Virus record (IMG/VR): IMGVR_UViG_3300044609_000960
Location: 1 to 64,000 of that record
Strand: one strand, 5' to 3'
From: a virus
Length of the DNA: 64,000 bases
The position numbers and the translations under genes are program-made. Below are positions 1 to 64,000 of this stretch, piece after piece; position 1 is the first letter of the stretch, and the number at the start of each line of letters is the position of its first letter. The notes under the pieces are model-generated. The model made no database searches. It was given only the letters and a program-made list of their open reading frames with translations, and was not told the origin of the DNA.

Positions 1-110
1 CTGATTTAAGTGTAGTTCTCGGGCGCCGCCCTGCGTGGCGAGGGTTATGCACACTTTGTAGCCGGCATATAGGCACAGCAAGCCTAGGCTGGCGTGGGTG
101 TTTTTTAAAA

Positions 111-333
111 ATTGTCACAATTCCCCGAAAGTGGGACATGCTTTTGTGACGGAGCGACCTTAGTACCCTTAAACTGATGACTTTAGCTCATAATCTTTAA
201 ACGAGTTATGTTTGGATTCCCTAATATTATATACCGCCTGTTTAGACCTGTCAACCCCCTGCCGGGCCAGTTTGGCCATTGTCACAATATTGTCACATTT
301 GGCTAGGTTTTGTTGTCACACAAATTGTCACAA
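111..333. repeat. Dispersed TTGTCACA(A) words
   Basis: The word TTGTCACAA or TTGTCACA occurs at about 112-120, 279-287, 290-297, 313-320 and 325-333. A reverse copy (TTTTGTGAC) lies at 142-150. Four copies fall within 55 bases with spacings of 11-23 nt, an arrangement like iterons or protein-binding sites. The function is unknown. Confidence 0.6.
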
Positions 334-353
334 AAGTTGGCTTTTATTGACAT

Positions 354-602
354 GGGGGGCCCCCTCACATTTTGGCTAAAAAGTGCACAAAACTGCATCG
401 TTTTGCTAAAAAATGTGAAGGGGGGGTGGCTAACAAAAGTGTGATGGGGGGTAAAAATGGCCTATTTTTGTTAGGGGCAAGTGTGAGATCCCTTGCTATG
501 TCTAGGTCGTATTTCGCTGGGAAATCCTGCTCGATAAGTGCAAGTGTGATGGGGGACCCCCCCTCTTCACATTCTTTTTTAGCTTAAAATGTGAGGGGGG
601 GT
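354..602. repeat. G-tract/TGTGA elements in direct and inverted copies
   Basis: Six variants of AA(A/G)TGTGA followed by 5-7 G occur: direct at about 411-427, 437-451, 541-555 and 587-601, inverted at 360-373 and 557-572. The outermost pair (360-383 and 574-600) forms a long imperfect inverted repeat including GGCTAAAAAG / CTTTTTTAGC. G6C5 at 354-364 is itself palindromic. Strong hairpins or G-rich structures are possible. No gene in the window explains them. Confidence 0.6.
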
Positions 603-703
603 ATAGGGCTTTTTCGATGGACAGCTTAATAATTTTTTTCCTTTGGTGAGGTGGACAATTGCAAAATTTTTAATTGCAAAACTATTACCAACTAACCTGT
701 AAC

Positions 704-712
704 AGTTTAAAG
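704..712 (+). promoter_or_regulatory. AGTTTAAAG box
   Basis: AGTTTAAAG lies 21 nt upstream of the ATG at 734. The same box and a similar spacing recur ahead of many virion genes (see the findings), so this is a candidate phage promoter element. Confidence 0.4.
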
Positions 713-733
713 GTCTGAAGAATTAGAACTCAT

Positions 734-1819
734 ATGGCAAAAGACTCCGAATTAATTTTGCTATCTGATACTTACAAACTAACTGAAATAACATCCCCAG
801 AAAGCCGGGATCAACTGGTCTCGACGCTTAGGGCCCTTGATGGGAGAAAATTAACTGACCTCGAGCTGAGGACATATTTCGATTCTCTCAAGATCGCCAT
901 GGGAGCCTTTATTCAAAAGGTGAGCATTCTTGAGGCTAATATATACGACCTAAGAAGAGAACAGAGAGCAGCCGAGGCGAGGATGGAGTCTATGTATCTA
1001 AAAGCCCAACTCGAAATCCAGTCTCTCAAACAGGAGATAACTGAAATCAAACTCTCAAAGAGCAGGATTAATCAAATCGTTAAAGTAGCCGAGGCTCTCC
1101 AGGGTAATGCCTACGCTCCTTACGCGATTAAGTCCCTCGTTGAGGGAGTTGTTGGGCAACCTACTAATAAAAAAGTTAGTAAGCAGAATGTTAAGTTACC
1201 AACCGACTATCCTAATCGCCTAGAGTTTGCTCAATTAAATGGGTTTAAGTGGAATCAGAATAATCGTGAGCCAGCCAAGGACTCTAAGAAACTCCAAGTG
1301 CTAGAGGAGTGGGAGGATCAGTTCTGCCGTATAGAGAAGCTCACAATAGAGCAGATACTTGATAAGAGGTATATTTCCGCGTTAGGAGCCGGGGCTATTG
1401 CCGGCGCGCTCATGTACCTCGAGCGGGAATTAGGTCAGGCTTTGGAGGCTAGGAAGTCCCTCTCAGTATTTAATTGCTATCAAAAAGCTATCAAACTATA
1501 CCAAGAAAAGCAACTCCAAGGCGATTCTGAGTTATTAACTAACTTTGATTTTAAAGGCCTAGTTTCGGGCAGTTTTGTGCACCTTTCCGATGAGGAGAGC
1601 AGTAACCTCATAAAACGGCTTGAAACGAGGGCTTTAGCAACGGTACCGCAAGGGATCTCGTGCCTCAAAAAGCTTATATCAAAAAAGATGCTCCCCACCG
1701 CCATAAAGTACGATGAAGAGCATACAACAGACTCGGCTAAACTTTATGCCATTCAATCAGGCCATTACGACTCCCAACTTGAGGAACTATTCAATAAATA
1801 TGAGTTGAACCGTCAATAG
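734..1819 (+). CDS. Unknown coiled-coil protein, 361 aa
   Basis: I do not recognise the family. Residues about 60-115 are rich in E, K, R and L with heptad spacing and probably form a coiled coil; a short small-residue/Gly stretch (AGAGAIAGAL) sits near residue 225. There is no signal peptide or membrane segment. It starts with an ATG 21 nt after an AGTTTAAAG box, which elsewhere in the window precedes virion genes, so a structural role is possible. Its 3' end overlaps the convergent gene at 1791-3023 by 29 nt. Confidence 0.75.
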   Translation: MAKDSELILLSDTYKLTEITSPESRDQLVSTLRALDGRKLTDLELRTYFDSLKIAMGAFIQKVSILEANIYDLRREQRAAEARMESMYLKAQLEIQSLKQEITEIKLSKSRINQIVKVAEALQGNAYAPYAIKSLVEGVVGQPTNKKVSKQNVKLPTDYPNRLEFAQLNGFKWNQNNREPAKDSKKLQVLEEWEDQFCRIEKLTIEQILDKRYISALGAGAIAGALMYLERELGQALEARKSLSVFNCYQKAIKLYQEKQLQGDSELLTNFDFKGLVSGSFVHLSDEESSNLIKRLETRALATVPQGISCLKKLISKKMLPTAIKYDEEHTTDSAKLYAIQSGHYDSQLEELFNKYELNRQ

Positions 1820-3023
1820 AAACGATCTTTCTCACCGAGCAGGAATTAAAGAGAAGTTTGCTACTAATCCCATGTTTATCATAGATCTTGTTATTAACCC
1901 CGTCGAAGATACGGTATTTATCATCAGAGTCTAATACAGTGGCCCAAGTCCCAAATGACTTTGAGCGTATAAAAAACTCCTTGGCGCTAAAGGAACATTG
2001 ACTGATATCCTTCATCCATTCTTGAACACGTAGATTCATTACTGGACCGAATTCATAAACCACCTCCTTCAGATCATATTTGTTAAAAAACTCATAGATC
2101 TGTTCAAAATCACTGGGAGTTCTCTCCGAGCAATTAAATTTACTTCTAACATAACCGCAAAGGACGTTAATAAAGGTCCTCCGGTGATCTGAGAGGAGGT
2201 ACTTATCTCCACCAACTGTTTGTATTATTTTAAGAGTTTTAGCGACAAAATCAATTTTCTCAGAACTAATCATGTTCCAGTAATCGACCCAATGCATGGT
2301 ATGACTACGGGAAACCATCACAAGCCTAGCAAATAACTTAATGAGATACTCCTTATCTTCTTGTGATTTTGCCTCAAGAAACTCTTTAATGGTCCTATTA
2401 AAGAAGTCTACATAGACTCTTTTTTTAGCCGAGCTAGACGCTATTCCTGTTGTAGACAGGACATGCATCAGGTCCTCTTTCCCTATAACATTAACCTTAT
2501 AGAGCATCAAGATGCTCTCAAGATCAAAGCAACAGTAAGTCTGCTTACAGTGAATAGATTCTTTTGCAATAAGCTGGATGTTATTAAATGCAGATTTGTT
2601 CTTAAGAACTCTGTCTAGAGCAGATTTAGACCCAAATGCAAGGCAACAATTCAACGCCTCGGCGGTTAGATTTTTGCTAAGAAGAATGGCTCTGTTATAG
2701 AGATCGCCATTAATCCCCACACTTTGATACTTTCCATACTTGACAAAGAAAGCATGTGGGTCTTCGTAGGCCTCATATACTTTTCCTATCCAAGGATCAG
2801 AATCAAACATCTGAATCATTTGAAACCCTGGGTTCTCAAGTACCTCCTCAAGGTACAGCCTAGAGGCAGTTCTTAGAACAAGAGTAGAGGCATTAGGGTT
2901 TGAGGCTACGGCTTTTCTAATTTTTACCGAGGTAGTACCATGCCAAAGCTCGGTAAGAACTTCTTCTGGAGTAGACTCATCTTGAGCCAACTCCAGCATA
3001 TGAGCTAATTCTTCCTTTTTCAT
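1791..3023 (-). CDS. Unknown protein, 410 aa, HEAT-like N-terminus
   Basis: Not recognised. The N-terminal 100 residues (STPEEVLTELW, VRKAVASNPNAS-like pattern, EEVLENPGF) resemble the variant HEAT/leucine-rich 'bad-luck' repeats found in cell and phage proteins that score successive helices, but the match is weak. The rest is charged and helical with no clear motif. It is the second gene of a minus-strand pair, its ATG overlapping the stop of the 73-aa zinc protein (3020-3023). It runs convergently into the gene at 734-1819. Confidence 0.7.
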   Translation of the reverse strand: MKKEELAHMLELAQDESTPEEVLTELWHGTTSVKIRKAVASNPNASTLVLRTASRLYLEEVLENPGFQMIQMFDSDPWIGKVYEAYEDPHAFFVKYGKYQSVGINGDLYNRAILLSKNLTAEALNCCLAFGSKSALDRVLKNKSAFNNIQLIAKESIHCKQTYCCFDLESILMLYKVNVIGKEDLMHVLSTTGIASSSAKKRVYVDFFNRTIKEFLEAKSQEDKEYLIKLFARLVMVSRSHTMHWVDYWNMISSEKIDFVAKTLKIIQTVGGDKYLLSDHRRTFINVLCGYVRSKFNCSERTPSDFEQIYEFFNKYDLKEVVYEFGPVMNLRVQEWMKDISQCSFSAKEFFIRSKSFGTWATVLDSDDKYRIFDGVNNKIYDKHGISSKLLFNSCSVRKIVSIDGSTHIY

Positions 3024-3241
3024 CGACGTTTCCGGTCAGTGAGGAGCTTCACAAAGATTTCATACCACATCTCTTGAGAGCATTCCTCACTGCAGCAGTA
3101 TTCTACTGCATAGACCGATTTATAATGAGTCTTTTTTCCGCAAACTCCACAGTACCCCACGTGGTCCTGTTGGCGATAGACATCATTTTGATATTCTACC
3201 CAGGGCTTAGAGCGAAAGAGTTTTTTGATTTGTTGGGCCAT
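3020..3241 (-). CDS. Small zinc-finger-like protein, 73 aa
   Basis: A CGVCGK knuckle at about residue 31 and CCSEEC about 20 residues later give a Cys4-type zinc-binding pattern, as in treble-clef or FLZ-like fingers. The protein is basic at both ends (KKLFRSK; TDRKRR). It is translationally coupled (ATGA) to the 410-aa gene downstream. A nucleic-acid or protein-binding role is inferred only from the fold type. Confidence 0.65.
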   Translation of the reverse strand: MAQQIKKLFRSKPWVEYQNDVYRQQDHVGYCGVCGKKTHYKSVYAVEYCCSEECSQEMWYEIFVKLLTDRKRR

Positions 3242-3264
3242 TTTTCCGTGGCTTGATTACCTGG

Positions 3265-3531
3265 TTATTCTACCTCGCCATCACGGCCTATGTCAACCAC
3301 TGATTCAGATTTTTTACCCTCTGTAATAAATCTTTCTCTCACCTTGCGTTTCTTATCCCTAACGCGCCTGAGTTCTCTACGCGCCAACGCAAAAATCCGC
3401 CACATCACTTCTGACATTGAAGCATCTTCGAATAGATCTCTCCACTCATCGAGTTGAAGAGCGACCTCCTCACGAACTCGAATGGTTCTATATTTAATAG
3501 ACTTGGGCTTGGACTCTTTTTGAAAAACCAC
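3265..3531 (-). CDS. Possible ribbon-helix-helix DNA-binding protein, 88 aa
   Basis: A short strand with alternating residues (RTIRVREEV) is followed by two helices (LQLDEWRDLF, SMSEVMWRIFALARREL), as in CopG/Arc-type repressors. A very basic stretch (RRVRDKKRKVRERF) follows. The gene is first in a minus-strand run and faces the plus-strand gene at 3594 across a 62-bp divergent promoter region. A role in controlling that divergent region is plausible but inferred. Confidence 0.55.
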   Translation of the reverse strand: MVFQKESKPKSIKYRTIRVREEVALQLDEWRDLFEDASMSEVMWRIFALARRELRRVRDKKRKVRERFITEGKKSESVVDIGRDGEVE

Positions 3532-3593
3532 GGGATTAATGTAACAAACAGTTTATGGTAGTATAGCCATTATCCAATCTTAAACGGTTAATA

Positions 3594-3962
3594 ATGAAAA
3601 AAGAAAGGCAATGGCCTGAGGTCTTTGTCGAGGTTGAGTTCCTAAAAAGAACGGATATCATCAACAAAGTTCTACGAGTCGATTCTACTACATATAACGT
3701 AAACTTTGAACATCCTGTTCTTGGGCAAATCGTGGAGATATTTGAAATCCATGATAAGGATACTCTGTGCCTAAAGTCTATATATCCTGTGGATATGCAA
3801 GATGAGCAAGAAGAAATTGAAATAGTAAAAGACTATTACAATAACTTCCTTCTTGATGGGCATGAAACTTACCTCGAGTATTTCAACCAAGAGATCGGAT
3901 ATTTTCTACTGTCAAGAAATGTAAAAGAAGTGGAAAATCCTTTCGGTACCAGAGTAAAATAG
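3594..3962 (+). CDS. Unknown protein, 122 aa
   Basis: An acidic soluble protein of unknown family, without membrane segments or recognised motifs. It starts with ATG just after the divergent intergenic region and ends 19 nt before the topoisomerase gene, so the two are probably co-transcribed. Confidence 0.65.
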   Translation: MKKERQWPEVFVEVEFLKRTDIINKVLRVDSTTYNVNFEHPVLGQIVEIFEIHDKDTLCLKSIYPVDMQDEQEEIEIVKDYYNNFLLDGHETYLEYFNQEIGYFLLSRNVKEVENPFGTRVK

Positions 3963-3981
3963 TAACGTTTGAGTTATCACT

Positions 3982-5883
3982 GTGTCAACAGAAATCATCC
4001 CAGTATCCCTAAAAGAAGAGTTACAGAGTAGTTATCTCACCTACTCCGTGGCAATCTTCAACCGGGCTCTACCCTCTGTCACCGATGGACTTAAGTCCGC
4101 TCAACGCCGAATTATCCTCGGCCTTAAAGATCTCAATCTTCGTCCTGATGGCCAATACAAGAAAGTATCGAGGCTCGAGGGCCATGTCCTCGGCTCGTAC
4201 CACCCGCAAGGCGGCTGCGCTGGTACGGCTATTAATATGGGTCAATCTGATTCTTTTCGGTATCTTCTTACTGACATCCATGGCAACGTTGGAGGTAGTA
4301 TTCAATCCGGGCCGAGCGTCGGTCAATCCATTTCTGAAGACGCTCCGGCAGCTGCAAGATACCTTGAGGTGAAGACTAGCGCCCTCACCCAACGACTCTA
4401 TATCACCGAGATAGATAAGTATAGTTGCCAATGGCGAGATAACTATGACGGCTCGACGAAAGAAGTCATTGAGATTGTCCCTGTTATTCCGGCCCTTCTT
4501 ATCAATGGGGCGCAGGGTATCGCGGCAGGTTACGCCTGCCATCATGTCCCTTATAACCTTTCCGAGGTGATCAAGGGCACTATTGAATATATTAAAAATC
4601 CACGCATTACTCCTAAGCGTCTGTTCTCCTTTATCAAAGGTCCTGATCTACCCAATGGTGCTCGGATTTTAAACGATGAGGCGGTGTTTAATGCTTTTGA
4701 AAAGGGCAGCGGATCTCTCAAGACTTATGGTACTTGGGAGGTAAAAAAAGTCCAACACGGAAAACGGTCTACTCGAGATGCTATTATTATTACCTCTTTG
4801 GCTAGCGGGAGCTCAGAACGCTTCCTTGAAAAACTCAAGGACTCAGTCGAATCAGAAAAAATCGTGGGTGTCATCGATGCCCAAGACCACTCGTCCCGCG
4901 ACGGTATTGAAATCCAAGTCATCCTAAAGACCGGAGTAGAAGCAAATACCGTAATCTCCCAGCTTTTGGCCTTTACTAATCTGGCTGATAGCATCGGCGT
5001 TAACGCCACGGCCATTTCTAGCGGCCTCCCTACCATCTTTGGGGTGAAGGATATCATCGCTGAGTGGTACGGGGCACGGTGCAAGGCCCTAAAGTCTAGG
5101 TATGTGGCTGAATGCGACAAACTTTCTTCCCGAGTCCACATCCTCGACGGCCTTCTAACCATCCTGGCAGATATCGACGAGGTAATTAAACTCATTAGGG
5201 GTTCGAAGACCAAGGAGATCGCGGCTGGGAAGCTTAAAAAGCGTTGGAAGTTGAGCGATATCCAGGTCCAGGCGGTCCTCTCTATGCCTCTCAGCCGATT
5301 GGTGGGGGTAGAACGCCTTGAACTGGAGAGTGAGAAGGCCGATCTTGAGGCAAAAATCGCCAATCTGACCGATATCGTGACAAATCCAGTCAAAATGGAT
5401 GAACATATCATCTCCCAGATCAATGACTTCAAGGAGTTTGTTGATAAGCGCCGGAGTATGTTGGTTGAAAAGCAAGAAATTGGCATTGAGAAAGCCAAAA
5501 TCACCACTCAATCTGGCACACGTAGGGTGAAGATGCCGAGTCCAAAGGATCGGATCAAAGAAGAGGGGAAAAGGATCGGTATGAAGAGGTCGGAGTTGAG
5601 TAAATTCTTCACCCAAATGGCCGGAAAGACCAACATCAAGGCAGAATGGGATCAATTTAAAGAAGATTGGAATCACTCTCAACAACTCTCAACCCGTAAA
5701 GGGCGCGCAGAGCGCAAAATCCTACTCGATAAGATAAAAGAAGGGGCGGTGAAGAAAGGAATGCCATCTAGGGGTAAGCATTCTTGGGCTTCTTTCATGA
5801 AAGAGAGGGAGGATGCTAAGATTAAGAGCATTGAGAATGACCTCAAGGAATGGATGAAGAACATTCCTAAGCTTAGCAAATAA
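3982..5883 (+). CDS. Type II DNA topoisomerase, cleavage (A / gp52-like) subunit
   Basis: This subunit breaks and rejoins duplex DNA during phage replication. The N-terminus matches the GyrA/ParC/gp52 breakage domain: SVTDGLKSAQRRI (residues 32-44), the GGSIQSG loop, and AARYLEV, whose Tyr127 is the expected catalytic tyrosine, preceded by Arg126. NGAQGIAAGYAC follows, then the tower and coiled-coil regions. At 633 aa it is far longer than T4 gp52 (about 440 aa); the extra ~130 C-terminal residues are Lys/Arg-rich and helical, perhaps a DNA-binding tail replacing the gyrase pinwheel. The start is GTG at 3982. The ATPase subunit is not in this window. A hairpin terminator follows the stop. Confidence 0.93.
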   Translation: MSTEIIPVSLKEELQSSYLTYSVAIFNRALPSVTDGLKSAQRRIILGLKDLNLRPDGQYKKVSRLEGHVLGSYHPQGGCAGTAINMGQSDSFRYLLTDIHGNVGGSIQSGPSVGQSISEDAPAAARYLEVKTSALTQRLYITEIDKYSCQWRDNYDGSTKEVIEIVPVIPALLINGAQGIAAGYACHHVPYNLSEVIKGTIEYIKNPRITPKRLFSFIKGPDLPNGARILNDEAVFNAFEKGSGSLKTYGTWEVKKVQHGKRSTRDAIIITSLASGSSERFLEKLKDSVESEKIVGVIDAQDHSSRDGIEIQVILKTGVEANTVISQLLAFTNLADSIGVNATAISSGLPTIFGVKDIIAEWYGARCKALKSRYVAECDKLSSRVHILDGLLTILADIDEVIKLIRGSKTKEIAAGKLKKRWKLSDIQVQAVLSMPLSRLVGVERLELESEKADLEAKIANLTDIVTNPVKMDEHIISQINDFKEFVDKRRSMLVEKQEIGIEKAKITTQSGTRRVKMPSPKDRIKEEGKRIGMKRSELSKFFTQMAGKTNIKAEWDQFKEDWNHSQQLSTRKGRAERKILLDKIKEGAVKKGMPSRGKHSWASFMKEREDAKIKSIENDLKEWMKNIPKLSK

Positions 5884-5898
5884 AAAGTAACTGGTTAA

Positions 5899-5929
5899 GG
5901 TATAAGTGTTAATAGCTTATACCTTTTTT
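5899..5929 (+). terminator. Rho-independent terminator after topoisomerase gene
   Basis: Perfect 8-bp stem GGTATAAG/CTTATACC (5899-5906, 5916-5923) with a 9-nt loop, followed by TTTTTT. It lies 16 nt after the topoisomerase stop. It also argues against an upstream GTG start at 5906 for the next gene. Confidence 0.85.
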
Positions 5930-5932
5930 ATT

Positions 5933-7225
5933 ATGTCTAATGCCCCGAAACTACCAAAAGTAGCAATTCTCCTTCTCCGAGGCCTTGAGGGGTGCGGAGT
6001 TAGTAACTATTCCCGCCATATGAAGGGGTATTATGACTCTGTTGGTGGAGTATGTGATATTTTTGCGCTACAAACCAAAGTTGGTAGGTCTGATACCTCC
6101 TCCGACATGGATGTTAAGTTTTTTAAGTACGAAGATAAGCAAGAAGTTGTTGATAAAGTCAATTCTGGGTATGACGTGATTCTCATTTTCTCTGTCCCAG
6201 ACACATCAGAACCTGATACGGTTACAAACGGGTATGTTTCTGAGATTATTGAAAAAATTGACCGTAAAAAAGTAATGGTGAATCATGATCACCATGCCCA
6301 TACATTCAAAAGAAATGCAGATTTTAAAAACGCGATTGAATCGTGCGATAAAGTCATGGCGCATTCACTAAATAAAACAAACTCGGGGTTTATTGAGTGG
6401 ATGGAGAAGCAAAATGCAATTATTCCTCCGATGGAGAAGATCGATATCTTTTTCCATGTCCCATTCATCCAGCATTTGATCAATTTTGAGAAGGATACCC
6501 GCAAAAAACGGATCATCCATGCTAGTAGAGCAGTCGCGTGGAAACGTGGATCACTGATCCTCAATCTGCAAAAACTCCTCGCGGACAAAGGGTTTATCGC
6601 TGAGATGATCGGCTTTGAACGTTCGATCGCTGGCTATACTCAACTTAAAAACTATGAAGGAGTACTTGATTGGTTCAAATCTACTGACTTCATCAAGCCT
6701 ATCAAAGGTCCTTCTCCGTTCTCTAACTCAAAAATAAATAGTCAGCTTATGGATTGGCTCGATGAAGTCGGCCAAAATCCTCAATTTATGTATGTGATTG
6801 GCTCTTATGACTATCATCGTGGCCTGAAGAGAATCGCCGAGTCGGCTTTTGCTACTCAACCGAGAACTTTTGAGCATAATAAACTCTGCTACGGAAACAC
6901 ATTTATCGAGTACCAAGGCATCGAAGCTGCTCTACTCTCAGTTCCTATCTACCACCGCCATTTCTTAGATAATGTCACTGTTCCTAATACAAATACCCTA
7001 CTGAGCCAGACTGACACATTTATCTCTATTGACGATGATGGTAGGGCATTGGCAAAAGGTGGTCCTCAAGTGCTTGAACCAGAGAAGTTTGTAGATCTAC
7101 TCGAAGAAATCTGGGAAGATGACGATAAATATATGGAATATCGCAAGAAGTCTTCTGATTTTATGATGAAGTATTTTTCATCGGCTAGCATTGTCCCTAA
7201 TCTCATGGAAAAAATTATGTCATGA
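5933..7225 (+). CDS. Glycosyltransferase, GT4-like, 430 aa
   Basis: Probable sugar transfer to a polysaccharide or virion protein. The N-terminus has the GT-B look: a strand, then GLEGCGVSNYSRHM, reminiscent of the glycine-rich acceptor loop. Residues about 190-205 (ASRAVAWKRGSLIL) resemble the start of the nucleotide-sugar domain. A C-terminal EYQGIEAALLSVPIY matches the E-x7-E-type region. ATG 5933 is used because the upstream GTG falls in the terminator stem. It overlaps the UDP-galactopyranose mutase gene by ATGA, so the two are translationally coupled; a galactofuranosyltransferase is an attractive guess only. Confidence 0.7.
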   Translation: MSNAPKLPKVAILLLRGLEGCGVSNYSRHMKGYYDSVGGVCDIFALQTKVGRSDTSSDMDVKFFKYEDKQEVVDKVNSGYDVILIFSVPDTSEPDTVTNGYVSEIIEKIDRKKVMVNHDHHAHTFKRNADFKNAIESCDKVMAHSLNKTNSGFIEWMEKQNAIIPPMEKIDIFFHVPFIQHLINFEKDTRKKRIIHASRAVAWKRGSLILNLQKLLADKGFIAEMIGFERSIAGYTQLKNYEGVLDWFKSTDFIKPIKGPSPFSNSKINSQLMDWLDEVGQNPQFMYVIGSYDYHRGLKRIAESAFATQPRTFEHNKLCYGNTFIEYQGIEAALLSVPIYHRHFLDNVTVPNTNTLLSQTDTFISIDDDGRALAKGGPQVLEPEKFVDLLEEIWEDDDKYMEYRKKSSDFMMKYFSSASIVPNLMEKIMS

Positions 7226-8346
7226 CAAAAGTCCTAGTAGTAGGTGCCGGATTCTCCGGCTCTGTGGTAGCTCGTGAGTTGGCTAGTTTTGGTTGTAAAG
7301 TACATATAATCGACGAGAGGGAGCATATTGCTGGGAACTGCCACACTGAGCGAGATGAAAAAACCAATATCATGGTCCATACTTACGGACCTCATATCTT
7401 CAATACAAATATCCCCAGGGTGTGGGAGTATGTAAATAAGTATGGGGAGTGGGTACCTTATGTCAATAGAGTAAAAGCCTCTATAGACTCTGGAGTCTAC
7501 TCACTCCCTATCAACCTCCATACAATCAATCAGTTCTTCCAGACAAATTTTAATCCAGCGGAAGCTAAAAAATATATCCAAAAGTTAGCTAGCAAAGACT
7601 ATCCTCAACCAACTAACTTTGAGGAGCAGGCTCTTAGCATGATCGGTAAAGGTCTCTATGAAGCCTTCTTCAAGGGATATACTGAGAAGCAATGGGGATG
7701 TAGCCCTACGTCTCTTCCAGCTTCTATCCTCAAACGACTCCCTGTGAGATTTAATTATGACGATAATTATTACAACTCAAAGTGGCAAGCAATTCCAAAG
7801 CATGGATATACCCAAATAGTTCAAAATATCATCTCCCATGAGAACATAACTCTTGAGCTGGGGAGGTCTTGGGATATTTCTGATAATGATAACTATGACT
7901 TGGTGATTTATACCGGACCTATCGACAAATACTTCGACTACTCCCACGGACAACTGGGCTATAGAACTGTATTCTGGGAGAAAGAATATGGCAGAGGAGA
8001 TCTCCAAGGAAACGCAGTTATAAACTACCCATCTACCTACCAACTTTTTACCCGTGTCCATGAGCATAAACATTTCACCCCTTGGGAATCTCATGATCAG
8101 TCAGTGATATTCACAGAGTTTAGTAAGGAAACAGAGCAAGGCGACATCCCCTATTACCCAAAGAGACTCTCAGATGATCTAGAGATTCTCTCCAAGTACC
8201 AAGAAGAGATTGCTAAGCAGACTAAAGTTAAGTTTGTTGGTAGGTTGGCTACTTATCGCTATTTGAATATGGATGCAATAATCTCTGAGGCGCTTGATCT
8301 CTCCGATACCATCAAGGCCAGTTTAAAGATAGATACTATGTCTTGA
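7222..8346 (+). CDS. glf: UDP-galactopyranose mutase
   Basis: The enzyme interconverts UDP-galactopyranose and UDP-galactofuranose with reduced FAD. VVGAGFSGSVVA (residues 6-17) is the FAD-binding GxGxxG loop, followed by the acidic end of beta2 (IDEREHIAGNC). THTYGPHIFNT-like and LPINLHTINQFF segments, YTEKQWG and the late GRLATYRYLNMD are all family signatures. Length 374 aa is normal for bacterial Glf. It is coupled to the preceding glycosyltransferase, suggesting a two-gene galactofuranose pathway for host O-antigen change or virion glycosylation. The psbA promoter begins at its stop codon. Confidence 0.93.
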   Translation: MTKVLVVGAGFSGSVVARELASFGCKVHIIDEREHIAGNCHTERDEKTNIMVHTYGPHIFNTNIPRVWEYVNKYGEWVPYVNRVKASIDSGVYSLPINLHTINQFFQTNFNPAEAKKYIQKLASKDYPQPTNFEEQALSMIGKGLYEAFFKGYTEKQWGCSPTSLPASILKRLPVRFNYDDNYYNSKWQAIPKHGYTQIVQNIISHENITLELGRSWDISDNDNYDLVIYTGPIDKYFDYSHGQLGYRTVFWEKEYGRGDLQGNAVINYPSTYQLFTRVHEHKHFTPWESHDQSVIFTEFSKETEQGDIPYYPKRLSDDLEILSKYQEEIAKQTKVKFVGRLATYRYLNMDAIISEALDLSDTIKASLKIDTMS

Positions 8347-8371
8347 TTTCCTGACATAGATGGGTTATAAT
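8343..8371 (+). promoter_or_regulatory. Sigma70 promoter of psbA
   Basis: TTGATT (8343-8348), 17-bp spacer, TATAAT (8366-8371), 62 nt ahead of the psbA ATG. The leader can fold a TCGGAAGG/CCCTCCGA hairpin at 8379-8400, possibly stabilising the mRNA. Confidence 0.8.
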
Positions 8372-8432
8372 GATCCCATCGGAAGGTCAATTCCCTCCGA
8401 ATATTTAACTTGAACATCGAAATTTTAATACT

Positions 8433-9515
8433 ATGACAGCTTCTTCAATTGCCCAACAGCGTGTTGGCAATCAGTGGGAACAGTTCTGTGAGTGGATAAC
8501 ATCCACCAATAACCGTCTCTATGTCGGTTGGTTTGGTACTCTGATGATCCCTACCCTCCTTGCTGCAACTGTTTGCTTTATTGTTGCCTTTGTTGCTGCG
8601 CCTCCGGTAGATATTGACGGCATCCGTGAGCCTGTTGCTGGTTCGCTAATGTATGGCAATAACATCATTTCTGGTGCTGTTGTTCCTAGTTCGAATGCAA
8701 TCGGACTTCACTTCTACCCTATTTGGGAAGCTGCTTCGCTAGACGAATGGCTTTACAATGGCGGTCCCTATCAACTGGTGGTTTTCCACTTCCTCATTGG
8801 CGTATTTAGCTACATGGGTCGGGAATGGGAACTTTCTTACCGACTTGGTATGCGTCCTTGGATTTGTGTTGCCTACAGCGCACCCGTGGCTGCTGCTACT
8901 GCAGTGTTCCTCGTATATCCATTTGGACAAGGTTCCTTCTCTGATGGAATGCCTCTTGGCATTTCAGGTACATTTAACTACATGCTTGTTTTCCAGGCGG
9001 AGCATAATATCCTCATGCACCCCTTCCATATGCTTGGGGTGGCTGGTGTATTTGGTGGTTCTCTTTTCTCTGCTATGCATGGATCTTTGGTCACTAGTTC
9101 GCTCGTTCGTGAAACCACAGAAGTAGAGAGTCAAAACTATGGATACAAATTCGGACAAGAAGAAGAGACCTATAACATCGTCGCAGCCCATGGCTACTTC
9201 GGACGTCTCATCTTCCAATACGCATCCTTCAACAACTCTCGCAGTCTTCATTTCTTCCTGGCTGCTTGGCCTGTTGTTGGTATTTGGTTCGCTGCTCTGG
9301 GAGTTAGCACGATGGCCTTCAACTTGAATGGTTTTAACTTTAACCAATCATTGCTTGATAACAATGGTCGCGTAATTAACACCTGGGCAGATATCCTCAA
9401 CCGCGCTGGTCTTGGTTTTGAGGTGATGCACGAGCGTAATGCTCACAACTTCCCTCTCGATCTTGCTGCTGCCGATATGACCCCTGTGGCTCTCAAGGCC
9501 CCGGCTATTGGTTGA
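8433..9515 (+). CDS. psbA: Photosystem II D1 protein
   Basis: Complete 360-aa D1, the reaction-centre subunit that turns over fastest in light. Phages carry it to keep photosynthesis running during infection. All helices are present. Visible landmarks are [12 protein letters not shown] (with the P680/Mg-ligand His), the [10 protein letters not shown] / [10 protein letters not shown] region, and the C-terminal [17 protein letters not shown] Mn-cluster ligands followed by a cleavable tail. The residue equivalent to D1 position 130 (GRE, Glu131 here) is glutamate, as in high-light D1 forms. No intron is present. Codon use is more GC-rich than the small-gene block, like a host-derived, highly expressed gene. 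Confidence 0.98.
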
Positions 9516-9540
9516 CATTACTCAGAAGATCTGATATTAT
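9512..9540 (+). promoter_or_regulatory. Sigma70 promoter overlapping psbA stop
   Basis: TTGACA (9512-9517), 17-bp spacer, TATTAT (9535-9540). The predicted start point would place the terminator hairpin at the very 5' end of the transcript, so this could give a short RNA or an attenuated message for the genes from 9597. Confidence 0.6.
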
Positions 9541-9541
9541 T

Positions 9542-9589
9542 GTCCTAGAGACTCGGGATTATTCCCCTGTCCCTAGGACCTTTTTTTTT
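9542..9589 (+). terminator. psbA terminator
   Basis: GTCCTAG at 9542-9548 pairs with CTAGGAC before a run of nine T (9581-9589); an inner GGGA/TCCC adds to the stem. It lies directly after psbA. Confidence 0.85.
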
Positions 9590-9596
9590 ATTTAAT

Positions 9597-9920
9597 ATGT
9601 GGCTATTCACCCCTAAAGGATTTATTTCTGTTGTTGCAGATAAAAGCAATGTGAAAGGAGACGGATTGCTTGTCCGAGCAAGAAATAAATCGCATCTAGA
9701 TGAGATTCGTGAATATCTCTCCTGCGATCCGTTTGAAGTCCAGGTTAGTGACTATGCCTGGAGAGCATGGACCACTCGATTGAATATTTCTATGTTTGTT
9801 ATGTCCCATATTGCCTCGATGGATTATACAAACTTTAAAAACGAGATTCATGACCATGAGTATCATGATGCTTGCCTAGGAGTCTGGGAAGAAATGTGGA
9901 AATATCAACATAAACTCTGA
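9597..9920 (+). CDS. Unknown protein, 107 aa
   Basis: Soluble, with no motif I recognise. Its first half (FVSVVADKS-like strand, LLVRARNKSHLDEIREYL) resembles small phage proteins that have a ferredoxin-like fold and sit next to psbA in cyanophages, but this is an impression only. The ATG at 9597 follows the psbA terminator T-run. Confidence 0.7.
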   Translation: MWLFTPKGFISVVADKSNVKGDGLLVRARNKSHLDEIREYLSCDPFEVQVSDYAWRAWTTRLNISMFVMSHIASMDYTNFKNEIHDHEYHDACLGVWEEMWKYQHKL

Positions 9921-9956
9921 TAAATCGATTAAGTTATCTAATATAGGAGATTATCT

Positions 9957-10196
9957 ATGCAACACTCTATGTACTATTATTACGGACTTCTTATTGTATT
10001 TGGAGTTGTTGCATATATGATCATCGTAGATAAGAACGTAGCAGCATACGTCATCCTTCTTGGCAAACTTGCCAAATTAAAAGTTTCTAGGTTCTGGTTT
10101 TGGTTGAAGTTTTATCCACGTCTTCGCTTTGATACCTTTTGGTTGAAAAGAAAGTCAAAGAAAGTATTAAATGCAATCAAATCAGAACAATCCTAG
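9957..10196 (+). CDS. Small membrane protein, 79 aa
   Basis: One N-terminal hydrophobic helix (residues about 5-25, YYGLLIVFGVVAYMIIV) is followed by a basic tail (KRKSKKVLNAIK). AGGAG precedes the ATG at a good distance. The function is unknown; the topology would place the basic tail in the cytoplasm. Confidence 0.7.
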   Translation: MQHSMYYYYGLLIVFGVVAYMIIVDKNVAAYVILLGKLAKLKVSRFWFWLKFYPRLRFDTFWLKRKSKKVLNAIKSEQS

Positions 10197-10229
10197 GTTA
10201 AAATATTAAGGTAACTTATAAAGGCCATT

Positions 10230-10403
10230 ATGCTCCAAGAAGAATGGATCGAACTCAATGAAATGCATGCTAAAATCGGTAATAATCGGCTTACTTCTTT
10301 CTCCTCTGATTTTCTGGAGAGATATTCTGAACTTTTCGCAAAATCTCTCCAAGGTAAGGGCGACCCAATTCCCGGCAATGGACCCAACGACCCCTTGGTA
10401 TGA
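10230..10403 (+). CDS. Unknown small protein, 57 aa
   Basis: Begins MLQEEWIELNEMHAK and ends NGPNDPLV. The N-terminal acidic helix looks coding. It overlaps the next short frame by 26 nt. Confidence 0.5.
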   Translation: MLQEEWIELNEMHAKIGNNRLTSFSSDFLERYSELFAKSLQGKGDPIPGNGPNDPLV

Positions 10404-10509
10404 GTGGCATTCTTACCTAGAGTGCTGTCAGAGTCTCGGTATACAACCCTCATTGAGAAGATTCATGGCATATAACGCCTATTTTAAGGAGGTAATGGCA
10501 AATGTTTAA
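10378..10509 (+). CDS. Unknown small protein, 43 aa
   Basis: Begins MDPTTPWYEWHSYLE, with a compact aromatic/helical composition that looks like real protein. It may instead be read as an extension of the 57-aa frame through a frameshift, since the two overlap in different frames. It ends with ATG overlap into the next gene (10502). Confidence 0.45.
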   Translation: MDPTTPWYEWHSYLECCQSLGIQPSLRRFMAYNAYFKEVMANV

Positions 10510-10654
10510 AACATTATTCCTACTTGGTAATCTATCTAAAAGAATCGATGATATTGAGAAAAAAATTGAGGAAATTCGTTACGATCTCATGATTCTCAAT
10601 ATTAAATCAAGACAAGAACATGAATCACTTAAAGATTTTTTCCTTGGAGAGTAA
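10502..10654 (+). CDS. Small coiled-coil protein, 50 aa
   Basis: MFKTLFLLGNL then an amphipathic charged helix (RIDDIEKKIEEIRYDL). AAGGAGGTAATGG upstream gives a strong ribosome-binding site. Unknown function. Confidence 0.6.
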   Translation: MFKTLFLLGNLSKRIDDIEKKIEEIRYDLMILNIKSRQEHESLKDFFLGE

Positions 10655-10656
10655 TT

Positions 10657-10875
10657 ATGTATGAAGATCTAAGCGCATTTGAACGTGCATTGGCTCGATT
10701 TGGTGATAAAGTAGCTCTTATTGCCGGATTAGAAATCGCGGATAAAATGTCCCCAGAAGACGCCTATCAAGAGATCAAAAAACTCTATAAAGGTCTAAAG
10801 AAACTACGTAAGAAAGAACGTAGCATCTGGGAATCGGACAATGACTCTGATGATTTTGAATCAAGTGATAACTAA
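10657..10875 (+). CDS. Unknown acidic protein, 72 aa
   Basis: Helical, with a basic centre (KGLKKLRKKERS) and an acidic end (SDNDSDDFESSDN). It overlaps the bilin reductase start by 35 nt, which suggests coupled translation. Confidence 0.65.
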   Translation: MYEDLSAFERALARFGDKVALIAGLEIADKMSPEDAYQEIKKLYKGLKKLRKKERSIWESDNDSDDFESSDN

Positions 10876-11512
10876 TGTATTCCCTGACTGGAGGATGACC
10901 AATGAGTTCCCCTCCGGTCTTTCTTTTATGGAGACATCGGGTAATGCCACTATAGTCTCTAGGACTTGGGACGGAGATGGGATCAGAAGGGCAAGATTAT
11001 GCCAATTATCCGTCCCAGAAAAGTTTTATGCAGAGACTTTGGTCATTTATCCATGGGAAATGTCCGAGGCGCCTATATTTGGATGCGAATATCTCCGAAT
11101 TGGTGGGAAAAAGTACTTTGGGGGTATCGATTTCCACCCTCTGGCCCAGACTGATGAGTATTTGAGAGAGTACATTGACAATTATCTCGATGATATGCCC
11201 GATACAGAGGCTGAAACCTCAAAGTTTTATGATTTAAAGCAATACTTTTCACAAAAATTTTGGTTTAAGAAGAAAGGATATGATTTTTATAACAATTTTT
11301 ACTCAACCGCGGAAGAATATCTGGTAAGATATAAGCTTCTACTCGAGGAGATGGAACCAACCCACTCCATGTTAGGACTTCATAAGAAATATGACCTTCA
11401 TATGGGGGATCATGATCCAGCTCATGGGATCTTAAAGGCTTATTTCTCTGAAAAATTTGCTGATTTTTACATTAGAAAGTTTCTTTTTAACTTAATGGAC
11501 GAGGATTTATGA
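10841..11512 (+). CDS. Ferredoxin-dependent bilin reductase (PebA/PebS-like)
   Basis: Reduces biliverdin or a dihydro-intermediate to a phycobilin using ferredoxin. Family landmarks in order are a conserved core around PIFGCEYLRIGGKKYFGGIDFHPL (residues about 79-101; Asp97 aligns with the catalytic Asp of the family) and DHDPAHGILKAYFSEKF (190-206), equivalent to the DPxRG segment of PebS/PebA with its second catalytic Asp (Asp192). It ends with a typical FLFNL-type motif. Length 223 aa fits the family. Whether it makes phycoerythrobilin (PebS), 15,16-dihydrobiliverdin (PebA) or phycocyanobilin cannot be told by eye. No heme oxygenase gene is in the window, so biliverdin would come from the host. 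Confidence 0.85.
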   Translation: MTLMILNQVITNVFPDWRMTNEFPSGLSFMETSGNATIVSRTWDGDGIRRARLCQLSVPEKFYAETLVIYPWEMSEAPIFGCEYLRIGGKKYFGGIDFHPLAQTDEYLREYIDNYLDDMPDTEAETSKFYDLKQYFSQKFWFKKKGYDFYNNFYSTAEEYLVRYKLLLEEMEPTHSMLGLHKKYDLHMGDHDPAHGILKAYFSEKFADFYIRKFLFNLMDEDL

Positions 11513-11910
11513 AAGTTATTGTACGATCTGATATTTACGCTCAAATTAAGCCTAAAAAGGTCCTCGAGTTACGTGAATTGGTTAATTCACCTGATAAACA
11601 TTCATATTACTCATTTAAAAACAACGTATCTAATGGATGTGGGTATGATCTCGATCTAGGTGAGCAAGTTTTATACGCTGCCAAGGCTCTTAGATTTACC
11701 AATACAGAAGTCCTCGCTTTTCTAGAAAAATCTATTAAAATCGTAGAAAATACAGAACAATATACTGAATATCTGCTTAATGATACCTTTGGAGAGAAAA
11801 AATTTGTAATAAATCCTCCAGGGACTATTAGATTTTACTCACAAGATCTAATTTGTTTTTATAATGGAAAAAACTGGAGAAAACTTGACAAATCAACTGT
11901 TCACATTTAA
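11509..11910 (+). CDS. Unknown protein, 133 aa
   Basis: ATGA overlap with the bilin reductase and a 47-nt overlap with the next gene place it firmly in the operon. No motif is recognised; an all-helical centre (LYAAKALRFTNTEVLAFLEK) precedes a strand-rich end. Confidence 0.65.
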   Translation: MKVIVRSDIYAQIKPKKVLELRELVNSPDKHSYYSFKNNVSNGCGYDLDLGEQVLYAAKALRFTNTEVLAFLEKSIKIVENTEQYTEYLLNDTFGEKKFVINPPGTIRFYSQDLICFYNGKNWRKLDKSTVHI

Positions 11911-12694
11911 GTATCCAGGCCGAGAACCCAAATTTCTTGATGAATTTTTAATTCAAAGACCGGATATATTAGATTTCTATATCTATGATGTGAATTTAAC
12001 CACAGGGAGTCTTTTATACCAATCTAAGGGCGGAATTGGGGTGACAAAAGAGCCATATATAGCAAAAATGCATCAGTGGATAAAAACATCTACGGTTTCA
12101 TCCACCTTGTCCCATGCATATACAACTAGATTTAGAGATGATATCGGTAAATGGCGATATATAAAACTCAAAGAGCAATTTAATGAATACGATGATAAAT
12201 TAAGTACGTGGGAGAGATGTGCAGAACTCTATTTACTATGGGTCGGGTCCAATTTTACTCATAGGTATAGAGATAAAGGATATGATGGTATATTTTTCCC
12301 TACAAAGCTTAAAACCGACCAACTTATAAACGCTTCGCTTATAAGTCGCGAGAAAAACCTACTTTTTAGGGAAGAGGATTTCTTTTCCTTTAGAGAAGGT
12401 GTGATAAATGATAATGTTATAATATACGCGCATCTTCCAAGAGAATATGGACGTTTTGGGGCCGGATGGATGTGGAATGAAGCCAAATTCCGCCAATTTA
12501 TAAGAGTTATTAATGAACTCTCAAGCTTAAAAAGGAAAGTATTAATATCCGCCTCATATGAGTTAAGAGGGAGAGTAGATATAGATTATAAACAATATTT
12601 TAAAGAAATGGACCATCTAGTAATTCCAGAGTTTAAAGAATCTAGATTACTCGCTGGTGCTAGTAACTCAGATATATACCTTTTTAACTTTTAA
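11864..12694 (+). CDS. D12-class (Dam-like) DNA methyltransferase relative with degenerate DPPY motif
   Basis: The order of segments follows T4 Dam/D12 N6-adenine methylases. FKYPGREPKFLDEF (residues 15-28) corresponds to the N-terminal KYPG-S-K AdoMet motif. LLWVGSNFTHRYRDKGYDGIFFP (124-146) corresponds to the LxxxxFNGLxRxNKKGxFNxPF region. VIIYAHLPREY (185-195) lies where VYCDPPY is expected, followed by a helix and a final IYLFNF strand. The catalytic DPPY is replaced by HLPR and the N-terminal motif lost its GG/SK. It is therefore probably not an ordinary adenine methylase; it may be a non-catalytic DNA binder or use altered chemistry. Confidence 0.6.
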   Translation: MEKTGENLTNQLFTFKYPGREPKFLDEFLIQRPDILDFYIYDVNLTTGSLLYQSKGGIGVTKEPYIAKMHQWIKTSTVSSTLSHAYTTRFRDDIGKWRYIKLKEQFNEYDDKLSTWERCAELYLLWVGSNFTHRYRDKGYDGIFFPTKLKTDQLINASLISREKNLLFREEDFFSFREGVINDNVIIYAHLPREYGRFGAGWMWNEAKFRQFIRVINELSSLKRKVLISASYELRGRVDIDYKQYFKEMDHLVIPEFKESRLLAGASNSDIYLFNF

Positions 12695-12695
12695 C

Positions 12696-13022
12696 ATGGG
12701 AAAGCATTTTTTACTCAATATTTATGGCGTCGATGCCCTATTACTAACCGAGATGGACGGTTTTATAGATTTCATCAGACCCATGTTAGATGAATGTATG
12801 GCAGAGGTTGTAGGCGAATCATCTCATAAATTCGAGCCTGGAGGGTATACGTATCTGGCCCTACTTAGCACATCCCATTTCTCAATTCATACTTGGCCAG
12901 AGGATAATTGCGCAGCAATTGATATGTTCTCATGTGGCGAAATACTTTCCGACGCTTTAATTTCTTATGTGGTTAAATATTTCTCTCCAGAGAACTATGA
13001 TATTAAAATGATCAAACGATGA
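12696..13022 (+). CDS. speD: S-adenosylmethionine decarboxylase proenzyme
   Basis: Makes decarboxylated AdoMet for polyamine synthesis after self-cleavage to a pyruvoyl enzyme. At 108 aa it is the short prokaryotic class. SHFSIHTWPE (residues 60-69) contains the cleavage Ser60 and the conserved His65; Cys80 in DMFSCGE is the expected catalytic acid. The residue before the pyruvoyl serine is Thr rather than the usual Glu. The ATG at 12696 is chosen because MGKHFLLNIYGV aligns with the family start; an upstream in-frame start would extend into the previous gene. A common cyanophage auxiliary gene. Confidence 0.92.
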   Translation: MGKHFLLNIYGVDALLLTEMDGFIDFIRPMLDECMAEVVGESSHKFEPGGYTYLALLSTSHFSIHTWPEDNCAAIDMFSCGEILSDALISYVVKYFSPENYDIKMIKR

Positions 13023-13051
13023 TATAATATATGGGTAATTAATTGCATACT

Positions 13052-13195
13052 ATGGCAAGAGTCACCATCAAAAACGGCAAAAAACTTATTCTAACTGTTC
13101 CTAAGTCCACTCGCCAAGGACGTTCACGTAATACAAAATTGGCCGCTACTAGTCGTAACGGCGCAAAGAAGAGATATAGAGGTCAAGGACGTTAA
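13052..13195 (+). CDS. Small basic protein, 47 aa
   Basis: MARVTIKNGKK followed by a very Arg/Lys-rich tail (RSRNTKLAATSRNGAKKRY). It resembles tiny basic proteins widespread in cyanomyoviruses, of unknown function. TATAAT lies at 13023-13028, about 23 nt upstream. The stop is 8 nt from the convergent minus-strand gene. Confidence 0.7.
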   Translation: MARVTIKNGKKLILTVPKSTRQGRSRNTKLAATSRNGAKKRYRGQGR

Positions 13196-13203
13196 GTCCT
13201 ATT

Positions 13204-14868
13204 TTATTCCGCCATAGTGGTACGCATAACGCGTACTTCTATTTCGGCATTATTTGCCACTGTTTCGGAAGTGGGGGTAAGAGTTAAGATAACATTGCCC
13301 CCAGATATAGCAGCATCAAGAAGACCAACTATCGAGGAACTATATACCGAAGCATATTCTGTCATATAGACAGTTGAACCTGCGTGAAGAAGTAGGACCT
13401 CTGCTGAATGGTAATTAGATCCCTGCTTCATTTGAACTAAATACTTACCAGTTACAAAAGACGTAGAAGAATAAGAACTAATAGTAGAAGTCACACTGGA
13501 TCCAGCAATAATAGTTACTAAGGAAGTTTGTAACTGTGCGTTTTGCTCATAAGTACCAGTACCATTAGGAGCTGCTTCTAGAGTGATTGAATCTTCTACA
13601 CTTGCGGTTCCGTTAAAAGTGGCAGATCCTTCTATAGTTAGACTTCCAGCAGCTACTATGTCGCCGTCTTTATCTACACTGAACTTACTTGCAGAACCGA
13701 CTTGAAGATCTAATAAGAGAGAATCACTTGCTGAAGATACATCAGTTACATCTACCTTAATAGCTGTTTCAAGATTTCCAGATGTAAAGGAAATATTACT
13801 AGTAATTTCTCCTAAAGCATCAATAGAGAAGTTCTTTCCTGCACCTCCAGAAATATTTAGGAGCTTAGATCCTGCAGCAAAGGAGGTCTCTGTGATTTGA
13901 AGATCAATTCCAGTATATACTATTGAATTACTAGTCCAATCAGCTGATCCGTAGATAACTGTATCTTCAGATACTCCAGCGACTGTTAATGCAGCTTCAA
14001 TAGTACCGGTGTTAATAGCTAAAGCACCATCTTTACGAACTAAAAACTTAGGTAAAGAACCTACCGATATATTGATTAGTTCAGATGAGGAAGCTGAACC
14101 AGAATCTGTAACATTAGCATCAATTAATGAGAATGTCGTTGATATATCATTCCAAGTTTGTGATATATCAATAGCTGGAGTAGATGCAGTTAATGCAGCT
14201 GTTGGTTGAAGTTTGATATACTTAACTTCAACACCACCCTTAGTTCCAGTAAAGATAGGGGAGGAGGAATCGGAAGTAGAGGAAGAACCGGAGTAAGTTG
14301 CATCAAGTAGGAACGTAAAGTTTCCAGTTGAGTCTTGATAACCAAAGAATCCTTTCTTTGCAGTAGAACTTACGTAATTAAATTCAATACCAAGATCTTG
14401 ATCTAGATCTCTGAGGGGATTTAAAGTAAAAGAATCACCACCAACAGAAGATTCAGATAATCCTGTTATCTGAGTACCTCCCAAAGATGTAGAGATCGTA
14501 ATAGTTCTGTAGTTCGAACTGGTCGGATCTATTTCCTTATTAATAACATAATAAGTAGTTCCAGTTGTAAGACCAGTAATATCGCCAGAGTTATAAGTAA
14601 TTGCATCTCCAATGGCAATATCACTAAATGCTTCGGCAGAGAATTTAATTCTATCTCCTACCAATGCTTCTGTTGCAATAGTTTGACCAGCATTTCCTAG
14701 ACTGATAACTGGGTCAATAGACGAAATAGTTCTTGTATCGACAATAGTCGACACACCACGTACGGTTAGATCATTTACCGTAACATTTCTATTTCCGTCA
14801 ACAAACGGTAAGCCATTTACGCTAATACCGTGTTTTACATCAAATTTTTTGTAAGTGGCTGTAGCCAT
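13204..14868 (-). CDS. Virion fibre-like protein, 554 aa
   Basis: Begins MATATYKKFDVKHGISVNG, the type of N-terminal leader shared by cyanophage virion/fibre proteins, and shared here with the gene at 62956. Residues about 72-149 hold a beta module also found in the tail sheath and in the 669-aa fibre; Ser/Thr/Gly-rich strand repeats follow. The C-terminal ~90 residues (SFVTGKYLVQMKQ, AEVLLLHAGSTVYMTEYASV) match the C-terminus of the 669-aa fibre. It sits alone on the minus strand behind a TTTAAA box, suggesting late expression and a tail or capsid surface role. Confidence 0.8.
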   Translation of the reverse strand: MATATYKKFDVKHGISVNGLPFVDGNRNVTVNDLTVRGVSTIVDTRTISSIDPVISLGNAGQTIATEALVGDRIKFSAEAFSDIAIGDAITYNSGDITGLTTGTTYYVINKEIDPTSSNYRTITISTSLGGTQITGLSESSVGGDSFTLNPLRDLDQDLGIEFNYVSSTAKKGFFGYQDSTGNFTFLLDATYSGSSSTSDSSSPIFTGTKGGVEVKYIKLQPTAALTASTPAIDISQTWNDISTTFSLIDANVTDSGSASSSELINISVGSLPKFLVRKDGALAINTGTIEAALTVAGVSEDTVIYGSADWTSNSIVYTGIDLQITETSFAAGSKLLNISGGAGKNFSIDALGEITSNISFTSGNLETAIKVDVTDVSSASDSLLLDLQVGSASKFSVDKDGDIVAAGSLTIEGSATFNGTASVEDSITLEAAPNGTGTYEQNAQLQTSLVTIIAGSSVTSTISSYSSTSFVTGKYLVQMKQGSNYHSAEVLLLHAGSTVYMTEYASVYSSSIVGLLDAAISGGNVILTLTPTSETVANNAEIEVRVMRTTMAE

Positions 14869-14896
14869 AACAACTTATGCTCTATATCTCTTGTAT

Positions 14897-14905
14897 CTTT
14901 AAACT
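14897..14905. promoter_or_regulatory. TTTAAA box between divergent genes
   Basis: CTTTAAACT on the plus strand reads AGTTTAAAG on the minus strand, 28 nt upstream of the ATG at 14868. A plus-strand TATAAT at 14931-14936 serves the gene at 14960. Confidence 0.5.
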
Positions 14906-14959
14906 AGAGATAATTATGGAATTTACCTGGTATAATTGTTTAGTAATCTAAAGATTTTT

Positions 14960-15382
14960 ATGTATTTTGCAGCAGCAATCCAAGCAGTAAATGCAGGTTT
15001 GAAAAAAAGTAATGAAATTGGTACCAAGATGAACATCGCAGTTGTCGATCGTGGTGGGAATTTGGTTGCCTTCGCCCGTGAAGATGGGGCATGGGTGGGA
15101 AGCGTGGATATTTCTATTAAGAAAGCTCGCACAGCAACATTTTTTGACATGGAGACCCAAGAAATTGGAAAACTATCTCAACCGGGTGGTAGTCTGTATA
15201 ATATTGAACATTCTAACGATGGTCTTATTACTTTTCCTGGCGGGGTCCCTCTAACTACTCCAGATGGTGTTATTCTTGGTGGTGTAGGTGTTTCCGGCTC
15301 GACAGTAGAGGATGATTTTGCGGTGGCCCAAGCAGCAGTTGAAGGTTTCAAGACTGCTTTTGTTGAAACAACCGAAAATTAA
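14960..15382 (+). CDS. GlcG/HbpS-like heme-binding family protein, 140 aa
   Basis: Family pattern: [18 protein letters not shown], then [21 protein letters not shown], a PGGVPL segment and [27 protein letters not shown]. This is the GlcG/HbpS (DUF336) fold, whose members bind heme or corrinoids or have unknown roles. Length is normal. Near the bilin reductase and speD it may act in tetrapyrrole handling, but that is inference. The ATG at 14960 is used; upstream TTG codons overlap the -10 box. Confidence 0.85.
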
Positions 15383-15415
15383 GGTTAAAGATATGGGACT
15401 TTAACGTCCCTTTCT

Positions 15416-15492
15416 GCCACTATAGCTCAGCTGGATAGAGCAACGGTTTTGTAAACCGTAGGTCGTCGGTTCAAGTCCGACTTGTGGCTCCA
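15416..15492 (+). tRNA. tRNA-Thr (UGU)
   Basis: GCCACTA/TTGTGGC acceptor, GCTC..GAGC D-arm, anticodon loop TTTGTAA (TGT), T-arm GTCGG TTCAAGT CCGAC, CCA encoded at 15490-15492. Confidence 0.93.
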
Positions 15493-15566
15493 CGGGATAT
15501 AGCGCAGCTTGGTAGCGCGGATGCTTTGGGAGCATTAGGTCGCGGGTTCGAATCCTGCTATCCCGA
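15493..15566 (+). tRNA. tRNA-Pro (UGG)
   Basis: CGGGATA/TATCCCG acceptor, anticodon loop TTTGGGA (TGG), T-arm GCGGG TTCGAAT CCTGC. CCA is not encoded. It abuts the tRNA-Thr directly. Confidence 0.93.
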
Positions 15567-15570
15567 TATT

Positions 15571-16245
15571 ATGGAACTAAATAGACGTTACTTTGGTAAA
15601 ACTATTGTTTTTTGCCTTCCAGGATCTCATTATTCTGGGAGGTTTTTAGTACGATTTACTCAACTCCTACTAGATTGTAGACAAATTGGAATAAATACTA
15701 TCATCTCCCAAGACTATAGTTCCATGGTTAACTACGCTAGGTGTAAAGTAATGGGTGCAAATGTCACCCGTGGCAAGTACCAAGTTCCATTTGGAGGGGC
15801 AATAGAATATGACTACATGATGTGGATTGATAGTGATATTGCATTCACCTCAGCGGATTTTTTTAAACTCCTTGAGCAGGACAGAGATATAGTCTCTGGT
15901 TGGTATATTCAACCCGGAGGATTAACTCCTATTGTTGAAAAAATGGATGATGAATATTTCAAATCTCATGGATATTTTGAATTTATCTCCGAAGATGCCA
16001 TGAGTAAACGTAATTCGCTATTTAAAGCTGATTATGTTGGTTTTGGTTGGGTGCTAATAAAACGAGGCGTGTTTGAATCCATCTCCTATCCATGGTTTGC
16101 GCCAAAACTTATAAAAATAGGTGAAGATTTAGAAGATGTATGTTCAGAAGATGTCTCCTTCTGCATCGATGCAAAAAATGCTGGTTATGACATATGGGTT
16201 GATCCAAAAATCCGAGTGGGCCATGAAAAGGTATTGACCATCTGA
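15571..16245 (+). CDS. GT2/GT-A-like glycosyltransferase, 224 aa
   Basis: Starts at ATG 15571, five bases after the tRNA-Pro; a longer frame from inside the tRNA is rejected. Residues 80-92 (YDYMMWIDSDIAF) hold the DxD metal/nucleotide motif (Asp87, Asp89). LLEQDRDIVSGWYI and the late SEDVSFCIDAKNAGYDIWVDPKIRVGHEK region give the ED acceptor motif and a final His. Similar stand-alone glycosyltransferases occur in cyanophage tRNA regions; the acceptor is unknown. Confidence 0.8.
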   Translation: MELNRRYFGKTIVFCLPGSHYSGRFLVRFTQLLLDCRQIGINTIISQDYSSMVNYARCKVMGANVTRGKYQVPFGGAIEYDYMMWIDSDIAFTSADFFKLLEQDRDIVSGWYIQPGGLTPIVEKMDDEYFKSHGYFEFISEDAMSKRNSLFKADYVGFGWVLIKRGVFESISYPWFAPKLIKIGEDLEDVCSEDVSFCIDAKNAGYDIWVDPKIRVGHEKVLTI

Positions 16246-16274
16246 GGATTTTCTGATAGAATATAGAGGTCAAT

Positions 16275-16348
16275 GTCTCAATAGCTCAGATGGATAGAGC
16301 ATCTGCCTTCTAAGCAGTTTGTCGGGGGTTCAAGTCCCTCTTGAGACG
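16275..16348 (+). tRNA. tRNA-Arg (UCU)
   Basis: GTCTCAA/TTGAGAC acceptor, anticodon loop CTTCTAA (TCT), T-arm GGGGG TTCAAGT CCCTC. No CCA encoded. Confidence 0.93.
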
Positions 16349-16352
16349 CCTC

Positions 16353-16424
16353 GCGGGGTTAGTTCAGCGGTAGAACGCTATCCTTCCAAGTTAGATGTCG
16401 TCGGTTCGATTCCGATACCCCGCT
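16353..16424 (+). tRNA. tRNA-Gly (UCC)
   Basis: GCGGGGT/ACCCCGC acceptor, anticodon loop CTTCCAA (TCC), T-arm TCGG TTCGATT CCGA. No CCA encoded. Confidence 0.93.
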
Positions 16425-16425
16425 T

Positions 16426-16456
16426 GAGAAGAGACAATAAGTCCCTCTTCTCTTTT
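16426..16456 (+). terminator. Terminator after tRNA-Gly
   Basis: GAGAAGAG (16426-16433) pairs with CTCTTCTC (16445-16452), followed by TTTT. It separates the tRNA pair from the SLH porin gene. Confidence 0.75.
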
Positions 16457-16479
16457 GTTCTTACAATTATTAAGAAAGT

Positions 16480-17337
16480 ATGAAAAAACTCGTCTCAGCT
16501 ATCGGTGCACTCGGCATAATCGCCCCTGGTGTTGCCACTGCAGCTCCTCAAGGTCAATTCCCCGATGTCCAGCCGACCAACTGGGCGTATCAGGCAATCA
16601 TGAACCTCAAGGATAAGTATGGTTGCGCTGTTGGATTCCCCAATGGTACTTTCCAGCCCGGCGAACCTACCACTCGTGCTCAACTTGCTGCTCTGACTAA
16701 TGCTTGTCTCGATCGCATCGAGGAATATGCAGATGCAAAAGATGCTGCACTTGCTCAGGCTCTCCGTGCCCAATTCGCTGGCGTTGATACTCGTGTAACT
16801 AAACTTGAGCGTATTGCTGCTCAAAAAGCCCAAGGTGTTAACAACTACCTAGGTGCTGGCGTTCTTCTGAATAAGCAAGGTATTGATGGCAATGGTTATA
16901 CTGAAAACCGTACTATCTCTGGTGGTACTGTCCAAGGTCGTTACGCTGTAAAGACCTTTAATAACCAAAATGCTGTTTCTGTCCGTCCTTATGCTAATTT
17001 CGTTGGCACTCCTGCCGGTGAGATTGGAGCAGCAGGTGGTGGTCTTCTCTCTTATGACTGGAGTATCGCCCGTAAAGCTGGCGTAAGCGCCGCTAATATC
17101 TACACCGGTGTCGGTTACCAAGTTCCTTTTGTGAATAATACCGCAGCCAATTTCCAATCTGCTATTGGTGAAAAAGGCCAAGTAATTCTTGCCTTGGGCA
17201 TCGAAGGTCGTCTGACCAATTCCTTGGTTGGTTTTGCTGATCTCAAGTTCCCTACCACCAATGCTTCTAATAGCTACGGTGCAACCAATGGTACCTATTC
17301 CCCTGTATTCACTACTGGTCTCGGTTTCAAATTCTGA
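16480..17337 (+). CDS. SLH-domain outer-membrane porin-like protein, 285 aa
   Basis: A signal peptide (MKKLVSAIGALGIIAPGVATAA) is followed by one S-layer homology domain (residues about 27-80: FPDVQPTNWAYQAI, GFPNGTFQPGEPTTRAQLAAL, NACLDRIEEY), a short coiled coil (TRVTKLERIAAQ) and a strand-rich barrel ending in ...GLGFKF with the terminal Phe usual for outer-membrane barrels. This is the architecture of cyanobacterial SLH/OprB porins such as SomA/SomB, but only about half their length, so the barrel is reduced. In hosts the SLH domain anchors to peptidoglycan-linked polymer. Codon use is GC-rich and host-like. hli follows with a one-base stop/start overlap. The role in infection is unknown. 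Confidence 0.85.
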   Translation: MKKLVSAIGALGIIAPGVATAAPQGQFPDVQPTNWAYQAIMNLKDKYGCAVGFPNGTFQPGEPTTRAQLAALTNACLDRIEEYADAKDAALAQALRAQFAGVDTRVTKLERIAAQKAQGVNNYLGAGVLLNKQGIDGNGYTENRTISGGTVQGRYAVKTFNNQNAVSVRPYANFVGTPAGEIGAAGGGLLSYDWSIARKAGVSAANIYTGVGYQVPFVNNTAANFQSAIGEKGQVILALGIEGRLTNSLVGFADLKFPTTNASNSYGATNGTYSPVFTTGLGFKF

Positions 17338-17555
17338 TGACCGTTACCACGAATGAATTTGGCCAACAGAATATGTTTGCCAAAGAACCTGAAATGTACA
17401 TCGATCCTATCATTACAGAACAAATGGAAAAAGAAACTTACCAGACTCATAACGAACGTGCAGAGATGCTTAATGGCCGATTTGCCATGCTTGGTATCGT
17501 TGCAGCATTTGGCGCCTATGCCTTAACCGGGCAGATCATTCCTGGCATTTGGTGA
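17337..17555 (+). CDS. hli: High-light-inducible protein
   Basis: Single-helix chlorophyll-binding stress protein of the thylakoid. The signature NERAEMLNGRFAMLGIVAAFGAYALTG (ExxNGRxAMxG) is near the C-terminus of the 72-aa protein. Its ATG overlaps the SLH porin stop (TGATG), so the two are co-translated. A terminator follows. Together with psbA it would protect photosystem II during infection. Confidence 0.95.
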   Translation: MTVTTNEFGQQNMFAKEPEMYIDPIITEQMEKETYQTHNERAEMLNGRFAMLGIVAAFGAYALTGQIIPGIW

Positions 17556-17580
17556 TGGGTGAAGTTATCTTCACTATAAC

Positions 17581-17608
17581 GAGCATCAGTTTCCTGGTGC
17601 TCCTTTTT
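17581..17608 (+). terminator. Terminator after hli
   Basis: GAGCATC (17581-17587) / GGTGCTC (17596-17602), then CTTTTT. The stem is nearly the same as the terminators at 26322 and 31000. Confidence 0.8.
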
Positions 17609-17633
17609 CACTCCGTGAATGAATTGGCTAAGA

Positions 17634-17655
17634 CCTACTAATTGAGTAGGTTTTT
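17634..17655 (+). terminator. Hairpin with T-run before tRNA-Ser
   Basis: CCTACT/AGTAGG stem, five-base loop, TTTTT, ending two bases before the tRNA. It may be a second terminator or a processing signal. Confidence 0.5.
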
Positions 17656-17657
17656 CT

Positions 17658-17741
17658 GGAGAGGTGGCCGAGTGGTTGATGGCAGCAGTCTTGAAAACTG
17701 CCGTGTGATGAGCACCGTGGGTTCGAATCCCACCCTCTCCG
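17658..17741 (+). tRNA. tRNA-Ser (UGA)
   Basis: Class II tRNA: GGAGAGG/CCTCTCC acceptor, anticodon loop CTTGAAA (TGA), long variable arm (GTGATGAGCAC), T-arm GTGGG TTCGAAT CCCAC. No CCA encoded. Confidence 0.92.
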
Positions 17742-17761
17742 TTAAACATAAAAGGTTGTTT

Positions 17762-17769
17762 GTTTAAAG
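17762..17769 (+). promoter_or_regulatory. GTTTAAAG box
   Basis: Lies 36 nt upstream of the ATG at 17806; same word as the virion-gene boxes. Confidence 0.4.
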
Positions 17770-17805
17770 ATATATTCGAGAATAGTTGTATCAAGAGATA
17801 CTCAA

Positions 17806-18222
17806 ATGGCAAGTCCGTTCCGTGGCTCAGACGTAAGACTGGCCGTATTAGAAGAAAAACTTGATGTATACGAGGAACTGTCCAGAGAAATGCTTTCAAA
17901 ACTCGAAGCGGCAGTAGATAAGATTTCGGAAGCAAATCAGAATGTAGCCAAGATTCTTGTCCGTCATGAGGAACGTCTAGATCAAACCATCCAATCTGAC
18001 ACAGCAATCATGAAACTTTTGGATGAAATTAAAATCAAACATCAAACAGATATTTCTCATACAGAAACAGAAATAAGTAACCTAAAAACAAGATTTGATG
18101 AGTTATCTAAATTTCGTTGGATATTCGCCGGTGTTCTTTTAGTCGTTGGGGTTATTGCCGGTCAAGTAAACGTTCTTGAGTCCATGTTCCCCTCTGTTCC
18201 GTCGATGCATAACACTAGATGA
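17806..18222 (+). CDS. Coiled-coil protein with C-terminal membrane anchor, 138 aa
   Basis: Residues about 10-100 form a long heptad-rich helix; residues 108-128 (WIFAGVLLVVGVIAGQ) are a single membrane segment followed by a short tail. The tail-anchored design is compatible with a lysis accessory, spanin-like or virion membrane protein, but no family is recognised. A GTTTAAAG box upstream suggests late expression. ATGA coupling to the 53-aa gene downstream. Confidence 0.7.
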   Translation: MASPFRGSDVRLAVLEEKLDVYEELSREMLSKLEAAVDKISEANQNVAKILVRHEERLDQTIQSDTAIMKLLDEIKIKHQTDISHTETEISNLKTRFDELSKFRWIFAGVLLVVGVIAGQVNVLESMFPSVPSMHNTR

Positions 18223-18380
18223 GAGGGAAAAGGATCGGGTTCATATATCACAAAACTTGGAAAACTGGTATAATACAATGTGTATCAGTTGACTTCCCAG
18301 GTCATTATGCTATTTTTATTGTCAAAGACTCCACTGGCGCAGTTATCCCCGTGGATTCACGAGATGCTTCATACATATAG
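18219..18380 (+). CDS. Unknown small protein, 53 aa
   Basis: Begins MRGKRIGFIYHKTWKTGI and ends VDSRDASYI. The strand-rich pattern looks like a compact beta domain. The ATG overlaps the previous stop (ATGA), a coupling seen throughout this genome, and this supports it over a competing frame at 18280-18471. Confidence 0.6.
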   Translation: MRGKRIGFIYHKTWKTGIIQCVSVDFPGHYAIFIVKDSTGAVIPVDSRDASYI

Positions 18381-18476
18381 AGTTGGAATTACGGGGGTCT
18401 TAAGTTTCCTCTTGATATTTGTTCCGATCTATGGTATAATGGTCATACATCGGGATTCCAATTCAGATTGATTTTG

Positions 18477-18546
18477 GGACTGTCGCCTATTGGTTAAGGC
18501 CCACTGCTTATAACGGTGTGAACGGAGTTCAATTCTCCGCAGTCCT
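18477..18546 (+). tRNA. tRNA-Ile (UAU)
   Basis: GGACTGT/GCAGTCC acceptor, anticodon loop CTTATAA (TAT), T-arm GGAG TTCAATT CTCC. It reads AUA directly, a rare tRNA in bacteria, which usually use modified CAU. Confidence 0.85.
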
Positions 18547-18570
18547 ATTGGGCACTATAGGCCCATATAT

Positions 18571-18642
18571 TCCACAATAGCTCAGCGGTAGAGTCGGTGA
18601 CTGTTAATCACTTGGTCCCTGGTTCGAATCCAGGTTGTGGAG
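18571..18642 (+). tRNA. tRNA-Asn (GUU)
   Basis: TCCACAA/TTGTGGA acceptor, anticodon loop CTGTTAA (GTT), T-arm CCTGG TTCGAAT CCAGG. Confidence 0.92.
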
Positions 18643-19040
18643 TTGATAGGGTTGGAAACATCCGATTCTATCAAATTGGTTCTGGGTGGAATTCCCAGCA
18701 GTTCCATTTGGGACTGTCCTTTGTAGGTTCGATACCCACATCTTCCTTATGGGAGATAAGAACGGCTATTGGAAACCTCTTATTCACTATCCTCTAATAT
18801 AGTGAAAAACTAAGTGCCTAGTGGCTCTATGGGTACTCATGGAGCCCCTTCTCCTGTTAGTCTATTGGTAAGGACGGGTGGACAACACACATAGATACTG
18901 GGTTCGATTCCCAGCCAGGGGAAAGTGATAGAGGGTAAGCCTCTGCTATATCCTTGAGGTATATTACGCTTACTCCATCAAGCAACACCCCCTAAGCCTA
19001 TCTCGGGACGCCGAATGATGCTCAAACAAGGGGGTCACTT
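18643..19040 (+). other. tRNA debris and structured non-coding stretch
   Basis: No convincing gene. It holds TTGATAG/CTATCAA (18643-18672), a T-arm-like hairpin CTGGGTGGAATTCCCAG (about 18678-18694), a repeat of TTTGGGACTGTC (also the 5' end of tRNA-Ile) joined directly to a second T-arm-like hairpin (GTAGGTTCGATACCCAC), a degenerate tRNA at 18851-18922, and an ACCCCCT/AGGGGGT stem (18987-18993 / 19029-19035). It reads as recombined tRNA fragments or unknown small RNAs. Confidence 0.5.
18851..18922 (+). pseudogene. tRNA-like sequence, anticodon arm non-canonical
   Basis: A good D-arm (TAGTCTATTGGTAAGGAC) and T-arm (CTGGG TTCGATT CCCAG) and six of seven acceptor pairs (CTCCTGT/CCAGGGG) are present. 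The anticodon arm (GGGTG GACAACA CACAT) pairs poorly and lacks U33. Probably a decayed tRNA, or one edited or spliced in an unusual way. Confidence 0.45.
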
Positions 19041-19116
19041 GCGGATTTAGCAATCTGGTGAATGCAGCGAACTCATAATTCGCCTTAGGCGTGTTCAATC
19101 CACGCAATCCGCACCA
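19041..19116 (+). tRNA. tRNA with CAU anticodon (Met or Ile2)
   Basis: GCGGATT/AATCCGC acceptor, anticodon stem GCGAA/TTCGC with loop CTCATAA (CAT), T-arm CGTG TTCAATC CACG, CCA encoded at 19114-19116. Elongator Met versus Ile2 cannot be decided by eye. Confidence 0.85.
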
Positions 19117-19117
19117 G

Positions 19118-19200
19118 GTCTGAGTGGCGGAATTGGTAGACGCCCAGGTTTTAGGTACCTGTGTCCTTGCGACGTGGAGGTTCAAGTCCTCTCTCAGACA
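19118..19200 (+). tRNA. tRNA-Leu (UAG)
   Basis: Class II: GTCTGAG/CTCAGAC acceptor, anticodon loop TTTAGGT (TAG), long variable arm (TGTCCTTGCGACG), T-arm TGGAGG TTCAAGT CCTCT. Confidence 0.9.
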
Positions 19201-19233
19201 TTTAAGGTTAAAGATCCTTATTGAAAGAAAATT

Positions 19234-19542
19234 ATGCTTTCTACAGAAACCCGACTGAGGCTAGAGGCAATTGCCGAAAAAATCGCCTTACACAAAGAGG
19301 TCTCTTTTGAAGAGATGCAATGGGCGCAGAAGTGGGCAGATCATAATCGCTCAGCAGCTTCGATACTCAATAAGGCCCGTAGAGTATCAATCAATGGAGT
19401 TCCTGAGAAGGACTCTCTTGATGAGTTTATGAACGATTTAGATCTTGGCGATCCTGATCCTTCTAACCATCTCATCGGACCACAAGATCCAGACACCTTG
19501 GCAAAATGGTTTAAAGCTCCACCATGGCTGAAGAACGATTGA
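19234..19542 (+). CDS. Unknown protein, 102 aa
   Basis: Helical N-terminus (LRLEAIAEKIALHKEVSFEEMQWAQKW) and a proline-rich end (DPDPSNHLIGPQDPDTLAKWF). The pattern looks like a conserved cyanophage hypothetical protein. It overlaps the next small gene by 19 nt. Confidence 0.7.
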   Translation: MLSTETRLRLEAIAEKIALHKEVSFEEMQWAQKWADHNRSAASILNKARRVSINGVPEKDSLDEFMNDLDLGDPDPSNHLIGPQDPDTLAKWFKAPPWLKND

Positions 19543-19646
19543 TTACCGAGGATGAGTTTAGAGAGTTGATGGAGATGGCCCATCGACTCAAGATACGGGA
19601 ACTTTTTGAAGAGCCATCTACCTACGAAGATGAATGCGAGGATTGA
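19524..19646 (+). CDS. Unknown small acidic protein, 40 aa
   Basis: MAEERLITEDEFRELMEMAHRLK is a clean amphipathic helix; the end is YEDECED. It fits in the chain of overlapping genes. Confidence 0.5.
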   Translation: MAEERLITEDEFRELMEMAHRLKIRELFEEPSTYEDECED

Positions 19647-19649
19647 CAA

Positions 19650-19802
19650 ATGGCTCTTCTTTCACGTCAAGATTATGAAATGGTAATCGAAGCTCTAGAG
19701 TTTTATCTAGAAGCACATTCAACAGATTGCCCAGATTTCGACCATTTAGGGTATAATAACCTAGTTAATTGGTTAAAGATCTGTGTTTCCAAGGGCGATT
19801 AA
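19650..19802 (+). CDS. Unknown small protein, 50 aa
   Basis: MALLSRQDYEMVIEALEFYLEAH then DFDHLGYNNLVNWLKI: regular helical composition. Its last ten bases, including the stop, lie inside the tRNA-Val gene. Confidence 0.55.
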   Translation: MALLSRQDYEMVIEALEFYLEAHSTDCPDFDHLGYNNLVNWLKICVSKGD

Positions 19803-19864
19803 CTCAGCGGTAGAGTGCCTCCTTTACACGGAGATGGTCACTGGTTCGAATCCAGTATCGCCCA
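19793..19864 (+). tRNA. tRNA-Val (UAC)
   Basis: GGGCGAT/ATCGCCC acceptor, anticodon loop TTTACAC (TAC), T-arm ACTGG TTCGAAT CCAGT. A TATAAT at 19752-19757, within the preceding gene, could start it. Confidence 0.93.
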
Positions 19865-19908
19865 TGTCAGAAAATCCTGACAAATGCTTTTTTGTTTAAG
19901 GTAACCAT

Positions 19909-20094
19909 ATGGAAGATATTACTTTTTCAGATAGTTTAAAAATTAAACCCGGTGGGAGCATTAGTTTTACCGGTGATGCTAAAGCTACCCTCATTATTGA
20001 CGATGAGGTAATCACATTATCGGCATCTACATCATTAGAGACTTATTGCCAAAAACACCCAGGGGCACCTGAATGCAAAATTTACGATGTGTAA
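19909..20094 (+). CDS. Unknown protein, 61 aa
   Basis: Strand-rich, with a conserved-looking C-terminus (CQKHPGAPECKIYDV) containing two Cys. Good GGTAA spacing before the ATG. Function unknown. Confidence 0.65.
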   Translation: MEDITFSDSLKIKPGGSISFTGDAKATLIIDDEVITLSASTSLETYCQKHPGAPECKIYDV

Positions 20095-20101
20095 ACTTCT
20101 C

Positions 20102-20131
20102 TTGACATGACCCCCATCCCTGGAGTATGAT
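20102..20131 (+). promoter_or_regulatory. Sigma70 promoter, -10 inside terminator loop
   Basis: TTGACA (20102-20107), 18-bp spacer, TATGAT (20126-20131). The -10 box sits exactly in the loop of the terminator hairpin that ends the upstream transcript, packing an end and a start signal together ahead of the gene at 20154. Confidence 0.7.
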
Positions 20132-20150
20132 TGCTCTAGGGATTTTTTTT
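20116..20150 (+). terminator. Terminator with embedded promoter
   Basis: ATCCCTGGAG (20116-20125) pairs with CTCTAGGGAT (20134-20143, one G-U), followed by eight T. Confidence 0.8.
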
Positions 20151-20153
20151 GTC

Positions 20154-20678
20154 ATGAACATCTTCTTCCTTGATCACGATCCTAAGACTGCAGCGGAGTA
20201 CCATTGCGATAAGCATGTCAACAAGATGATCATCGAGCATCTTCAAATGATGAGTGTTGCTCTTGCCCATCATGGATTGAATCCTGCTAGGAAGAAAGAC
20301 GGAGAGTTCTATAAAGTCCGCGGGTTTAAGAATCATCCATGCACTCTTTGGGTGAAGGAGTCAGTTTGTAACTTTATGTGGACTTACAAACTAACTTACC
20401 ACCTCTGCGAGGAATTTGAGAAGCGATATGGAAAACCTCACTCGGGGGTTAATAGTCTTGAGTCTATTGATCTACTCGAGGTAAATAAGTTATATCCAAA
20501 TAATGGCTATACTGAGCCTGCTCAAGCAATGCCAGACTACTGCAAAGTTGATGGTTTCCCGGTTAAAGCTTATCGTAATTATTACAACTGGGCCAAGTGG
20601 CGATTTGCTACTTGGAAGACCCAAGAACCTGATTGGTGGGCACCTGGATGTTGCTTAGAGGCTAAAGATGAATACTGA
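20154..20678 (+). CDS. Conserved phage protein, CDKHVxKM family, 174 aa
   Basis: MNIFFLDHDPKTAAEYHCDKHVNKMIIEHLQMMS is the hallmark N-terminus of a family common in cyanophages and other phages, rich in conserved His, Cys and Lys. Later HPCTLWVKES and YRNYYNWAKW recur in the family. Some relatives carry a pyrimidine-dimer glycosylase-like label; I cannot confirm that activity. The ATG at 20154 follows the terminator/promoter unit; an upstream in-frame start would lie in the hairpin. It overlaps the next gene by 11 nt. Confidence 0.75.
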   Translation: MNIFFLDHDPKTAAEYHCDKHVNKMIIEHLQMMSVALAHHGLNPARKKDGEFYKVRGFKNHPCTLWVKESVCNFMWTYKLTYHLCEEFEKRYGKPHSGVNSLESIDLLEVNKLYPNNGYTEPAQAMPDYCKVDGFPVKAYRNYYNWAKWRFATWKTQEPDWWAPGCCLEAKDEY

Positions 20679-21315
20679 AAAATATTGCCTCATTGGTGAT
20701 TTGCATGGTCGGATTGATACTCTTGATAAGATTTTAGATAAATCTGAAGGGTATAAATATATCTTCATGGGAGATACAATCCACCACAAACCATTTTTTA
20801 AACGTTCTAAAAGAACTTCTCCGCTTAGAATGCTAAGCAAAATTAAGAAGTTAGTAAAACAAAACCGAGCAACTTTAATCCTTGGTAATAACGAAAACTA
20901 TATTCTTAAAAATCTTCTCCTCCCAGAAGAAGATATCCTGCAAAAAGAAGTTAGGTACACTTTGGGATGCTTACGAGAACTATCTCTTGATGACAGACTC
21001 GATTACCTCCACTGGTTGACTACGTCCCCATTGACCTATGAATTCGAGTCATACGGAAAGATTTATCGTTGCGCCCATGCCTACTACAATCCTAACTACA
21101 CTCCAGAGACCCGAAATAATGTACTCACTGGCATAGGATATCCTTGGTTTAAGACTGATAAGCTCGAAGATCATATTAAACTCGATGCGGAGTATTTCTT
21201 TGGCCATTATGGCTATCCGTACTTCCGCAAAAACCTAAAAATCATCGACGCAACTAACTTCGAAGGGGTGGGGGTATATTACACGGATCGTGAAGAATTC
21301 TTAATCTATTACTAA
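20668..21315 (+). CDS. Calcineurin-like (PPP-type) phosphoesterase relative, 215 aa
   Basis: The metal-site motifs of ApaH/PP2A-type phosphatases appear in order but are altered. GDLHG (residues 10-14) is intact. GDTIHHK (35-41) stands for GDxVDRG. GNNEN (73-77) stands for GNHE, so the catalytic His is Asn. Later His137 (CAHAYYNP) and His180 (FFGHYGYP) are kept. The binuclear metal site may be partly retained with weaker or different activity. It is co-transcribed with the CDKHVxKM gene. Confidence 0.75.
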   Translation: MNTEKYCLIGDLHGRIDTLDKILDKSEGYKYIFMGDTIHHKPFFKRSKRTSPLRMLSKIKKLVKQNRATLILGNNENYILKNLLLPEEDILQKEVRYTLGCLRELSLDDRLDYLHWLTTSPLTYEFESYGKIYRCAHAYYNPNYTPETRNNVLTGIGYPWFKTDKLEDHIKLDAEYFFGHYGYPYFRKNLKIIDATNFEGVGVYYTDREEFLIYY

Positions 21316-21330
21316 TAGGCCCCGGCCTAT
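21315..21330 (+). promoter_or_regulatory. Hairpin upstream of DNA polymerase
   Basis: ATAGGC-CCCG-GCCTAT, beginning at the last base of the previous stop codon and followed by GATAAAAT, a possible -10-like sequence, about 30 nt before the polymerase ATG. No T-run follows, so it is not a classical terminator. Confidence 0.3.
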
Positions 21331-21359
21331 GATAAAATATTCCCACCTGCCATTCTCTT

Positions 21360-24053
21360 ATGTCAAAGTTGAATTCCCTTGGATATGCTGTTCTTTCCGA
21401 TGTGATGAACTCGAGGGTGTTTGGTGAAGGAACAACTCAGACAGAGCCTGATGAAAAGCATCTCAGAAACGTCAAGCAGGAGATGGAGAAGTTTGGCGTA
21501 GAGTTTCCTGTAAAAAATCCCAGCAATTTCTTCATCGAGGACTTTGCTCTACCTGAACTAAAAGCAAACAACATCAAGGATCATTTTGATGCTATCTCCA
21601 AAGAAGTCTGTGGGGATAAAGTTGAATTGATGAAGGATTTTGCTTATACCGAAATCGGTGAAGCACCGGATAAAACTAAATTTTTTCTGTATGCTGGTTG
21701 GGTCAAGTATCCTTTCAATGGCGAACCAGAAGTTGTCGATGGAATCGAAGAGAATATTGCAGTCTATGACTGTGAGACCTTTGTAAAGGGTAGTGACTTT
21801 GGCCATCCCATCTTGGCCACTGCGGTTACTCCTAAGGCATATTATATTTGGATGCATCCCGCGTTCGTAAATAGTAAGACAGAATATAAGCCAATGCTTG
21901 TGCCCATTGGAGGCAGGGATAAGATTCTAGTTGCTCATAACGTAGCATTTGACCGAGCTCGGACTCAAGAAGCCTATGTCCTTGGCAAAACAAATTCTTG
22001 GTTTGATACGATGTCAGCTCATATTAATGTGAGTGGATTGGCCTCTGGTCAACGTTGGTGGTATTTGCAAAAAGCGGCCAAGAAAGCTACCTATAAAGCC
22101 GATCCTATCTGGGCCGATAAGGGATCTATGAATAATCTTATCGATTGTTATAACTTCCATTGCCAGCCAATGGTCCCTCTCGAGCAAGAAGATAAAAAGA
22201 TCCGAAATATCTTCGTAGATGCCAATTCCATGGAGGAATTTGTTCCCGAACGAGATGATCTTATTGCCTATGCTCTTAACGACGTAAAAATCACCTTTGA
22301 ACTATATTCCATTCTATTCCTCAAATACCTTCAAAATAATCCGTCATTAACGACTCTTGCTGGCCATTTTGGTATCTCTTCTGCTCACCTTCCGGTAGTG
22401 AGTGATTGGGAGAAGTGGTTTGATGATTGTGAGAAGCAATGGGAAACTTCGCTCTCCCGCCAAGAAGAGATCCTTTGCAAAATGGCCGAGGAGGTGTATC
22501 AGTCTTGGAATGAAGGAGAGATTACTGATGAAGATATTAAAGCAGATCCATGGCTCTCCCAACTTGACTGGGAAGCAAACTTTAAACTTACAAAGGCTGG
22601 GAAACCCAGCTCGAAGTGGTACGGAGTGCCTAAGTGGGTGAGGAGCGTATCTGCTAAAGACCTCATCGATGGCAAACCTATAATCCAAGACATCTCAACC
22701 AAAAACCGCCTATCCCATCTCCTCCTCCGTCTCAAGTGGAATGATCAACCTCTGAAGTTTTTCACTGATAAAGGTTGGTGCTTCATGGACGAAGATCTTG
22801 GGGACTATGTACGTATCCCTCATACTGATGGGGAAGGAGTTAATGTCGGAGGAGTATTAACCAAAGATTATGCTGAGGATTTCGAATCTGGGCAATTAAG
22901 TTCCGATCTTCCTGAGGCAAAAGAACTCATCAAACTTGCAATTAATGTGGCATACTGGACTTCGGTAAGGAGTCGTGTGAGGGAACAACTCGTAGAGGAG
23001 ATCAAAACGCCACAGGGAAATAAGTTTAAGATGATTGTTCCCGCCGCAGTTCCTCATAACACTTCGACCAATCGCGCCGGGGAGAATCTTTGGTTGACTG
23101 TTCCTGATCCGAAATATGACAAGATCGGTAGTGAAATCAAGACTCGTGTCCAAGCACCTGAGGGCTATGTATTTGTCCAATCCGACTTCGACGCCCAAGA
23201 GGCAGTAGTTGCGTCGATCTTTGCCGACTCATATCACAAGATTGCCGGAAGCACACAATTTTCCCACTCAATTCTCGCTGGGTCTAAAGATGATGGGACG
23301 GACATGCATTCCATGACTGCAAAAGCTATTGGGATCTCTAGGGCTATTGCAAAGGGATGTAATTATGGCATGTTGTACGGGTGTGGGGCTAAAACTCTTG
23401 CAAATACAATCCGCAAGGGAAACAAAAATATCCCAATGAAACAAGCAGTTGAGATGGGAAATAAACTCATTAAAATTAAGAAGGGTACTAAGGCCTCTAG
23501 TGTCTCTCAGACACTTATCGGTGGTTCTGATTCCTATGCTTACAATGAAATGGCACGTATTGCCAATCTTCCCTCTCCCATTAATCCTCTAAGTGGTACA
23601 AAGATGTCCACGGCCTTCCGCCCGACATCTGTTGGCACTGATTTTTGGACCATGCGTAACAACTGGTGTATTCAATCCACTGGTAGTGCTATGCTCCATG
23701 CCTTCATGACTGCCATGGAATGGTTGATTGCAGAGTATGAACTGGACGCTGAGTTCTGTATGTCAGTTCATGACAGTATCCTGTATCTCTGTCCAGAGTC
23801 CCAGGCTGAGGGGGTTGCAGCTTTGTTCCAAGTAGCTCATGCTTGGTGCTGGGCTTGGATGAGGTATAACTACGGGATCTATGAACTTCCAGTAGCAAAT
23901 GCCTGGCTCTCTTCTATTGAGATCGATAAAATCTTCCGTAAAGCTGCCACTGCGAACACTAAGACCGTTTCTCAGCAAAAATCCGAACTTGATGGTGAAT
24001 CTCGAACCATCCAAGATCTCATCCCAATTTTCAACTCTATGTTTACAAAATGA
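21360..24053 (+). CDS. Family A DNA polymerase, mitochondrial Pol gamma-like
   Basis: Replicative polymerase with proofreading, 897 aa. Exonuclease motifs: YDCE (Asp137, Glu139), HNVAFD (Asn194-Asp198), YALND (Tyr304-Asp308). Polymerase motif A is QSDFDAQE (Asp609), motif B RAIAKGCNYG (Arg661, Lys665, Tyr669), motif C SVHDS (His804, Asp805). Many segments outside the catalytic motifs mirror Pol gamma in order: TLAGHFGISSAHLPV..W, DPWLSQLDW, HTDGEGVNVG..TKDY, GSEIKTRVQAPEGY, GTDMHSMTAKAIGISR, and NNWCIQST..MEWLIAEYELDAEFCMSVHD then IEIDKIFRK. Pol gamma's usual HDE is HDS here. A long spacer (about 355-480) separates the exonuclease and polymerase domains as in Pol gamma. ATGA overlap with the next gene. 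Confidence 0.95.
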   Translation: MSKLNSLGYAVLSDVMNSRVFGEGTTQTEPDEKHLRNVKQEMEKFGVEFPVKNPSNFFIEDFALPELKANNIKDHFDAISKEVCGDKVELMKDFAYTEIGEAPDKTKFFLYAGWVKYPFNGEPEVVDGIEENIAVYDCETFVKGSDFGHPILATAVTPKAYYIWMHPAFVNSKTEYKPMLVPIGGRDKILVAHNVAFDRARTQEAYVLGKTNSWFDTMSAHINVSGLASGQRWWYLQKAAKKATYKADPIWADKGSMNNLIDCYNFHCQPMVPLEQEDKKIRNIFVDANSMEEFVPERDDLIAYALNDVKITFELYSILFLKYLQNNPSLTTLAGHFGISSAHLPVVSDWEKWFDDCEKQWETSLSRQEEILCKMAEEVYQSWNEGEITDEDIKADPWLSQLDWEANFKLTKAGKPSSKWYGVPKWVRSVSAKDLIDGKPIIQDISTKNRLSHLLLRLKWNDQPLKFFTDKGWCFMDEDLGDYVRIPHTDGEGVNVGGVLTKDYAEDFESGQLSSDLPEAKELIKLAINVAYWTSVRSRVREQLVEEIKTPQGNKFKMIVPAAVPHNTSTNRAGENLWLTVPDPKYDKIGSEIKTRVQAPEGYVFVQSDFDAQEAVVASIFADSYHKIAGSTQFSHSILAGSKDDGTDMHSMTAKAIGISRAIAKGCNYGMLYGCGAKTLANTIRKGNKNIPMKQAVEMGNKLIKIKKGTKASSVSQTLIGGSDSYAYNEMARIANLPSPINPLSGTKMSTAFRPTSVGTDFWTMRNNWCIQSTGSAMLHAFMTAMEWLIAEYELDAEFCMSVHDSILYLCPESQAEGVAALFQVAHAWCWAWMRYNYGIYELPVANAWLSSIEIDKIFRKAATANTKTVSQQKSELDGESRTIQDLIPIFNSMFTK

Positions 24054-24226
24054 AACATTTTAAATACGGGGCAAATGTAAAGTTCCTAGGCGGATGTAAT
24101 TATGATCATATTTTGATCAAAAATCAGGTATATTTTGTAGAAAAGACCCTTTCAGAGGGATACGTTATTCTTAGAGGAATCCATGGAAAATTTAACTCAG
24201 ACTGCTTCGAACAGACAACCAAATAA
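24050..24226 (+). CDS. Unknown small protein, 58 aa
   Basis: MKHFKYGANVKFLGG, then strands ending FEQTTK: looks like a small SH3-type beta barrel. ATGA overlap with the polymerase gene supports it. Confidence 0.6.
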   Translation: MKHFKYGANVKFLGGCNYDHILIKNQVYFVEKTLSEGYVILRGIHGKFNSDCFEQTTK

Positions 24227-24227
24227 A

Positions 24228-24545
24228 ATGAGTTGGTGGACATATATCTCCACGCATCTCATCCCTGTATGGCTCAAGTCCTTTGAAGATAACTTCAGGA
24301 TGTGGAGAGACTTGATGACTGGCAACTATGCCAATTATGCTCTTCTTGATGATGACGATCCGTTTACAGAATGCTATGAGTGGTTCTGGGCGTCTATTAA
24401 CATGGATGAGACCTATCCGAAAGAGTTCTTGGAGTATCTACAGGACTTATGTGATAGGATAGATAGTGGAGAAGAAGAACTTGTTCCTATGGACCTTGAC
24501 CAACTTAAAAGAATTGAAGAACTGCTCGAGGATGTAGAATCATGA
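24228..24545 (+). CDS. Unknown acidic protein, 105 aa
   Basis: Start set at MSWWTYI (24228), one base after the previous stop; a longer frame would overlap the preceding gene by 44 nt. Aromatic N-terminus and very acidic C-terminal helices (DLCDRIDSGEEEL, LKRIEELLEDVES). ATGA to the next gene. Confidence 0.65.
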   Translation: MSWWTYISTHLIPVWLKSFEDNFRMWRDLMTGNYANYALLDDDDPFTECYEWFWASINMDETYPKEFLEYLQDLCDRIDSGEEELVPMDLDQLKRIEELLEDVES

Positions 24546-24862
24546 AAAAATTGCCTTATTTTAAATTGATTGAGTTTGTTCGGAGATGGGATTATGGCCA
24601 TGAGTTCTATGTCTCGTTCTTTAAAACATCTAAGTTTGTGGTATTGCAAATTGCCATTGACTATAGCGAATACCCAGGTTGGCCATATTTGCAAATAACC
24701 TCAGGAATGGGCAAACTCTTTGGTATTTTGCTCAATGTCTGGAAAATTGGCATTTCCTTTGATCTATGTGGTTATCCTTGGAGATTTGTCATAGACGATA
24801 TGGAAGAATATCCAACTCTTAAGGAACTATGCGGGGATTCCGATGAAACCACTCCCGAGTGA
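24542..24862 (+). CDS. Unknown protein, 106 aa
   Basis: Contains YPGWPYLQITSGMGKLFGILLNVWKIGISFDL, a pattern resembling part of the protein at 27954-28223 (phage proteins ending in G-x-SF-x-F/L strands). Function unknown. Confidence 0.65.
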   Translation: MKKLPYFKLIEFVRRWDYGHEFYVSFFKTSKFVVLQIAIDYSEYPGWPYLQITSGMGKLFGILLNVWKIGISFDLCGYPWRFVIDDMEEYPTLKELCGDSDETTPE

Positions 24863-25025
24863 TTGGGACTTGAGAATCATGTGGACTGTGGCCACCTCAT
24901 CCAGTATAGAAGGTGGCCCACCAGCCTATGCCAGGTTTGCCAAAATGTTGTATGATAGTCTTGGTGATGAGGAATCTTCTTATGAACTCTTTGAAAGAAA
25001 AGAAAGCCCTTCTCAAGAAACTTGA
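24843..25025 (+). CDS. Unknown protein, 60 aa
   Basis: Begins MKPLPSDWDLRIMW; overlaps both neighbours (20 and 44 nt). Modest confidence. Confidence 0.5.
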   Translation: MKPLPSDWDLRIMWTVATSSSIEGGPPAYARFAKMLYDSLGDEESSYELFERKESPSQET

Positions 25026-25221
25026 GGGAGCCTATACCACTTGTTTTGATTGTGGGCGGGAGTATGGAGTATATTCGGTTGGATGCTCGTCCGTGCGGAC
25101 AGGAGAATGCGATGTTTGTGGGAAAGAATCTCGAGTGACTGAAGCACGAGACTTTGGTTATTTCTCCAGGCAAATTCGCCAACTTAAAAAGGAGATTAAA
25201 GATGAGGCCAAACTTTCATAA
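24982..25221 (+). CDS. Zinc-ribbon protein, 79 aa
   Basis: CFDCG and, about 20 residues later, CDVCG form a two-knuckle Cys4 zinc ribbon with intervening YGVYSVGCSS. A basic C-terminal helix follows (RQIRQLKKEIKDE). The start is at MNSLKEKK (24982). Confidence 0.65.
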   Translation: MNSLKEKKALLKKLEGAYTTCFDCGREYGVYSVGCSSVRTGECDVCGKESRVTEARDFGYFSRQIRQLKKEIKDEAKLS

Positions 25222-25384
25222 AGTTTTGGAAATGGCCCTTGAAGAAGGCGTCCGATTCGGTTATAATCGTGCTCATAAGCACGTAGAGAACCCACATGAG
25301 GATGCCGTAGTTGATTGCGTGGTTCAAGGTGCTATGAATTCTATTTCTGAATGGTTTATTTTTGAAGAGGAAGTTTCTGAATGA
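25202..25384 (+). CDS. Unknown protein, 60 aa
   Basis: MRPNFHKVLEMALEEGVRFGYNRAHKHV followed by DAVVDCVVQGAMNSISEWF: two amphipathic helices, resembling small conserved cyanophage proteins. Start set to 25202 by overlap with the upstream gene. Confidence 0.65.
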   Translation: MRPNFHKVLEMALEEGVRFGYNRAHKHVENPHEDAVVDCVVQGAMNSISEWFIFEEEVSE

Positions 25385-25665
25385 GTTTTTCTAAGACTGT
25401 TTCTGTTTGTGCTGCTCTTGCAAGTATCTTTGCTGCTGGTACTGCTGGATGGAAATTGGCAAATGAAAATCAAACGATCCCAGTAGAACAGGGACAAGAT
25501 GTCTCTGTTTTTGAAGAAAAAATTAATAAACTCGAGGAGAAATTAAAAGAAGTGGAGGAAAAACCTACTCCAGAAGCAACATCGGCTCCGGTAGTAGTGC
25601 AACAACCTCCCGTTCTTCCTCCTCTGCCACCTGTACCCGAACCTCAACCCGGAGAAGTTGAATGA
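25381..25665 (+). CDS. Membrane-anchored coiled-coil, proline-rich protein, 94 aa
   Basis: N-terminal hydrophobic helix (VCAALASIFAAGTAGWKLA), then a charged coiled coil (FEEKINKLEEKLKEVEEK) and a Pro-rich tail (PPVLPPLPPVPEPQPGE). The layout suggests an envelope-spanning or surface role; no family is recognised. Confidence 0.65.
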   Translation: MSFSKTVSVCAALASIFAAGTAGWKLANENQTIPVEQGQDVSVFEEKINKLEEKLKEVEEKPTPEATSAPVVVQQPPVLPPLPPVPEPQPGEVE

Positions 25666-25874
25666 CTTACGATCAACTCTACGAGCACGTTGTTGCTTAT
25701 GTTGCCATGCCACATACTACTATTACTGTGCATGATAAACGTCGTGCTTGTTTGATTCTGGGTGCATTTATGGAATTTAACCTTGATTGCCTAGATGAAG
25801 GCGTAGATCCACGAACGCTCGATATTACTAGTTTTATCAACGAGAAACTTGACATTTTGGAAGGTAAGAAATGA
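25662..25874 (+). CDS. Unknown protein, 70 aa
   Basis: Soluble mixed helix protein (DQLYEHVVAYVAM, RRACLILGAFMEFNLDCLDEG). ATGA overlaps on both sides. Confidence 0.65.
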   Translation: MTYDQLYEHVVAYVAMPHTTITVHDKRRACLILGAFMEFNLDCLDEGVDPRTLDITSFINEKLDILEGKK

Positions 25875-26308
25875 AAACCTATAATCTCACCATCACTGAA
25901 AAGCAGGCACGAGCACTTGTAGATGCTACTGATTTGCTTCAAAGAGTTCAACTGGGTCAATGGAGAGAAATTCAAGATAATCTACCTCTTCAAAAACCTA
26001 TTGATTATGAGGAATTTCATCAAGATATGAGAATTATTGGAGCAATTCTATCCAAACATATGATTGATGGTATTGATGGTGGTGCTTCCTCACTTGGAGT
26101 AGGACATCCAGACCTTCCAGAAAGTAATGGTATTCTTTATGACCTTCATCGGGTCCTTCGTAGGAAACTTTCTATCGAACGAGCAGTAGAACAGGGTATC
26201 ATTGAGAATGAAAATGTTTCCAGAAATAAAATGCCGATTACTGTAGACTTTGATATTCCTATGAAATGGGGGACTGAACCACTTGCTAAAATGGAAAGGG
26301 TCAGTTGA
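25871..26308 (+). CDS. Unknown protein, TEKQARAL family, 145 aa
   Basis: Starts MKTYNLTITEKQARALVDATDLLQRVQLGQW, a beta strand-helix pattern shared with smaller neighbours at 27235, 27540 and 30121 (LTLTETQAKEL, FTREELRHLHEFL, LNHEQKQQLNRFL). This suggests a locally expanded family. The second half (GGASSLGVGHPDLPE) is distinct. Last gene before a terminator. Confidence 0.65.
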   Translation: MKTYNLTITEKQARALVDATDLLQRVQLGQWREIQDNLPLQKPIDYEEFHQDMRIIGAILSKHMIDGIDGGASSLGVGHPDLPESNGILYDLHRVLRRKLSIERAVEQGIIENENVSRNKMPITVDFDIPMKWGTEPLAKMERVS

Positions 26309-26321
26309 ACAACTGGCATAA

Positions 26322-26346
26322 GGGCATCTCCACAGGTGCTCTTTTT
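26322..26346 (+). terminator. Terminator within the small-gene block
   Basis: GGGCATC (26322-26328) / GGTGCTC (26335-26341), then TTTTT. Same family of stem as at 17581 and 31000. Confidence 0.75.
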
Positions 26347-26350
26347 GTCT

Positions 26351-26356
26351 TATAAT
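26351..26356 (+). promoter_or_regulatory. TATAAT -10 box after terminator
   Basis: TATAAT starts four bases after the terminator T-run, with no clear -35; the next gene's ATG is 21 nt downstream. The same terminator-then-TATAAT arrangement recurs at 31000-31034. Confidence 0.5.
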
Positions 26357-26377
26357 AACTTCAGTTCAAATAAACCA

Positions 26378-26548
26378 ATGGACGACCAGCACACTCTTGA
26401 CGTTCAAATTGCTGACACACTTGAGAAGATCCAACACGTCAATCCTGTTCTGTATGGCATGTGGTATAGCAAGTTGTACCCTCCTCATGGTGATAACAAA
26501 TACTGGACCACTGAAACTCTCGTCCGTTTGAACAACCTTTTGAAATGA
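26378..26548 (+). CDS. Unknown protein, 56 aa
   Basis: MDDQHTLDVQIADTLEKIQHVNPVLYGMWYSKLYPPHGDNK: compact helical protein. Start at 26378 because the upstream in-frame ATG lies before the -10 box. Confidence 0.6.
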   Translation: MDDQHTLDVQIADTLEKIQHVNPVLYGMWYSKLYPPHGDNKYWTTETLVRLNNLLK

Positions 26549-26718
26549 TTAGAGCAATCCTCAATCAGTTCCCTGCTCGCTATGGATCTTATTCTGCTGA
26601 AGGTAACAAGATCCGCCGAACATTCTCTAGTGGTTTTAGTTACATCGCAAAAGAATGTAAATCACTACAAGAAGCACAACGCATCGTAAAAGATCTCAAT
26701 CAACTTTTAAGCAAATGA
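26545..26718 (+). CDS. Unknown protein, 57 aa
   Basis: MIRAILNQFPARYGSYSAEGNKIRRTFSSGFSYIAKEC then LQEAQRIVKDLNQLL: strand then helix, basic. ATGA overlaps on both sides. Confidence 0.6.
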   Translation: MIRAILNQFPARYGSYSAEGNKIRRTFSSGFSYIAKECKSLQEAQRIVKDLNQLLSK

Positions 26719-27002
26719 CCGAAACCAAAACCTATCCTTACCTCAAATACATTCCACATTTTGTTGCAATTCGGTTGATTGTACTTGGTCCGGTTGCGAT
26801 TGCACAAGCGATAGCAGAGTTTATTTCTAACTCTCTGGACAAAGTATGCCATAAGATTGATAAATTTCTTCCAGAACCTTATATCGAGAAACAAGTAGAA
26901 TGGGATCAGTTGCCCAAACGAAATCAAGAAGCGATTGAGTATCTTGCAAAAGCACGAGACACTACCAAAGAACGAATTCTCATTCAAACTGTGAAACCAT
27001 GA
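26715..27002 (+). CDS. Unknown protein with hydrophobic helix, 95 aa
   Basis: Residues about 15-35 (FVAIRLIVLGPVAIAQAIAEF) form a hydrophobic helix near the N-terminus; the rest is charged and soluble. Possibly a membrane protein. Confidence 0.6.
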   Translation: MTETKTYPYLKYIPHFVAIRLIVLGPVAIAQAIAEFISNSLDKVCHKIDKFLPEPYIEKQVEWDQLPKRNQEAIEYLAKARDTTKERILIQTVKP

Positions 27003-27238
27003 CTAGATCATTACCACAAAAAACACATGCAGAGACACTAATCAAAGTCACGGAAGAATACACTCTACGACCCAAAACAGGTGATCGTGCTCGGGTATGT
27101 ATTGCTACTCTCCAATATCTGCTGGATAACTTTGCTTGCAATGTTGAGTATGATGCTGATGGTTGGGGTAATTCTGTTAAATGTGTAGAAACCGAAGACA
27201 TCGAACATCTTATTTACCAACTACAAAAACTGAAATGA
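26999..27238 (+). CDS. Unknown protein, 79 aa
   Basis: Soluble, mixed composition (ARVCIATLQYLLDNFACNVEYDADGWG). ATGA to both neighbours. Confidence 0.6.
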   Translation: MTRSLPQKTHAETLIKVTEEYTLRPKTGDRARVCIATLQYLLDNFACNVEYDADGWGNSVKCVETEDIEHLIYQLQKLK

Positions 27239-27543
27239 TTGAAATCACATTCACCAGAGAAGAACTCCGCCATCTCCACGAATTTCTTCTCAAAAATCAT
27301 CTTCAAGTCAAACAATCAGTGATTGATAAGATTGATAAAGAAGTTATTGCCGATGAAATCTTTGAACTTCTTGGTGATCTTGAGTGTTTGGATGCTACTC
27401 TTGATGAAGAATGGCAGAACAAACTATGGTATGATGACCCAGAAGATGAGTACACAATTGCTGTAAAGAGAGATCCTAAAATGTGGAATCGCCAAACGAT
27501 TGCTGAACTTAAAACTCTTATTGGTAAACTGGAGGCAAAATGA
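27235..27543 (+). CDS. Unknown protein, FTREELRHL family, 102 aa
   Basis: MIEITFTREELRHLHEFLLKNHL then an acidic helical body. Start set at 27235 (ATGA with the previous gene). N-terminal relation to the genes at 25871, 27540 and 30121. Confidence 0.6.
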   Translation: MIEITFTREELRHLHEFLLKNHLQVKQSVIDKIDKEVIADEIFELLGDLECLDATLDEEWQNKLWYDDPEDEYTIAVKRDPKMWNRQTIAELKTLIGKLEAK

Positions 27544-27821
27544 CCGAAGAAGAGCTCCCAGCATCAAACGAATTCATCACATTTGTACGAATTCAACTGA
27601 ACCACGAACAAAAACAACAACTCAATCGTTTTCTAAATCTCCATTATCTTGGTGATGTGAATTGTAATGAGTATGATGAAAACTTCAAACTTGTTGCCAA
27701 GTACCCAGAGAAAGAAACAGAGGAGTTCAAAAATGCTATGTGGAGAGCAAATATGGTCAATGAGTATCAAGTAAAAGTTGTGTATGATGTAAATGGTAAA
27801 TGTAAATTGGAGCTGCTATGA
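27540..27821 (+). CDS. Unknown protein, 93 aa
   Basis: After a short acidic leader, VRIQLNHEQKQQLNRFLNLHYLGD repeats the local strand-helix theme. The C-terminus is strand-rich (EYQVKVVYDVNGKCKLEL). Confidence 0.6.
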   Translation: MTEEELPASNEFITFVRIQLNHEQKQQLNRFLNLHYLGDVNCNEYDENFKLVAKYPEKETEEFKNAMWRANMVNEYQVKVVYDVNGKCKLELL

Positions 27822-27970
27822 AACTCATAATCAAATACTTACTTCAAGTTCCTTTACTTTTCTTTTTTGCTACTGGGATAAACTCAATTGTTGGTGATGA
27901 CTATTTGATTTCTTTTCTTGTGGCATTTAGTTCTTTACTTCTTTATACTACTGGTGATTATCTTAAATAA
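27818..27970 (+). CDS. Small two-helix membrane protein, 50 aa
   Basis: Hydrophobic segments at residues 3-19 (LIIKYLLQVPLLFFFAT) and 29-43 (YLISFLVAFSSLLLY). ATGA with the upstream gene. Unknown role. Confidence 0.6.
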   Translation: MKLIIKYLLQVPLLFFFATGINSIVGDDYLISFLVAFSSLLLYTTGDYLK

Positions 27971-28223
27971 ACTCTTTCAATACGATAAAAAAGTTTGGGA
28001 TGATGGTGATACCGACTACACTTGGCAGTTTGGTATCATCAACAATAAAACATTACTATGGGTTCATTATGAAAACCCCAGTCGTTTAGTTTTTAGTGAT
28101 GGTGGATTACACATCCTATTCTCATTCTTTACTAATTCTTTATTTGGAGTAGATTTTCAAGTTGGTAAGGTTGGTTTGAGTTTTAACTTTTTTACTGAAT
28201 ACTTTGATGGGTGGCAAGAATGA
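27954..28223 (+). CDS. Unknown protein, about 89 aa, non-ATG start
   Basis: No ATG is available; GTG at 27954 is the likeliest start (TTG at 27918 is possible). DGDTDYTWQFGIINNKTLLWVHY then FGVDFQVGKVGLSFNFFTEYF: strand-rich, resembling the gene at 24542. ATGA to the next gene. Confidence 0.55.
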   Translation: MIILNKLFQYDKKVWDDGDTDYTWQFGIINNKTLLWVHYENPSRLVFSDGGLHILFSFFTNSLFGVDFQVGKVGLSFNFFTEYFDGWQE

Positions 28224-28402
28224 AACTTCCATATAAACTTCAACAGTTCTGGTTGAGACAAAGAATGTGGGAATGGACTTTTTGTGCTTGGCAAAATCTA
28301 ATGTTTCCACACATTAATAGTGATAATAGTGAAGAGAGAGTAAATAGAATTTGGTTCTGGCAGTATCTAAACAACTTTGATGGAGAATTGGAGAATGACT
28401 GA
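28220..28402 (+). CDS. Unknown protein, 60 aa
   Basis: MKLPYKLQQFWLRQRMWEWTFCAWQNLMF: very Trp/aromatic-rich. ATGA with the upstream stop, TGATG with the next gene. Confidence 0.6.
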   Translation: MKLPYKLQQFWLRQRMWEWTFCAWQNLMFPHINSDNSEERVNRIWFWQYLNNFDGELEND

Positions 28403-28602
28403 TGTTTAACTTCAAAAAAGATTTTGAAGAACCAACCAAAAAAGCAATTCAACAAATCATCTCATACAAAGGATACATTCCATCCAAAGACCTCAACGAG
28501 TATCAGTATCAAACCTATCTCCAAGTAGCATCACCCTACGAACTGGAAAAGGACATTATCTTTGAAGCAACGATGCGTAAAGTTATTGGAGGTGTATTAT
28601 GA
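28402..28602 (+). CDS. Unknown protein, 66 aa
   Basis: Basic helical N-terminus (FKKDFEEPTKKAIQQIISYKG). Overlaps its neighbours by 1 and 4 nt. Confidence 0.6.
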   Translation: MFNFKKDFEEPTKKAIQQIISYKGYIPSKDLNEYQYQTYLQVASPYELEKDIIFEATMRKVIGGVL

Positions 28603-28814
28603 CTAACGAACAAATTCTTGAACTTGTAAGATTTCACTTTGAAGAGGGTGGATTGAGAGACGATGGTAGTTGTTCTGAATATTTTGGAAATACAAAAGAT
28701 TTTATTGATTTTGCCCTAGCAATCTATGAAATTGGCAATGAGAATGGTTGGGAAAGTCACCAAGAAAGTGTATCCCTGAACTCCTCTTATCCTACTGATT
28801 ATAACTATGACTAA
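28599..28814 (+). CDS. Unknown acidic protein, 71 aa
   Basis: MTNEQILELVRFHFEEGGLRDDGSCSEYFG then FIDFALAIYEIGNENGW: soluble and acidic, with no known motif. Confidence 0.6.
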   Translation: MTNEQILELVRFHFEEGGLRDDGSCSEYFGNTKDFIDFALAIYEIGNENGWESHQESVSLNSSYPTDYNYD

Positions 28815-28980
28815 ACTACTCAAATACATCAAATCTTTAAAAACAATCTATGTTCCTTCACTTTGGTTTGGTGTTTTGTTAATTGCTTTGTTCTTTCCAC
28901 AGTATGTTTTGTGGTTTATGTTTGGAACTGTTTGGGGAGTATTGTGGATGATTGCTTACAATTGGTTTCACGACAAATAA
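28807..28980 (+). CDS. Small membrane protein, 57 aa
   Basis: A basic start (MTKLLKYIKSLK) is followed by two close hydrophobic segments (LWFGVLLIALFF, VLWFMFGTVWGVLWMIAY). It overlaps the previous gene by 8 nt and ends the transcription unit. Confidence 0.6.
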   Translation: MTKLLKYIKSLKTIYVPSLWFGVLLIALFFPQYVLWFMFGTVWGVLWMIAYNWFHDK

Positions 28981-29010
28981 TGACACTTCCCAAACTGTCC
29001 ACTGACCTCA

Positions 29011-29037
29011 CCACAGACCCTGTGGATGCCCTATAAT
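29011..29037 (+). promoter_or_regulatory. Hairpin plus TATAAT promoter
   Basis: CCACAG-ACC-CTGTGG (29011-29025), then TATAAT (29032-29037). The downstream leader ACTCTCATACACACA is repeated after the promoter at 31029. Confidence 0.55.
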
Positions 29038-29060
29038 ACTCTCATACACACAAACACCTG

Positions 29061-29360
29061 ATGGACTTCACAGACTACGGCATTTCTCTTGAACCAGAAG
29101 AACTCCGTGAGATTATCACAGGTAAGATGGGATTTCGTAAGTGCCCTGATTGCCAAGGTGAGGGTGAGAGTTGGACACTTCATTATGTTCTTGCTGACGA
29201 CCTTGACCAAAGTAATGAGCAGTTCAAGGATGTAAGTGCCCAGTTTGCTGCTGACTTTGACGAGGACAATCTACCATCACAATATTCTTTTGGTGAATGT
29301 TATTTGTATAAATGTGATACCTGTAAAGGTGTCGGTTATATTCCTATCAGTGGTTATTGA
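29061..29360 (+). CDS. DnaJ-type zinc-binding (CxxCxGxG) protein, 99 aa
   Basis: CPDCQGEGES and, at the end, CDTCKGVGYIP are two CxxCxGxG motifs like the zinc repeats of DnaJ, with no J domain. They probably bind one zinc and serve a protein- or RNA-binding role. First gene after the promoter; the ATG lies 23 nt from the -10. Confidence 0.65.
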   Translation: MDFTDYGISLEPEELREIITGKMGFRKCPDCQGEGESWTLHYVLADDLDQSNEQFKDVSAQFAADFDEDNLPSQYSFGECYLYKCDTCKGVGYIPISGY

Positions 29361-29374
29361 GGAGAAAATGTATT

Positions 29375-29506
29375 ATGCCTGACGACCTTCAGCGAGAAGA
29401 AGAACTCTTCCTCAAAGCACTTGAAGAATACAAAGAGAAAAAATCGCAAGAACCAAAAGACAAAACCACAAACACTCTACCAGCAGTAATCGCAGCAGTA
29501 TTATGA
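29375..29506 (+). CDS. Unknown small protein, 43 aa
   Basis: MPDDLQREEELFLKALEEYKEKKSQEPKDK: charged helix, then a hydrophobic end. ATGA with the next gene. Confidence 0.5.
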   Translation: MPDDLQREEELFLKALEEYKEKKSQEPKDKTTNTLPAVIAAVL

Positions 29507-29727
29507 CTAACCAACAAAAAGCAGAAGAACTCCTAAAAGTTTTCTGGGAGAGTCAAGCACACAATCCTGCTTGGTTGCTTCAAGAAACTCTTCAACAACT
29601 TCGTAAGCAACTATCAGGAACCAATAAGATTGATTTTACTGATGAACTAGATGTGATGTTTAATGCTGGATGGGATGAATGTCTCAAAGAGATTGATGCA
29701 ATTTGTGATGAGTTGGAATTGCTATGA
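29503..29727 (+). CDS. Unknown helical protein, 74 aa (FWE family)
   Basis: AEELLKVFWESQ, LQETLQQLRKQL and AGWDECLKEIDAICDEL. Likely a paralog of the next gene (AQKVKEAFWEN, LREVINQL). Confidence 0.6.
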   Translation: MTNQQKAEELLKVFWESQAHNPAWLLQETLQQLRKQLSGTNKIDFTDELDVMFNAGWDECLKEIDAICDELELL

Positions 29728-29906
29728 CTGAAAGAGCACAAAAAGTAAAAGAAGCATTTTGGGAAAACACAAAATATCCAGATGACCTTGATGAATGGAA
29801 CCTTGCTAATGCTCTCCGTGAAGTCATAAACCAACTCCAACAAAGCCCTGGTGTGATTATGTGTGCTGATGTGTTAGAATTATGTGAGGAGATTCAAAAA
29901 CTATGA
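29724..29906 (+). CDS. Unknown helical protein, 60 aa (FWE family)
   Basis: MTERAQKVKEAFWENTKYP then NALREVINQLQQSPGV: shares the KxxFWE start and a following amphipathic helix with the gene at 29503, suggesting tandem duplication and divergence. Confidence 0.6.
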   Translation: MTERAQKVKEAFWENTKYPDDLDEWNLANALREVINQLQQSPGVIMCADVLELCEEIQKL

Positions 29907-30124
29907 AATTTGATGGATTTGATTGGGTATTTTTGACTATCCCTATTTTTATAATCGTTGCTGCTGCTGCTGTTCTTACCTATGGTGATCAACAACAACG
30001 AGTATTATTCCAACAAACATACAATAAGAACTTGGAGTGTCGTCAAGCACTCAAAGACCAAACAGTAGGAAGAGTGAATGAGATTTGTGGCGATGTTCCT
30101 GCTATTGGAGCTTTTGTGAAATGA
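29903..30124 (+). CDS. Small membrane protein, 73 aa
   Basis: One hydrophobic helix (VFLTIPIFIIVAAAAVLTY, residues about 8-27), then a soluble tail with two Cys (LECRQALKD, NEICGD) that could form a disulfide outside the cytoplasm. Confidence 0.6.
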   Translation: MKFDGFDWVFLTIPIFIIVAAAAVLTYGDQQQRVLFQQTYNKNLECRQALKDQTVGRVNEICGDVPAIGAFVK

Positions 30125-30288
30125 TTGAAATTCAAAAGAACTATAAACTCACACTCACAGAAACACAAGCAAAAGAACTCTATGAATTTTTGAGAGGAGC
30201 AAAGGATTGTGGTCATTTATCTACTGACCGAGATTTGGTGCTTGTCTATCACGAACTCAAGAAAATCTTTGATACTGGAATCCGATGA
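30121..30288 (+). CDS. Unknown protein, LTETQAKEL family, 55 aa
   Basis: MIEIQKNYKLTLTETQAKELYEFLRGAK; start set at 30121 by ATGA overlap. Shortest of the local strand-helix family. Confidence 0.6.
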   Translation: MIEIQKNYKLTLTETQAKELYEFLRGAKDCGHLSTDRDLVLVYHELKKIFDTGIR

Positions 30289-30572
30289 AAGTTTATTCAC
30301 TCTATTATAAAGACACATTCGTAGTAGCATTTCCAAATCGGGAAGATACTATGGATTATGGTAAGAAGTATTATGATGAGTATGCTTGGGATTGTAATAT
30401 CCTTGAAGAGTATTTGAATAAGACACCTTATCAAATGTATACTCCTCCTTATACTACACCTAATATTATTCCTTGCGTTTCTCCTAATACTACAAAGTTG
30501 GTTCATACTGCTCAACCTAATGACCCAAAGCCTTATTTTGATACTTATAGTGGAGTGAAAGCAAATGACTAA
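30285..30572 (+). CDS. Unknown Tyr/Pro-rich protein, 95 aa
   Basis: N-terminal strands and helix (VYSLYYKDTFVVAFPNREDTMDYGKKYY), then a Thr/Pro/Tyr-rich tail (MYTPPYTTPNIIPCVSPN). Overlaps the next gene by 8 nt. Confidence 0.6.
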   Translation: MKVYSLYYKDTFVVAFPNREDTMDYGKKYYDEYAWDCNILEEYLNKTPYQMYTPPYTTPNIIPCVSPNTTKLVHTAQPNDPKPYFDTYSGVKAND

Positions 30573-30987
30573 AACTCAATCAGCATTAGAACGAGTTATT
30601 ATTGAACTTGATAGTTGGTGTGATAATTGGACACCCACATCTTATAATGACCCTCGCATTAGTTTGAGACAGATTGCTGACCGTGCCCGTGATGTTTTAG
30701 ACCCTAGGAAAAAAAAAATGACTGACTTTCAACCAAAACCACAAACACCAGAGGAAGTAGATCAAGGTCTTCGTGATGCTTTTATACAAGCAAAGGAAGA
30801 CGGAGTGTTTGATTGGGGGGTAAAATTCCATCAACCAAAATACTCCAACTGGAAATGCTACTTATTTGGTAATCGTCCTGGTGGAAATGGAATAATGTAT
30901 GTTCCATCAGAAGGACGAGTGCCTAATCGTTTTGTGAGGTTTATGATGAGGATCTGTTTTGATTGTTTATGGGTAAAGGACACTTGA
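30565..30987 (+). CDS. Unknown protein, 140 aa, likely two genes fused across an A10 run
   Basis: Residues 1-48 (ALERVIIELDSWCDNW, IADRARDVLDPR) and residues 52-140 (MTDFQPKPQTPEEVDQGLRDAF ... FHQPKYSNWKCYLFGNRPGGNGIMYVPSEGRVPNRFVRF) look like separate small phage proteins. They are joined by ten A (30709-30718). With one A fewer the first frame would end in an ATGA overlap with ATG 30718, exactly the junction type used everywhere else here. So this is either a recent indel fusion, a sequencing artefact or slippage-regulated. Confidence 0.6.
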   Translation: MTKTQSALERVIIELDSWCDNWTPTSYNDPRISLRQIADRARDVLDPRKKKMTDFQPKPQTPEEVDQGLRDAFIQAKEDGVFDWGVKFHQPKYSNWKCYLFGNRPGGNGIMYVPSEGRVPNRFVRFMMRICFDCLWVKDT

Positions 30988-30999
30988 AGAACTGACCCA

Positions 31000-31034
31000 G
31001 GAGCATCCCACAGGTGCTCCTTTTGGTCTATAAT
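31000..31034 (+). promoter_or_regulatory. Terminator followed by TATAAT promoter
   Basis: GGAGCATC/GGTGCTCC stem (31000-31020), TTTT, then TATAAT (31029-31034) and the leader ACTCTCATACACACA, the same leader as after 29037. A combined end/start cassette. Confidence 0.65.
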
Positions 31035-31057
31035 ACTCTCATACACACAGACACCCG

Positions 31058-31273
31058 ATGATTGACATCACAACTCAAATTCGTATCCAAAACCACGCAG
31101 ATTATTGGTATACTGCCGAAGATCTTAATGTTGACTTAGGTTGTGAAGGTTTCACCGTTTCCTATTGGGAAATTCGCAAGGGAGAAGGAGATAAACGAGT
31201 TAATTTTATTATTATGGATAAAGAAGAAGCACTCGCACTCGCAGACGCAATCTACAAACTTTTTAAGAACTGA
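31058..31273 (+). CDS. Unknown protein, 71 aa
   Basis: MIDITTQIRIQNHADYWYTAEDLNVDL ... MDKEEALALADAIYKLF: strands with a C-terminal helix. First gene after the 31029 promoter; TGATG junction with the next. Confidence 0.6.
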   Translation: MIDITTQIRIQNHADYWYTAEDLNVDLGCEGFTVSYWEIRKGEGDKRVNFIIMDKEEALALADAIYKLFKN

Positions 31274-31446
31274 TGCACTACGAAACTGACATCATCATTC
31301 ATCAGTATTCATCCGATGGAGATTTTTATTACAAACTCAAAGTCACAGATGTAATGAATATGGATTACTACTATGATGGTAGTGCTTCTACACTTGATGA
31401 TGTTATGGAATGTATCCAACTTCACCTCAAACAACACCAGAACTGA
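31273..31446 (+). CDS. Unknown protein, 57 aa
   Basis: MHYETDIIIHQYSSDGDFYYKLKVTDV ... LDDVMECIQLHLKQ: alternating strands then a helix. ATG overlaps the previous stop. Confidence 0.6.
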   Translation: MHYETDIIIHQYSSDGDFYYKLKVTDVMNMDYYYDGSASTLDDVMECIQLHLKQHQN

Positions 31447-31447
31447 A

Positions 31448-31774
31448 ATGACTATCAAAGCAACTGAATTTCTCAAACTCTTTACCAAAGCAGAAAAACT
31501 TGATTTGAGTGTTGAGGTTTGTGAGGACAAAGATGGTGATTATGTAATTCGTATCTATGAAATGTTCCGTTCAGAAGGATTTGATGAAAAAGTAGTCATC
31601 ACTCAAAATGGTGAGAGCAACTGGAACAAAGGATGTTATAGTTTTGATTGTATGATGGATGTTCTTGATAATATGTTAGAAGAAAAACTATTAGAGGAAA
31701 TCAAAGAACAAAAACGACAAGAACTTCTTGCTCGTTTGACTGATTTTGAAAAGGATTTGCTTGGAGTAAAATGA
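31448..31774 (+). CDS. Unknown protein, 108 aa
   Basis: Start at MTIKATEFLKLF (31448), two bases after the previous stop; a longer frame overlaps the whole preceding gene. Acidic/basic C-terminal helix (EEKLLEEIKEQKRQELLARL) and an end DFEKDLLGVK similar to the end of the gene at 31995 (LTDDELKQLGVK). Confidence 0.6.
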   Translation: MTIKATEFLKLFTKAEKLDLSVEVCEDKDGDYVIRIYEMFRSEGFDEKVVITQNGESNWNKGCYSFDCMMDVLDNMLEEKLLEEIKEQKRQELLARLTDFEKDLLGVK

Positions 31775-31998
31775 CTGAACAACGCAAACTGTGTAAAGAT
31801 TGTCTCCACTATAAGAAAAGTTGGTTTGGGCATCTTTTTGGGAATAACTCATTTGATAGATGTTATAATCCAATCATAACTGGTGATTTGGTGACTGGAG
31901 ACAAAAAAAGTGAAAGTTGTAAAGATGCCAGACATTTTGAGATGTATTGTGGTAGAGCTGGTAAGTATTTTGAGCAACTATGGGGAGATAGGAAATGA
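31771..31998 (+). CDS. Cys-rich probable zinc protein, 75 aa
   Basis: CKDCLHY ... RCYNP ... SCKDARHFEMYCGRAGKYFE: five or six Cys in the order seen in small phage zinc-ribbon proteins that end with a CGxxGKxFE signature. ATGA on both sides. Confidence 0.65.
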   Translation: MTEQRKLCKDCLHYKKSWFGHLFGNNSFDRCYNPIITGDLVTGDKKSESCKDARHFEMYCGRAGKYFEQLWGDRK

Positions 31999-32336
31999 CT
32001 ATCAAACGCATTCAAGTTAAAGAAACTCAACGATACTGGGGAGATTTTGAAGGTTCTCTTGATAGTATTATTGCTTCACTCCAGAGGGAATTGGATGCTG
32101 GTTGGGAAGGTATTGTGATTGAATATGAACGAGATTATGGTGATTGTCACGACCAAGAAGTTCCTTATCTTTACAAGCATCGGGAAGAAACTGACAAAGA
32201 GTATGAGAAACGAATGAAACAACTGGAGAAAGAAAAAGCAGAAAAAGCAAAAGCAAAGGAACGAAAACTTCAACAACTCAAGAAAGACCTTGCTAATCTA
32301 ACTGATGATGAACTCAAACAACTTGGAGTAAAATGA
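31995..32336 (+). CDS. Unknown protein, 113 aa
   Basis: N-terminal alpha/beta region (SLDSIIASLQRELDAGWEGIVIEYERDYGD) followed by a long Lys/Glu-rich helix (EKRMKQLEKEKAEKAKAKERK). Unknown. Confidence 0.6.
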   Translation: MTIKRIQVKETQRYWGDFEGSLDSIIASLQRELDAGWEGIVIEYERDYGDCHDQEVPYLYKHREETDKEYEKRMKQLEKEKAEKAKAKERKLQQLKKDLANLTDDELKQLGVK

Positions 32337-32518
32337 TTGAACGAGCAAAATTCACACACGTCACACGAGTGATTGACCCAAAGACACGCATTCATTATCT
32401 GGATGCTGTTGATGAGAATGGACGACACTGGACTGCCCAGATGACACATACAGAAGAGCCTTGGATTATCTACAAGGAAGTTTGGAAAGAAGACCCACAG
32501 CAACCTTACATTCTATGA
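32333..32518 (+). CDS. Unknown protein, 61 aa
   Basis: Strand-rich (KFTHVTRVIDPKTRIHYLDAVDENGRHWTAQM). ATGA junctions on both sides. Confidence 0.6.
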   Translation: MIERAKFTHVTRVIDPKTRIHYLDAVDENGRHWTAQMTHTEEPWIIYKEVWKEDPQQPYIL

Positions 32519-33129
32519 CTGAAACCGACATTTCAAAAGTTCTCATTGAAGGAGAATACGCAACTATTATGGGCGTAAAGTATAAGAGAGTGGAAGAACC
32601 AAAACCAAGAATGAACTTTCTATTTGATGGAAAGTGTGAGGTTGTTTCTTATAACAAAAAATCTTATTATCGTTTTGAATTTCTTGATGAGATTTATTGG
32701 TATAAGAGAACCAGTCATGAGACCTACTTAGATTTGAAGTTAGAACGCATTACTGATGGTGAAACTCATCGTCTTCTTGAAGGTGTGTGGTTCAATGATG
32801 TAAAGAAGGGAAAGTATGATGAACCTTATTGTCCCGATGAACCAGAACATTATGATGAAGTAGAGTGGGATGAGAAGGATAATCCCCAGTATCGTATTAC
32901 TGACGAAGTAGTTGATAAATTAATCAAACAACAACAAGCACAAAAACTTTTTAATAGATTGGTAGATGAACTTGGTTATGATTTTGATGCTTGTAATGAT
33001 GTTGTAAATTTGGTTGAGGACTGGTTGCCGAAAGAGCAATCAGCAGCAGGAAGTCAGAATGTAAATACTGAATTGCTTGTAGATGGATTTAATGATTGTT
33101 TGCGTAAAATTAAGGGGATGCTACGATGA
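32515..33129 (+). CDS. Unknown protein, 204 aa
   Basis: Start at MTETDISKV (32515) by ATGA overlap. The N-terminal half is strand-rich (MGVKYKRVEEPKPRMNF). The C-terminus (ELLVDGFNDCLRKIKGML) resembles the AGWDECLKEIDAI helix of the gene at 29503. Largest protein of this sub-block; function unknown. Confidence 0.65.
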   Translation: MTETDISKVLIEGEYATIMGVKYKRVEEPKPRMNFLFDGKCEVVSYNKKSYYRFEFLDEIYWYKRTSHETYLDLKLERITDGETHRLLEGVWFNDVKKGKYDEPYCPDEPEHYDEVEWDEKDNPQYRITDEVVDKLIKQQQAQKLFNRLVDELGYDFDACNDVVNLVEDWLPKEQSAAGSQNVNTELLVDGFNDCLRKIKGMLR

Positions 33130-33353
33130 GATACAATCCAGCAGATTGGGACACATACACCCAAAAACAAAGAAAAGAATGGTATTATACACCAGTTGAA
33201 GAACAAAGAGAGATTGTAAACAAATCATATCTCTCACTGATTACTGATGATAATGGAAATCTTGATGCTTTGAAAATCGTTGAGATTATTATGGATTTAC
33301 AAGACCGAGTAGACGACCTTGAAATTGAATGTGTGAGGAAAGAGTATTACTAA
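33126..33353 (+). CDS. Unknown protein, 75 aa
   Basis: Ends with a long helix (LDALKIVEIIMDLQDRVDDLEIE) similar in design to the end of the next gene (YRSLIHIITELHNRIEKLEAW): probable paralogs with dimerising coils. Confidence 0.6.
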   Translation: MRYNPADWDTYTQKQRKEWYYTPVEEQREIVNKSYLSLITDDNGNLDALKIVEIIMDLQDRVDDLEIECVRKEYY

Positions 33354-33541
33354 TGACTACTAAACGAAACTTTACACAAGAACTCCTATACACATATTAT
33401 AATGATATGGAAGGTGGAGACGATATTGAAAGCATTGATTATCGTTCTTTGATTCACATCATCACCGAACTTCATAACAGGATCGAGAAACTTGAGGCAT
33501 GGAAAGATCGCGTGCAAAAAACTGCTAAGGAGATCAAATGA
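33353..33541 (+). CDS. Unknown protein, 62 aa
   Basis: MTTKRNFTQELLYTYYNDMEGGDDIES then a coiled-coil end. TAATG junction with the upstream gene. Confidence 0.6.
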   Translation: MTTKRNFTQELLYTYYNDMEGGDDIESIDYRSLIHIITELHNRIEKLEAWKDRVQKTAKEIK

Positions 33542-33783
33542 CTGAAGATGATAAGTATGCTCTTAAAGAGTTTCTCCGTGCCGTCGGTGTTACTGCCGGT
33601 GTCCTTATTATCTTCGGTATAATTTGCCTTGTGATTATTAGTTTTTCCACAGACGGTGATAAACCACTGAACTCCTCATTATTTGAAGTGGTTGACAAAT
33701 ACAAAGAATGTGATATAGTAAGGTATGCTCCGCATCAGGCAGCAGAATACAAATACTTCCTTTATTGCGAGAAGAACAAATGA
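33538..33783 (+). CDS. Small membrane protein, 81 aa
   Basis: One membrane helix (VGVTAGVLIIFGIICLVIISF, residues about 16-36), then a soluble tail with two Cys (KECDIVRYAPHQAAEYKYFLYCE), like several cyanophage membrane proteins of unknown role. Confidence 0.65.
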   Translation: MTEDDKYALKEFLRAVGVTAGVLIIFGIICLVIISFSTDGDKPLNSSLFEVVDKYKECDIVRYAPHQAAEYKYFLYCEKNK

Positions 33784-34070
33784 CCCATTCTGAGCATTAC
33801 TACGACTATAACCGCAACGATCCCTCCCGCCCCAACCCCTTCGACTCACTCCCCAATCCTATGGCCGAGGGGATTATGGACATCTACTACAATAATTTTT
33901 CCGACCTAGATGATAGCCCCTTTGATCGTAAATGCATTGCCGATATCCTAGAGTACACAATCAGGCAACTCCGAGAGCATCAAGAACCAGGGCATGGTCG
34001 CTTTATAATCTTTTGTGAAGATCTCTGGGACGTGGTTGATACCTTGAGAAGAGAGTCCTATAATGAATGA
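33780..34070 (+). CDS. Unknown protein, 96 aa
   Basis: Start at MTHSEHYYD (33780) by ATGA overlap. Acidic, with a helical C-terminus (FIIFCEDLWDVVDTLRRE). Codon use becomes more GC-rich from here than in the 26-33.5 kb block. Confidence 0.6.
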   Translation: MTHSEHYYDYNRNDPSRPNPFDSLPNPMAEGIMDIYYNNFSDLDDSPFDRKCIADILEYTIRQLREHQEPGHGRFIIFCEDLWDVVDTLRRESYNE

Positions 34071-34596
34071 GGATATGCCATGGGTCAACTTGACAGACAA
34101 AGAAGTAGAAGAACTCCGCGCCAAAAAGCACGAGCTCACCGAGTATGGTAAACAACGACTGAAACAACTCATGAGGAACCAAGAACCCTATCCAGACGCA
34201 ATGTTTGAAGAGGCAGAGCGACGCGAGGCAGAGCGTAGAGCCCTTGATGCTGTTGATAAACTTTACAAAGAGAATGGTGATGCTCTAAAACAACTTGCTG
34301 AAATTGAAAAAGAAGAATGGGAACGCAAAGAACGAAGTGATACTGTGCTGGCGCGGTATAATGCCTTTTATAATGATGAGTGCTCTGGTATGCCTCATGG
34401 CACACCAATCACACCGGAGCATATGCAAGCAATGACTCTGGAATGTATGATTGATGCTCTCATCTGCGAAAATATGAATGTGGAGTATAATGCGATTGCG
34501 ATTGATGATATCAAGGATTTGATTGAAGGATTGTATCGGCAGAGTGATGAGTTTTTAGAACGAGTGAGAAAACTTAAGGAGGAGAATAATGGATAA
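34063..34596 (+). CDS. Unknown charged helical protein, 177 aa
   Basis: Almost entirely helical and charged (KEVEELRAKKHELTEYGKQRLKQLM; EEAERREAERRALDAVDKLYKE), ending in another coil (YRQSDEFLERVRKLKEENNG). Possibly a scaffold or structural helper; no family recognised. Confidence 0.65.
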   Translation: MNEDMPWVNLTDKEVEELRAKKHELTEYGKQRLKQLMRNQEPYPDAMFEEAERREAERRALDAVDKLYKENGDALKQLAEIEKEEWERKERSDTVLARYNAFYNDECSGMPHGTPITPEHMQAMTLECMIDALICENMNVEYNAIAIDDIKDLIEGLYRQSDEFLERVRKLKEENNG

Positions 34597-34879
34597 ACCA
34601 TTCTATCGGTTTTTTGTGATTGATTATTGTGCTACTGGTGAAGGTCGTTCTATCTGGTTGCAGATCTGTCGCTATGACCTCGACGGAGAAAGAGATTATG
34701 AGTTCGCAAAATTTGTAAACTTCGTGAACAATGATTATTATCTGCGTGGATGTGATGAACTTACAGAGCGAGAGTTTTTGGATAAGTATACAAGGTTTAT
34801 GCCAAACCTGATTGCTGATATGCTACAGAAGAAAACTATCGGCACATGGAAAACTCATTTGCATTTTAACCTATCATGA
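34589..34879 (+). CDS. Unknown protein, 96 aa
   Basis: Begins MDKPFYRFFVIDYCATGEGRSIWLQICRYDLDGERDY. Its start resembles that of the next gene (VHYETMEQGRAVWLGIYLNNGQ), suggesting tandem paralogs. Confidence 0.6.
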   Translation: MDKPFYRFFVIDYCATGEGRSIWLQICRYDLDGERDYEFAKFVNFVNNDYYLRGCDELTEREFLDKYTRFMPNLIADMLQKKTIGTWKTHLHFNLS

Positions 34880-35061
34880 GTCGATTTATTAAAAACCCAG
34901 ATGAGATTATCCTAGAGGATATTAAAATGGTACATTATGAAACCATGGAACAAGGCCGGGCTGTATGGCTTGGAATATACCTCAATAATGGCCAAATCTT
35001 CCATCTCAATATCGGAGGAGATAATCTCTATGTTAATTATTCAGATGAAAGCATGGATTGA
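34876..35061 (+). CDS. Unknown protein, 61 aa
   Basis: MSRFIKNPDEIILEDIKMVHYETMEQGRAVWLGIYLNNGQ. ATGA with the previous gene; overlaps the next by 32 nt. Confidence 0.6.
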   Translation: MSRFIKNPDEIILEDIKMVHYETMEQGRAVWLGIYLNNGQIFHLNIGGDNLYVNYSDESMD

Positions 35062-35245
35062 GGAGGCATGGTGGGCGTGGGGTAATGGTGTCTCATTTCG
35101 ATTCATCAACTACAATGACAACATTGACCGCCTCGCTTTTTTCGAAGAAATAAACTGTGGGTGGTACCAGATGTACATCTATCCCTACGACGATTGGTTT
35201 CTCCCATCTCGATCTCCAGAGCGTAAGATACGACTAGAACAATGA
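35030..35245 (+). CDS. Unknown Trp/aromatic-rich protein, 71 aa
   Basis: Start at ATG 35030, about nine bases after GGAGGAG; ATG 35045 is an alternative. MKAWIEEAWWAWGNGVSFRFINYND: aromatic, strand-rich. Confidence 0.55.
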   Translation: MLIIQMKAWIEEAWWAWGNGVSFRFINYNDNIDRLAFFEEINCGWYQMYIYPYDDWFLPSRSPERKIRLEQ

Positions 35246-35586
35246 ACCTCCCAACTTCTCTAAATAAGTGGATCATCTCAAATAAATTTATTAAGCATAC
35301 CCCATTCTGGTGGTGGTATCGTCTGATTTCCCATGACAGATTCCGCCTCGGTGACTATCACATCTACCCAGAGTTTTGGCATTCTTTAAATGGAGGATGG
35401 GAACACATGGAATACGTATATAAGTTCGAGGAGTTTTGGGGTAAAGATTCCTATCCACCAGAATGTATTACTGTCTCTGAAGAGGCTTATGATGAGTTGT
35501 TACGACGTATCCACTCTCCCCCAGATCCTGTTAAAATAGAGAGGTTAAAAGAAATACTGAATCGTAAAGCCCCTTGGGAGGATTAA
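35242..35586 (+). CDS. DUF1778-like C-terminus protein, 114 aa
   Basis: The aromatic N-terminus (FWWWYRLISHDRFRLGDYHIYPEFWH) leads to ITVSEEAYDELLRRIHSPPDPVKIERLKEIL. This tail resembles the C-terminal helix-plus-PP-loop of DUF1778/TacA-type antitoxins, which in cyanophages is often attached to other domains. No toxin partner is evident, so a toxin-antitoxin role is not claimed. Confidence 0.6.
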   Translation: MNLPTSLNKWIISNKFIKHTPFWWWYRLISHDRFRLGDYHIYPEFWHSLNGGWEHMEYVYKFEEFWGKDSYPPECITVSEEAYDELLRRIHSPPDPVKIERLKEILNRKAPWED

Positions 35587-35587
35587 A

Positions 35588-35755
35588 ATGAAACCTGAAT
35601 TTTCTCAACGTCAATACAAACTCATTTACCACGCCATCCGCCGATACCAAATCGAAAAAACCGTGCTTAATAGTTCTGAATACCATGACTGTAATGAAAT
35701 TCTTGACGAACTCTTTGACCATGTCTACACCCAGCACAAGGAGCAAGTAACATGA
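35588..35755 (+). CDS. Unknown protein, 55 aa
   Basis: MKPEFSQRQYKLIYHAIRRYQIEKTVLNS then YHDCNEILDELFDHVY: a short helical protein of a type common in cyanophages. ATGA with the next gene. Confidence 0.6.
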   Translation: MKPEFSQRQYKLIYHAIRRYQIEKTVLNSSEYHDCNEILDELFDHVYTQHKEQVT

Positions 35756-35916
35756 TTGAGTGCATAGAAGAATGTGATGGATCCCTAACATTCTCATGGG
35801 ACGAAAACGATCCAGTTGAAAGAGTCTTGAATACTTGGACAGAGCAAGACTTCATCGATGCCATTATGGCCCAAATTAATTGCTTAAAGGAGGCAGAAGT
35901 TAATGGGGATGTTTGA
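35752..35916 (+). CDS. Unknown acidic protein, 54 aa
   Basis: MIECIEECDGSLTFSWDENDPVERVLNTW, similar to short cyanophage proteins with the FSWDENDP motif. It overlaps the next gene by 14 nt. Confidence 0.6.
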   Translation: MIECIEECDGSLTFSWDENDPVERVLNTWTEQDFIDAIMAQINCLKEAEVNGDV

Positions 35917-36319
35917 TTACTTCCGATCATCTTATGACCTTGGAGAACCCTTTACCGAGGTAGAGTGCCAGACAAAAGACATGGAGAGGGGCATAGGTGG
36001 CACTATGAGTACCTATTGGCTCGATCCTAGTGGGAGGTTGTGGCTTATTGACACCCGTGAAGCCTTTGACTTTGGTGAGGATCCAAACTGGGTCGATGAT
36101 GGGAAAAAAATTTCCGCTCTGTTTAGGTATAAATTTTTACCAAATGGCAAGCATGGGAAGGTAACTCTTCATGACATCACAGACTACGTCTGCGTATATC
36201 CTGCTCGATGGGACGGGGAATGGGAGGACTGGCCAACTTGCCGAATACATTTTATCCGTGGAGTATTACAGGGCTATGAAAACATCTCTAAAATGGACTC
36301 GTATAAGTCCTCTGATTAA
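35903..36319 (+). CDS. Conserved cyanophage-type protein, 138 aa
   Basis: MGMFDYFRSSYDLGEPFTEVECQTKDME then GGTMSTYWLDPSGRLWLID is a recurrent family in cyanophages, of unknown function and probably strand-rich. AAGGAGG precedes its ATG. Confidence 0.7.
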   Translation: MGMFDYFRSSYDLGEPFTEVECQTKDMERGIGGTMSTYWLDPSGRLWLIDTREAFDFGEDPNWVDDGKKISALFRYKFLPNGKHGKVTLHDITDYVCVYPARWDGEWEDWPTCRIHFIRGVLQGYENISKMDSYKSSD

Positions 36320-36401
36320 TCTTGGATTTAAAACTTTTACTATATTTTCCCTCATTACAGCATTTATATATTGGGGGCTTAATAACGCTTACCAAAAATG
36401 A
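36276..36401 (+). CDS. Tiny membrane protein, 41 aa
   Basis: MKTSLKWTRISPLINLGFKTFTIFSLITAFIYWGL: basic N-terminus and one membrane helix. Overlaps both neighbours; start inferred. Confidence 0.45.
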   Translation: MKTSLKWTRISPLINLGFKTFTIFSLITAFIYWGLNNAYQK

Positions 36402-36676
36402 CTAAATTTGAAGAAATAAACGAGTACTTTATGGCAGAGCATGGCTTTGCCTTATTCCTTATCGAGGAACCCTATCTCATGATGAGGAAACGCAAAACAG
36501 CAAGATGGGTTGGATCTGCTGATCCAAATATCACATTACTTAAACGGAATGGGAAGCCTACCACTCGTTATCCCAAATCCCGTGGTATAATTATGAACGG
36601 TGGGTTCAGGCCTATATCTCTGAACACTCTGGTATCAAATCTTAAGGACAACCGTCCTCTCTATTCCAAGATCTGA
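36398..36676 (+). CDS. Unknown basic protein, 92 aa
   Basis: Last gene of the small-gene block. Basic centre (MMRKRKTARWVGS, LLKRNGKPTTRYPKSRG) suggests nucleic-acid or virion binding; no family recognised. Confidence 0.6.
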   Translation: MTKFEEINEYFMAEHGFALFLIEEPYLMMRKRKTARWVGSADPNITLLKRNGKPTTRYPKSRGIIMNGGFRPISLNTLVSNLKDNRPLYSKI

Positions 36677-36680
36677 TTTC

Positions 36681-36689
36681 AGTTTAAAG
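36681..36689 (+). promoter_or_regulatory. AGTTTAAAG box
   Basis: First copy after the small-gene block, 140 nt upstream of the RlpA-like gene; 36677-36829 otherwise contains no gene. Confidence 0.35.
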
Positions 36690-36829
36690 TTAAATTCAAC
36701 TATTTATCAAGCCTCTGAGACTTATCCTCATGCTTAATGGGTAGTTGTCATGGTATCTCTAATTCATCTATAAACAATTGCAGATTGCAAAGATGACCCT
36801 GGAATATCGTGTCCATTACATCGGAGCTC

Positions 36830-37183
36830 ATGAAAAAAACTTTAGTTACCCTAGCCCTGGCTAGTCTTTCTCTTATCCCTCTTTCTGCAAGAGCAGGACA
36901 ACAATGCGGAGAAGCAAGTTATTATGGATTAGGGGACGGATATCAAGGTGGAATTACTGCATCTGGTCGAAGGTTTGATACATGGTCAAACCAGGCAGCT
37001 CACAAATGGCTACCCTTTGGTACTGTTGTTACTGTGACTGCTAATGGCCGAAGCACGAGAGCAGTGATCACCGACCGCGGACCTTTTGTCGGCGGAAGGG
37101 TCATCGACTTATCGGCTAAGTCCTTTGGCGATCTTGGTCCACTCTCACGAGGAGTACACAATGTCTGCATCTCGTGGAGATGA
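36830..37183 (+). CDS. RlpA-like double-psi beta-barrel lytic protein, secreted
   Basis: Signal peptide (MKKTLVTLALASLSLIPLSARAG), then GEASYYG, TASGRRFD, AAHKWLPFGTVVTVTANGRSTRAVITDRGPFVGGRVIDLS. These are the RlpA DPBB signatures, including the Asp of the TDRGPF motif linked to endolytic transglycosylase activity. At 117 aa it is the barrel alone, with no SPOR domain. GGAG sits just ahead of ATG 36830. Its position at the edge of the virion module suggests peptidoglycan remodelling during lysis or entry. Confidence 0.85.
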   Translation: MKKTLVTLALASLSLIPLSARAGQQCGEASYYGLGDGYQGGITASGRRFDTWSNQAAHKWLPFGTVVTVTANGRSTRAVITDRGPFVGGRVIDLSAKSFGDLGPLSRGVHNVCISWR

Positions 37184-37209
37184 GATAACTAACAACTGAA
37201 TACAAAGTT

Positions 37210-37235
37210 AGCCCCGAGCAAGAGCCTGGGGCTTT
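37210..37235. terminator. Terminator between convergent genes
   Basis: AGCCCC (37210-37215) / GGGGCT (37228-37233), T-run TTT on plus. It lies between the RlpA-like gene and the convergent Dps-like gene and may serve both strands. Confidence 0.6.
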
Positions 37236-37241
37236 AAAGTA

Positions 37242-37655
37242 TCAAAGTTCTTCTAAAACTGAACCTAATAAATACTCAATAGTGTTACAATCGGAAAGTA
37301 TATCCTCTACAATATTTACTATTCCGTAATTGCGTCCACTCTCCGCTTCTTCTCTGAGTCTTTCCAGCCCTTCTCTGAATTCTCCATTAAGTCTTTGAAG
37401 TCCATCACAGAGATCAGACGCAGTGGCCCATGTTAGTTCAGGCACGGAGTTAAAGATGGATGCTCTGATCTCAATCCTTGCACCTCTTGCTTGTTCGGCC
37501 AAAATATCTACTTTTTCCTGTACCATCTCGTAGATCTTTTCAAAGAGTAGATGGAACTGATAAAAATTTGTGCCAACAATATTCCAATGTGCTAATCTAG
37601 CAGCACCTAAGAGATTATTTTGGAGTTCTAAAGCTTGGAGGAATAAAGTTTCCAT
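37242..37655 (-). CDS. Dps-like ferritin-fold protein, 137 aa
   Basis: LAHWNIVGTNFYQFHLLFEKIYEMVQEKVDILAEQARG reproduces the Dps ferroxidase signature: His23, His35, Asp50 and Glu54, with spacings 12-15-4, identical to E. coli Dps (51, 63, 78, 82). The remaining helices fit a four-helix bundle; no extended N-terminal DNA-binding tail is present. Dps oligomers oxidise and store iron and protect DNA from peroxide. It is the last gene of the minus-strand neck/capsid group, so it may be made late or packaged in the virion. Confidence 0.8.
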   Translation of the reverse strand: METLFLQALELQNNLLGAARLAHWNIVGTNFYQFHLLFEKIYEMVQEKVDILAEQARGARIEIRASIFNSVPELTWATASDLCDGLQRLNGEFREGLERLREEAESGRNYGIVNIVEDILSDCNTIEYLLGSVLEEL

Positions 37656-37657
37656 AT

Positions 37658-38587
37658 TTAACTATTGTAATTTTTATTAATTCCAAAGGGGATTTCTTGG
37701 AGCGCGGAGGTTAATGGATCTGAGTTAGGCACTGTTCCGGCCTCATTTCTCCATAGTCCAGAGTCTATCTTTAACTTAAACCAATCTGGGTAAGGATTGA
37801 CATTCCCCTTATAACATTTCCAAACTTTTTGTAGATTACCCGACGTTACCTTGGTATTATCTACTACTCGAGTACCATCATCGTCTATTGAATAGGCAAT
37901 TCTAGGAATAAATTCGTAGGTAGCTGTGCCATCCAATTCCTCAGAACATTCCAACTCAAGAGAATCTGATATTCCTCGTGGGCATCTAGGATCTTCTACA
38001 ATATACTCCTCTGTATATTCTGTATTTATGACCCGTCTCCAAACAGCCAATCCAGTAAACTTCTGATTAGGGTCTAAAAGACATTTACGTTTTGGCAAGA
38101 AGTCTTCGATAGAGATGGGGTCAAATGCAGCACATGGTTGAGAGTAAAATCTTCCATCAGCAACTAGAACCTCAACGGAATAAGTTTGTTCGTAAATAAA
38201 CTGAGATGCATCAGTAACTTGAACAAATCTCTCATTCTCTAATTCAAATCCGGTTTGGAATTCAAGACCCGGCACCTCTGGTACCCATCCAGTTACAGAG
38301 TCGGCAATAAGATCGAGGATTGGGAGAGAAAAACTATGTCCTTCTCTTTGGGTTTGCTTCTGGATGAGAGTTATAGTATAAGTAAGCTTTCTATTCCTAA
38401 TAGTAGGAATATAGGCGCCTTTATTTGGGTTATTTGTAGAGCTGGATGAAAAACTGACAATAATCATTGCCTGTTCAGCAACTCTTCCCGACTCATCGAT
38501 CTCCTCAGCAAGACGAATCACCACAGCGCTCTGTCCAAGAGTCCCATGGACCCTCTTATGGAGTTGATTCTCAATCTCTAAGAGCAT
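37658..38587 (-). CDS. Neck/tail-terminator protein, Mu gp37 (DUF1834)-like N-terminus, 309 aa
   Basis: The first ~110 residues (MLLEIENQLHKRVHGTLGQSAVVIRLAEEID ... MIIVSFSSSST ... TYTITLIQKQTQ) resemble Mu gp37/DUF1834, which shape the tail terminus. The C-terminal ~190 residues are Cys- and strand-rich and unassigned. Its place directly after the DUF1320-like and 112-aa genes matches the Mu gene order. Confidence 0.6.
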   Translation of the reverse strand: MLLEIENQLHKRVHGTLGQSAVVIRLAEEIDESGRVAEQAMIIVSFSSSSTNNPNKGAYIPTIRNRKLTYTITLIQKQTQREGHSFSLPILDLIADSVTGWVPEVPGLEFQTGFELENERFVQVTDASQFIYEQTYSVEVLVADGRFYSQPCAAFDPISIEDFLPKRKCLLDPNQKFTGLAVWRRVINTEYTEEYIVEDPRCPRGISDSLELECSEELDGTATYEFIPRIAYSIDDDGTRVVDNTKVTSGNLQKVWKCYKGNVNPYPDWFKLKIDSGLWRNEAGTVPNSDPLTSALQEIPFGINKNYNS

Positions 38588-38590
38588 GGA

Positions 38591-38929
38591 TTAAAATTCC
38601 CCGCCGCTAATAAAATCTTGAAGTTCCCAGAAGCCTGTTGTGTAGTTATATAGCAAAGCATCTCCAGGTTTTACATTACGAATAAACCGCACATTGGCAA
38701 GATCTTGGATCTTACGATTTGCTTCCAACTCGATTACATATTGTCTTAGAGAGGCCGCATCTTGCTTATACTCACTCCCATCTGGGAATACGCCGATCCT
38801 GCCTCCAAGAACACCATACTGAGAACCATAATAACATCCACCACCAGACCCATCTGCCACAAGGTAAAATCCTGCTCCGTCAGGAGCAGCGGGGTTAAAT
38901 GGATCATAGCCATAAGTCTGATTTGCCAT
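38591..38929 (-). CDS. Unknown virion-module protein, 112 aa
   Basis: Gly/Tyr-rich N-terminus (AGFYLVADGSGGGCYYGSQYGVLGGRIG), then a helical middle and a strand-rich end (VKPGDALLYNYTTGFWELQDF). ATG overlaps the stop of the upstream gene at 38929. Probably a structural component. Confidence 0.65.
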   Translation of the reverse strand: MANQTYGYDPFNPAAPDGAGFYLVADGSGGGCYYGSQYGVLGGRIGVFPDGSEYKQDAASLRQYVIELEANRKIQDLANVRFIRNVKPGDALLYNYTTGFWELQDFISGGEF

Positions 38930-39723
38930 TAGAACGTGTCTCCTGTTTGTAATCCGTCGTAATTATCAAATGTACCATCGGCAGTTTCCGTGGTATTTAT
39001 TGCGTTAAGTGTATCTCCGTCTTGTGGATCAACAGCATCTGAAGTATTTGTAAACGCAGAGAGATCTCTTGTGGATTCAAGTGCATCTACTAGTTGATTA
39101 ATATCAAGAGCCGATCCGGGCATTGTTGTTTCAATGCCAAGTGCGTTTCCATCAAGAGCTTCTGAATATGTCCGTGGTGAGGACATGGCTTCTTTACGTG
39201 GGAATTGGAAGAAACGATTATTTCCGCCTTCTCTTTGAACCCAACGATTTGTGGAATTTTCCGTGAAACTTCTACCCCTTCTATAGGAACTCTTAGTCAT
39301 TGAGCAAGCACCGCCCCAATAGCGATATGCTTCTTGCCATTTAAGTCCGGTGGATGGAGAGGCTTTAGCCGCCCATAATTCGAGTTGCTGAAGAGCTTGT
39401 TCAGCAGCATCAATTACTTGTTGACGTGGGCGGAGAATATCTAAATACCATCGAGCCAAGATGGCCTGGGTACGACGATAAGACCCAGCAATAAGAATCT
39501 TCCCTTGAGGTGGGGCCGTTAGTATATAATTATTAATTAACGTCGCAGCATCATTAAGAGCAATTTGGATCTTATCAAAATTGATATTATTTCCTGTTGG
39601 ATTGTCAATATTTGACAACTCCACGGCTTCTTGATATCCAAAAACCTCAATAAAGTAATCCACAGTTGCCGGATTACAATTATCCGCTACTCCAAACTTG
39701 TCTGGATAAGGAGAATTCGGCAT
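38929..39723 (-). CDS. Head-tail connector, Mu gp36 (DUF1320)-like, 264 aa
   Basis: FGYQEAVELSN ... INFDKIQIALNDAATLINNYI ... AILARWYLDILRPRQQV follows the DUF1320 pattern of Mu gp36 connectors (helical, with an ALxDAxxxIDxYL core). The Ser/Thr/Asp-rich C-terminal ~110 residues are an extension. An AGTTTAAAG box lies 24 nt upstream of the ATG. Confidence 0.65.
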   Translation of the reverse strand: MPNSPYPDKFGVADNCNPATVDYFIEVFGYQEAVELSNIDNPTGNNINFDKIQIALNDAATLINNYILTAPPQGKILIAGSYRRTQAILARWYLDILRPRQQVIDAAEQALQQLELWAAKASPSTGLKWQEAYRYWGGACSMTKSSYRRGRSFTENSTNRWVQREGGNNRFFQFPRKEAMSSPRTYSEALDGNALGIETTMPGSALDINQLVDALESTRDLSAFTNTSDAVDPQDGDTLNAINTTETADGTFDNYDGLQTGDTF

Positions 39724-39747
39724 AATTTAAGTCTATTCCTACTAGAA

Positions 39748-39756
39748 CTTTAAACT
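39748..39756 (-). promoter_or_regulatory. AGTTTAAAG box (minus) with adjacent TATAAT (plus)
   Basis: Minus-strand AGTTTAAAG is 24 nt from the connector ATG. On the plus strand TATAAT at 39761-39766 lies next to the start of the gene at 39768, so control of the two strands may be mixed. Confidence 0.5.
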
Positions 39757-39767
39757 ATGGTATAATT

Positions 39768-40091
39768 ATGCGTATGAGTCTACATAGCGCCTATCTTAAG
39801 TCCTTAGAATTAGCCTTAAATAGGAATATAAGAACAGATACATTCGTAATTAGAAGAACTGTATCTTATCTTAAAAAAGCAGTTTCAGATATCTATGATT
39901 CGGATCCTAAGATTGTCCGTCAAATCTCCGATAAACTCGATGAGTATTTAAACTCAACGGTCCATCTTGAGGTACAGTTAGAGACACTCTTTGGAGATAA
40001 TAATGATCCACTAAGCAATAGAATTTATGAAGTAAATATCGCAAAACTTCACGAACTCAAAGCTAAGGTAGATTTTTTCTTATCACCATAA
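39768..40091 (+). CDS. Unknown helical protein, 107 aa
   Basis: Plus-strand gene enclosed between minus-strand capsid genes. Helical (SAYLKSLELALNRNIR, LKKAVSDIYDSDPKIVRQISDKLDEYL). Function unknown; the start could be ATG 39774. Ends in the terminator shared with the capsid gene. Confidence 0.6.
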   Translation: MRMSLHSAYLKSLELALNRNIRTDTFVIRRTVSYLKKAVSDIYDSDPKIVRQISDKLDEYLNSTVHLEVQLETLFGDNNDPLSNRIYEVNIAKLHELKAKVDFFLSP

Positions 40092-40114
40092 AAAAAAAGA
40101 GGCCCGAAGGCCTC
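40089..40114 (-). terminator. Capsid gene terminator
   Basis: On the minus strand GAGGCC-TTCG-GGCCTC followed by nine T, right after the capsid gene stop. A classic very stable tetraloop terminator; it also lies at the end of the plus-strand gene. Confidence 0.9.
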
Positions 40115-40136
40115 AAAGAGATTATAGTGATTAGGC

Positions 40137-41117
40137 TCAGGCAACAGGATTGTTGAAGATGAAACCAGAACCACACTTGCCATTTTCACCCATGCCAACG
40201 AGCTCGAAGCTACGCTCAACAAGGATGTCGCCGGTGAATACTCTGCGCTCGATGTTGAAGCGCTCAGGAGTGGCGATAGGATAGCCACTGAGGGTATAGG
40301 TATAGGCGAAAGCAGGGTTGCCATAGTTGGCATCAAGAGCAGGCATGAAGCCATCGGTAGCTCCTGAAGGATGGTAGAAGAGAACAGCAACGTTGTTGTA
40401 GATATTCTCAAGAGTACCATCAGCAGCAAGCTTAAGACGACGTGCTACGCGGATCTCGTCAAGACCAAAGATCTGAGCGAGGGTCTTCTCATCAACGAGA
40501 ACACCGCGCTGCATGAAGTCACGAATACGCTTGTTACGCTTGAGGGCGTTAAAGGCGTCAGGTGAGATAACCATCTTGTTAGGATAGACACCGATCTGAG
40601 AGCGAACTTGCTCTTTGGCGTCGTCCATGAGGACCTCAACGTCAGCAGTTGGGCTATTGAACTGATCAGCACCACCATTATAGGTAGAAAGATCAAGAAC
40701 ATTACCAGTCTCATACTGGGTAGAATCGGTTACAATAGTAGCAACCTGAACTTCCCAAGACTGCATGAGGCGGTTGGCAGCGTCCTTAGCAGCAAACTGA
40801 CGAAGGTCAATTTGAGCAGCGCCGTTCTTGGCTTCAGCAGCGACTTCTTCGGCGATTTCCCAGCTGATCGCTTCCTGACGGAGAGCGAACGAACGGGTTC
40901 CGAATTCGTTCTGGATCTTCTGGATGTTAGTTCCAGGAGCGCGGAGGAACGACTGAGCCGCAAAAGCCTCCTTACCAAAAACGAGTGTGCGTCCAGCTCT
41001 GGTATTCATAGATACCGAGGGAGCGAAAAATGTAGCTACACCTTCAGCATTTTTGTAGCCTTGGGCGAGTTGCGTAAGAATTGGGTCAATTACGCGGACC
41101 TGATCTAGATTCATCAT
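40137..41117 (-). CDS. Major capsid protein, 326 aa
   Basis: HK97-fold-type capsid subunit by context and pattern: LTQLAQGYKNAEGVATFFAPSVSM, RSFALRQEAISWEIAEEVAAEAKNG, DAANRLMQSWEVQVA, GVYPNKMVISPDAFNALKRNKRIRDFMQ and the VAVLFYHPSG strand. It sits between decoration and connector genes. Its codons are the most GC-rich and uniform of the block, as expected for the most abundant protein. A strong terminator follows. Confidence 0.85.
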   Translation of the reverse strand: MMNLDQVRVIDPILTQLAQGYKNAEGVATFFAPSVSMNTRAGRTLVFGKEAFAAQSFLRAPGTNIQKIQNEFGTRSFALRQEAISWEIAEEVAAEAKNGAAQIDLRQFAAKDAANRLMQSWEVQVATIVTDSTQYETGNVLDLSTYNGGADQFNSPTADVEVLMDDAKEQVRSQIGVYPNKMVISPDAFNALKRNKRIRDFMQRGVLVDEKTLAQIFGLDEIRVARRLKLAADGTLENIYNNVAVLFYHPSGATDGFMPALDANYGNPAFAYTYTLSGYPIATPERFNIERRVFTGDILVERSFELVGMGENGKCGSGFIFNNPVA

Positions 41118-41144
41118 AGTTAATTACTCTCCTTTAAGTATCTA

Positions 41145-41636
41145 TCAAGCGCCAGCTTCGTTACCGAGCTTGACACGAATGTACTGACCTGCAGTAGCAT
41201 TCACAGATGTGTCAAGAGCACGACCAAGAACAACGCCAGCACCGGCGGTCTTAGAAGCGGTTCCAGTAGCAGTAGCATACACAGCGTCATCTACACCAAA
41301 AGCGGCAGAAGCGGCATCGACTTCAACAATTACGATACCGGAGGTAACGATTGAAAGAAGGCCTTGGTAAGGGAATACGCTAGTTTTGAAAGGGGTTGTG
41401 GAAGGATTGAGTTGACCTTCGTAAACGAGGGTGGATCCGTCATCAACCTGATAGCCCTTAGCGGTGAGTTCACCTTGGCCAGGGGCAGCATAAACGCTAA
41501 CACCAGCAGCATAAGCGCCGGCAGCGGGATAAGCACCATTACGCTTTACGAATCTGTGAGCTTCAACAGCGGCTGTTGTCTGCACAGTTTCAACGTACTG
41601 GTGGTCAAAAGACATATAACGTGGGTCAGTTGCCAT
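41145..41636 (-). CDS. Capsid decoration protein (DUF2190-like), 163 aa
   Basis: Ala/Gly/Val-rich beta protein with AVYATATGTASKTAGAGVVLGRALDTSVNATAGQYIRVKLG at the end, the DUF2190 signature in which G-x-ALD and (Y)IRVKL close the barrel. It lies immediately upstream of the capsid gene, the usual position for head-stabilising trimers. Confidence 0.75.
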   Translation of the reverse strand: MATDPRYMSFDHQYVETVQTTAAVEAHRFVKRNGAYPAAGAYAAGVSVYAAPGQGELTAKGYQVDDGSTLVYEGQLNPSTTPFKTSVFPYQGLLSIVTSGIVIVEVDAASAAFGVDDAVYATATGTASKTAGAGVVLGRALDTSVNATAGQYIRVKLGNEAGA

Positions 41637-41649
41637 TTTAGTTTACTCC

Positions 41650-43044
41650 TTATGAGTTATCTGAGATAATTGCCTTCAGAGCTACGGTGTATTCAACGCC
41701 TTTACTCTCGGCATACTCCAACGCTTGCACGTGGAGATCAGCGGTTGAGGGGTCGTAGATATAACCATCAGCTGAAGGTGTGATTGACTTCTTAGCTGCT
41801 GGAGCAGAAGCCTGGGTTGCGAATTCTTCAAAACTTACCATTGAGGGTAGATTCTCAAGAACATTTTTAAAGAAATCAAATTGTGAAGTCTTACCTGACT
41901 CCGAGAAGTTCACGGAATTCTTATTATTAAGAGTTTCCATGAAACGTACTAGATCAGTTTTAGGAACGATTTGCTGAGTAAGCTTGCCATCCCCATAGAG
42001 AGTTTCGCAGAAATCAGAGATTTCCTTCTCTCTCATCAACTTCTTCTGTCTGGCAAGTTCTTCTTCCAATTCGGCTACCCGAGCTTGTAGATTGCTCTGA
42101 ACTCCCATAGCTTTTTCGCTATGATCCAGAGTTCCTGTAGCCTCTTCTGGTGAGGTCTCTTCTGCCATATCGCTCATTTTCTTTTTCTCTTCTTCATCCT
42201 CGTCCTCTTCATAGCTCTTGCATCCTTCACCATTATCAGAAACTTCAGTTTCTTCCTCTGCTTCCTCTTCGGCGTAAGTTTGCTCTCCCTTAGGTTCTTC
42301 AGCACCCTTTACTTCTTTGGAAGTGGGATGCTCAGCTTCAGATGGCTTTTCACCTTCCTTAACCGTTTCACCCATATCCTCGGTTTCTTTCTCTTCATCT
42401 TCATCTCCCCCTTCATTTCCTTCCTTTTTAGCTTCAATAGCCTTTTTAAGTCCTTCGGGCATTTCGCCATAAGACATTCCATCACCTTCCATCATGGAAG
42501 CAGCATCAGTTTTAAGAGCTAGAGCCTTGATTAGCTCATCAATTTCGTATTCTGAGGCGAGTTGAGCGATCTTTTGATCATCTCCTTCCATATCTCCCGA
42601 CACGTCGTCGGTTTCCATTTCAGGACCCTCATCTCCACCTTCTTCAGCAGGCTCAGCCGGTGTATCAGCACCAGCCGGAGGCATATCTCCACCTTGGGTA
42701 TCGGTATCTGAATCCATGGCATCTGGAGTTCCGTCGCCATCATCATCAGAATCCATGGCATCTGGAGTTCCGTCCCCGTCAGCATCGGTGCTATCAGCAT
42801 CGTCAGTAGGGGGCTCATCAGCCATACTCATCATGGGATCTTCGGTGGGCATCTCTGCATCCATGCCATAGTCCATGTCATATTCAGCAGGCGCGCCGGT
42901 TTCAGAGATCTTATTTCCGTTATCATCGTATACATTAGCGCCAGATGTACCTCCGCCACCAATGTTAATATTAACAGTCATTCCCCCTTCGGAGTGTTCG
43001 ATCACCGAAGTAGGAGTTTCTGTTTTGGTTCTTTTCCTGGCCAT
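41650..43044 (-). CDS. Nested scaffold protein from internal start, 464 aa
   Basis: In-frame ATG at 43044-43042 begins MARKRTKTETPTSVIEHSEGG, which looks like a real N-terminus, preceded by TTAGGA and, 23 nt upstream, GTTTAAAG. It would contain only the acidic scaffold and C-terminal domain. Inferred from the Mu I/Z and lambda C/Nu3 arrangement. Confidence 0.55.
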   Translation of the reverse strand: MARKRTKTETPTSVIEHSEGGMTVNINIGGGGTSGANVYDDNGNKISETGAPAEYDMDYGMDAEMPTEDPMMSMADEPPTDDADSTDADGDGTPDAMDSDDDGDGTPDAMDSDTDTQGGDMPPAGADTPAEPAEEGGDEGPEMETDDVSGDMEGDDQKIAQLASEYEIDELIKALALKTDAASMMEGDGMSYGEMPEGLKKAIEAKKEGNEGGDEDEEKETEDMGETVKEGEKPSEAEHPTSKEVKGAEEPKGEQTYAEEEAEEETEVSDNGEGCKSYEEDEDEEEKKKMSDMAEETSPEEATGTLDHSEKAMGVQSNLQARVAELEEELARQKKLMREKEISDFCETLYGDGKLTQQIVPKTDLVRFMETLNNKNSVNFSESGKTSQFDFFKNVLENLPSMVSFEEFATQASAPAAKKSITPSADGYIYDPSTADLHVQALEYAESKGVEYTVALKAIISDNS

Positions 43045-43578
43045 AGTTTGATTTTTTCCTAAGTTTTCTTTAAACGAAATAGAAGACTCCCCTTCGGAGG
43101 GGGTGAATGTGATAGTTTCCGAATCGGAAATTTCGGAAAAAGCGGTTAGCCCTTTAACCGCTGGGATTGAAACCAATCCAAGATGCCTAAGGGCTAAGTT
43201 CCCAGGTGTGGGATTTGTTTCCGCTTCTGGTAAGTAAAATGAACTACTTACTTTTTTAAAAACTCCATCTCGTATTAGCTTTTCGGCCTTGGGGGTAAGT
43301 TCGACCTTACCCCAAAGCTCTTTGCCTTTTCTCCAGACTTTACGTACCCAACCAAGAGCGGGAGTTCCGTCATCTTGGTCATGGCCAATAATCAACGGAG
43401 CTTCATGCTGTTCTGGATTGTATGTATTTACAACCTGCTCGAGATCATCCTCAGTAAAGACCATTTTCTGGCCAGTTGAGGAGATCTGAGGACCAGCCCT
43501 AAACATCTCAATAAATACAACCTTTCGGGGTTGTTGAGATGAAAGAGGCTCTTTAGAGTTAAGTACGTGTTCTTTCAT
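41650..43578 (-). CDS. Prohead protease-scaffold (Mu gpI-like), 642 aa
   Basis: Residues 17-150 match Mu-type gpI protease domains: FIEMFRAGPQISSTGQKMVFTEDDLEQVV, EAPLIIGHDQDDGTPALGWVRKVW, ELWGKVELTPKAEKLI and LRHLGLVSIPAVKGL. After about residue 178 comes a long, highly acidic scaffold region with two calcium-binding-type repeats (260-293) and a C-terminal helix domain (570-642) probably contacting the capsid. An internal ATG at codon 179 with its own TTTAAA box probably starts a separate scaffold (next entry). Mu makes I and Z this way. Confidence 0.8.
   Translation of the reverse strand: MKEHVLNSKEPLSSQQPRKVVFIEMFRAGPQISSTGQKMVFTEDDLEQVVNTYNPEQHEAPLIIGHDQDDGTPALGWVRKVWRKGKELWGKVELTPKAEKLIRDGVFKKVSSSFYLPEAETNPTPGNLALRHLGLVSIPAVKGLTAFSEISDSETITFTPSEGESSISFKENLGKNQTMARKRTKTETPTSVIEHSEGGMTVNINIGGGGTSGANVYDDNGNKISETGAPAEYDMDYGMDAEMPTEDPMMSMADEPPTDDADSTDADGDGTPDAMDSDDDGDGTPDAMDSDTDTQGGDMPPAGADTPAEPAEEGGDEGPEMETDDVSGDMEGDDQKIAQLASEYEIDELIKALALKTDAASMMEGDGMSYGEMPEGLKKAIEAKKEGNEGGDEDEEKETEDMGETVKEGEKPSEAEHPTSKEVKGAEEPKGEQTYAEEEAEEETEVSDNGEGCKSYEEDEDEEEKKKMSDMAEETSPEEATGTLDHSEKAMGVQSNLQARVAELEEELARQKKLMREKEISDFCETLYGDGKLTQQIVPKTDLVRFMETLNNKNSVNFSESGKTSQFDFFKNVLENLPSMVSFEEFATQASAPAAKKSITPSADGYIYDPSTADLHVQALEYAESKGVEYTVALKAIISDNS
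43068..43075 (-). promoter_or_regulatory. Intragenic GTTTAAAG box
   Basis: Minus-strand GTTTAAAG inside the protease ORF, 23 nt ahead of the internal scaffold start; spacing equals that at 47738 and 54865. Confidence 0.5.
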
Positions 43579-43581
43579 TTA

Positions 43582-46500
43582 TCAGAATACTGATGCAGTA
43601 TTGAGAAGATAATTAAATCTTTCTTCATTTCTGGAGAATGAGTCGCTCAGTTGAGCCACTTGTCCCGCGGGGGTTCTTACGATAGTAACGAGTAGACGTT
43701 CTAGAGTTGGGCTTGTGGCCACATAGACATCGAGTCGTACAGATCCTCTTTCAAGGTCTTCGTTAGTATTATTAGCTGAAGAACAAACCACAAGATAGGC
43801 CTGTTCTGGTCTCGAGCCAAATAACGCGCCTTGACGGAAGAATTGTCCACATACCTGTGAGGCAATAGACTTAACTCTCGCGTATACTGTGCCCGCTGAA
43901 TCAATCTGCTCAAATAGGATGTCGTCAAAACTACGTCCTAGGACATCAATGAGAACATTGAGAATAGCACGAGTATTAACAAATTTAAACAGAGGATTGG
44001 GGGAAAGAGTTCTAGCTCCCCAAGTTACGATACCGCGGTTAGGAAGTGAACGAATTGGGTTCAGACCTAAGGCATAAGTAACTTCTTGTTGCTGAGCAGA
44101 AATTTCAAATTTCAGTCCAGCTGCACCACGTAGTGGATAACGAGCGCCGGCGGGAGGTTGCTGGAAACCTTCATTGACATATCTCGAACAGGCAATACCT
44201 GCTACATAACTTGAAGGAGCAATATAGCGATCATCAAGATTCTTCACATATGGGGCATAGAACGCGCCATGGCCATATGGAGCACCAGCGATACCCTTGA
44301 GATAATCAAGTTCATCTTGGACATTGGTGAGAGAAATCTCATCAGCTCCGCAGTCGATCAGAGCGAGATGTTGTGTTCCAACGATTCCTTCAGTAGAACC
44401 GAGTTTACCCTCTGCAGCCTTAAGAAGGGCTTGAGTAACTTTAACCCGCTCTTGACGAGCTTCGGTTTTGCTTGCAAGATCACCACCAGCCTCATATGTG
44501 AGAACTGTATAAGCCTCAGGAGCCAAGAGGAAACCAGGAGCTAATACTCTAGAATCCATACCCTGTTCGATGGCATAGACAAAATCATTTGCCTTTGCAT
44601 TTAGAGTGTACTTATATGACTCATAACCGGGGTTCTGATCAACTGAAACTAATTTGATAACATTAGAGTCGGGAAGACCAGCTCTTGTTGTTCCAGGATT
44701 AATCGGAGAACTTACGCCATTACGAGAAGTTACCTTAACCTTGAGTACATATTCATGCGAATAGAAACCATTAGGAACTGATTTATCAAGCGCGTAAGAA
44801 GCACCTGCTGTAATAGTTACATTTGCGGGTGTTACAGTGGCTGTGTCATTATCTGTTACGCCAGTAACAGTGAATCTAATTCCATTAGCAGTGAAGATAT
44901 CACCTTCAGCGAGTTCAGTTGTAAATGAGGTTAAGGTTCCTGTTACGGTACCACCACTAATTGCAATTGAACCAGTGAGTGCAATTTCATCAAGTTCTGG
45001 ACGAAGATACGGAGCACCTGCATCGGCTGTAAGAAGAGCAACTTGGTGACCATTGTTAGGAACGTAGGTGTCCCCAGAAACATTAGTTCCAGTAGCAACT
45101 GCTTCAACTTCATAATATCCATCAAGTTCTTTCTCGGTTAGGATTGCTTGAAGTTGGTCTCTAAGAGCATTAGCTAGATCATCTGGCTTAGCTCCATTAA
45201 CAATGATTACGCGATCTTCACCAGCTACATTGACATAAAATGCCTGAACTGAGTCGGGAAGATATCCATTGCGAGTGGTTATGCCACCAAGAGTTGTAAC
45301 TTCGCCACTTGGAACTGCATCTTGTCCACCACTTTGAATCTTGGCAAAAGTCGTAGTGCCGAGGTCGTAGGACCAGTAAGCAGCACTTGCATCAGCCCAA
45401 GATGTAGGAACTGTGTTTCCGGTGGAAAGATCCTTAGAAACAGCAACGATCTTATTATCAGGGATAGAAGCAGCATCTGCGTACACGTTCTGATCGATTA
45501 AGAAAGCCTTAACGATAGCAGACTGATCAGTCGCGGGGTCATAAGCGAGTTTTCTAACCGTTACAGCAGTTCCAGGAGCACCTGTAATCTGTACAAATGT
45601 GCCTCCAGAAGATGTTGCGAGTTGAATCGCATTTCCAGACTTATTAACTACGTAATATACTGAATTAAGTGTAAGATTTAATGTTCCTGCATTTGTTGTT
45701 TCAAGAACAACCTTATCACCATTGGCAAGTCCAGTTGAACTGTCTAATGTTACAGTGTCATTAACCGAGTCAAAAGCCGTAGTTCCGGCATTATATTCTG
45801 TAGAACTTTCAAGAAGGAAAGAACTAAGTTGACTTCCAGATACAAAGAGTACACCCTCCCCTGTAGCTTGGTCTCTAGATACACAACGGAAGTTAATCTC
45901 TTTTACCGAAGTATAAAATTTAACAACAGACTGCGTATTAAGATTTAAAGGAGAAGCGTAAGTAGTATCGCTAAATTGATAAGCTACAAACTTATCAATC
46001 TGAGGAAGACTTCTGGTATCTTTAGAAAGAATTCTAAATTTACCCTGAGTTGCCTCGGTGGCATTCTGCTCAATGCGATAATAATCAGCGAAACCATCAC
46101 CGTTCCCAGCGAGGAAAAGGTATAGATCACGAGCGTTATCTACTGCATCAAGAGCAGTTGTTGTGATTACACGAATTTCATCACCCTCATTATCGTTAAC
46201 TCCGATCGGGGTTCCGAAATACCTACCATTAATCTTAATTGCAAAAGCGTTATATCCAGCGCCAGCACCTGAAGCGGCGATGTCTACAACGGTTTCAGGA
46301 GTTGGAGTTACTCTAGTAAAATAGAGGATACCATTAACACCTACATTATCAAAGAAAGCTCTAACAGCATCGTATGATGCAAGAGCACCTTTGTTCCCTA
46401 CAGGAACACTTCCACCAACCTTCTCAAGATAATCGGCAACTGAACCGATTTGAGTAGGGGCGTAGGGCTCAAGAGCAGAATAGGCATTAATAGCGTCTTC

Positions 46501-46650
46501 TCCATAATAATCTTCGGTGGGTGTAGTACCAAAGATATATCCCACTGCATGAGTTGCAATGGGCTGCGGAAGAGAGCCAGTTGTTGCCTGAGCAACAAAG
46601 ACCCCCGGCCTATTCAATGTCGCGGCATTGATTCTGATTGGATTGGCCAT
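43582..46650 (-). CDS. Contractile tail sheath protein, 1022 aa
   Basis: The N-terminal RPGVFVAQ segment and the C-terminal domain (RGIVTWGARTLSPNPLFKFVNTRAILNVLIDVLGRSFDDILFEQID, then VRLDVYVATSPTLERLLVTIVRTP) are standard sheath handshake regions. The protein is about 350-500 aa longer than typical sheaths because of inserted beta modules, two of which (about 290-366 and 557-622) recur in other virion proteins of this phage. These would lie on the outside of the sheath. No AGTTTAAAG box is obvious; TGTTTAAGG lies 34 nt upstream. Confidence 0.92.
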   Translation of the reverse strand: MANPIRINAATLNRPGVFVAQATTGSLPQPIATHAVGYIFGTTPTEDYYGEDAINAYSALEPYAPTQIGSVADYLEKVGGSVPVGNKGALASYDAVRAFFDNVGVNGILYFTRVTPTPETVVDIAASGAGAGYNAFAIKINGRYFGTPIGVNDNEGDEIRVITTTALDAVDNARDLYLFLAGNGDGFADYYRIEQNATEATQGKFRILSKDTRSLPQIDKFVAYQFSDTTYASPLNLNTQSVVKFYTSVKEINFRCVSRDQATGEGVLFVSGSQLSSFLLESSTEYNAGTTAFDSVNDTVTLDSSTGLANGDKVVLETTNAGTLNLTLNSVYYVVNKSGNAIQLATSSGGTFVQITGAPGTAVTVRKLAYDPATDQSAIVKAFLIDQNVYADAASIPDNKIVAVSKDLSTGNTVPTSWADASAAYWSYDLGTTTFAKIQSGGQDAVPSGEVTTLGGITTRNGYLPDSVQAFYVNVAGEDRVIIVNGAKPDDLANALRDQLQAILTEKELDGYYEVEAVATGTNVSGDTYVPNNGHQVALLTADAGAPYLRPELDEIALTGSIAISGGTVTGTLTSFTTELAEGDIFTANGIRFTVTGVTDNDTATVTPANVTITAGASYALDKSVPNGFYSHEYVLKVKVTSRNGVSSPINPGTTRAGLPDSNVIKLVSVDQNPGYESYKYTLNAKANDFVYAIEQGMDSRVLAPGFLLAPEAYTVLTYEAGGDLASKTEARQERVKVTQALLKAAEGKLGSTEGIVGTQHLALIDCGADEISLTNVQDELDYLKGIAGAPYGHGAFYAPYVKNLDDRYIAPSSYVAGIACSRYVNEGFQQPPAGARYPLRGAAGLKFEISAQQQEVTYALGLNPIRSLPNRGIVTWGARTLSPNPLFKFVNTRAILNVLIDVLGRSFDDILFEQIDSAGTVYARVKSIASQVCGQFFRQGALFGSRPEQAYLVVCSSANNTNEDLERGSVRLDVYVATSPTLERLLVTIVRTPAGQVAQLSDSFSRNEERFNYLLNTASVF

Positions 46651-46713
46651 AGAGATTTGAAGACACTATATCTTTCACTATTATCCTTAAACAAACAGCG
46701 AATTATAACTTGT

Positions 46714-46956
46714 TTATACGATAATATCTTTCTTGTATAGGAGAAAAAGCTCATTCATCAACCAGTCTGGACATGAGCTATGGCCACATCTCTTATACTC
46801 GAGAAGTTTCATTGATTTACGTAAAATTTTATTAAAATCATTTGTGTCTACGTATCTTGCGCATACTTTTACAAAAGACTTTAATTCAGTTTGATCCTGC
46901 TCGATACAGATAGAGCATAAAATGATAATTAATTTTAGCTTATCTGAATCAGTCAT
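46714..46956 (-). CDS. Unknown protein, 80 aa
   Basis: Helical, Cys-containing (LIIILCSICIEQDQTELKSFVKVCARY). Third of three overlapping minus-strand genes just upstream of the sheath. Overlaps the 149-aa gene by 8 nt. Confidence 0.6.
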   Translation of the reverse strand: MTDSDKLKLIIILCSICIEQDQTELKSFVKVCARYVDTNDFNKILRKSMKLLEYKRCGHSSCPDWLMNELFLLYKKDIIV

Positions 46957-47398
46957 TTTTAATAGAATCCATTGCGTCCTTATGGATCTGTGTCATGGCA
47001 ATAAATTTTGTCATTGGAACTTTCTCCATTTCTAGCACATTAACAAATGATCCATTTTGTATACCATAACAGGCTTTTAACCAGGAATATTTAGGGATAT
47101 AGTTGCATAAGATGTGCTCCTTTACGCAATTAAATATCCCGATGATTATTCTCTGAGTAAAAAGTCCAAAATTTATCCTATCTATGCTCAATAGAGTGAG
47201 GATATTTTGAATATCATCAAATGATACTCTTTTTTGTTCTTCATTTATTTCCTGCCCTTCATTATCTAGAATGAGATCTAAATATTCCAGATCTTGCCCA
47301 GTTATATCTCTAAAAAGTATTTTCCTTCCTTTGGAATCTTTTACTGTAATTGTGTAATCATGATTACGAACTACTTCAAATTCATGACGTTTCTTCAT
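46949..47398 (-). CDS. Probable tail assembly helper, 149 aa
   Basis: Start at ATG 47398 (MKKRHEFEV) inside the end of the preceding gene. Mixed alpha/beta (KDSKGRKILFRDITGQDLEYLDLILD) then helical. Two small overlapping genes next to the sheath are the usual place of G/GT-type tail chaperones, and the overlap invites a frameshift; no textbook slippery heptamer was seen. Confidence 0.5.
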   Translation of the reverse strand: MKKRHEFEVVRNHDYTITVKDSKGRKILFRDITGQDLEYLDLILDNEGQEINEEQKRVSFDDIQNILTLLSIDRINFGLFTQRIIIGIFNCVKEHILCNYIPKYSWLKACYGIQNGSFVNVLEMEKVPMTKFIAMTQIHKDAMDSIKND

Positions 47399-47738
47399 CT
47401 CCTCCAAGTCCTAGGAGTTGATTAATGGCCGCTCCAAGCATTTTAAGTTGTCTTGCACGAAGTCTTTTTGCGTCTTTCAATGTAAGTCTTTTTTGACCAG
47501 GAGATGGTGAATGAAGAATACAGATAGTTTGCAACGTAGCTTCTACCTCAGAGATTTTTTTATCTTCAGAGATACGTGAGATCTCAATAAGATCATCAGC
47601 AGAGGGTTCTTTTAAACAAAGAAACTTACCGGAGGCAATTTCTACCGGAATTACTTCAGGTTCGCCAAAGTCAAATGCGTCGTCTTCAAATCCCACCTCT
47701 TCATCATGAGAGACTCTTGACATTTTGCTTATTGCCAT
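47382..47738 (-). CDS. Probable tail assembly chaperone (Mu gp41/E-like), 118 aa
   Basis: IPVEIASGKFLCLKEPSADDLIEISRISEDKKISEVEATLQTICILHSPSPGQKRLTLKDAKRL resembles the E/41/14-type tail chaperone pattern (strand pair then helices listing substrate residues). First gene of the group, with GTTTAAAG 22 nt upstream of its ATG. Confidence 0.6.
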   Translation of the reverse strand: MAISKMSRVSHDEEVGFEDDAFDFGEPEVIPVEIASGKFLCLKEPSADDLIEISRISEDKKISEVEATLQTICILHSPSPGQKRLTLKDAKRLRARQLKMLGAAINQLLGLGGDEETS

Positions 47739-47760
47739 AGTGTTTATATAATGTCCAATT

Positions 47761-47768
47761 CTTTAAAC
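47761..47768 (-). promoter_or_regulatory. GTTTAAAG box, minus strand
   Basis: 22 nt upstream of the ATG at 47738. Paired with a separate plus-strand box at 47775 for the divergent gene. Confidence 0.55.
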
Positions 47769-47774
47769 CCCTTT

Positions 47775-47782
47775 GTTTAAAT
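47775..47782 (+). promoter_or_regulatory. GTTTAAAT box, plus strand
   Basis: 23 nt upstream of the ATG at 47806. Each of the two divergent genes has its own box at nearly the same distance. Confidence 0.5.
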
Positions 47783-47805
47783 TTAAAATAGAGAGAAAAA
47801 TCGGT

Positions 47806-48204
47806 ATGGCGGTAAATAATAATCCATATGAGTCTTGGCAACGACTCCGTCAAAATTCCGATTATAGATCTACAGATACTCAGATAAATTCTTTAGTTCG
47901 TCAACAACTCTCCCAAGAAGAGTATTTAAGATCCTCTAATAGAGTTAATTCTGGTCCTAGGCAGATTACACGGGCCAATATGGCAAAAAACACTCCCCAA
48001 TCTCCGCATGTCTTAGCTCCAGAGGATATGTGGGGATGGCAAAATTGGGCTAATAAACCCTCCTCTGCAGAATCACCTTTGGCAACTGGATTAAGAGAAG
48101 AAAATACTACTACTACTGATATTCCCGGCGCCTCCTATCCTCCTGGTTATAATGTCGGTGGAATGACTGGTGGATGCAACTCATGTCGCAGGAGAAGATA
48201 CTAA
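47806..48204 (+). CDS. Unknown virion-module protein, 132 aa
   Basis: MAVNNNPYESWQRLRQNSDYRSTDTQIN, Pro/Ser-rich middle and a basic Cys tail (GGCNSCRRRRY). The start is 47806 (earlier in-frame ATG lies in the box region). TAATG junction with the next gene. Confidence 0.6.
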   Translation: MAVNNNPYESWQRLRQNSDYRSTDTQINSLVRQQLSQEEYLRSSNRVNSGPRQITRANMAKNTPQSPHVLAPEDMWGWQNWANKPSSAESPLATGLREENTTTTDIPGASYPPGYNVGGMTGGCNSCRRRRY

Positions 48205-48512
48205 TGACATATAGACGTAAAGTAAAAAATCAAAAAGCAGAAGAACCTGAGAATAATATTGAGTTGTTTTCTGAAGAAAGAACTCTTCCAACAATTGAAG
48301 AAGTAGAAGAAAATATTAAAAAGGTGATTGAAATAGATAAAATGATTGAAAAAACTTTAGAAAAACTTGACGCGCTTCCAAACGTCTCCCAACCACCTGC
48401 CCCTACTGGTAAAGTTTTTATAGGCGAGGAGGATAAGAGGTTATTCAAACGTTTCAATCAACATATTATTAAGAAACTCGGGATTACCGGAAATAGATCC
48501 TTCAAACTCTGA
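48204..48512 (+). CDS. Unknown coiled-coil protein, 102 aa
   Basis: Basic start (MTYRRKVKNQKAEEPE), then heptad helix (IEEVEENIKKVIEIDKMIEKTLEKLDAL) and a compact basic end. Co-transcribed with the gene at 47806. Confidence 0.6.
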   Translation: MTYRRKVKNQKAEEPENNIELFSEERTLPTIEEVEENIKKVIEIDKMIEKTLEKLDALPNVSQPPAPTGKVFIGEEDKRLFKRFNQHIIKKLGITGNRSFKL

Positions 48513-48529
48513 TATAATTGTATCAGAGA
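48508..48529 (+). promoter_or_regulatory. Palindrome containing TATAAT upstream of dCMP deaminase
   Basis: CTCTGATA-TAATTG-TATCAGAG is a perfect 8-bp inverted repeat; TATAAT occupies 48513-48518 within it. ATG of the deaminase is 10 nt downstream. Could be a promoter overlapped by a repressor-binding palindrome or a hairpin in a leader. Confidence 0.5.
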
Positions 48530-48539
48530 TAACAATTTT

Positions 48540-48950
48540 ATGAAGCCTGAATTAATCGATGCTTATATGGATATTGCAGAAAGATTTGCTCAGGTTTCTA
48601 AATGTAATAGGCTTAAAGTAGGTGCTATAATTGTTAAAAACGGATCGATTTTGGCTCATGGGTGGAATGGAACACCTAGTGGATATAGGACTAATTGCTG
48701 CGAAGATGAGAATGGAGTAACATCTCCATTTGTTCTACATGCAGAGCAAAATGTCCTTGTTAAGATGGCAAAATCAACAGAGTCTATTGAAGGAGCCGAA
48801 TTGTTTTGCACCCATTCACCGTGTTCTGAATGCTCAAAGCTTCTTGCGCAGAGCGGAATTAAAAAGGTATATTTTAAACATAAGTATAGAATCACAGAAG
48901 GGATCGAAGTTTTAAACGCACTTGGTGTAGAGACTCAGGAGGTCCCATGA
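48540..48950 (+). CDS. Deoxycytidylate (dCMP) deaminase
   Basis: Converts dCMP to dUMP for dTTP synthesis. Zinc-site motifs HAE (His67, Glu69) and PCSEC (Cys95, Cys98) are intact, with NRLKVGAIIVKNG and GWNGTPSGYRTNCCE upstream as in T4 cd and cellular enzymes. The 136-aa length is on the short side (T4 cd is about 190). It sits among virion genes rather than replication genes. Confidence 0.93.
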   Translation: MKPELIDAYMDIAERFAQVSKCNRLKVGAIIVKNGSILAHGWNGTPSGYRTNCCEDENGVTSPFVLHAEQNVLVKMAKSTESIEGAELFCTHSPCSECSKLLAQSGIKKVYFKHKYRITEGIEVLNALGVETQEVP

Positions 48951-49309
48951 ATTTCAATACAGATGAAGAAAAACAAGCACTTAAAAACTCTCTGCTTAAT
49001 ACAGAAAACCTTAATGAAACCTTAGAGTGCTTAGAACATGTCCTAATTCATAGGACGCCTTTTGCTCTTTATGTTGCCACAGCTGATAGGGTGGATTGTA
49101 TGTGGATATTTGATCCAGATACAGTCTATGAGATGGTTGGAGGAATGGATAAATATATCTCTGTTTATGATGAGATGTTTCCTACTGACGAAGATAAATC
49201 GGTTGGTGTAGTATTTTTTATATTAAAAAAAGTCGGACCTTTATACTCGATCCGACTCAGTATTGAGATTATTGAAGAGATTATTGAAGAATTATACGAA
49301 AACGTTTAA
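48947..49309 (+). CDS. Unknown acidic protein, 120 aa
   Basis: ATGA-coupled to the deaminase. Acidic, alpha/beta (FALYVATADRVDCMWIFDPDTVYEMVGG; VGVVFFILKKVGPLYSIRLS). Overlaps the convergent tail gene by 18 nt. Confidence 0.6.
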   Translation: MNFNTDEEKQALKNSLLNTENLNETLECLEHVLIHRTPFALYVATADRVDCMWIFDPDTVYEMVGGMDKYISVYDEMFPTDEDKSVGVVFFILKKVGPLYSIRLSIEIIEEIIEELYENV

Positions 49310-50170
49310 TTTTTTAAGCGCAAAAATTACTTCATTGATCTTTTTTGCAATCAGTCTATTTATATCTCGTTTGTAAGAAGATCCGGCATTTACAGTTTTA
49401 TTTGTTGGAATAACAGCTAATTTTGTATCTGGAGTAGCAGTATCAAAAGCAGTAATTTGAAACTCTACATCAAATCCATTAGCATCTTCTGCAATAAATA
49501 TATCACCGAGATTTAACTCTCCGGTAAAATCTGTGCCACTTCCAGTAACAATACCACCAGATATACTAATAGTACCTGAATAATATAAAGAGTTTTGCTC
49601 AATCTCTAAAACGTCGATTGCTTCAGTTTGTGACTCTGGAGTCACTGTTTCTAACGCTAATACTCTAGACGCAAGAGTCTGAATATCTACATCATGGGTA
49701 TTAATTCTACTTGTTAAATCATTCTGATTGATTGTAAGCTCTTGAATTTTTTCCCTTTCATTACTAATGTTACTTTGCAAATTCTCCTCTAGGGTGTTAA
49801 TATCATCCTCTAGAAGTTGGAATGCCGTCTCAAGATTTGATATTGACGTAGAAGTTGCCTCTGAAAGAGCTGATTGAGCAGAGGCAATTGCAGTTGTAAA
49901 AATTCTTAAATCGCGGACTTTAGCGTATGTTCTGTCCGCAAAACGAACATTAACAAGTCCCATTTCAGTTGTAGGATCAACAGATTCTGCCAGGCTTACA
50001 CCAAGCTTTAGTCCAGTTTTAACCCCACTACCATCTTCGACAAAGATCGTTCCCTCAGTAGTTAATCCATCTTGGGAAAGAACTTCTCCAGTTGTTGAGA
50101 TTTCCTGCCTGGAGATATTTAATAACCCTCCGGCATAATCTTCGATAAAACGAAAACGTAAGTCAGCCAT
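49292..50170 (-). CDS. Tail/baseplate fibre-like protein with coiled coil, 292 aa
   Basis: N-terminus MADLRFRFIEDYAGGLLNISRQEI resembles cyanophage virion proteins. Residues about 90-180 form a long coiled coil. Residues 198-268 carry a beta module (SGTISISGGIVTGSGTDFTGELNLGDIF) clearly related to one in the sheath; a final helix follows. Probably trimeric and exposed on the tail. Confidence 0.75.
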   Translation of the reverse strand: MADLRFRFIEDYAGGLLNISRQEISTTGEVLSQDGLTTEGTIFVEDGSGVKTGLKLGVSLAESVDPTTEMGLVNVRFADRTYAKVRDLRIFTTAIASAQSALSEATSTSISNLETAFQLLEDDINTLEENLQSNISNEREKIQELTINQNDLTSRINTHDVDIQTLASRVLALETVTPESQTEAIDVLEIEQNSLYYSGTISISGGIVTGSGTDFTGELNLGDIFIAEDANGFDVEFQITAFDTATPDTKLAVIPTNKTVNAGSSYKRDINRLIAKKINEVIFALKKLNVFV

Positions 50171-50978
50171 AATATTCTTTAATCAGAGATTCTTCAAGAT
50201 TAGTGGTAAAAAATGCGTACATCTGGGGAGGGATTATTGACACCGGAGGCGGATTGTCCCACAAAACAAGCCAATTGTTACATAGCAACATTCTGATCTT
50301 AGAGGCAATACGTCTATTCCCCCAGTCTATCTCAGTTCCTCTAAGATCCAAAACTGTCTCATAGGTTTTTCTAAACATCGAAAATTGTCTATTCGATGAA
50401 GATGTTTGCACTGGGCGAAAATCTCTGAGAAGTCTTTCCTGTAAAGTTGAAGATAAATTACAATTTTTAGCAATTAATGCCTTTATTCCTTTATTATTAC
50501 CAAGATTAATAACATCAAGGGCTTGACAATTTGAAATATTTAAAACTTCTAGATTTGGAGCATCTGTAATAAATACTCCTCTCATGTTTCTATTACCTTC
50601 AAGGTTTATATACTTCAACCTATTCCGCGTTAAATTAAAATTTGCGTGGACTAATGTATTCTTTTGGAGATTGATTTTTTCAATTTTAGGGTCTATGATG
50701 GTATTTGTTTTTGTATCTATCCAATGATCTTCCCAAGTTAAAATATCTTGGTTTGTTAATTTGAGTTCTTTTAGCGGACCATCATATCTGTCATCTATAT
50801 TAACCTCAAGCAAAAAAGAATCGTTCATTTGCTTGTAAAGTTTTGCTGAATTATTTACATAAGAACCAGAAGGATCTGGCATCTCAAAATAATTAAAGTT
50901 CTCAGGTGATTTAAGTCCGAACGATAATGTTTTTATGTCCTTTGAAGAAACTTTAAAAAATGAATGAAATTTTTTCAT
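50163..50978 (-). CDS. Leucine-rich-repeat protein in virion module, 271 aa
   Basis: Residues about 115-175 contain successive LRR-like units (LKYINLEGNRNMRG, LEVLNISNCQALDV, INLGNNKGIKALIAKNCNLS). Overlaps both neighbours by 8 and 4 nt, so it is made together with the 1296-aa and 292-aa proteins. LRR proteins of phages are sometimes part of baseplates or fibres; the ligand is unknown. Confidence 0.7.
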   Translation of the reverse strand: MKKFHSFFKVSSKDIKTLSFGLKSPENFNYFEMPDPSGSYVNNSAKLYKQMNDSFLLEVNIDDRYDGPLKELKLTNQDILTWEDHWIDTKTNTIIDPKIEKINLQKNTLVHANFNLTRNRLKYINLEGNRNMRGVFITDAPNLEVLNISNCQALDVINLGNNKGIKALIAKNCNLSSTLQERLLRDFRPVQTSSSNRQFSMFRKTYETVLDLRGTEIDWGNRRIASKIRMLLCNNWLVLWDNPPPVSIIPPQMYAFFTTNLEESLIKEYYG

Positions 50979-53900
50979 TTCAGTCTGCCTCCAGCTAAGG
51001 TCTTAGGACAAAAACCTAGAAAATAATTACCTTCAAATGGTATAGAAAACTTCTTACATTTAATAATATTCATACAAATTTGATATTCAAATGGTGAATC
51101 GAATGTAGCGCAGTTAAATTCTGCGTTCTTTTCAAGTTTTGCTTTTATACCTTCAATAATTCCAAACTCTGTATTATTATACTCACTAACTTCTCCTCCT
51201 CCAGAATTAAATACCAGTGGTAATCCACCAATATTAGAAGAGATAGGTTCACCTCTATTTCCAAACCCTTCTATATCCGCGCCAAGTAATGAAACATATG
51301 CCGGTGGAGTGTTATATTCTGAAGTAGAAACAAAAGCCTTGGATGGCTTAAATTCTAAGAAAGACCCTAATGGACGATCTATTGAGATTGTTTGTGGAGA
51401 CAATCCAGGAACAGTTTTATATTCTTCTGGGAATAGAGACTTATTTATTTGATTAACACATCTTTCATCTGAATTTGCATATAATGCTTCGCAGTCTTCT
51501 CCACCAAATCTTCGACAAGAAGCTATTGGATCAAACGCAGAAAATAACTCAGCGGGGATGGGAAATTGATTGGAAGGTTTTTGGATATATGATACTCCTA
51601 ATACGTTAGATTGTATAGGGGAAGTTAATTCTTCATCTGCATATATACCTGGGACCTTGTATTCTATGGGTGAGACTATTAAGTCTTTTGGAGGAGTTTC
51701 GTAGGAAGTTGCAGGTTTCCAAGAAATATCCCTAGATAAATTTCTTGTGATGGCAGATGATTCATCAGTTTGATTAATTAGATTAATTAATTTATTCTCC
51801 TCTGCAAATTTAATAAAGTTATTAACTAGATTAGAAGTAATTGCTTTGGGGATCTGTGATAATACATTTATTTGAGGATTCTGAGAAAATAAAACCCGGT
51901 ATTGTTCTGGGGTTATTGAGTTTATTACTGGGATACGATTAGGTATTCTGGAGTTACCAATACCTGGAGATTCAAGAATTGGAGCATTTCCAGCAAAACT
52001 CTTGATAGAGATAATATTTTCTTCGTCAGAAGAGGATAATAATTGAGAAACAACATTACTCAACGACTCATATGTTTTATTCTGAGCATTTAATAACGTT
52101 TCTAATTTATCATTACCTTCAGATGTATATGTGTAATCAAGATTAGATTCGAAAATGATATTAATGATATCTGTTACTTCAATAATACTTTCTAATCCAT
52201 CTATGAGTGAAAGAATACCTATAGAAGATGTACTTGGACTCAACTTAAAATTATTTAGTTGTGATGAATTTTTGTAAAATCCTAACTTTATTCCTAACCC
52301 AGTTATATTAGCGTACTGAATAAACTTTGTAAAATTACCTCCATTAAACCCATCCAACATCTGCCCTAAAGGAGTTGTTGGGGACGTTGCACCTAAAATA
52401 GAAACTAATTCTTTACCTGTTAGACCTATGGATTTATCGTAGAGATGTCTAATCGTCTCTACCGACTGAATATTACCCAGATTATCTCCAAGTTCTTTTG
52501 TCCATTGTTTTAAGGCAATAGGAACTACTTTATTAGCCTGAGGATAACTTAAGTCTGGGGTTAAAAACGGATCCGAATAATTACCTTGTATTACTTGGTC
52601 TATAATTGGTTGCAGAAGTTCGATATTATCTTTTGACTTTATAATATTCTCTTGGCCTGATTGAAATAGATATGTAATCGACTCAAGAAGAGTGAGGTTA
52701 TTCTGCCCAAGTAACTTTGTAAACTTAATAAGTTGATTCGGATCGACGGCATATGTCAATCCGATCAATAATCCAACTAATTTTGGATATTGATTTATTT
52801 GGATATATGTTGCTTTTGATTTATCTTTTTGTGCAATTGCAAGAATATTCAGTAATCCGTCTATGTCTGATGTAGAATATAAGAATGAAAGATACGCATT
52901 AATACCATCTTCTCCCCCAATCTCATATATTAATTGCGATAACTCAAATCCCTTAAAGAAAGATTTAAGATCATTAGAATCTGAAAGTGGAGAAAAAGAT
53001 GTAATTAGTTCGGAGAAACTATTAGCATTTAATAAGCCATTAATCTCTGAATCCTTAAAACCTAATGATCTTAAGAATGAGATTATTGCAGTATTTTGGG
53101 ATTGGAACGATTTTGTCCCAATATTCGGTATATAAGAAAAGGAGGAAATACTTAACTTTTTAAGTGTATCTACAATTGTTTTTACTTGTTCGTTAATAAC
53201 ATTTGATACATTTAAGATAAACTCTAGAGACTTACCTGGCAGTTGAGTAAATATAAAAGTATTTGAGAGTCTTACATACGAGTCTATCAGATATCTAATA
53301 TTTCCAGAAAATCCAGGACCGACACCAGAGGGCAAGTCATTTAAAAATGGACTAGGAGGAAATATTCTTTGAATTTCTTTTAGTTGAGGCTCAATAGAAC
53401 CCAGACCTTCATACCCACTTAATTGACCCCTTGAATCTAATGAATTTAAAATAGATCCAGTTAAGTCACCTAAGTATAGGCATCTGTTATATAGAGTTTC
53501 TAAACCTGCTAGTAGAAGATCTATGCTAGGATTTATAGTATAACTATCTTTTTTAGATTTTGGCGTATAACGATCTGCTACTCCATTCCTAAACTGGACA
53601 AATATTGGATTATATGTAATTGTTTTTTGAGCAATATTAATCCCTTCTGGGATTTGTTGTCCATGGATAAAAGTCTTTAACTTTAAAAATCCCTTTAAGA
53701 AATTAAGTCCAGGGATTCTATTTGTTGTAATTTTTGATAAGAAAAGAACATCAAATCTTCCAAATGAAGTTTGATTATTGATTATTTCAAATGCGTTACT
53801 CTTATTACGTCCGTAAGCGCAAGCAAGAAGAAACTCTGAATATTTAGTAATATATTCCACACCACCAAGCACTGAACCTTCATACCCACCAAAATAATCG

Positions 53901-54865
53901 GTGAGAAGTTTCATTCGTTTGATTGTGCTAAATAAAGTTTTTCCCTCACCACCAAAAGTCGTAGTAAGAAGATCCTCATTTACTGATACTGGATCTGAAT
54001 ATTCAACGATCTTTGAGTCTGACGAGATAGCATTAATATCAAATCCATTATCTAAAAATCCTGCATAATACTGCTGGATATTTTTGTCGTAGATTTCTTT
54101 AAAAGTAGCTAATGAATTAAGTCTTTTAGAAGTATATTTTGTCCATTGTTCTTCTTCAAAAATCTCACGATTAGGAGAAGTTACATTCGAATTTAACTTA
54201 TATAACGAACCATTATAAATGATCAAATCATTATAAGTAATATTAATTCTATATTGTGATTTACCAATTTTTCCAGCTACCCTATTATATCCTAAGGGTG
54301 AGTATGAAGTAGCATCAGAAAGTTCTTTAAATACTTCCCAATATCGTTCTTTAGGAAATAAAGTATAAATTTTTCTACTATCTCTATTGATTTCTTTAGG
54401 TGAGAAAATAAATTGATCCTCTGAGTACTGATATTCTTGAGGTGTTTGTAAAATATCGAATACAGATGAAGATGAGAAAAAATTTATATCAGATACACTA
54501 GTTTTAATAAGTTGGCCATATTCTTTAATGGTACGTAAAAACTCAATGTATACTCCAGGCACTTCGTTTACATATGACTCAACTACTGAAATAATCGAGT
54601 CAAACAACTCAACTGGGTAAGGTTGACCTATCCCTACTACAAATAGTCCCTCAAGAATTATAGATTTTAATGGCTCTAGTAGTACCGGATCTCCATTCTC
54701 AATCCGATCAATAATCAAAGGTAGGAGTTGGTTGATTAGGGCTGATAACTCCTTTCGTTGTTTATCTGTATTAAACGCACCAAATTCTCTCTCATACAAG
54801 GAAAATCCTTGAGAGATGATTAATGGAATTCTCGGTTTTAGTAACTCTATGAAAGGAGAACTCAT
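50975..54865 (-). CDS. Large virion protein, 1296 aa
   Basis: Largest protein in the window; Asn/Ser/Ile-rich, no signal or membrane segment, Cys-containing C-terminus (FEYQICMNIIKCKKF, FLGFCPKTLAGG). Size, a GTTTAAAG box (22 nt upstream) and the downstream LRR/fibre genes point to a baseplate or tail role, but no family is recognised. AT-rich codon use unlike the capsid gene. Confidence 0.75.
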   Translation of the reverse strand: MSSPFIELLKPRIPLIISQGFSLYEREFGAFNTDKQRKELSALINQLLPLIIDRIENGDPVLLEPLKSIILEGLFVVGIGQPYPVELFDSIISVVESYVNEVPGVYIEFLRTIKEYGQLIKTSVSDINFFSSSSVFDILQTPQEYQYSEDQFIFSPKEINRDSRKIYTLFPKERYWEVFKELSDATSYSPLGYNRVAGKIGKSQYRINITYNDLIIYNGSLYKLNSNVTSPNREIFEEEQWTKYTSKRLNSLATFKEIYDKNIQQYYAGFLDNGFDINAISSDSKIVEYSDPVSVNEDLLTTTFGGEGKTLFSTIKRMKLLTDYFGGYEGSVLGGVEYITKYSEFLLACAYGRNKSNAFEIINNQTSFGRFDVLFLSKITTNRIPGLNFLKGFLKLKTFIHGQQIPEGINIAQKTITYNPIFVQFRNGVADRYTPKSKKDSYTINPSIDLLLAGLETLYNRCLYLGDLTGSILNSLDSRGQLSGYEGLGSIEPQLKEIQRIFPPSPFLNDLPSGVGPGFSGNIRYLIDSYVRLSNTFIFTQLPGKSLEFILNVSNVINEQVKTIVDTLKKLSISSFSYIPNIGTKSFQSQNTAIISFLRSLGFKDSEINGLLNANSFSELITSFSPLSDSNDLKSFFKGFELSQLIYEIGGEDGINAYLSFLYSTSDIDGLLNILAIAQKDKSKATYIQINQYPKLVGLLIGLTYAVDPNQLIKFTKLLGQNNLTLLESITYLFQSGQENIIKSKDNIELLQPIIDQVIQGNYSDPFLTPDLSYPQANKVVPIALKQWTKELGDNLGNIQSVETIRHLYDKSIGLTGKELVSILGATSPTTPLGQMLDGFNGGNFTKFIQYANITGLGIKLGFYKNSSQLNNFKLSPSTSSIGILSLIDGLESIIEVTDIINIIFESNLDYTYTSEGNDKLETLLNAQNKTYESLSNVVSQLLSSSDEENIISIKSFAGNAPILESPGIGNSRIPNRIPVINSITPEQYRVLFSQNPQINVLSQIPKAITSNLVNNFIKFAEENKLINLINQTDESSAITRNLSRDISWKPATSYETPPKDLIVSPIEYKVPGIYADEELTSPIQSNVLGVSYIQKPSNQFPIPAELFSAFDPIASCRRFGGEDCEALYANSDERCVNQINKSLFPEEYKTVPGLSPQTISIDRPLGSFLEFKPSKAFVSTSEYNTPPAYVSLLGADIEGFGNRGEPISSNIGGLPLVFNSGGGEVSEYNNTEFGIIEGIKAKLEKNAEFNCATFDSPFEYQICMNIIKCKKFSIPFEGNYFLGFCPKTLAGGRLK

Positions 54866-54887
54866 CTGCTACACATACTTTTCTAAA

Positions 54888-54896
54888 CTTTAAACT
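54888..54896 (-). promoter_or_regulatory. AGTTTAAAG box, minus strand
   Basis: 22 nt upstream of the ATG at 54865; twin of the plus-strand box at 54901. Confidence 0.55.
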
Positions 54897-54900
54897 TTGA

Positions 54901-54908
54901 GTTTAAAG
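54901..54908 (+). promoter_or_regulatory. GTTTAAAG box, plus strand
   Basis: 22 nt upstream of the ATG at 54931. Confidence 0.55.
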
Positions 54909-54930
54909 CTTTGAGACTTAAATAGATCCG

Positions 54931-55380
54931 ATGCAATCAAAAGTTTCTGTGCTCCTTCTTAAGGGTAAAAATGTCGATGAGATGTCCGACATGAATAAGA
55001 TGGCAGTGCATCTTGAGCAAATGCTCACAGAAAAAGATGGGGTGGATTTTAAAACTCGTCAAGGACTTACTGACCCATCGATAAAGTCTTCTGATTTTAT
55101 TGTACTTTGCGGATATGACTGTGGAATACTATCAGAACTTTTTAAGGCATTGAGTGTTATTGAAGGAATGGATGGAGATGAAGGTCCTATAGTCTTCTTG
55201 TATGAAGAACCAGGCGTGTCTGTATATGAGCGAATTAACTACATTCTGACCGAAGGAATGGATTTAAGGCGTATATCTCCAAAGGTTTTTAAGAAAGTTG
55301 TTGACACTACCTCCTACCGTGATATAATTGGGTATATCGACGTATCTTTGCGCAAACTTGGAACTGCAACAGCTGCTTAG
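54931..55380 (+). CDS. Unknown alpha/beta protein, possibly SLOG/Rossmann-like, 149 aa
   Basis: Starts with a strand and loop (VSVLLLKGKNVDEM), then SSDFIVLCGYDCGILSELFKALSVI, which in outline recalls the glycine-rich loop plus helix of LOG/SLOG nucleotide-binding folds, and PIVFLYEEPGVSVYERINYIL. No diagnostic motif (such as GGGxGT) is intact, so this is only a suggestion. A sigma70-type promoter for the next gene lies in its last 80 bases. Confidence 0.6.
   Translation: MQSKVSVLLLKGKNVDEMSDMNKMAVHLEQMLTEKDGVDFKTRQGLTDPSIKSSDFIVLCGYDCGILSELFKALSVIEGMDGDEGPIVFLYEEPGVSVYERINYILTEGMDLRRISPKVFKKVVDTTSYRDIIGYIDVSLRKLGTATAA
55301..55328 (+). promoter_or_regulatory. Sigma70 promoter inside the upstream gene
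   Basis: TTGACA (55301-55306), 16-bp spacer, TATAAT (55323-55328), 30 nt before the likely start of the next gene. It also encodes amino acids of the 149-aa protein. Confidence 0.55.
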
Positions 55381-56350
55381 TATTGCCACGGAATTGAGAA
55401 CAGAGCAGGGATCTCCATTGCTCTCAAGTGAGCTTATCCTTGAAAGGATTCTTGAGTACGATAAGTGGAAAACAGAAGCCACATTTAGTCACGAGTTACA
55501 ACTTGAGGAGTTAAGGCAATCATCCTCAACTCCACGTAAACAAACCGCATTTAAGTCCGATCCAGAATTCTCCGAAGAAGATAAAAAATTTAATATTATT
55601 AGTTCTTATGGAACATGTAATGAAAAACATCTAGGGCTAATATCTAAAACAAAGGTATGGGAAGGGGCTAATGAACGTTCCCTGAGGTTGTTTGAGAACT
55701 GGTATTCACACATCCAAGATAACAATATCCTTCCATTAAAAGACCTAAAAGAAGGGCGAATTAAAATGCTTCTTCTGGCATTTTTATGGGCTTCTGGATG
55801 TGCCCATAGGGCCCACAAATGGCCTGATGCTCCAGATATTTACTATATCGATGCTCTCAAAAAAGATCTAGAAGGACGATTTTCTAAATTCAGTAAGCAT
55901 AGTATTGTTGCAGCATATGAATCTCTTAAAATCTTTTGGAAAGAGATTAATGACTATGAACAATGTCCTTTTAACATCACTCTAATTGGCCATATACTCG
56001 ACGATGCTTATATCTATGTATCGGAAAAAGCTACCGAAGAGAATAAACTTGATATTAAAAATTCGCCGTTATTCTCTGAATTTGAAAAAGTTTTCCCCTA
56101 TGTCCCTTTGGAAATCTTGGAAAAATACTATACGAAAAATCGTAAGAACTTTGTAGCCGCTGGGGTGGCTGCTCTAAGAAAAGTTTTCACTACTAGACTC
56201 CCTGAGGAGTTAGAACACCGCTACTCAATCGGAGAATGGCCTAAAAAATGGCATCTCCATATCGCCACCTTTGAAGAAAAGTGGCAACAACAACTTTACG
56301 ATATCACTAATCAAACTCGCGAGGAGCAAAAACAATGGAAAAAGGAGTAA
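55358..56350 (+). CDS. Unknown protein upstream of portal, about 330 aa
   Basis: No ATG near the 5' end; TTG 55358 (or TTG 55328, which overlaps the -10 box) is assumed. Helical and charged: FENWYSHIQ, KMLLLAFLWASGCAHRAHKWPDAPDIYYIDALKKDL, KEINDYEQCPFNITLIG. The position before the portal is where terminase genes usually lie, but Walker A/B and nuclease motifs are absent, so it is not the large terminase. Confidence 0.65.
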   Translation: MELQQLLSIATELRTEQGSPLLSSELILERILEYDKWKTEATFSHELQLEELRQSSSTPRKQTAFKSDPEFSEEDKKFNIISSYGTCNEKHLGLISKTKVWEGANERSLRLFENWYSHIQDNNILPLKDLKEGRIKMLLLAFLWASGCAHRAHKWPDAPDIYYIDALKKDLEGRFSKFSKHSIVAAYESLKIFWKEINDYEQCPFNITLIGHILDDAYIYVSEKATEENKLDIKNSPLFSEFEKVFPYVPLEILEKYYTKNRKNFVAAGVAALRKVFTTRLPEELEHRYSIGEWPKKWHLHIATFEEKWQQQLYDITNQTREEQKQWKKE

Positions 56351-56526
56351 ATATCCTTACCCTAGGGCAAAATGTAATTGTCGAAGGAGCCGAAGAGGCC
56401 ATTGAAAGATATGAGAAGGGAGAAATCACTGCTGATGAACTCCGCGATATTATTCTCGATCTTGATGTAGTCTATATCGATCAGTCTAAGTTTAAAGATA
56501 AAAAAGATAATAGATCCTTAGAGTAG
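56335..56526 (+). CDS. Unknown small acidic protein, 63 aa
   Basis: MEKGVNILTLGQNVIVEGAEEAIERYEKGEITADELRDIILD; overlaps the previous gene by 16 nt. Helical adaptor-like design. Confidence 0.6.
   Translation: MEKGVNILTLGQNVIVEGAEEAIERYEKGEITADELRDIILDLDVVYIDQSKFKDKKDNRSLE
56489..56497 (+). promoter_or_regulatory. AGTTTAAAG box before portal
   Basis: Inside the end of the 63-aa gene, 37 nt upstream of the portal ATG. Confidence 0.4.
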
Positions 56527-56534
56527 GTAATAGA

Positions 56535-58487
56535 ATGGCAGACGATCGCCCTTCGATAACAAAACCAAAGACCGGGTATTATGATAGATACTTTAGTCTT
56601 GGTGTGGGTCAGGGCGGCCTTGCGGGGTATAAGGCCGATCCTTATGCCTTTGCGGGTAATGGATACATCACAGGTGGCACGATCCTTCCTCGTCGTGATG
56701 ATATCCTTATTGAGGAAGGTGGTGGCGGGCCTCGAGCAATCGAGAAGTACATGCGGCTGTTTAACGACAGCCAAATTATCTCTGCGTGGGAAAAATTAAC
56801 AGGAGAGATCGTTCAGAGAAAGTGGGAGGTAGATCCTGCAAGTCCATCTGACCGTGATGAAGAGGTAGCAGAATTTGTCCGCCAAGTGCTTTATCGCATG
56901 GGGACAAATACTCGTCAGGCCTATGGCAAGGAGATGCTAGTTACATCTAACTCAGCATTTGATACTTTTATCCGAGGAATGTGTGAATCACTGATCCTAG
57001 GAATCAGTATCGGTGAGATCTGCTGGATGAGACAGGGAAACTACATCGTTCCTTCTGAAATTAAAATTAGAGACCCAAGAAGATTCCTCTTTGTACTCAA
57101 TGAAGATGGAACTATATCTCCGCGTCTTCTCACAGTGGAGAGTTCGGTAGAGGGTATTGCTTTGCCCCTCCGCTCCATGGTCATCCATAGGCACTGGTGC
57201 TATAGTAACTTCATGGATCCATATGGCACAGGACTTGGTCGCCAACTCTATAGCCTTGTGGAATTTAGACGGACTTTAATGTCCTTCTGGTTGCAATATG
57301 CCGATAAGCATACAACACCCACAGCAGTTGGTAAATTTAGCCTTGGCACCCCAGAAGACGAGGTAAATTCACTCTTTACTGCGCTCCAACGTCTTGGCCA
57401 AGAGACAGCCATCGTAATTCCTGATGAGATGGATATTAGTTGGCTTGAAAGTCAAGGCCGTTCTGAAGTGTATGAAAAACTCATCGAGTATGTTGATCAG
57501 CAGATTAGCTTTGTAATTAATGGAGAGAATACTGTTGGCCAAGAGACAGGAAATGTTGGTTCTTATGCCCGAGATCAAATCTCCGACTCGGTACGTATGC
57601 GTAAAGCTAAAGCGTTCTCAGAAGAACTTGATGAGACGCTCAATGCTACTCTTATACGATGGATTGTTGAACTTAATTATCCAGGGGCGCCTGTACCTAG
57701 ACTTCGTAGAAACTTTGATGATCTAGAACAACGTGAAGATCCAGTCAAGATTGTTCAAATGCTTACTCAACTCCAGGCTATAGGATACGAGGTCAAGGAT
57801 ATTGACTGGATGAGAGATAAACTTGAGATTCCTTCCTTAGCGAAGATGGAAATGAATCCGATGATGGGTGGTGCCCCAGGTGGAATGCCGCCCGGCGGAG
57901 CACCTCCAGAGGGTGGTGGTCAAGCACCGATGTCTGAGGACAAGAATCCAGAAGATGTGAAAAATGGTTCTATGGGAGCCTTCGGAGCCGATCCTAATGC
58001 CCATCTTGAGTTATTTGATTTCTCTGAATTCGATGAGGAAGGCGATCTTGAAGATGAGAGTCAGAAAGATAAGGTTGCTAAGATCATTGCCGCTAAATTT
58101 GATGGTGGTCTTGATGATGTTGGGTTCCAGAGAATTATTTCTACGGGTGACTCAGAGGCAGACGCATCTAACTCTAGGTATCATATTGATGAGTATACCT
58201 CGCCAGGTGAAATTGCTCATGCCGCACGAAGACTTATCGAAGAGATCAAAAAGGCTCCTTATATCTCTGTAGAAGACTCGATAATGAGTAGTTCATTTGA
58301 GATGGAACTTGGGCCTATTGAAGGTCAGATTAGAGTCGATATGGTGTCTGAATGTGATGTTGAAAAACTTATTGATCTATATTCTAAGATTTACAGACTA
58401 GATCGTAAAGTGGTATATAAAGAATGTGTAGTGGTGGATTGCCAGAAGGCTGGGTATTGGAAGTATTTTGCACCATATTTTATGTAG
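56535..58487 (+). CDS. Portal protein, Mu gp29 (DUF935)-like, 650 aa
   Basis: Forms the DNA gate at the head vertex. DUF935 features: RLFNDSQIISAWEKLTGEIVQRKWEV, FIRGMCESLILGISIGEICWM, PSEIKIRDPRRFLF, GTGLGRQLYSLVEFRRTLMSFWLQYADKHTTPTAVGKF, IVIPDEMDISWLES and a helical barrel-side end. After about residue 430 there is a Pro/Gly/Met linker and a ~150-aa C-terminal extension not found in Mu. Good context with tube and fibres downstream. Confidence 0.85.
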   Translation: MADDRPSITKPKTGYYDRYFSLGVGQGGLAGYKADPYAFAGNGYITGGTILPRRDDILIEEGGGGPRAIEKYMRLFNDSQIISAWEKLTGEIVQRKWEVDPASPSDRDEEVAEFVRQVLYRMGTNTRQAYGKEMLVTSNSAFDTFIRGMCESLILGISIGEICWMRQGNYIVPSEIKIRDPRRFLFVLNEDGTISPRLLTVESSVEGIALPLRSMVIHRHWCYSNFMDPYGTGLGRQLYSLVEFRRTLMSFWLQYADKHTTPTAVGKFSLGTPEDEVNSLFTALQRLGQETAIVIPDEMDISWLESQGRSEVYEKLIEYVDQQISFVINGENTVGQETGNVGSYARDQISDSVRMRKAKAFSEELDETLNATLIRWIVELNYPGAPVPRLRRNFDDLEQREDPVKIVQMLTQLQAIGYEVKDIDWMRDKLEIPSLAKMEMNPMMGGAPGGMPPGGAPPEGGGQAPMSEDKNPEDVKNGSMGAFGADPNAHLELFDFSEFDEEGDLEDESQKDKVAKIIAAKFDGGLDDVGFQRIISTGDSEADASNSRYHIDEYTSPGEIAHAARRLIEEIKKAPYISVEDSIMSSSFEMELGPIEGQIRVDMVSECDVEKLIDLYSKIYRLDRKVVYKECVVVDCQKAGYWKYFAPYFM

Positions 58488-58495
58488 TATGGCTT

Positions 58496-58504
58496 AGTTT
58501 AAAT
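58496..58504 (+). promoter_or_regulatory. AGTTTAAAT box before tail tube gene
   Basis: 32 nt upstream of the ATG at 58537, just after the portal stop. Confidence 0.4.
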
Positions 58505-58536
58505 ATACATTAGATATAACGTTTAGTTATCCCACC

Positions 58537-58965
58537 ATGCTAAATTATAAGCCCGTAGCACAATCACAATTTTGGATTCAGGCTTCTCCCTTTGCCCATT
58601 ATTTCACAAACTTTAGTGGCATTAGAGACACTGCCGGAACATCTCAATATGCAGATGGAGTCAGAGGTCGTATCTTCAATCTCCGTGGCCCCCGTACCCT
58701 CTCAGAAGTAACCCTCTCAGTTCCATTTGATCCTGAGAAGCACGCTGATATCGTTGACTTTTGGAAGGCCTATGGTTGTGAGTTTGTAACCCTCACCATC
58801 ACTCCAGTAACCTGTGGTGAAGATCCTCAGCCTCTCGGCCAACGTACAATCACAATTCCTGATGCCCAGATGACAAGCCTCAACTTCGGCGCTGCTGATC
58901 GTACTTCATCCAACCCAGCCACCATCGAACTTACGTTCGTGATGGACACATTTACCTACAACTGA
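58537..58965 (+). CDS. Tail tube protein, 142 aa
   Basis: GVRGRIFNLRGPRTLSEVTLSVPFDPEKHADIVDFWKAYG then strands closing with ATIELTFVMDTFTY: size and strand order fit contractile-tail tubes. Codons are GC-rich like those of the capsid gene, indicating abundant expression. Separated from the sheath gene, which is on the other strand 12 kb away. Confidence 0.75.
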   Translation: MLNYKPVAQSQFWIQASPFAHYFTNFSGIRDTAGTSQYADGVRGRIFNLRGPRTLSEVTLSVPFDPEKHADIVDFWKAYGCEFVTLTITPVTCGEDPQPLGQRTITIPDAQMTSLNFGAADRTSSNPATIELTFVMDTFTYN

Positions 58966-58988
58966 TTCTTACTAGAGGAGGTTGAAGT

Positions 58989-60062
58989 ATGTCTCTCTCC
59001 AACCTCTATTTTAGAGGGTGTTTTGAGCAACCCTCTCAAGAGCAGATTAACGCGGTTGAAGGGATACCCGGTGGTGGGGTGGAAGGGAGCGTTGTCGATA
59101 AATCTTGTGCCCGTACAGATTTAAATACTTGCGGGAAAACTATTCAAGAACTTTTTGAAGAATATCAGATATATTCTACACAAAAGGGACTATATAAAAC
59201 TTGGGGGGAGATCGAGTTTCCTTGGGAAATCTCTTCCCTTACTCCAGATTTATTTTTTGAACTTACAGACGATAAATGGGCTGTAAGTACATATAGAAGA
59301 ATTACTGCATATACTGAAGGCGCAAAAGTCCTGCTCATAGAAGATGATGGGTATGAGTTAGGATTATATGAAGCAAATCAAAATATACTCTCGATCTCTG
59401 GGCCATTTGACTATTCTAAGTGGGATAAAATTTGTAGTATAAAAACAACAATCCCAGTTGGCCTACCAACTCCAGAAGAACTCCGTGAGAGATACGCCGA
59501 ATACGCCTTGGAATATTTCTATGATGAGTGGGAGGAGATAGATAGCACATGGTCTGAGGGAACATATGAATTGGCATTACAAAATTGTCAGTCTCAAGGT
59601 GGAACTTTGGGAGATTTTGAGAAATGCATGAAAGATTCCAGTTCAGATGTATGGAAAAATGCCCGGGTTAGAAGGGAATTTTTCTATAAGCGAGGGGATA
59701 CTGTTAGAATAGAAGCAGAATGTGGTGACACAGTATGTATTTGGATCGCCATTCAAGATATGCCGGCCACTGAAGCAATATATGCTGAATATGCTAACTT
59801 CAAACCAGGGCCATATTGGCAAAAAATCTATTGCGTAAATACTAAAGCAAATAGATGTCTTGAGTATCAAAGACGTAAAGAACCGGCTCTTGGTTACGAT
59901 GTAGTTCAGATTGGGTCACTTGGGCATTATGTTGAGGTCCCGGTACCCTATAAATTAAAACCGATAATACCGGATCTTAATACAAGGGCTGAAATCCGTC
60001 CTGCTCCGGCAGTTTTAACACAAGAACAAATTGACGCTTTAGATCAACCAACGGAGGAATAA
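58989..60062 (+). CDS. Virion protein, 357 aa
   Basis: Contains CARTDLNTCGKTIQELFEEYQ near the start and many paired Cys (ECGDTVCIWIAIQ). AGAGGAGG precedes the ATG. Belongs to the plus-strand tail unit (tube, this gene, fibres); the exact part is unknown. ARTDLN also occurs in the 669-aa fibre (YARTDLNLDQF). Confidence 0.65.
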   Translation: MSLSNLYFRGCFEQPSQEQINAVEGIPGGGVEGSVVDKSCARTDLNTCGKTIQELFEEYQIYSTQKGLYKTWGEIEFPWEISSLTPDLFFELTDDKWAVSTYRRITAYTEGAKVLLIEDDGYELGLYEANQNILSISGPFDYSKWDKICSIKTTIPVGLPTPEELRERYAEYALEYFYDEWEEIDSTWSEGTYELALQNCQSQGGTLGDFEKCMKDSSSDVWKNARVRREFFYKRGDTVRIEAECGDTVCIWIAIQDMPATEAIYAEYANFKPGPYWQKIYCVNTKANRCLEYQRRKEPALGYDVVQIGSLGHYVEVPVPYKLKPIIPDLNTRAEIRPAPAVLTQEQIDALDQPTEE

Positions 60063-60068
60063 GACATA

Positions 60069-60896
60069 ATGGCAAATGTATTCGGCGGAGGTGGTAACTG
60101 TGGGACAGGGGGAGTTCAAAAAGTACTTCCTACGTCTCCCGATGTAACTCAATCTACACAGACATTCTCTACTCAACCAAATATCTATTCAAAACCCCAA
60201 TCAACTACTGAAAATATAGATCTTCGTGATTTTTATACAAAAGTAGAGATTAATAAGGTTCTTAAAACTAAGGCTAATATAGGTAGCGTGTATGATAAAG
60301 ATACAGTAGATTCACTTATTCAAACTCTCGAAGGGCAAATTAACTCTTCTACGGCGGGAATGGTTACCGATGCGGAGTTATCTCAGCAACTTCTTTCACT
60401 ATCTCAGACTCTATTAGGTGATATCCAAACTAATTATTATGGAAAGTCTGTATTATATACCAAATATGAAATAGATGAACTTATTGCCGAAGTAACTACA
60501 GACCCAGATGACTTTATTACTAAAGCACCGACATCTTTACTTCAAAATACAATAAATCCTTTAGCAAATGAAGCTATTCCTTTAACCCTTATTGCATCTT
60601 CATCTCCTGATGTAGATGTAGTTCAACAGTGGATAGATAACGAATCCAACTCGATTGGTCGGATTAGAACCTCTGGGCAGATTGAGTTCTATGGTAATCT
60701 ATTCTTAGGACAAAATATTGAGTCTTGGCGCCCTGCTCTTGACGTGAGCGAAAGGAGAATCGCGGGTGTAGCTGATCCAATTCATGTTTTGGATGCAGTA
60801 AATAAAGGCTTTATGGAAGACTATATTACGGAAGTTATTGATAATGTAGTCCAAGGAGATGATAAGAACTACATCATCGATGCATTAGTATACTAA
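60069..60896 (+). CDS. Tail fibre-like protein, 275 aa
   Basis: Contains FYTKVEINKVLKTKANIG, VYDKDTVDSLI and YTKYEIDELI, copies of the Y(T/D)K-x-E-(I/V)-(D/N) helix repeats typical of trimeric fibres. A C-terminal GVADPIHVLDAVNKGF motif is common in fibre shafts. Three bases separate it from the next fibre gene. Confidence 0.8.
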   Translation: MANVFGGGGNCGTGGVQKVLPTSPDVTQSTQTFSTQPNIYSKPQSTTENIDLRDFYTKVEINKVLKTKANIGSVYDKDTVDSLIQTLEGQINSSTAGMVTDAELSQQLLSLSQTLLGDIQTNYYGKSVLYTKYEIDELIAEVTTDPDDFITKAPTSLLQNTINPLANEAIPLTLIASSSPDVDVVQQWIDNESNSIGRIRTSGQIEFYGNLFLGQNIESWRPALDVSERRIAGVADPIHVLDAVNKGFMEDYITEVIDNVVQGDDKNYIIDALVY

Positions 60897-60898
60897 TT

Positions 60899-62908
60899 AT
60901 GGCAGATCTTAGAGACAGAATTTATCACCGTCGTTCACCGGTAATTTCAAAACGTCCAGAATTAATTGATATCGATGATGGCGAGTTAGCCATTAATTAC
61001 AATGCAGATGAACCTGGTCTATATTTTAAAGATCTAGCAGGTGATGGCACAAGAAAAATCAGAAAGATTGGTCCGATTCATGTCGGTCCTACTCCTCCAA
61101 ATACCTATGCTGCTGCTCAAGGATACCCCACTGAACTTTCTAATGGAGAATGTTGGGTAGATACTAGTGGTGGTGAAGATTTTTATATATTAAAGGTATG
61201 GAATTCTAGTTCTTCTCAATGGATCGAGGCTTCTAGAATTTATGCACGTACCGATCTTAATCTTGATCAGTTTGTAGATGGGGAAGATGGGGATGATTTT
61301 ATCCACACTGATGAGATTCGTCTTAAGATTAACAATAAAACTGCTTTAGCTGGATTTTCCACTGCTGATGGTGATAAACTTATCATCAACGAGGATAACG
61401 AGTTTGCCAATGGAGTAGAGTTAAATGGAAAATCGTTTCTAATTACATCTGAAGAAGTAGAGACGATTAGTAATAATTTAGTTTTTAAGCCACATCAAGG
61501 ATATATTTTTACTACTGATAGCGTAGTAGGAACTTCTCAAACGGTATTTGAGTATTCTACTCACGGATTATTTAATGGTGAAAAAATATACGTATTTGGA
61601 ACATTAATTGATGGAATTACTCCTTCTCCGGTACCACAAGGGGAGTATTTTATTGCTGATTCAACTATTAACACATTCCGTCTAAAAACTATTAATGGAA
61701 ATTATGTTAATTCAACAGGAAATATCCATATATCATATTCTCCAGAGATCATTGTTGATAGAGACAGGAACGTAATCCAAGCCGGAAACTTCGGGATAAA
61801 AAGCGTTGATGATATTATTGAATATACTAATGGTTCGGGTCAGATTGCTGAAAAAACCTGGGATGTTTTCCATAACCCAACTAATGGAAATGTAAGAGTT
61901 TTTGCTAGAGTGGGTAATGAAGTAAATCAAATAGAGACATCATTACTCTCAATAGATGTTAAAAGCGCTGAACTTTCAGATACTATTTTAGCTGGGGACC
62001 CTGTATACTATTCTGGTCAAGATTTTGCTAATCGATTGGCAAAAGTTTCAAAAGCAAAGTCTTCAGATAATACAAAAATGCGGGCTATTGGCGTAGCTTT
62101 AAAAAACATATCCCCAGGATCCAGAGGTGTTGTTGTCCTTCTTGGTGAGGTAGGAGGGTTTAATACTTCTAATCTTCCCGGTGCATTACCAAATAACACT
62201 AGTAATCTTGGTAGAGTTGTTTATGTTGGGGAGAATGGGGGCCTAACATTCTCACAGCCTAATACGTCTATTGGAGACATATCACAACAGATAGGAATTT
62301 TAATTAGAGAAGATGCAACAGATGGGGCGATTATGGTCAACCACCCCAGTTCTTTTGTTTCTTTACCATCTCTACCTGAGAATTATATTTGGGCAGGAAT
62401 CACAAATGATATTGCAATTGCTCATTACCTACTACCAACTACGTTCCAAAGAACCTATGATAATTTAACTGATACATGGAAAATAGGACTTGCTGATAAT
62501 ATTGAATTTGGGGGATATAGATTCGCATCTGACGGAGAAAATTCTTCTAAAATTGAGACATTTGTAGATACAACTCAGGTCCCCTTTGATTCCTTTAGTC
62601 CATTTATTGTCGAGAAATTTTCTACCTCGTATCGTTCTGCGAAGTATATTGTTCAGGTATCTGGCTCTAGTGCAGATGGAACTGACTCTATGGTCTATCA
62701 AGTAGGTGAGATACTTATTGTCCATAATGAAACCAATGCTTTTGTAGTTGAATATGGTATGGTAAGTACATACCTCGATGAGAGACTGGGTCAATTTGAT
62801 GCGTATATAGATACTCAATCTTCAGAAGTGGTCCTTACATTCCAGAAATTTCCTCTTGTTGTCGATAATGTAGAGCTTAAGACAGTCCGTACCTCAATCT
62901 TAGTTTAA
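60899..62908 (+). CDS. Tail fibre protein, 669 aa
   Basis: Starts like cyanophage fibres: RSPVISKRPELIDIDDGELAINYNADEPGLYFKD, then GPIHVGPTPPN, GECWVDTSGGEDFYILKVWNSSSSQW. Residues about 210-280 hold the beta module seen in the sheath and in the 554-aa protein. The final ~90 residues (SYRSAKYIVQVSG, GEILIVHNETNAFVVEYGMVSTY) match the C-terminus of the 554-aa protein. Probable host-recognition or tail-surface protein. Confidence 0.85.
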   Translation: MADLRDRIYHRRSPVISKRPELIDIDDGELAINYNADEPGLYFKDLAGDGTRKIRKIGPIHVGPTPPNTYAAAQGYPTELSNGECWVDTSGGEDFYILKVWNSSSSQWIEASRIYARTDLNLDQFVDGEDGDDFIHTDEIRLKINNKTALAGFSTADGDKLIINEDNEFANGVELNGKSFLITSEEVETISNNLVFKPHQGYIFTTDSVVGTSQTVFEYSTHGLFNGEKIYVFGTLIDGITPSPVPQGEYFIADSTINTFRLKTINGNYVNSTGNIHISYSPEIIVDRDRNVIQAGNFGIKSVDDIIEYTNGSGQIAEKTWDVFHNPTNGNVRVFARVGNEVNQIETSLLSIDVKSAELSDTILAGDPVYYSGQDFANRLAKVSKAKSSDNTKMRAIGVALKNISPGSRGVVVLLGEVGGFNTSNLPGALPNNTSNLGRVVYVGENGGLTFSQPNTSIGDISQQIGILIREDATDGAIMVNHPSSFVSLPSLPENYIWAGITNDIAIAHYLLPTTFQRTYDNLTDTWKIGLADNIEFGGYRFASDGENSSKIETFVDTTQVPFDSFSPFIVEKFSTSYRSAKYIVQVSGSSADGTDSMVYQVGEILIVHNETNAFVVEYGMVSTYLDERLGQFDAYIDTQSSEVVLTFQKFPLVVDNVELKTVRTSILV

Positions 62909-62910
62909 AG
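62902..62910 (+). promoter_or_regulatory. AGTTTAAAG box before last fibre gene
   Basis: Overlaps the stop of the 669-aa gene; 45 nt upstream of the ATG at 62956. Confidence 0.45.
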
Positions 62911-62955
62911 CCATATATAGATTTCTATTATTGCTCGGGGGAGCTGTGAACCCGT

Positions 62956-64000
62956 ATGGCTACAAATCGTAGGTTTAATGTGCGTCATGGCCTGTCTGCT
63001 GGGACAGGTACTCTTTTAAAAGATGTAGTTACAAATAATGGTACTTTAGTAGATGTTGGAGAATTAAGTGGTTTAGATACCTCTTCGAGATCGACTATCG
63101 TCCAGGCTATAAATGAAGTAAATACTATTGCAACTGATACTTCACAAGCCCTTCAATCAGCCGGAGAACCTAACGGATTTGAGAATAGACTACATTCTGA
63201 GATTTCTTTTCAGAACTCAATTCGTACTTTTACGATTTCTCCAAACTCAACAGACGGACATACTTCCTATTATGTGTGGGCTGGGGGTGTTAGAAGGCAG
63301 ATCGTTAATAATTTAACAATTTCTCTACCCACCACTACTGGTCTTTATTACATATATTTCAATTCCTCTGGGAATTTAAGCCATAGGACTTCATACTTCG
63401 ATCTAAAGATTGATACTCCAGTAGCTTATATATATTGGAATGCTGTAACTGAAACTGCCGAATTATTCGGAGATCTCCGCCATGATGCTACTCTGGACTG
63501 GAGTACACAGAGATATCTCCATGATACTTTTGGCGTAGTAGTTTCTTCTGGATTTAATCTTCAAGGTTATACTCTTGAGGGTGATGGATCGCTAGATTCT
63601 CACGCCCAAGTTGGTCTTGCCAATGGCACGATTCATAATGCTGATATTGTTGTAACTGTAACTCATAGCGCAACTCCTGTCTTAGGTGATTTTGAACAGA
63701 AGTTAAGTTTCCCTGCTGAGATCCCAGTGATGTATCAGAGCGGAGCCACTGGTATATGGACAGTGGATGGAGCCACTACATATCCCATCAAGACATCTGG
63801 TACTACTATTCAGTATAATGTAAATAACGCCGGAGCATGGTCCACTCAACCACTTACCAGTGGGTACTATATGTCAACTTGGCTGCTAGTATCTACTAAT
63901 TTAGAGTATCCTATTCTCTCACTTCTGGGACAAAATCAATACGCAACTCAAGGTGAGGCCGAGGCATCAGACTTTGACGACCTAGACCTAACAAATATAC
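62956..64000 (+). CDS. Fibre-like virion protein, partial (runs off the window)
   Basis: ATG 62956; open to the last base, at least 348 codons. Starts MATNRRFNVRHGLSAGTGTLL, the same leader as the 554-aa protein (YKKFDVKHGISVNG). Ser/Thr/Gly-rich strands follow (YYVWAGGVRRQIV, GLYYIYFNSSGNLSHRTSYFDL) and EAEASDFDDLDL near the end. Likely another tail fibre or adhesin; the C-terminus is outside the window. Confidence 0.8.
   Translation, partial: MATNRRFNVRHGLSAGTGTLLKDVVTNNGTLVDVGELSGLDTSSRSTIVQAINEVNTIATDTSQALQSAGEPNGFENRLHSEISFQNSIRTFTISPNSTDGHTSYYVWAGGVRRQIVNNLTISLPTTTGLYYIYFNSSGNLSHRTSYFDLKIDTPVAYIYWNAVTETAELFGDLRHDATLDWSTQRYLHDTFGVVVSSGFNLQGYTLEGDGSLDSHAQVGLANGTIHNADIVVTVTHSATPVLGDFEQKLSFPAEIPVMYQSGATGIWTVDGATTYPIKTSGTTIQYNVNNAGAWSTQPLTSGYYMSTWLLVSTNLEYPILSLLGQNQYATQGEAEASDFDDLDLTNI

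Follow-up and report, generated by a model that had tools for sequence, protein, structure and literature searches.

The polymerase gene described here encodes a whole-length homologue of the mitochondrial replicase Pol gamma, and its product is almost certainly the replicase of an S-TIM5-like marine cyanomyovirus. The gene lies in the window, the first 64 kb of the 159,262-base virus record IMGVR_UViG_3300044609_000960; its motifs and the other genes discussed are located in Table 1. From an N-terminal domain the protein runs through a DEDD-type proofreading exonuclease and a short spacer to a family A polymerase domain, and it would probably work as a single subunit that extends primers and proofreads the product. 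Because Pol gamma of cyanophages has already been published, the gene is not new in kind; it is an orthologue of the S-TIM5 polymerase, 72% identical over 100% of the length.

Table 1 Positions of the polymerase, its motifs and other genes of the contig (window positions except where marked)
Feature	Position	Strand	Basis or remark
Pol gamma-type family A DNA polymerase, 897 aa, ATG start	21360..24053	+	sequence, tree, predicted fold, orthology
Exo motif I DCETFV, residues 137-142 (D137, E139)	21768..21785	+	aligned to human/yeast Exo I
Exo motif II HNVAFDRAR, residues 193-201 (D198)	21936..21962	+	alignment
Exo motif III YALNDVKIT, residues 304-312 (Y304, D308)	22269..22295	+	alignment
Reduced spacer, residues ~355-480	22422..22799	+	alignments and predicted fold
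Pol motif A SDFDAQEA, residues 608-615 (D609, E614)	23181..23204	+	alignment
Pol motif B GISRAIAKGCNYGMLYG, residues 658-674 (R661, K665, Y669, Y673)	23331..23381	+	alignment
Pol motif C MSVHDSILY, residues 801-809 (D805, Ser806)	23760..23786	+	alignment
Pyrimidine dimer DNA glycosylase-like protein (PF03013), upstream neighbour of polymerase	20127..20678	+	58% to S-TIM5 orthologue
Calcineurin-like phosphoesterase (PF00149), upstream neighbour of polymerase	20668..21315	+	57% to S-TIM5 orthologue
Topoisomerase II/gyrase A-type subunit	3982..5883	+	PF00521
Major head protein	40137..41117	-	86% to S-TIM5
Tail sheath	43582..46650	-	65% to S-TIM5, best segment
Portal protein	56535..58487	+	60% to S-TIM5
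DUF5906 primase/helicase	138108-139949		contig position, beyond the 64-kb window

Sequence and predicted fold of the polymerase

Judged by its sequence, the open reading frame is a Pol gamma homologue, with a similarity far beyond chance. The protein matched PF18136 (mitochondrial polymerase exonuclease domain) with E=1.2e-53 and PF00476 (DNA_pol_A) with E=8.3e-15, and it belongs to PHROG 22619 (A-HIS1 and the window protein were scanned). When all PDB sequences were searched with phmmer, yeast Mip1 (9c51) was the best match (E=1.6e-117) and mammalian Pol gamma scored 1e-91 to 1e-99 (mouse, 1.3e-99), whereas the top Pol I match reached only 8.9e-4. The Pol gamma alignment pieces span residues 3-893, and the homology to yeast Mip1 and human POLG, at ~27% identity, runs through the whole chain and includes the exonuclease and polymerase residues.

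The preliminary description had held that this family A polymerase carries exonuclease and polymerase motifs and follows Pol gamma segment by segment, in blocks that T7-type and Pol I polymerases do not share. All of the motifs were located, the three exonuclease motifs (DxE, HNxxxDR and YxxxD) inside the Pol gamma-specific exonuclease domain, and both catalytic Asp residues of the polymerase domain and the four motif B residues are kept. The blocks (TLAG..LPV..W, DPWLSQLDW at residues 396-404, H.DG..VNVG..KD, GSEIK..VQAP, GTDMHSMTA..GISR and the IDKIFRK end) have their counterparts, column for column, in human, mouse and yeast Pol gamma and are absent from the aligned polymerases of T7, E. 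coli (Pol I), D29 and BS162P1, so this part of the description is borne out. Compared with close environmental relatives, the gene has a dN/dS of ~0.02-0.04, a sign of strong purifying selection, and is therefore maintained.

The AF2 model, computed from an alignment of the window protein with viral-contig proteins, had a mean pLDDT of 86.3 and a pTM of 0.84. In Foldseek every Pol gamma entry ranked first (E down to 2.6e-60); the query-normalised TM was 0.84-0.88 for the best Pol gamma matches over nearly the whole chain, while Klenow, Pol I and T7 reached 0.34-0.40. Among the entries of the viral library, G0KYA6 (959 aa, TM 0.89) led by far, together with the pieces A0A4Y5TS79 and A0A4Y5TQ19; from their protein lengths, we take them to be the A-HIS and Mic1 Pol gammas.

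The POLG spacer is much longer than that of the window protein and has an accessory-interacting part. Between DPWL and the P.W..R block, at the accessory-interacting position, the alignment gives ~64 residues in human POLG versus ~5 in the phage, so that this metazoan subdomain, a loss of ~60 residues, is missing from the window polymerase. From the GW block to H.DG..VNVG, the processivity part, the lengths are ~125 residues in human, ~39 in yeast and ~6 in the phage, which is thus ~120 residues shorter than human POLG there. The blocks DPWL..LDW, P.W..R, L.W and GW are retained, and the spacer as a whole is closer to that of yeast Mip1 than to that of human POLG. Thus, of the POLG-like spacer layout that had been expected, the Pol gamma fold with a reduced spacer stands, but the human layout is present only in part, without its accessory-interacting and processivity stretches. 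Because the accessory-binding part of the human spacer is missing, the enzyme would work free of an accessory subunit, as a Mip1-like single-subunit replicase.

Motif C departs from the usual HDE: Ser806 occupies the Glu position next to the retained second catalytic Asp. HDS is found across the S-TIM5-type lineage, the divergent L069 included (63 window-lineage matches, none with Glu), whereas the S-CBWM1, A-HIS, Mic1 and L074 matches have HDE, as do eukaryotic Pol gamma, T7 and Pol I in the alignment. Since the whole lineage carries HDS, the motif count alone does not prove activity, even though the catalytic Asp pair is kept. We know of no report of this change in S-TIM5-type Pol gamma, nor of any biochemistry on the S-TIM5 polymerase.

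The source phage and its replication genes

The contig is collinear with the genome of S-TIM5 (genus Aurunvirus): of its 211 ORFs with 90 aa or more, 86 have a match among those of S-TIM5, and the S-TIM5-type structural module and gene order are present. Identities to S-TIM5 are 86% for the major head protein, 71% for TerL, 75% for ribonucleotide reductase and 62% for the primase. The polymerase of S-TIM5 and S-TIM54/61/66 (NC_019516 gp158) resembles that of the window in its HDS motif and its upstream neighbours as well, the order from the glycosylase-like gene to the polymerase being the same, and differs from it by 28% residue divergence. The contig carries psbA and eleven tRNAs, and the phage brings along genes for nucleotide metabolism and for a cytosine methylase. 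In a megablast search with window positions 1-25000, the best coverage by any phage record was 5%, at psbA and its neighbours, and the source phage is therefore a relative rather than a strain of S-TIM5; it is an S-TIM5-like marine cyanomyovirus of a different species and probably also of a different genus.

Two other reading frames of the window deserve a remark. The ORF at 15484-16245 overlaps a tRNA-Pro gene (15493-15566), and its true start probably lies further downstream. The product of the ORF at 16480-17337 carries a signal peptide, is SLH-like at its start, is without a PHROG match and is reminiscent of cyanobacterial outer-membrane porins.

Mitochondria have a trio of phage-like genes, for Pol gamma, a T7-like RNA polymerase and Twinkle. 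Neither a T7-type RNA polymerase (PF00940) nor a Twinkle/DnaB-type helicase (PF03796) was detected in any of the five phages scanned (this contig, S-TIM5, S-CBWM1, Mic1 and A-HIS1), and the T7 control was positive for both. The contig and A-HIS1 have in common a DUF5906 primase/helicase of family phrog_25243, whose gene in A-HIS1 adjoins polg. As the contig has no DnaB-type helicase, we infer the replisome partner from this gene content: the window polymerase, with the activity expected of its family, would extend primers laid down by the phage's own DUF5906 protein. According to the aligned residues, nucleotides would be selected by the O-helix residues R661, K665, Y669 and Y673, synthesis would depend on metal ions held via D609 and D805, and D137, E139, D198 and D308 would carry out 3'-5' proofreading.

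Motifs A, B and C and the DEDD exonuclease are common to all of family A, and the likeness to Pol gamma might have gone no further than these motifs, the enzyme being a phage polymerase of the usual T7-like or bacterial Pol I-like sort. That identity is refuted, and we give it practically no chance: the E-values for Pol gamma and Pol I are more than 100 orders of magnitude apart, the TM is 0.85 for Pol gamma versus 0.38 for the T7/Pol I type, PF18136 is matched, and in the polymerase-domain tree rooted with T7, E. coli Pol I, D29 and BS162P1 the Pol gamma-like set, to which the protein belongs, is separated from these outgroups with 100/100 support. Of the features of T7-like phages (Autographiviridae), clustering with T7 gp5, a T7-type RNA polymerase and a gp4 helicase were all absent. 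A further reading accepts the homology but takes HDS and the reduced spacer as signs of a shifted function, such as a repair or modified-nucleotide polymerase that is not the main replicase. The fixation of Ser in place of Glu throughout the S-TIM5-type lineage and the phage's nucleotide metabolism and methylase genes would suit such a role, but the catalytic Asp, motif B and exonuclease residues are all intact, selection on the gene is strongly purifying, and Pfam and PHROG scans of the replication-gene cluster found no second polymerase domain. We consider the shifted function improbable and retain the role of main replicase.

Extent and lineages of phage Pol gamma

Cyanophage Pol gamma has been reported for A-HIS1/2 (Chan 2011), S-TIM5 (Sabehi 2012), S-CBWM1 (Xu 2018) and Mic1 (2020), as summarized in PMC7156551 and PMC4928673. 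From these enzymes it was proposed earlier that the mitochondrial gene stems from phages or has a common origin with theirs (PMC7156551, PMC4928673, PMC3914683). Several cyanophage records of this kind are annotated as DNA polymerase gamma in GenBank. IMG/VR was scanned for relatives in successive rounds, which brought to light first 43, next 65 and finally 202 stretches or loci. These belong to the S-TIM5-type lineage, of which the window is a member, to a large lineage of the S-CBWM1 type, to the A-HIS and Mic1-type lineages, and to a singleton, L170. A close-relative scan of IMG/VR with A-HIS1 alone found nothing.

The Acaryochloris phages A-HIS1/2 and the Synechococcus phage S-CBWM1 represent separate lineages, 31-35% identical to the window protein, and have Phe where it has Tyr at the nucleotide-selecting position of motif B; A-HIS1 nevertheless has PHROG 22619 and the primase family in common with the window phage. 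The S-CBWM1-type Pol gamma of L150 lies on an IMGVR contig of 279,339 bases, far larger than the cultured Pol gamma phages that were found. The Microcystis phage Mic1 type also has a full-length Pol gamma homologue, but one that is 31-33% identical to the window protein; its new environmental members (L161-L165) are 62-75% identical to Mic1. L170 has an uninterrupted 873-aa Pol gamma-like stretch (L170:5392-8010) with HDE, ~28% identical to any other, and is apparently a new deep phage lineage.

Some of the polymerase genes are interrupted. In the Mic1 type, L161 has the gene in one piece, while in L162 (9830-10720) and in Mic1 itself (L047:11254-11560) an insert follows GADVDS at motif A; the insert of L162 contains an HNH endonuclease-like ORF. 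The L069 gene (9138-11187) has two interruptions, one at motif A and one at motif B, and each insert has an ORF that by eye resembles a homing endonuclease of the GIY-YIG type. A search of the L069, Mic1 and L074 inserts with Rfam returned no group I intron, and the label of intron for these three refers to the homing-endonuclease-like ORFs seen by eye.

Outside phages, a first scan of bacterial and archaeal genome contigs found no relatives, nor did a scan of plasmids. The second scan of bacterial and archaeal contigs found only two, L092 and L093, from one uncultured Microbacteriaceae MAG; between them they carry both ends of a Pol gamma of the S-CBWM1 type, and they probably represent phage sequence that was binned with the MAG. 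Weak distant matches (L180-L228) were set aside, being mostly short and at shared family A motifs, and the four that were checked (L180-L183) are T7-like.

Relation to the mitochondrial enzyme

No relatives of the mitochondrial replicase are known on the prokaryote side other than the Pol gammas of phages, which are therefore evidence on its origin. Eukaryotes were represented in our trees by three opisthokont Pol gammas (human, mouse and yeast), as aligned PDB pieces, and POP sequences were left out. The unrooted full-length tree unites eukaryotic Pol gamma with that of the Mic1-type phages (100/100) and places the window lineage together with that of S-CBWM1 (97/97). In the rooted polymerase-domain tree, whose outgroup branches are long, Mic1 and the eukaryotes group with 91/99 support and the deeper order is unresolved. 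Forcing the window lineage together with the eukaryotes was rejected (p-AU 0.0044 and 0.0006), whereas a single clade of all phages beside the eukaryotes was not (p-AU 0.22 and 0.31). From these results, the Mic1-type phages are nearest to mitochondrial Pol gamma and the window gene is a cousin, and either direction of transfer is compatible with the trees. The suggestion that a phage replicase of this type bears on where the mitochondrial enzyme came from thus survives in its first part, as the phage does have a Pol gamma-type replicase, but the nearer relatives are Mic1-type phages and the origin is not decided (p-AU 0.31).

One interpretation, which we put forward tentatively as having nearly an even prospect of being right, is that opisthokont mitochondrial Pol gamma came from a Mic1-type phage polymerase, within a broad phage Pol gamma family in which the S-TIM5 type is a deep cousin, and that its uptake was independent of that of the phage-like RNA polymerase and Twinkle, since no Pol gamma phage examined carries either of these. 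Phages may instead have acquired Pol gamma from eukaryotes, or the phage and mitochondrial lineages may be sister clades from an older common source; the long root branches and the all-phage clade that the outgroup-rooted test leaves standing would fit both. This is rather doubtful, though with a substantial chance of being correct: at least five deep phage lineages (S-TIM5-type, S-CBWM1-type, A-HIS, Mic1-type and L170) and more than 200 contig stretches stand against one eukaryotic branch, the eukaryotes join the Mic1-type phages inside the unrooted phage diversity, and bacterial and archaeal genomes yielded only the one MAG in two scans.

The window itself adds an orthologue of a published case and a way into the larger phage Pol gamma family. 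With its HDE-to-HDS change and minimal spacer, the S-TIM5-type enzyme is a natural variant for dissecting those parts in Pol gamma. Given a well-sampled set of eukaryotes, the contig stretches collected here, the intact Mic1-type gene of L161 and the deep L170 allow the question of which lineage was the donor to be put to the test. If the descent from a Mic1-type phage polymerase is true, what is new would be the naming of the donor lineage and the separate arrival of the three mitochondrial genes, the phage origin itself having been proposed before.
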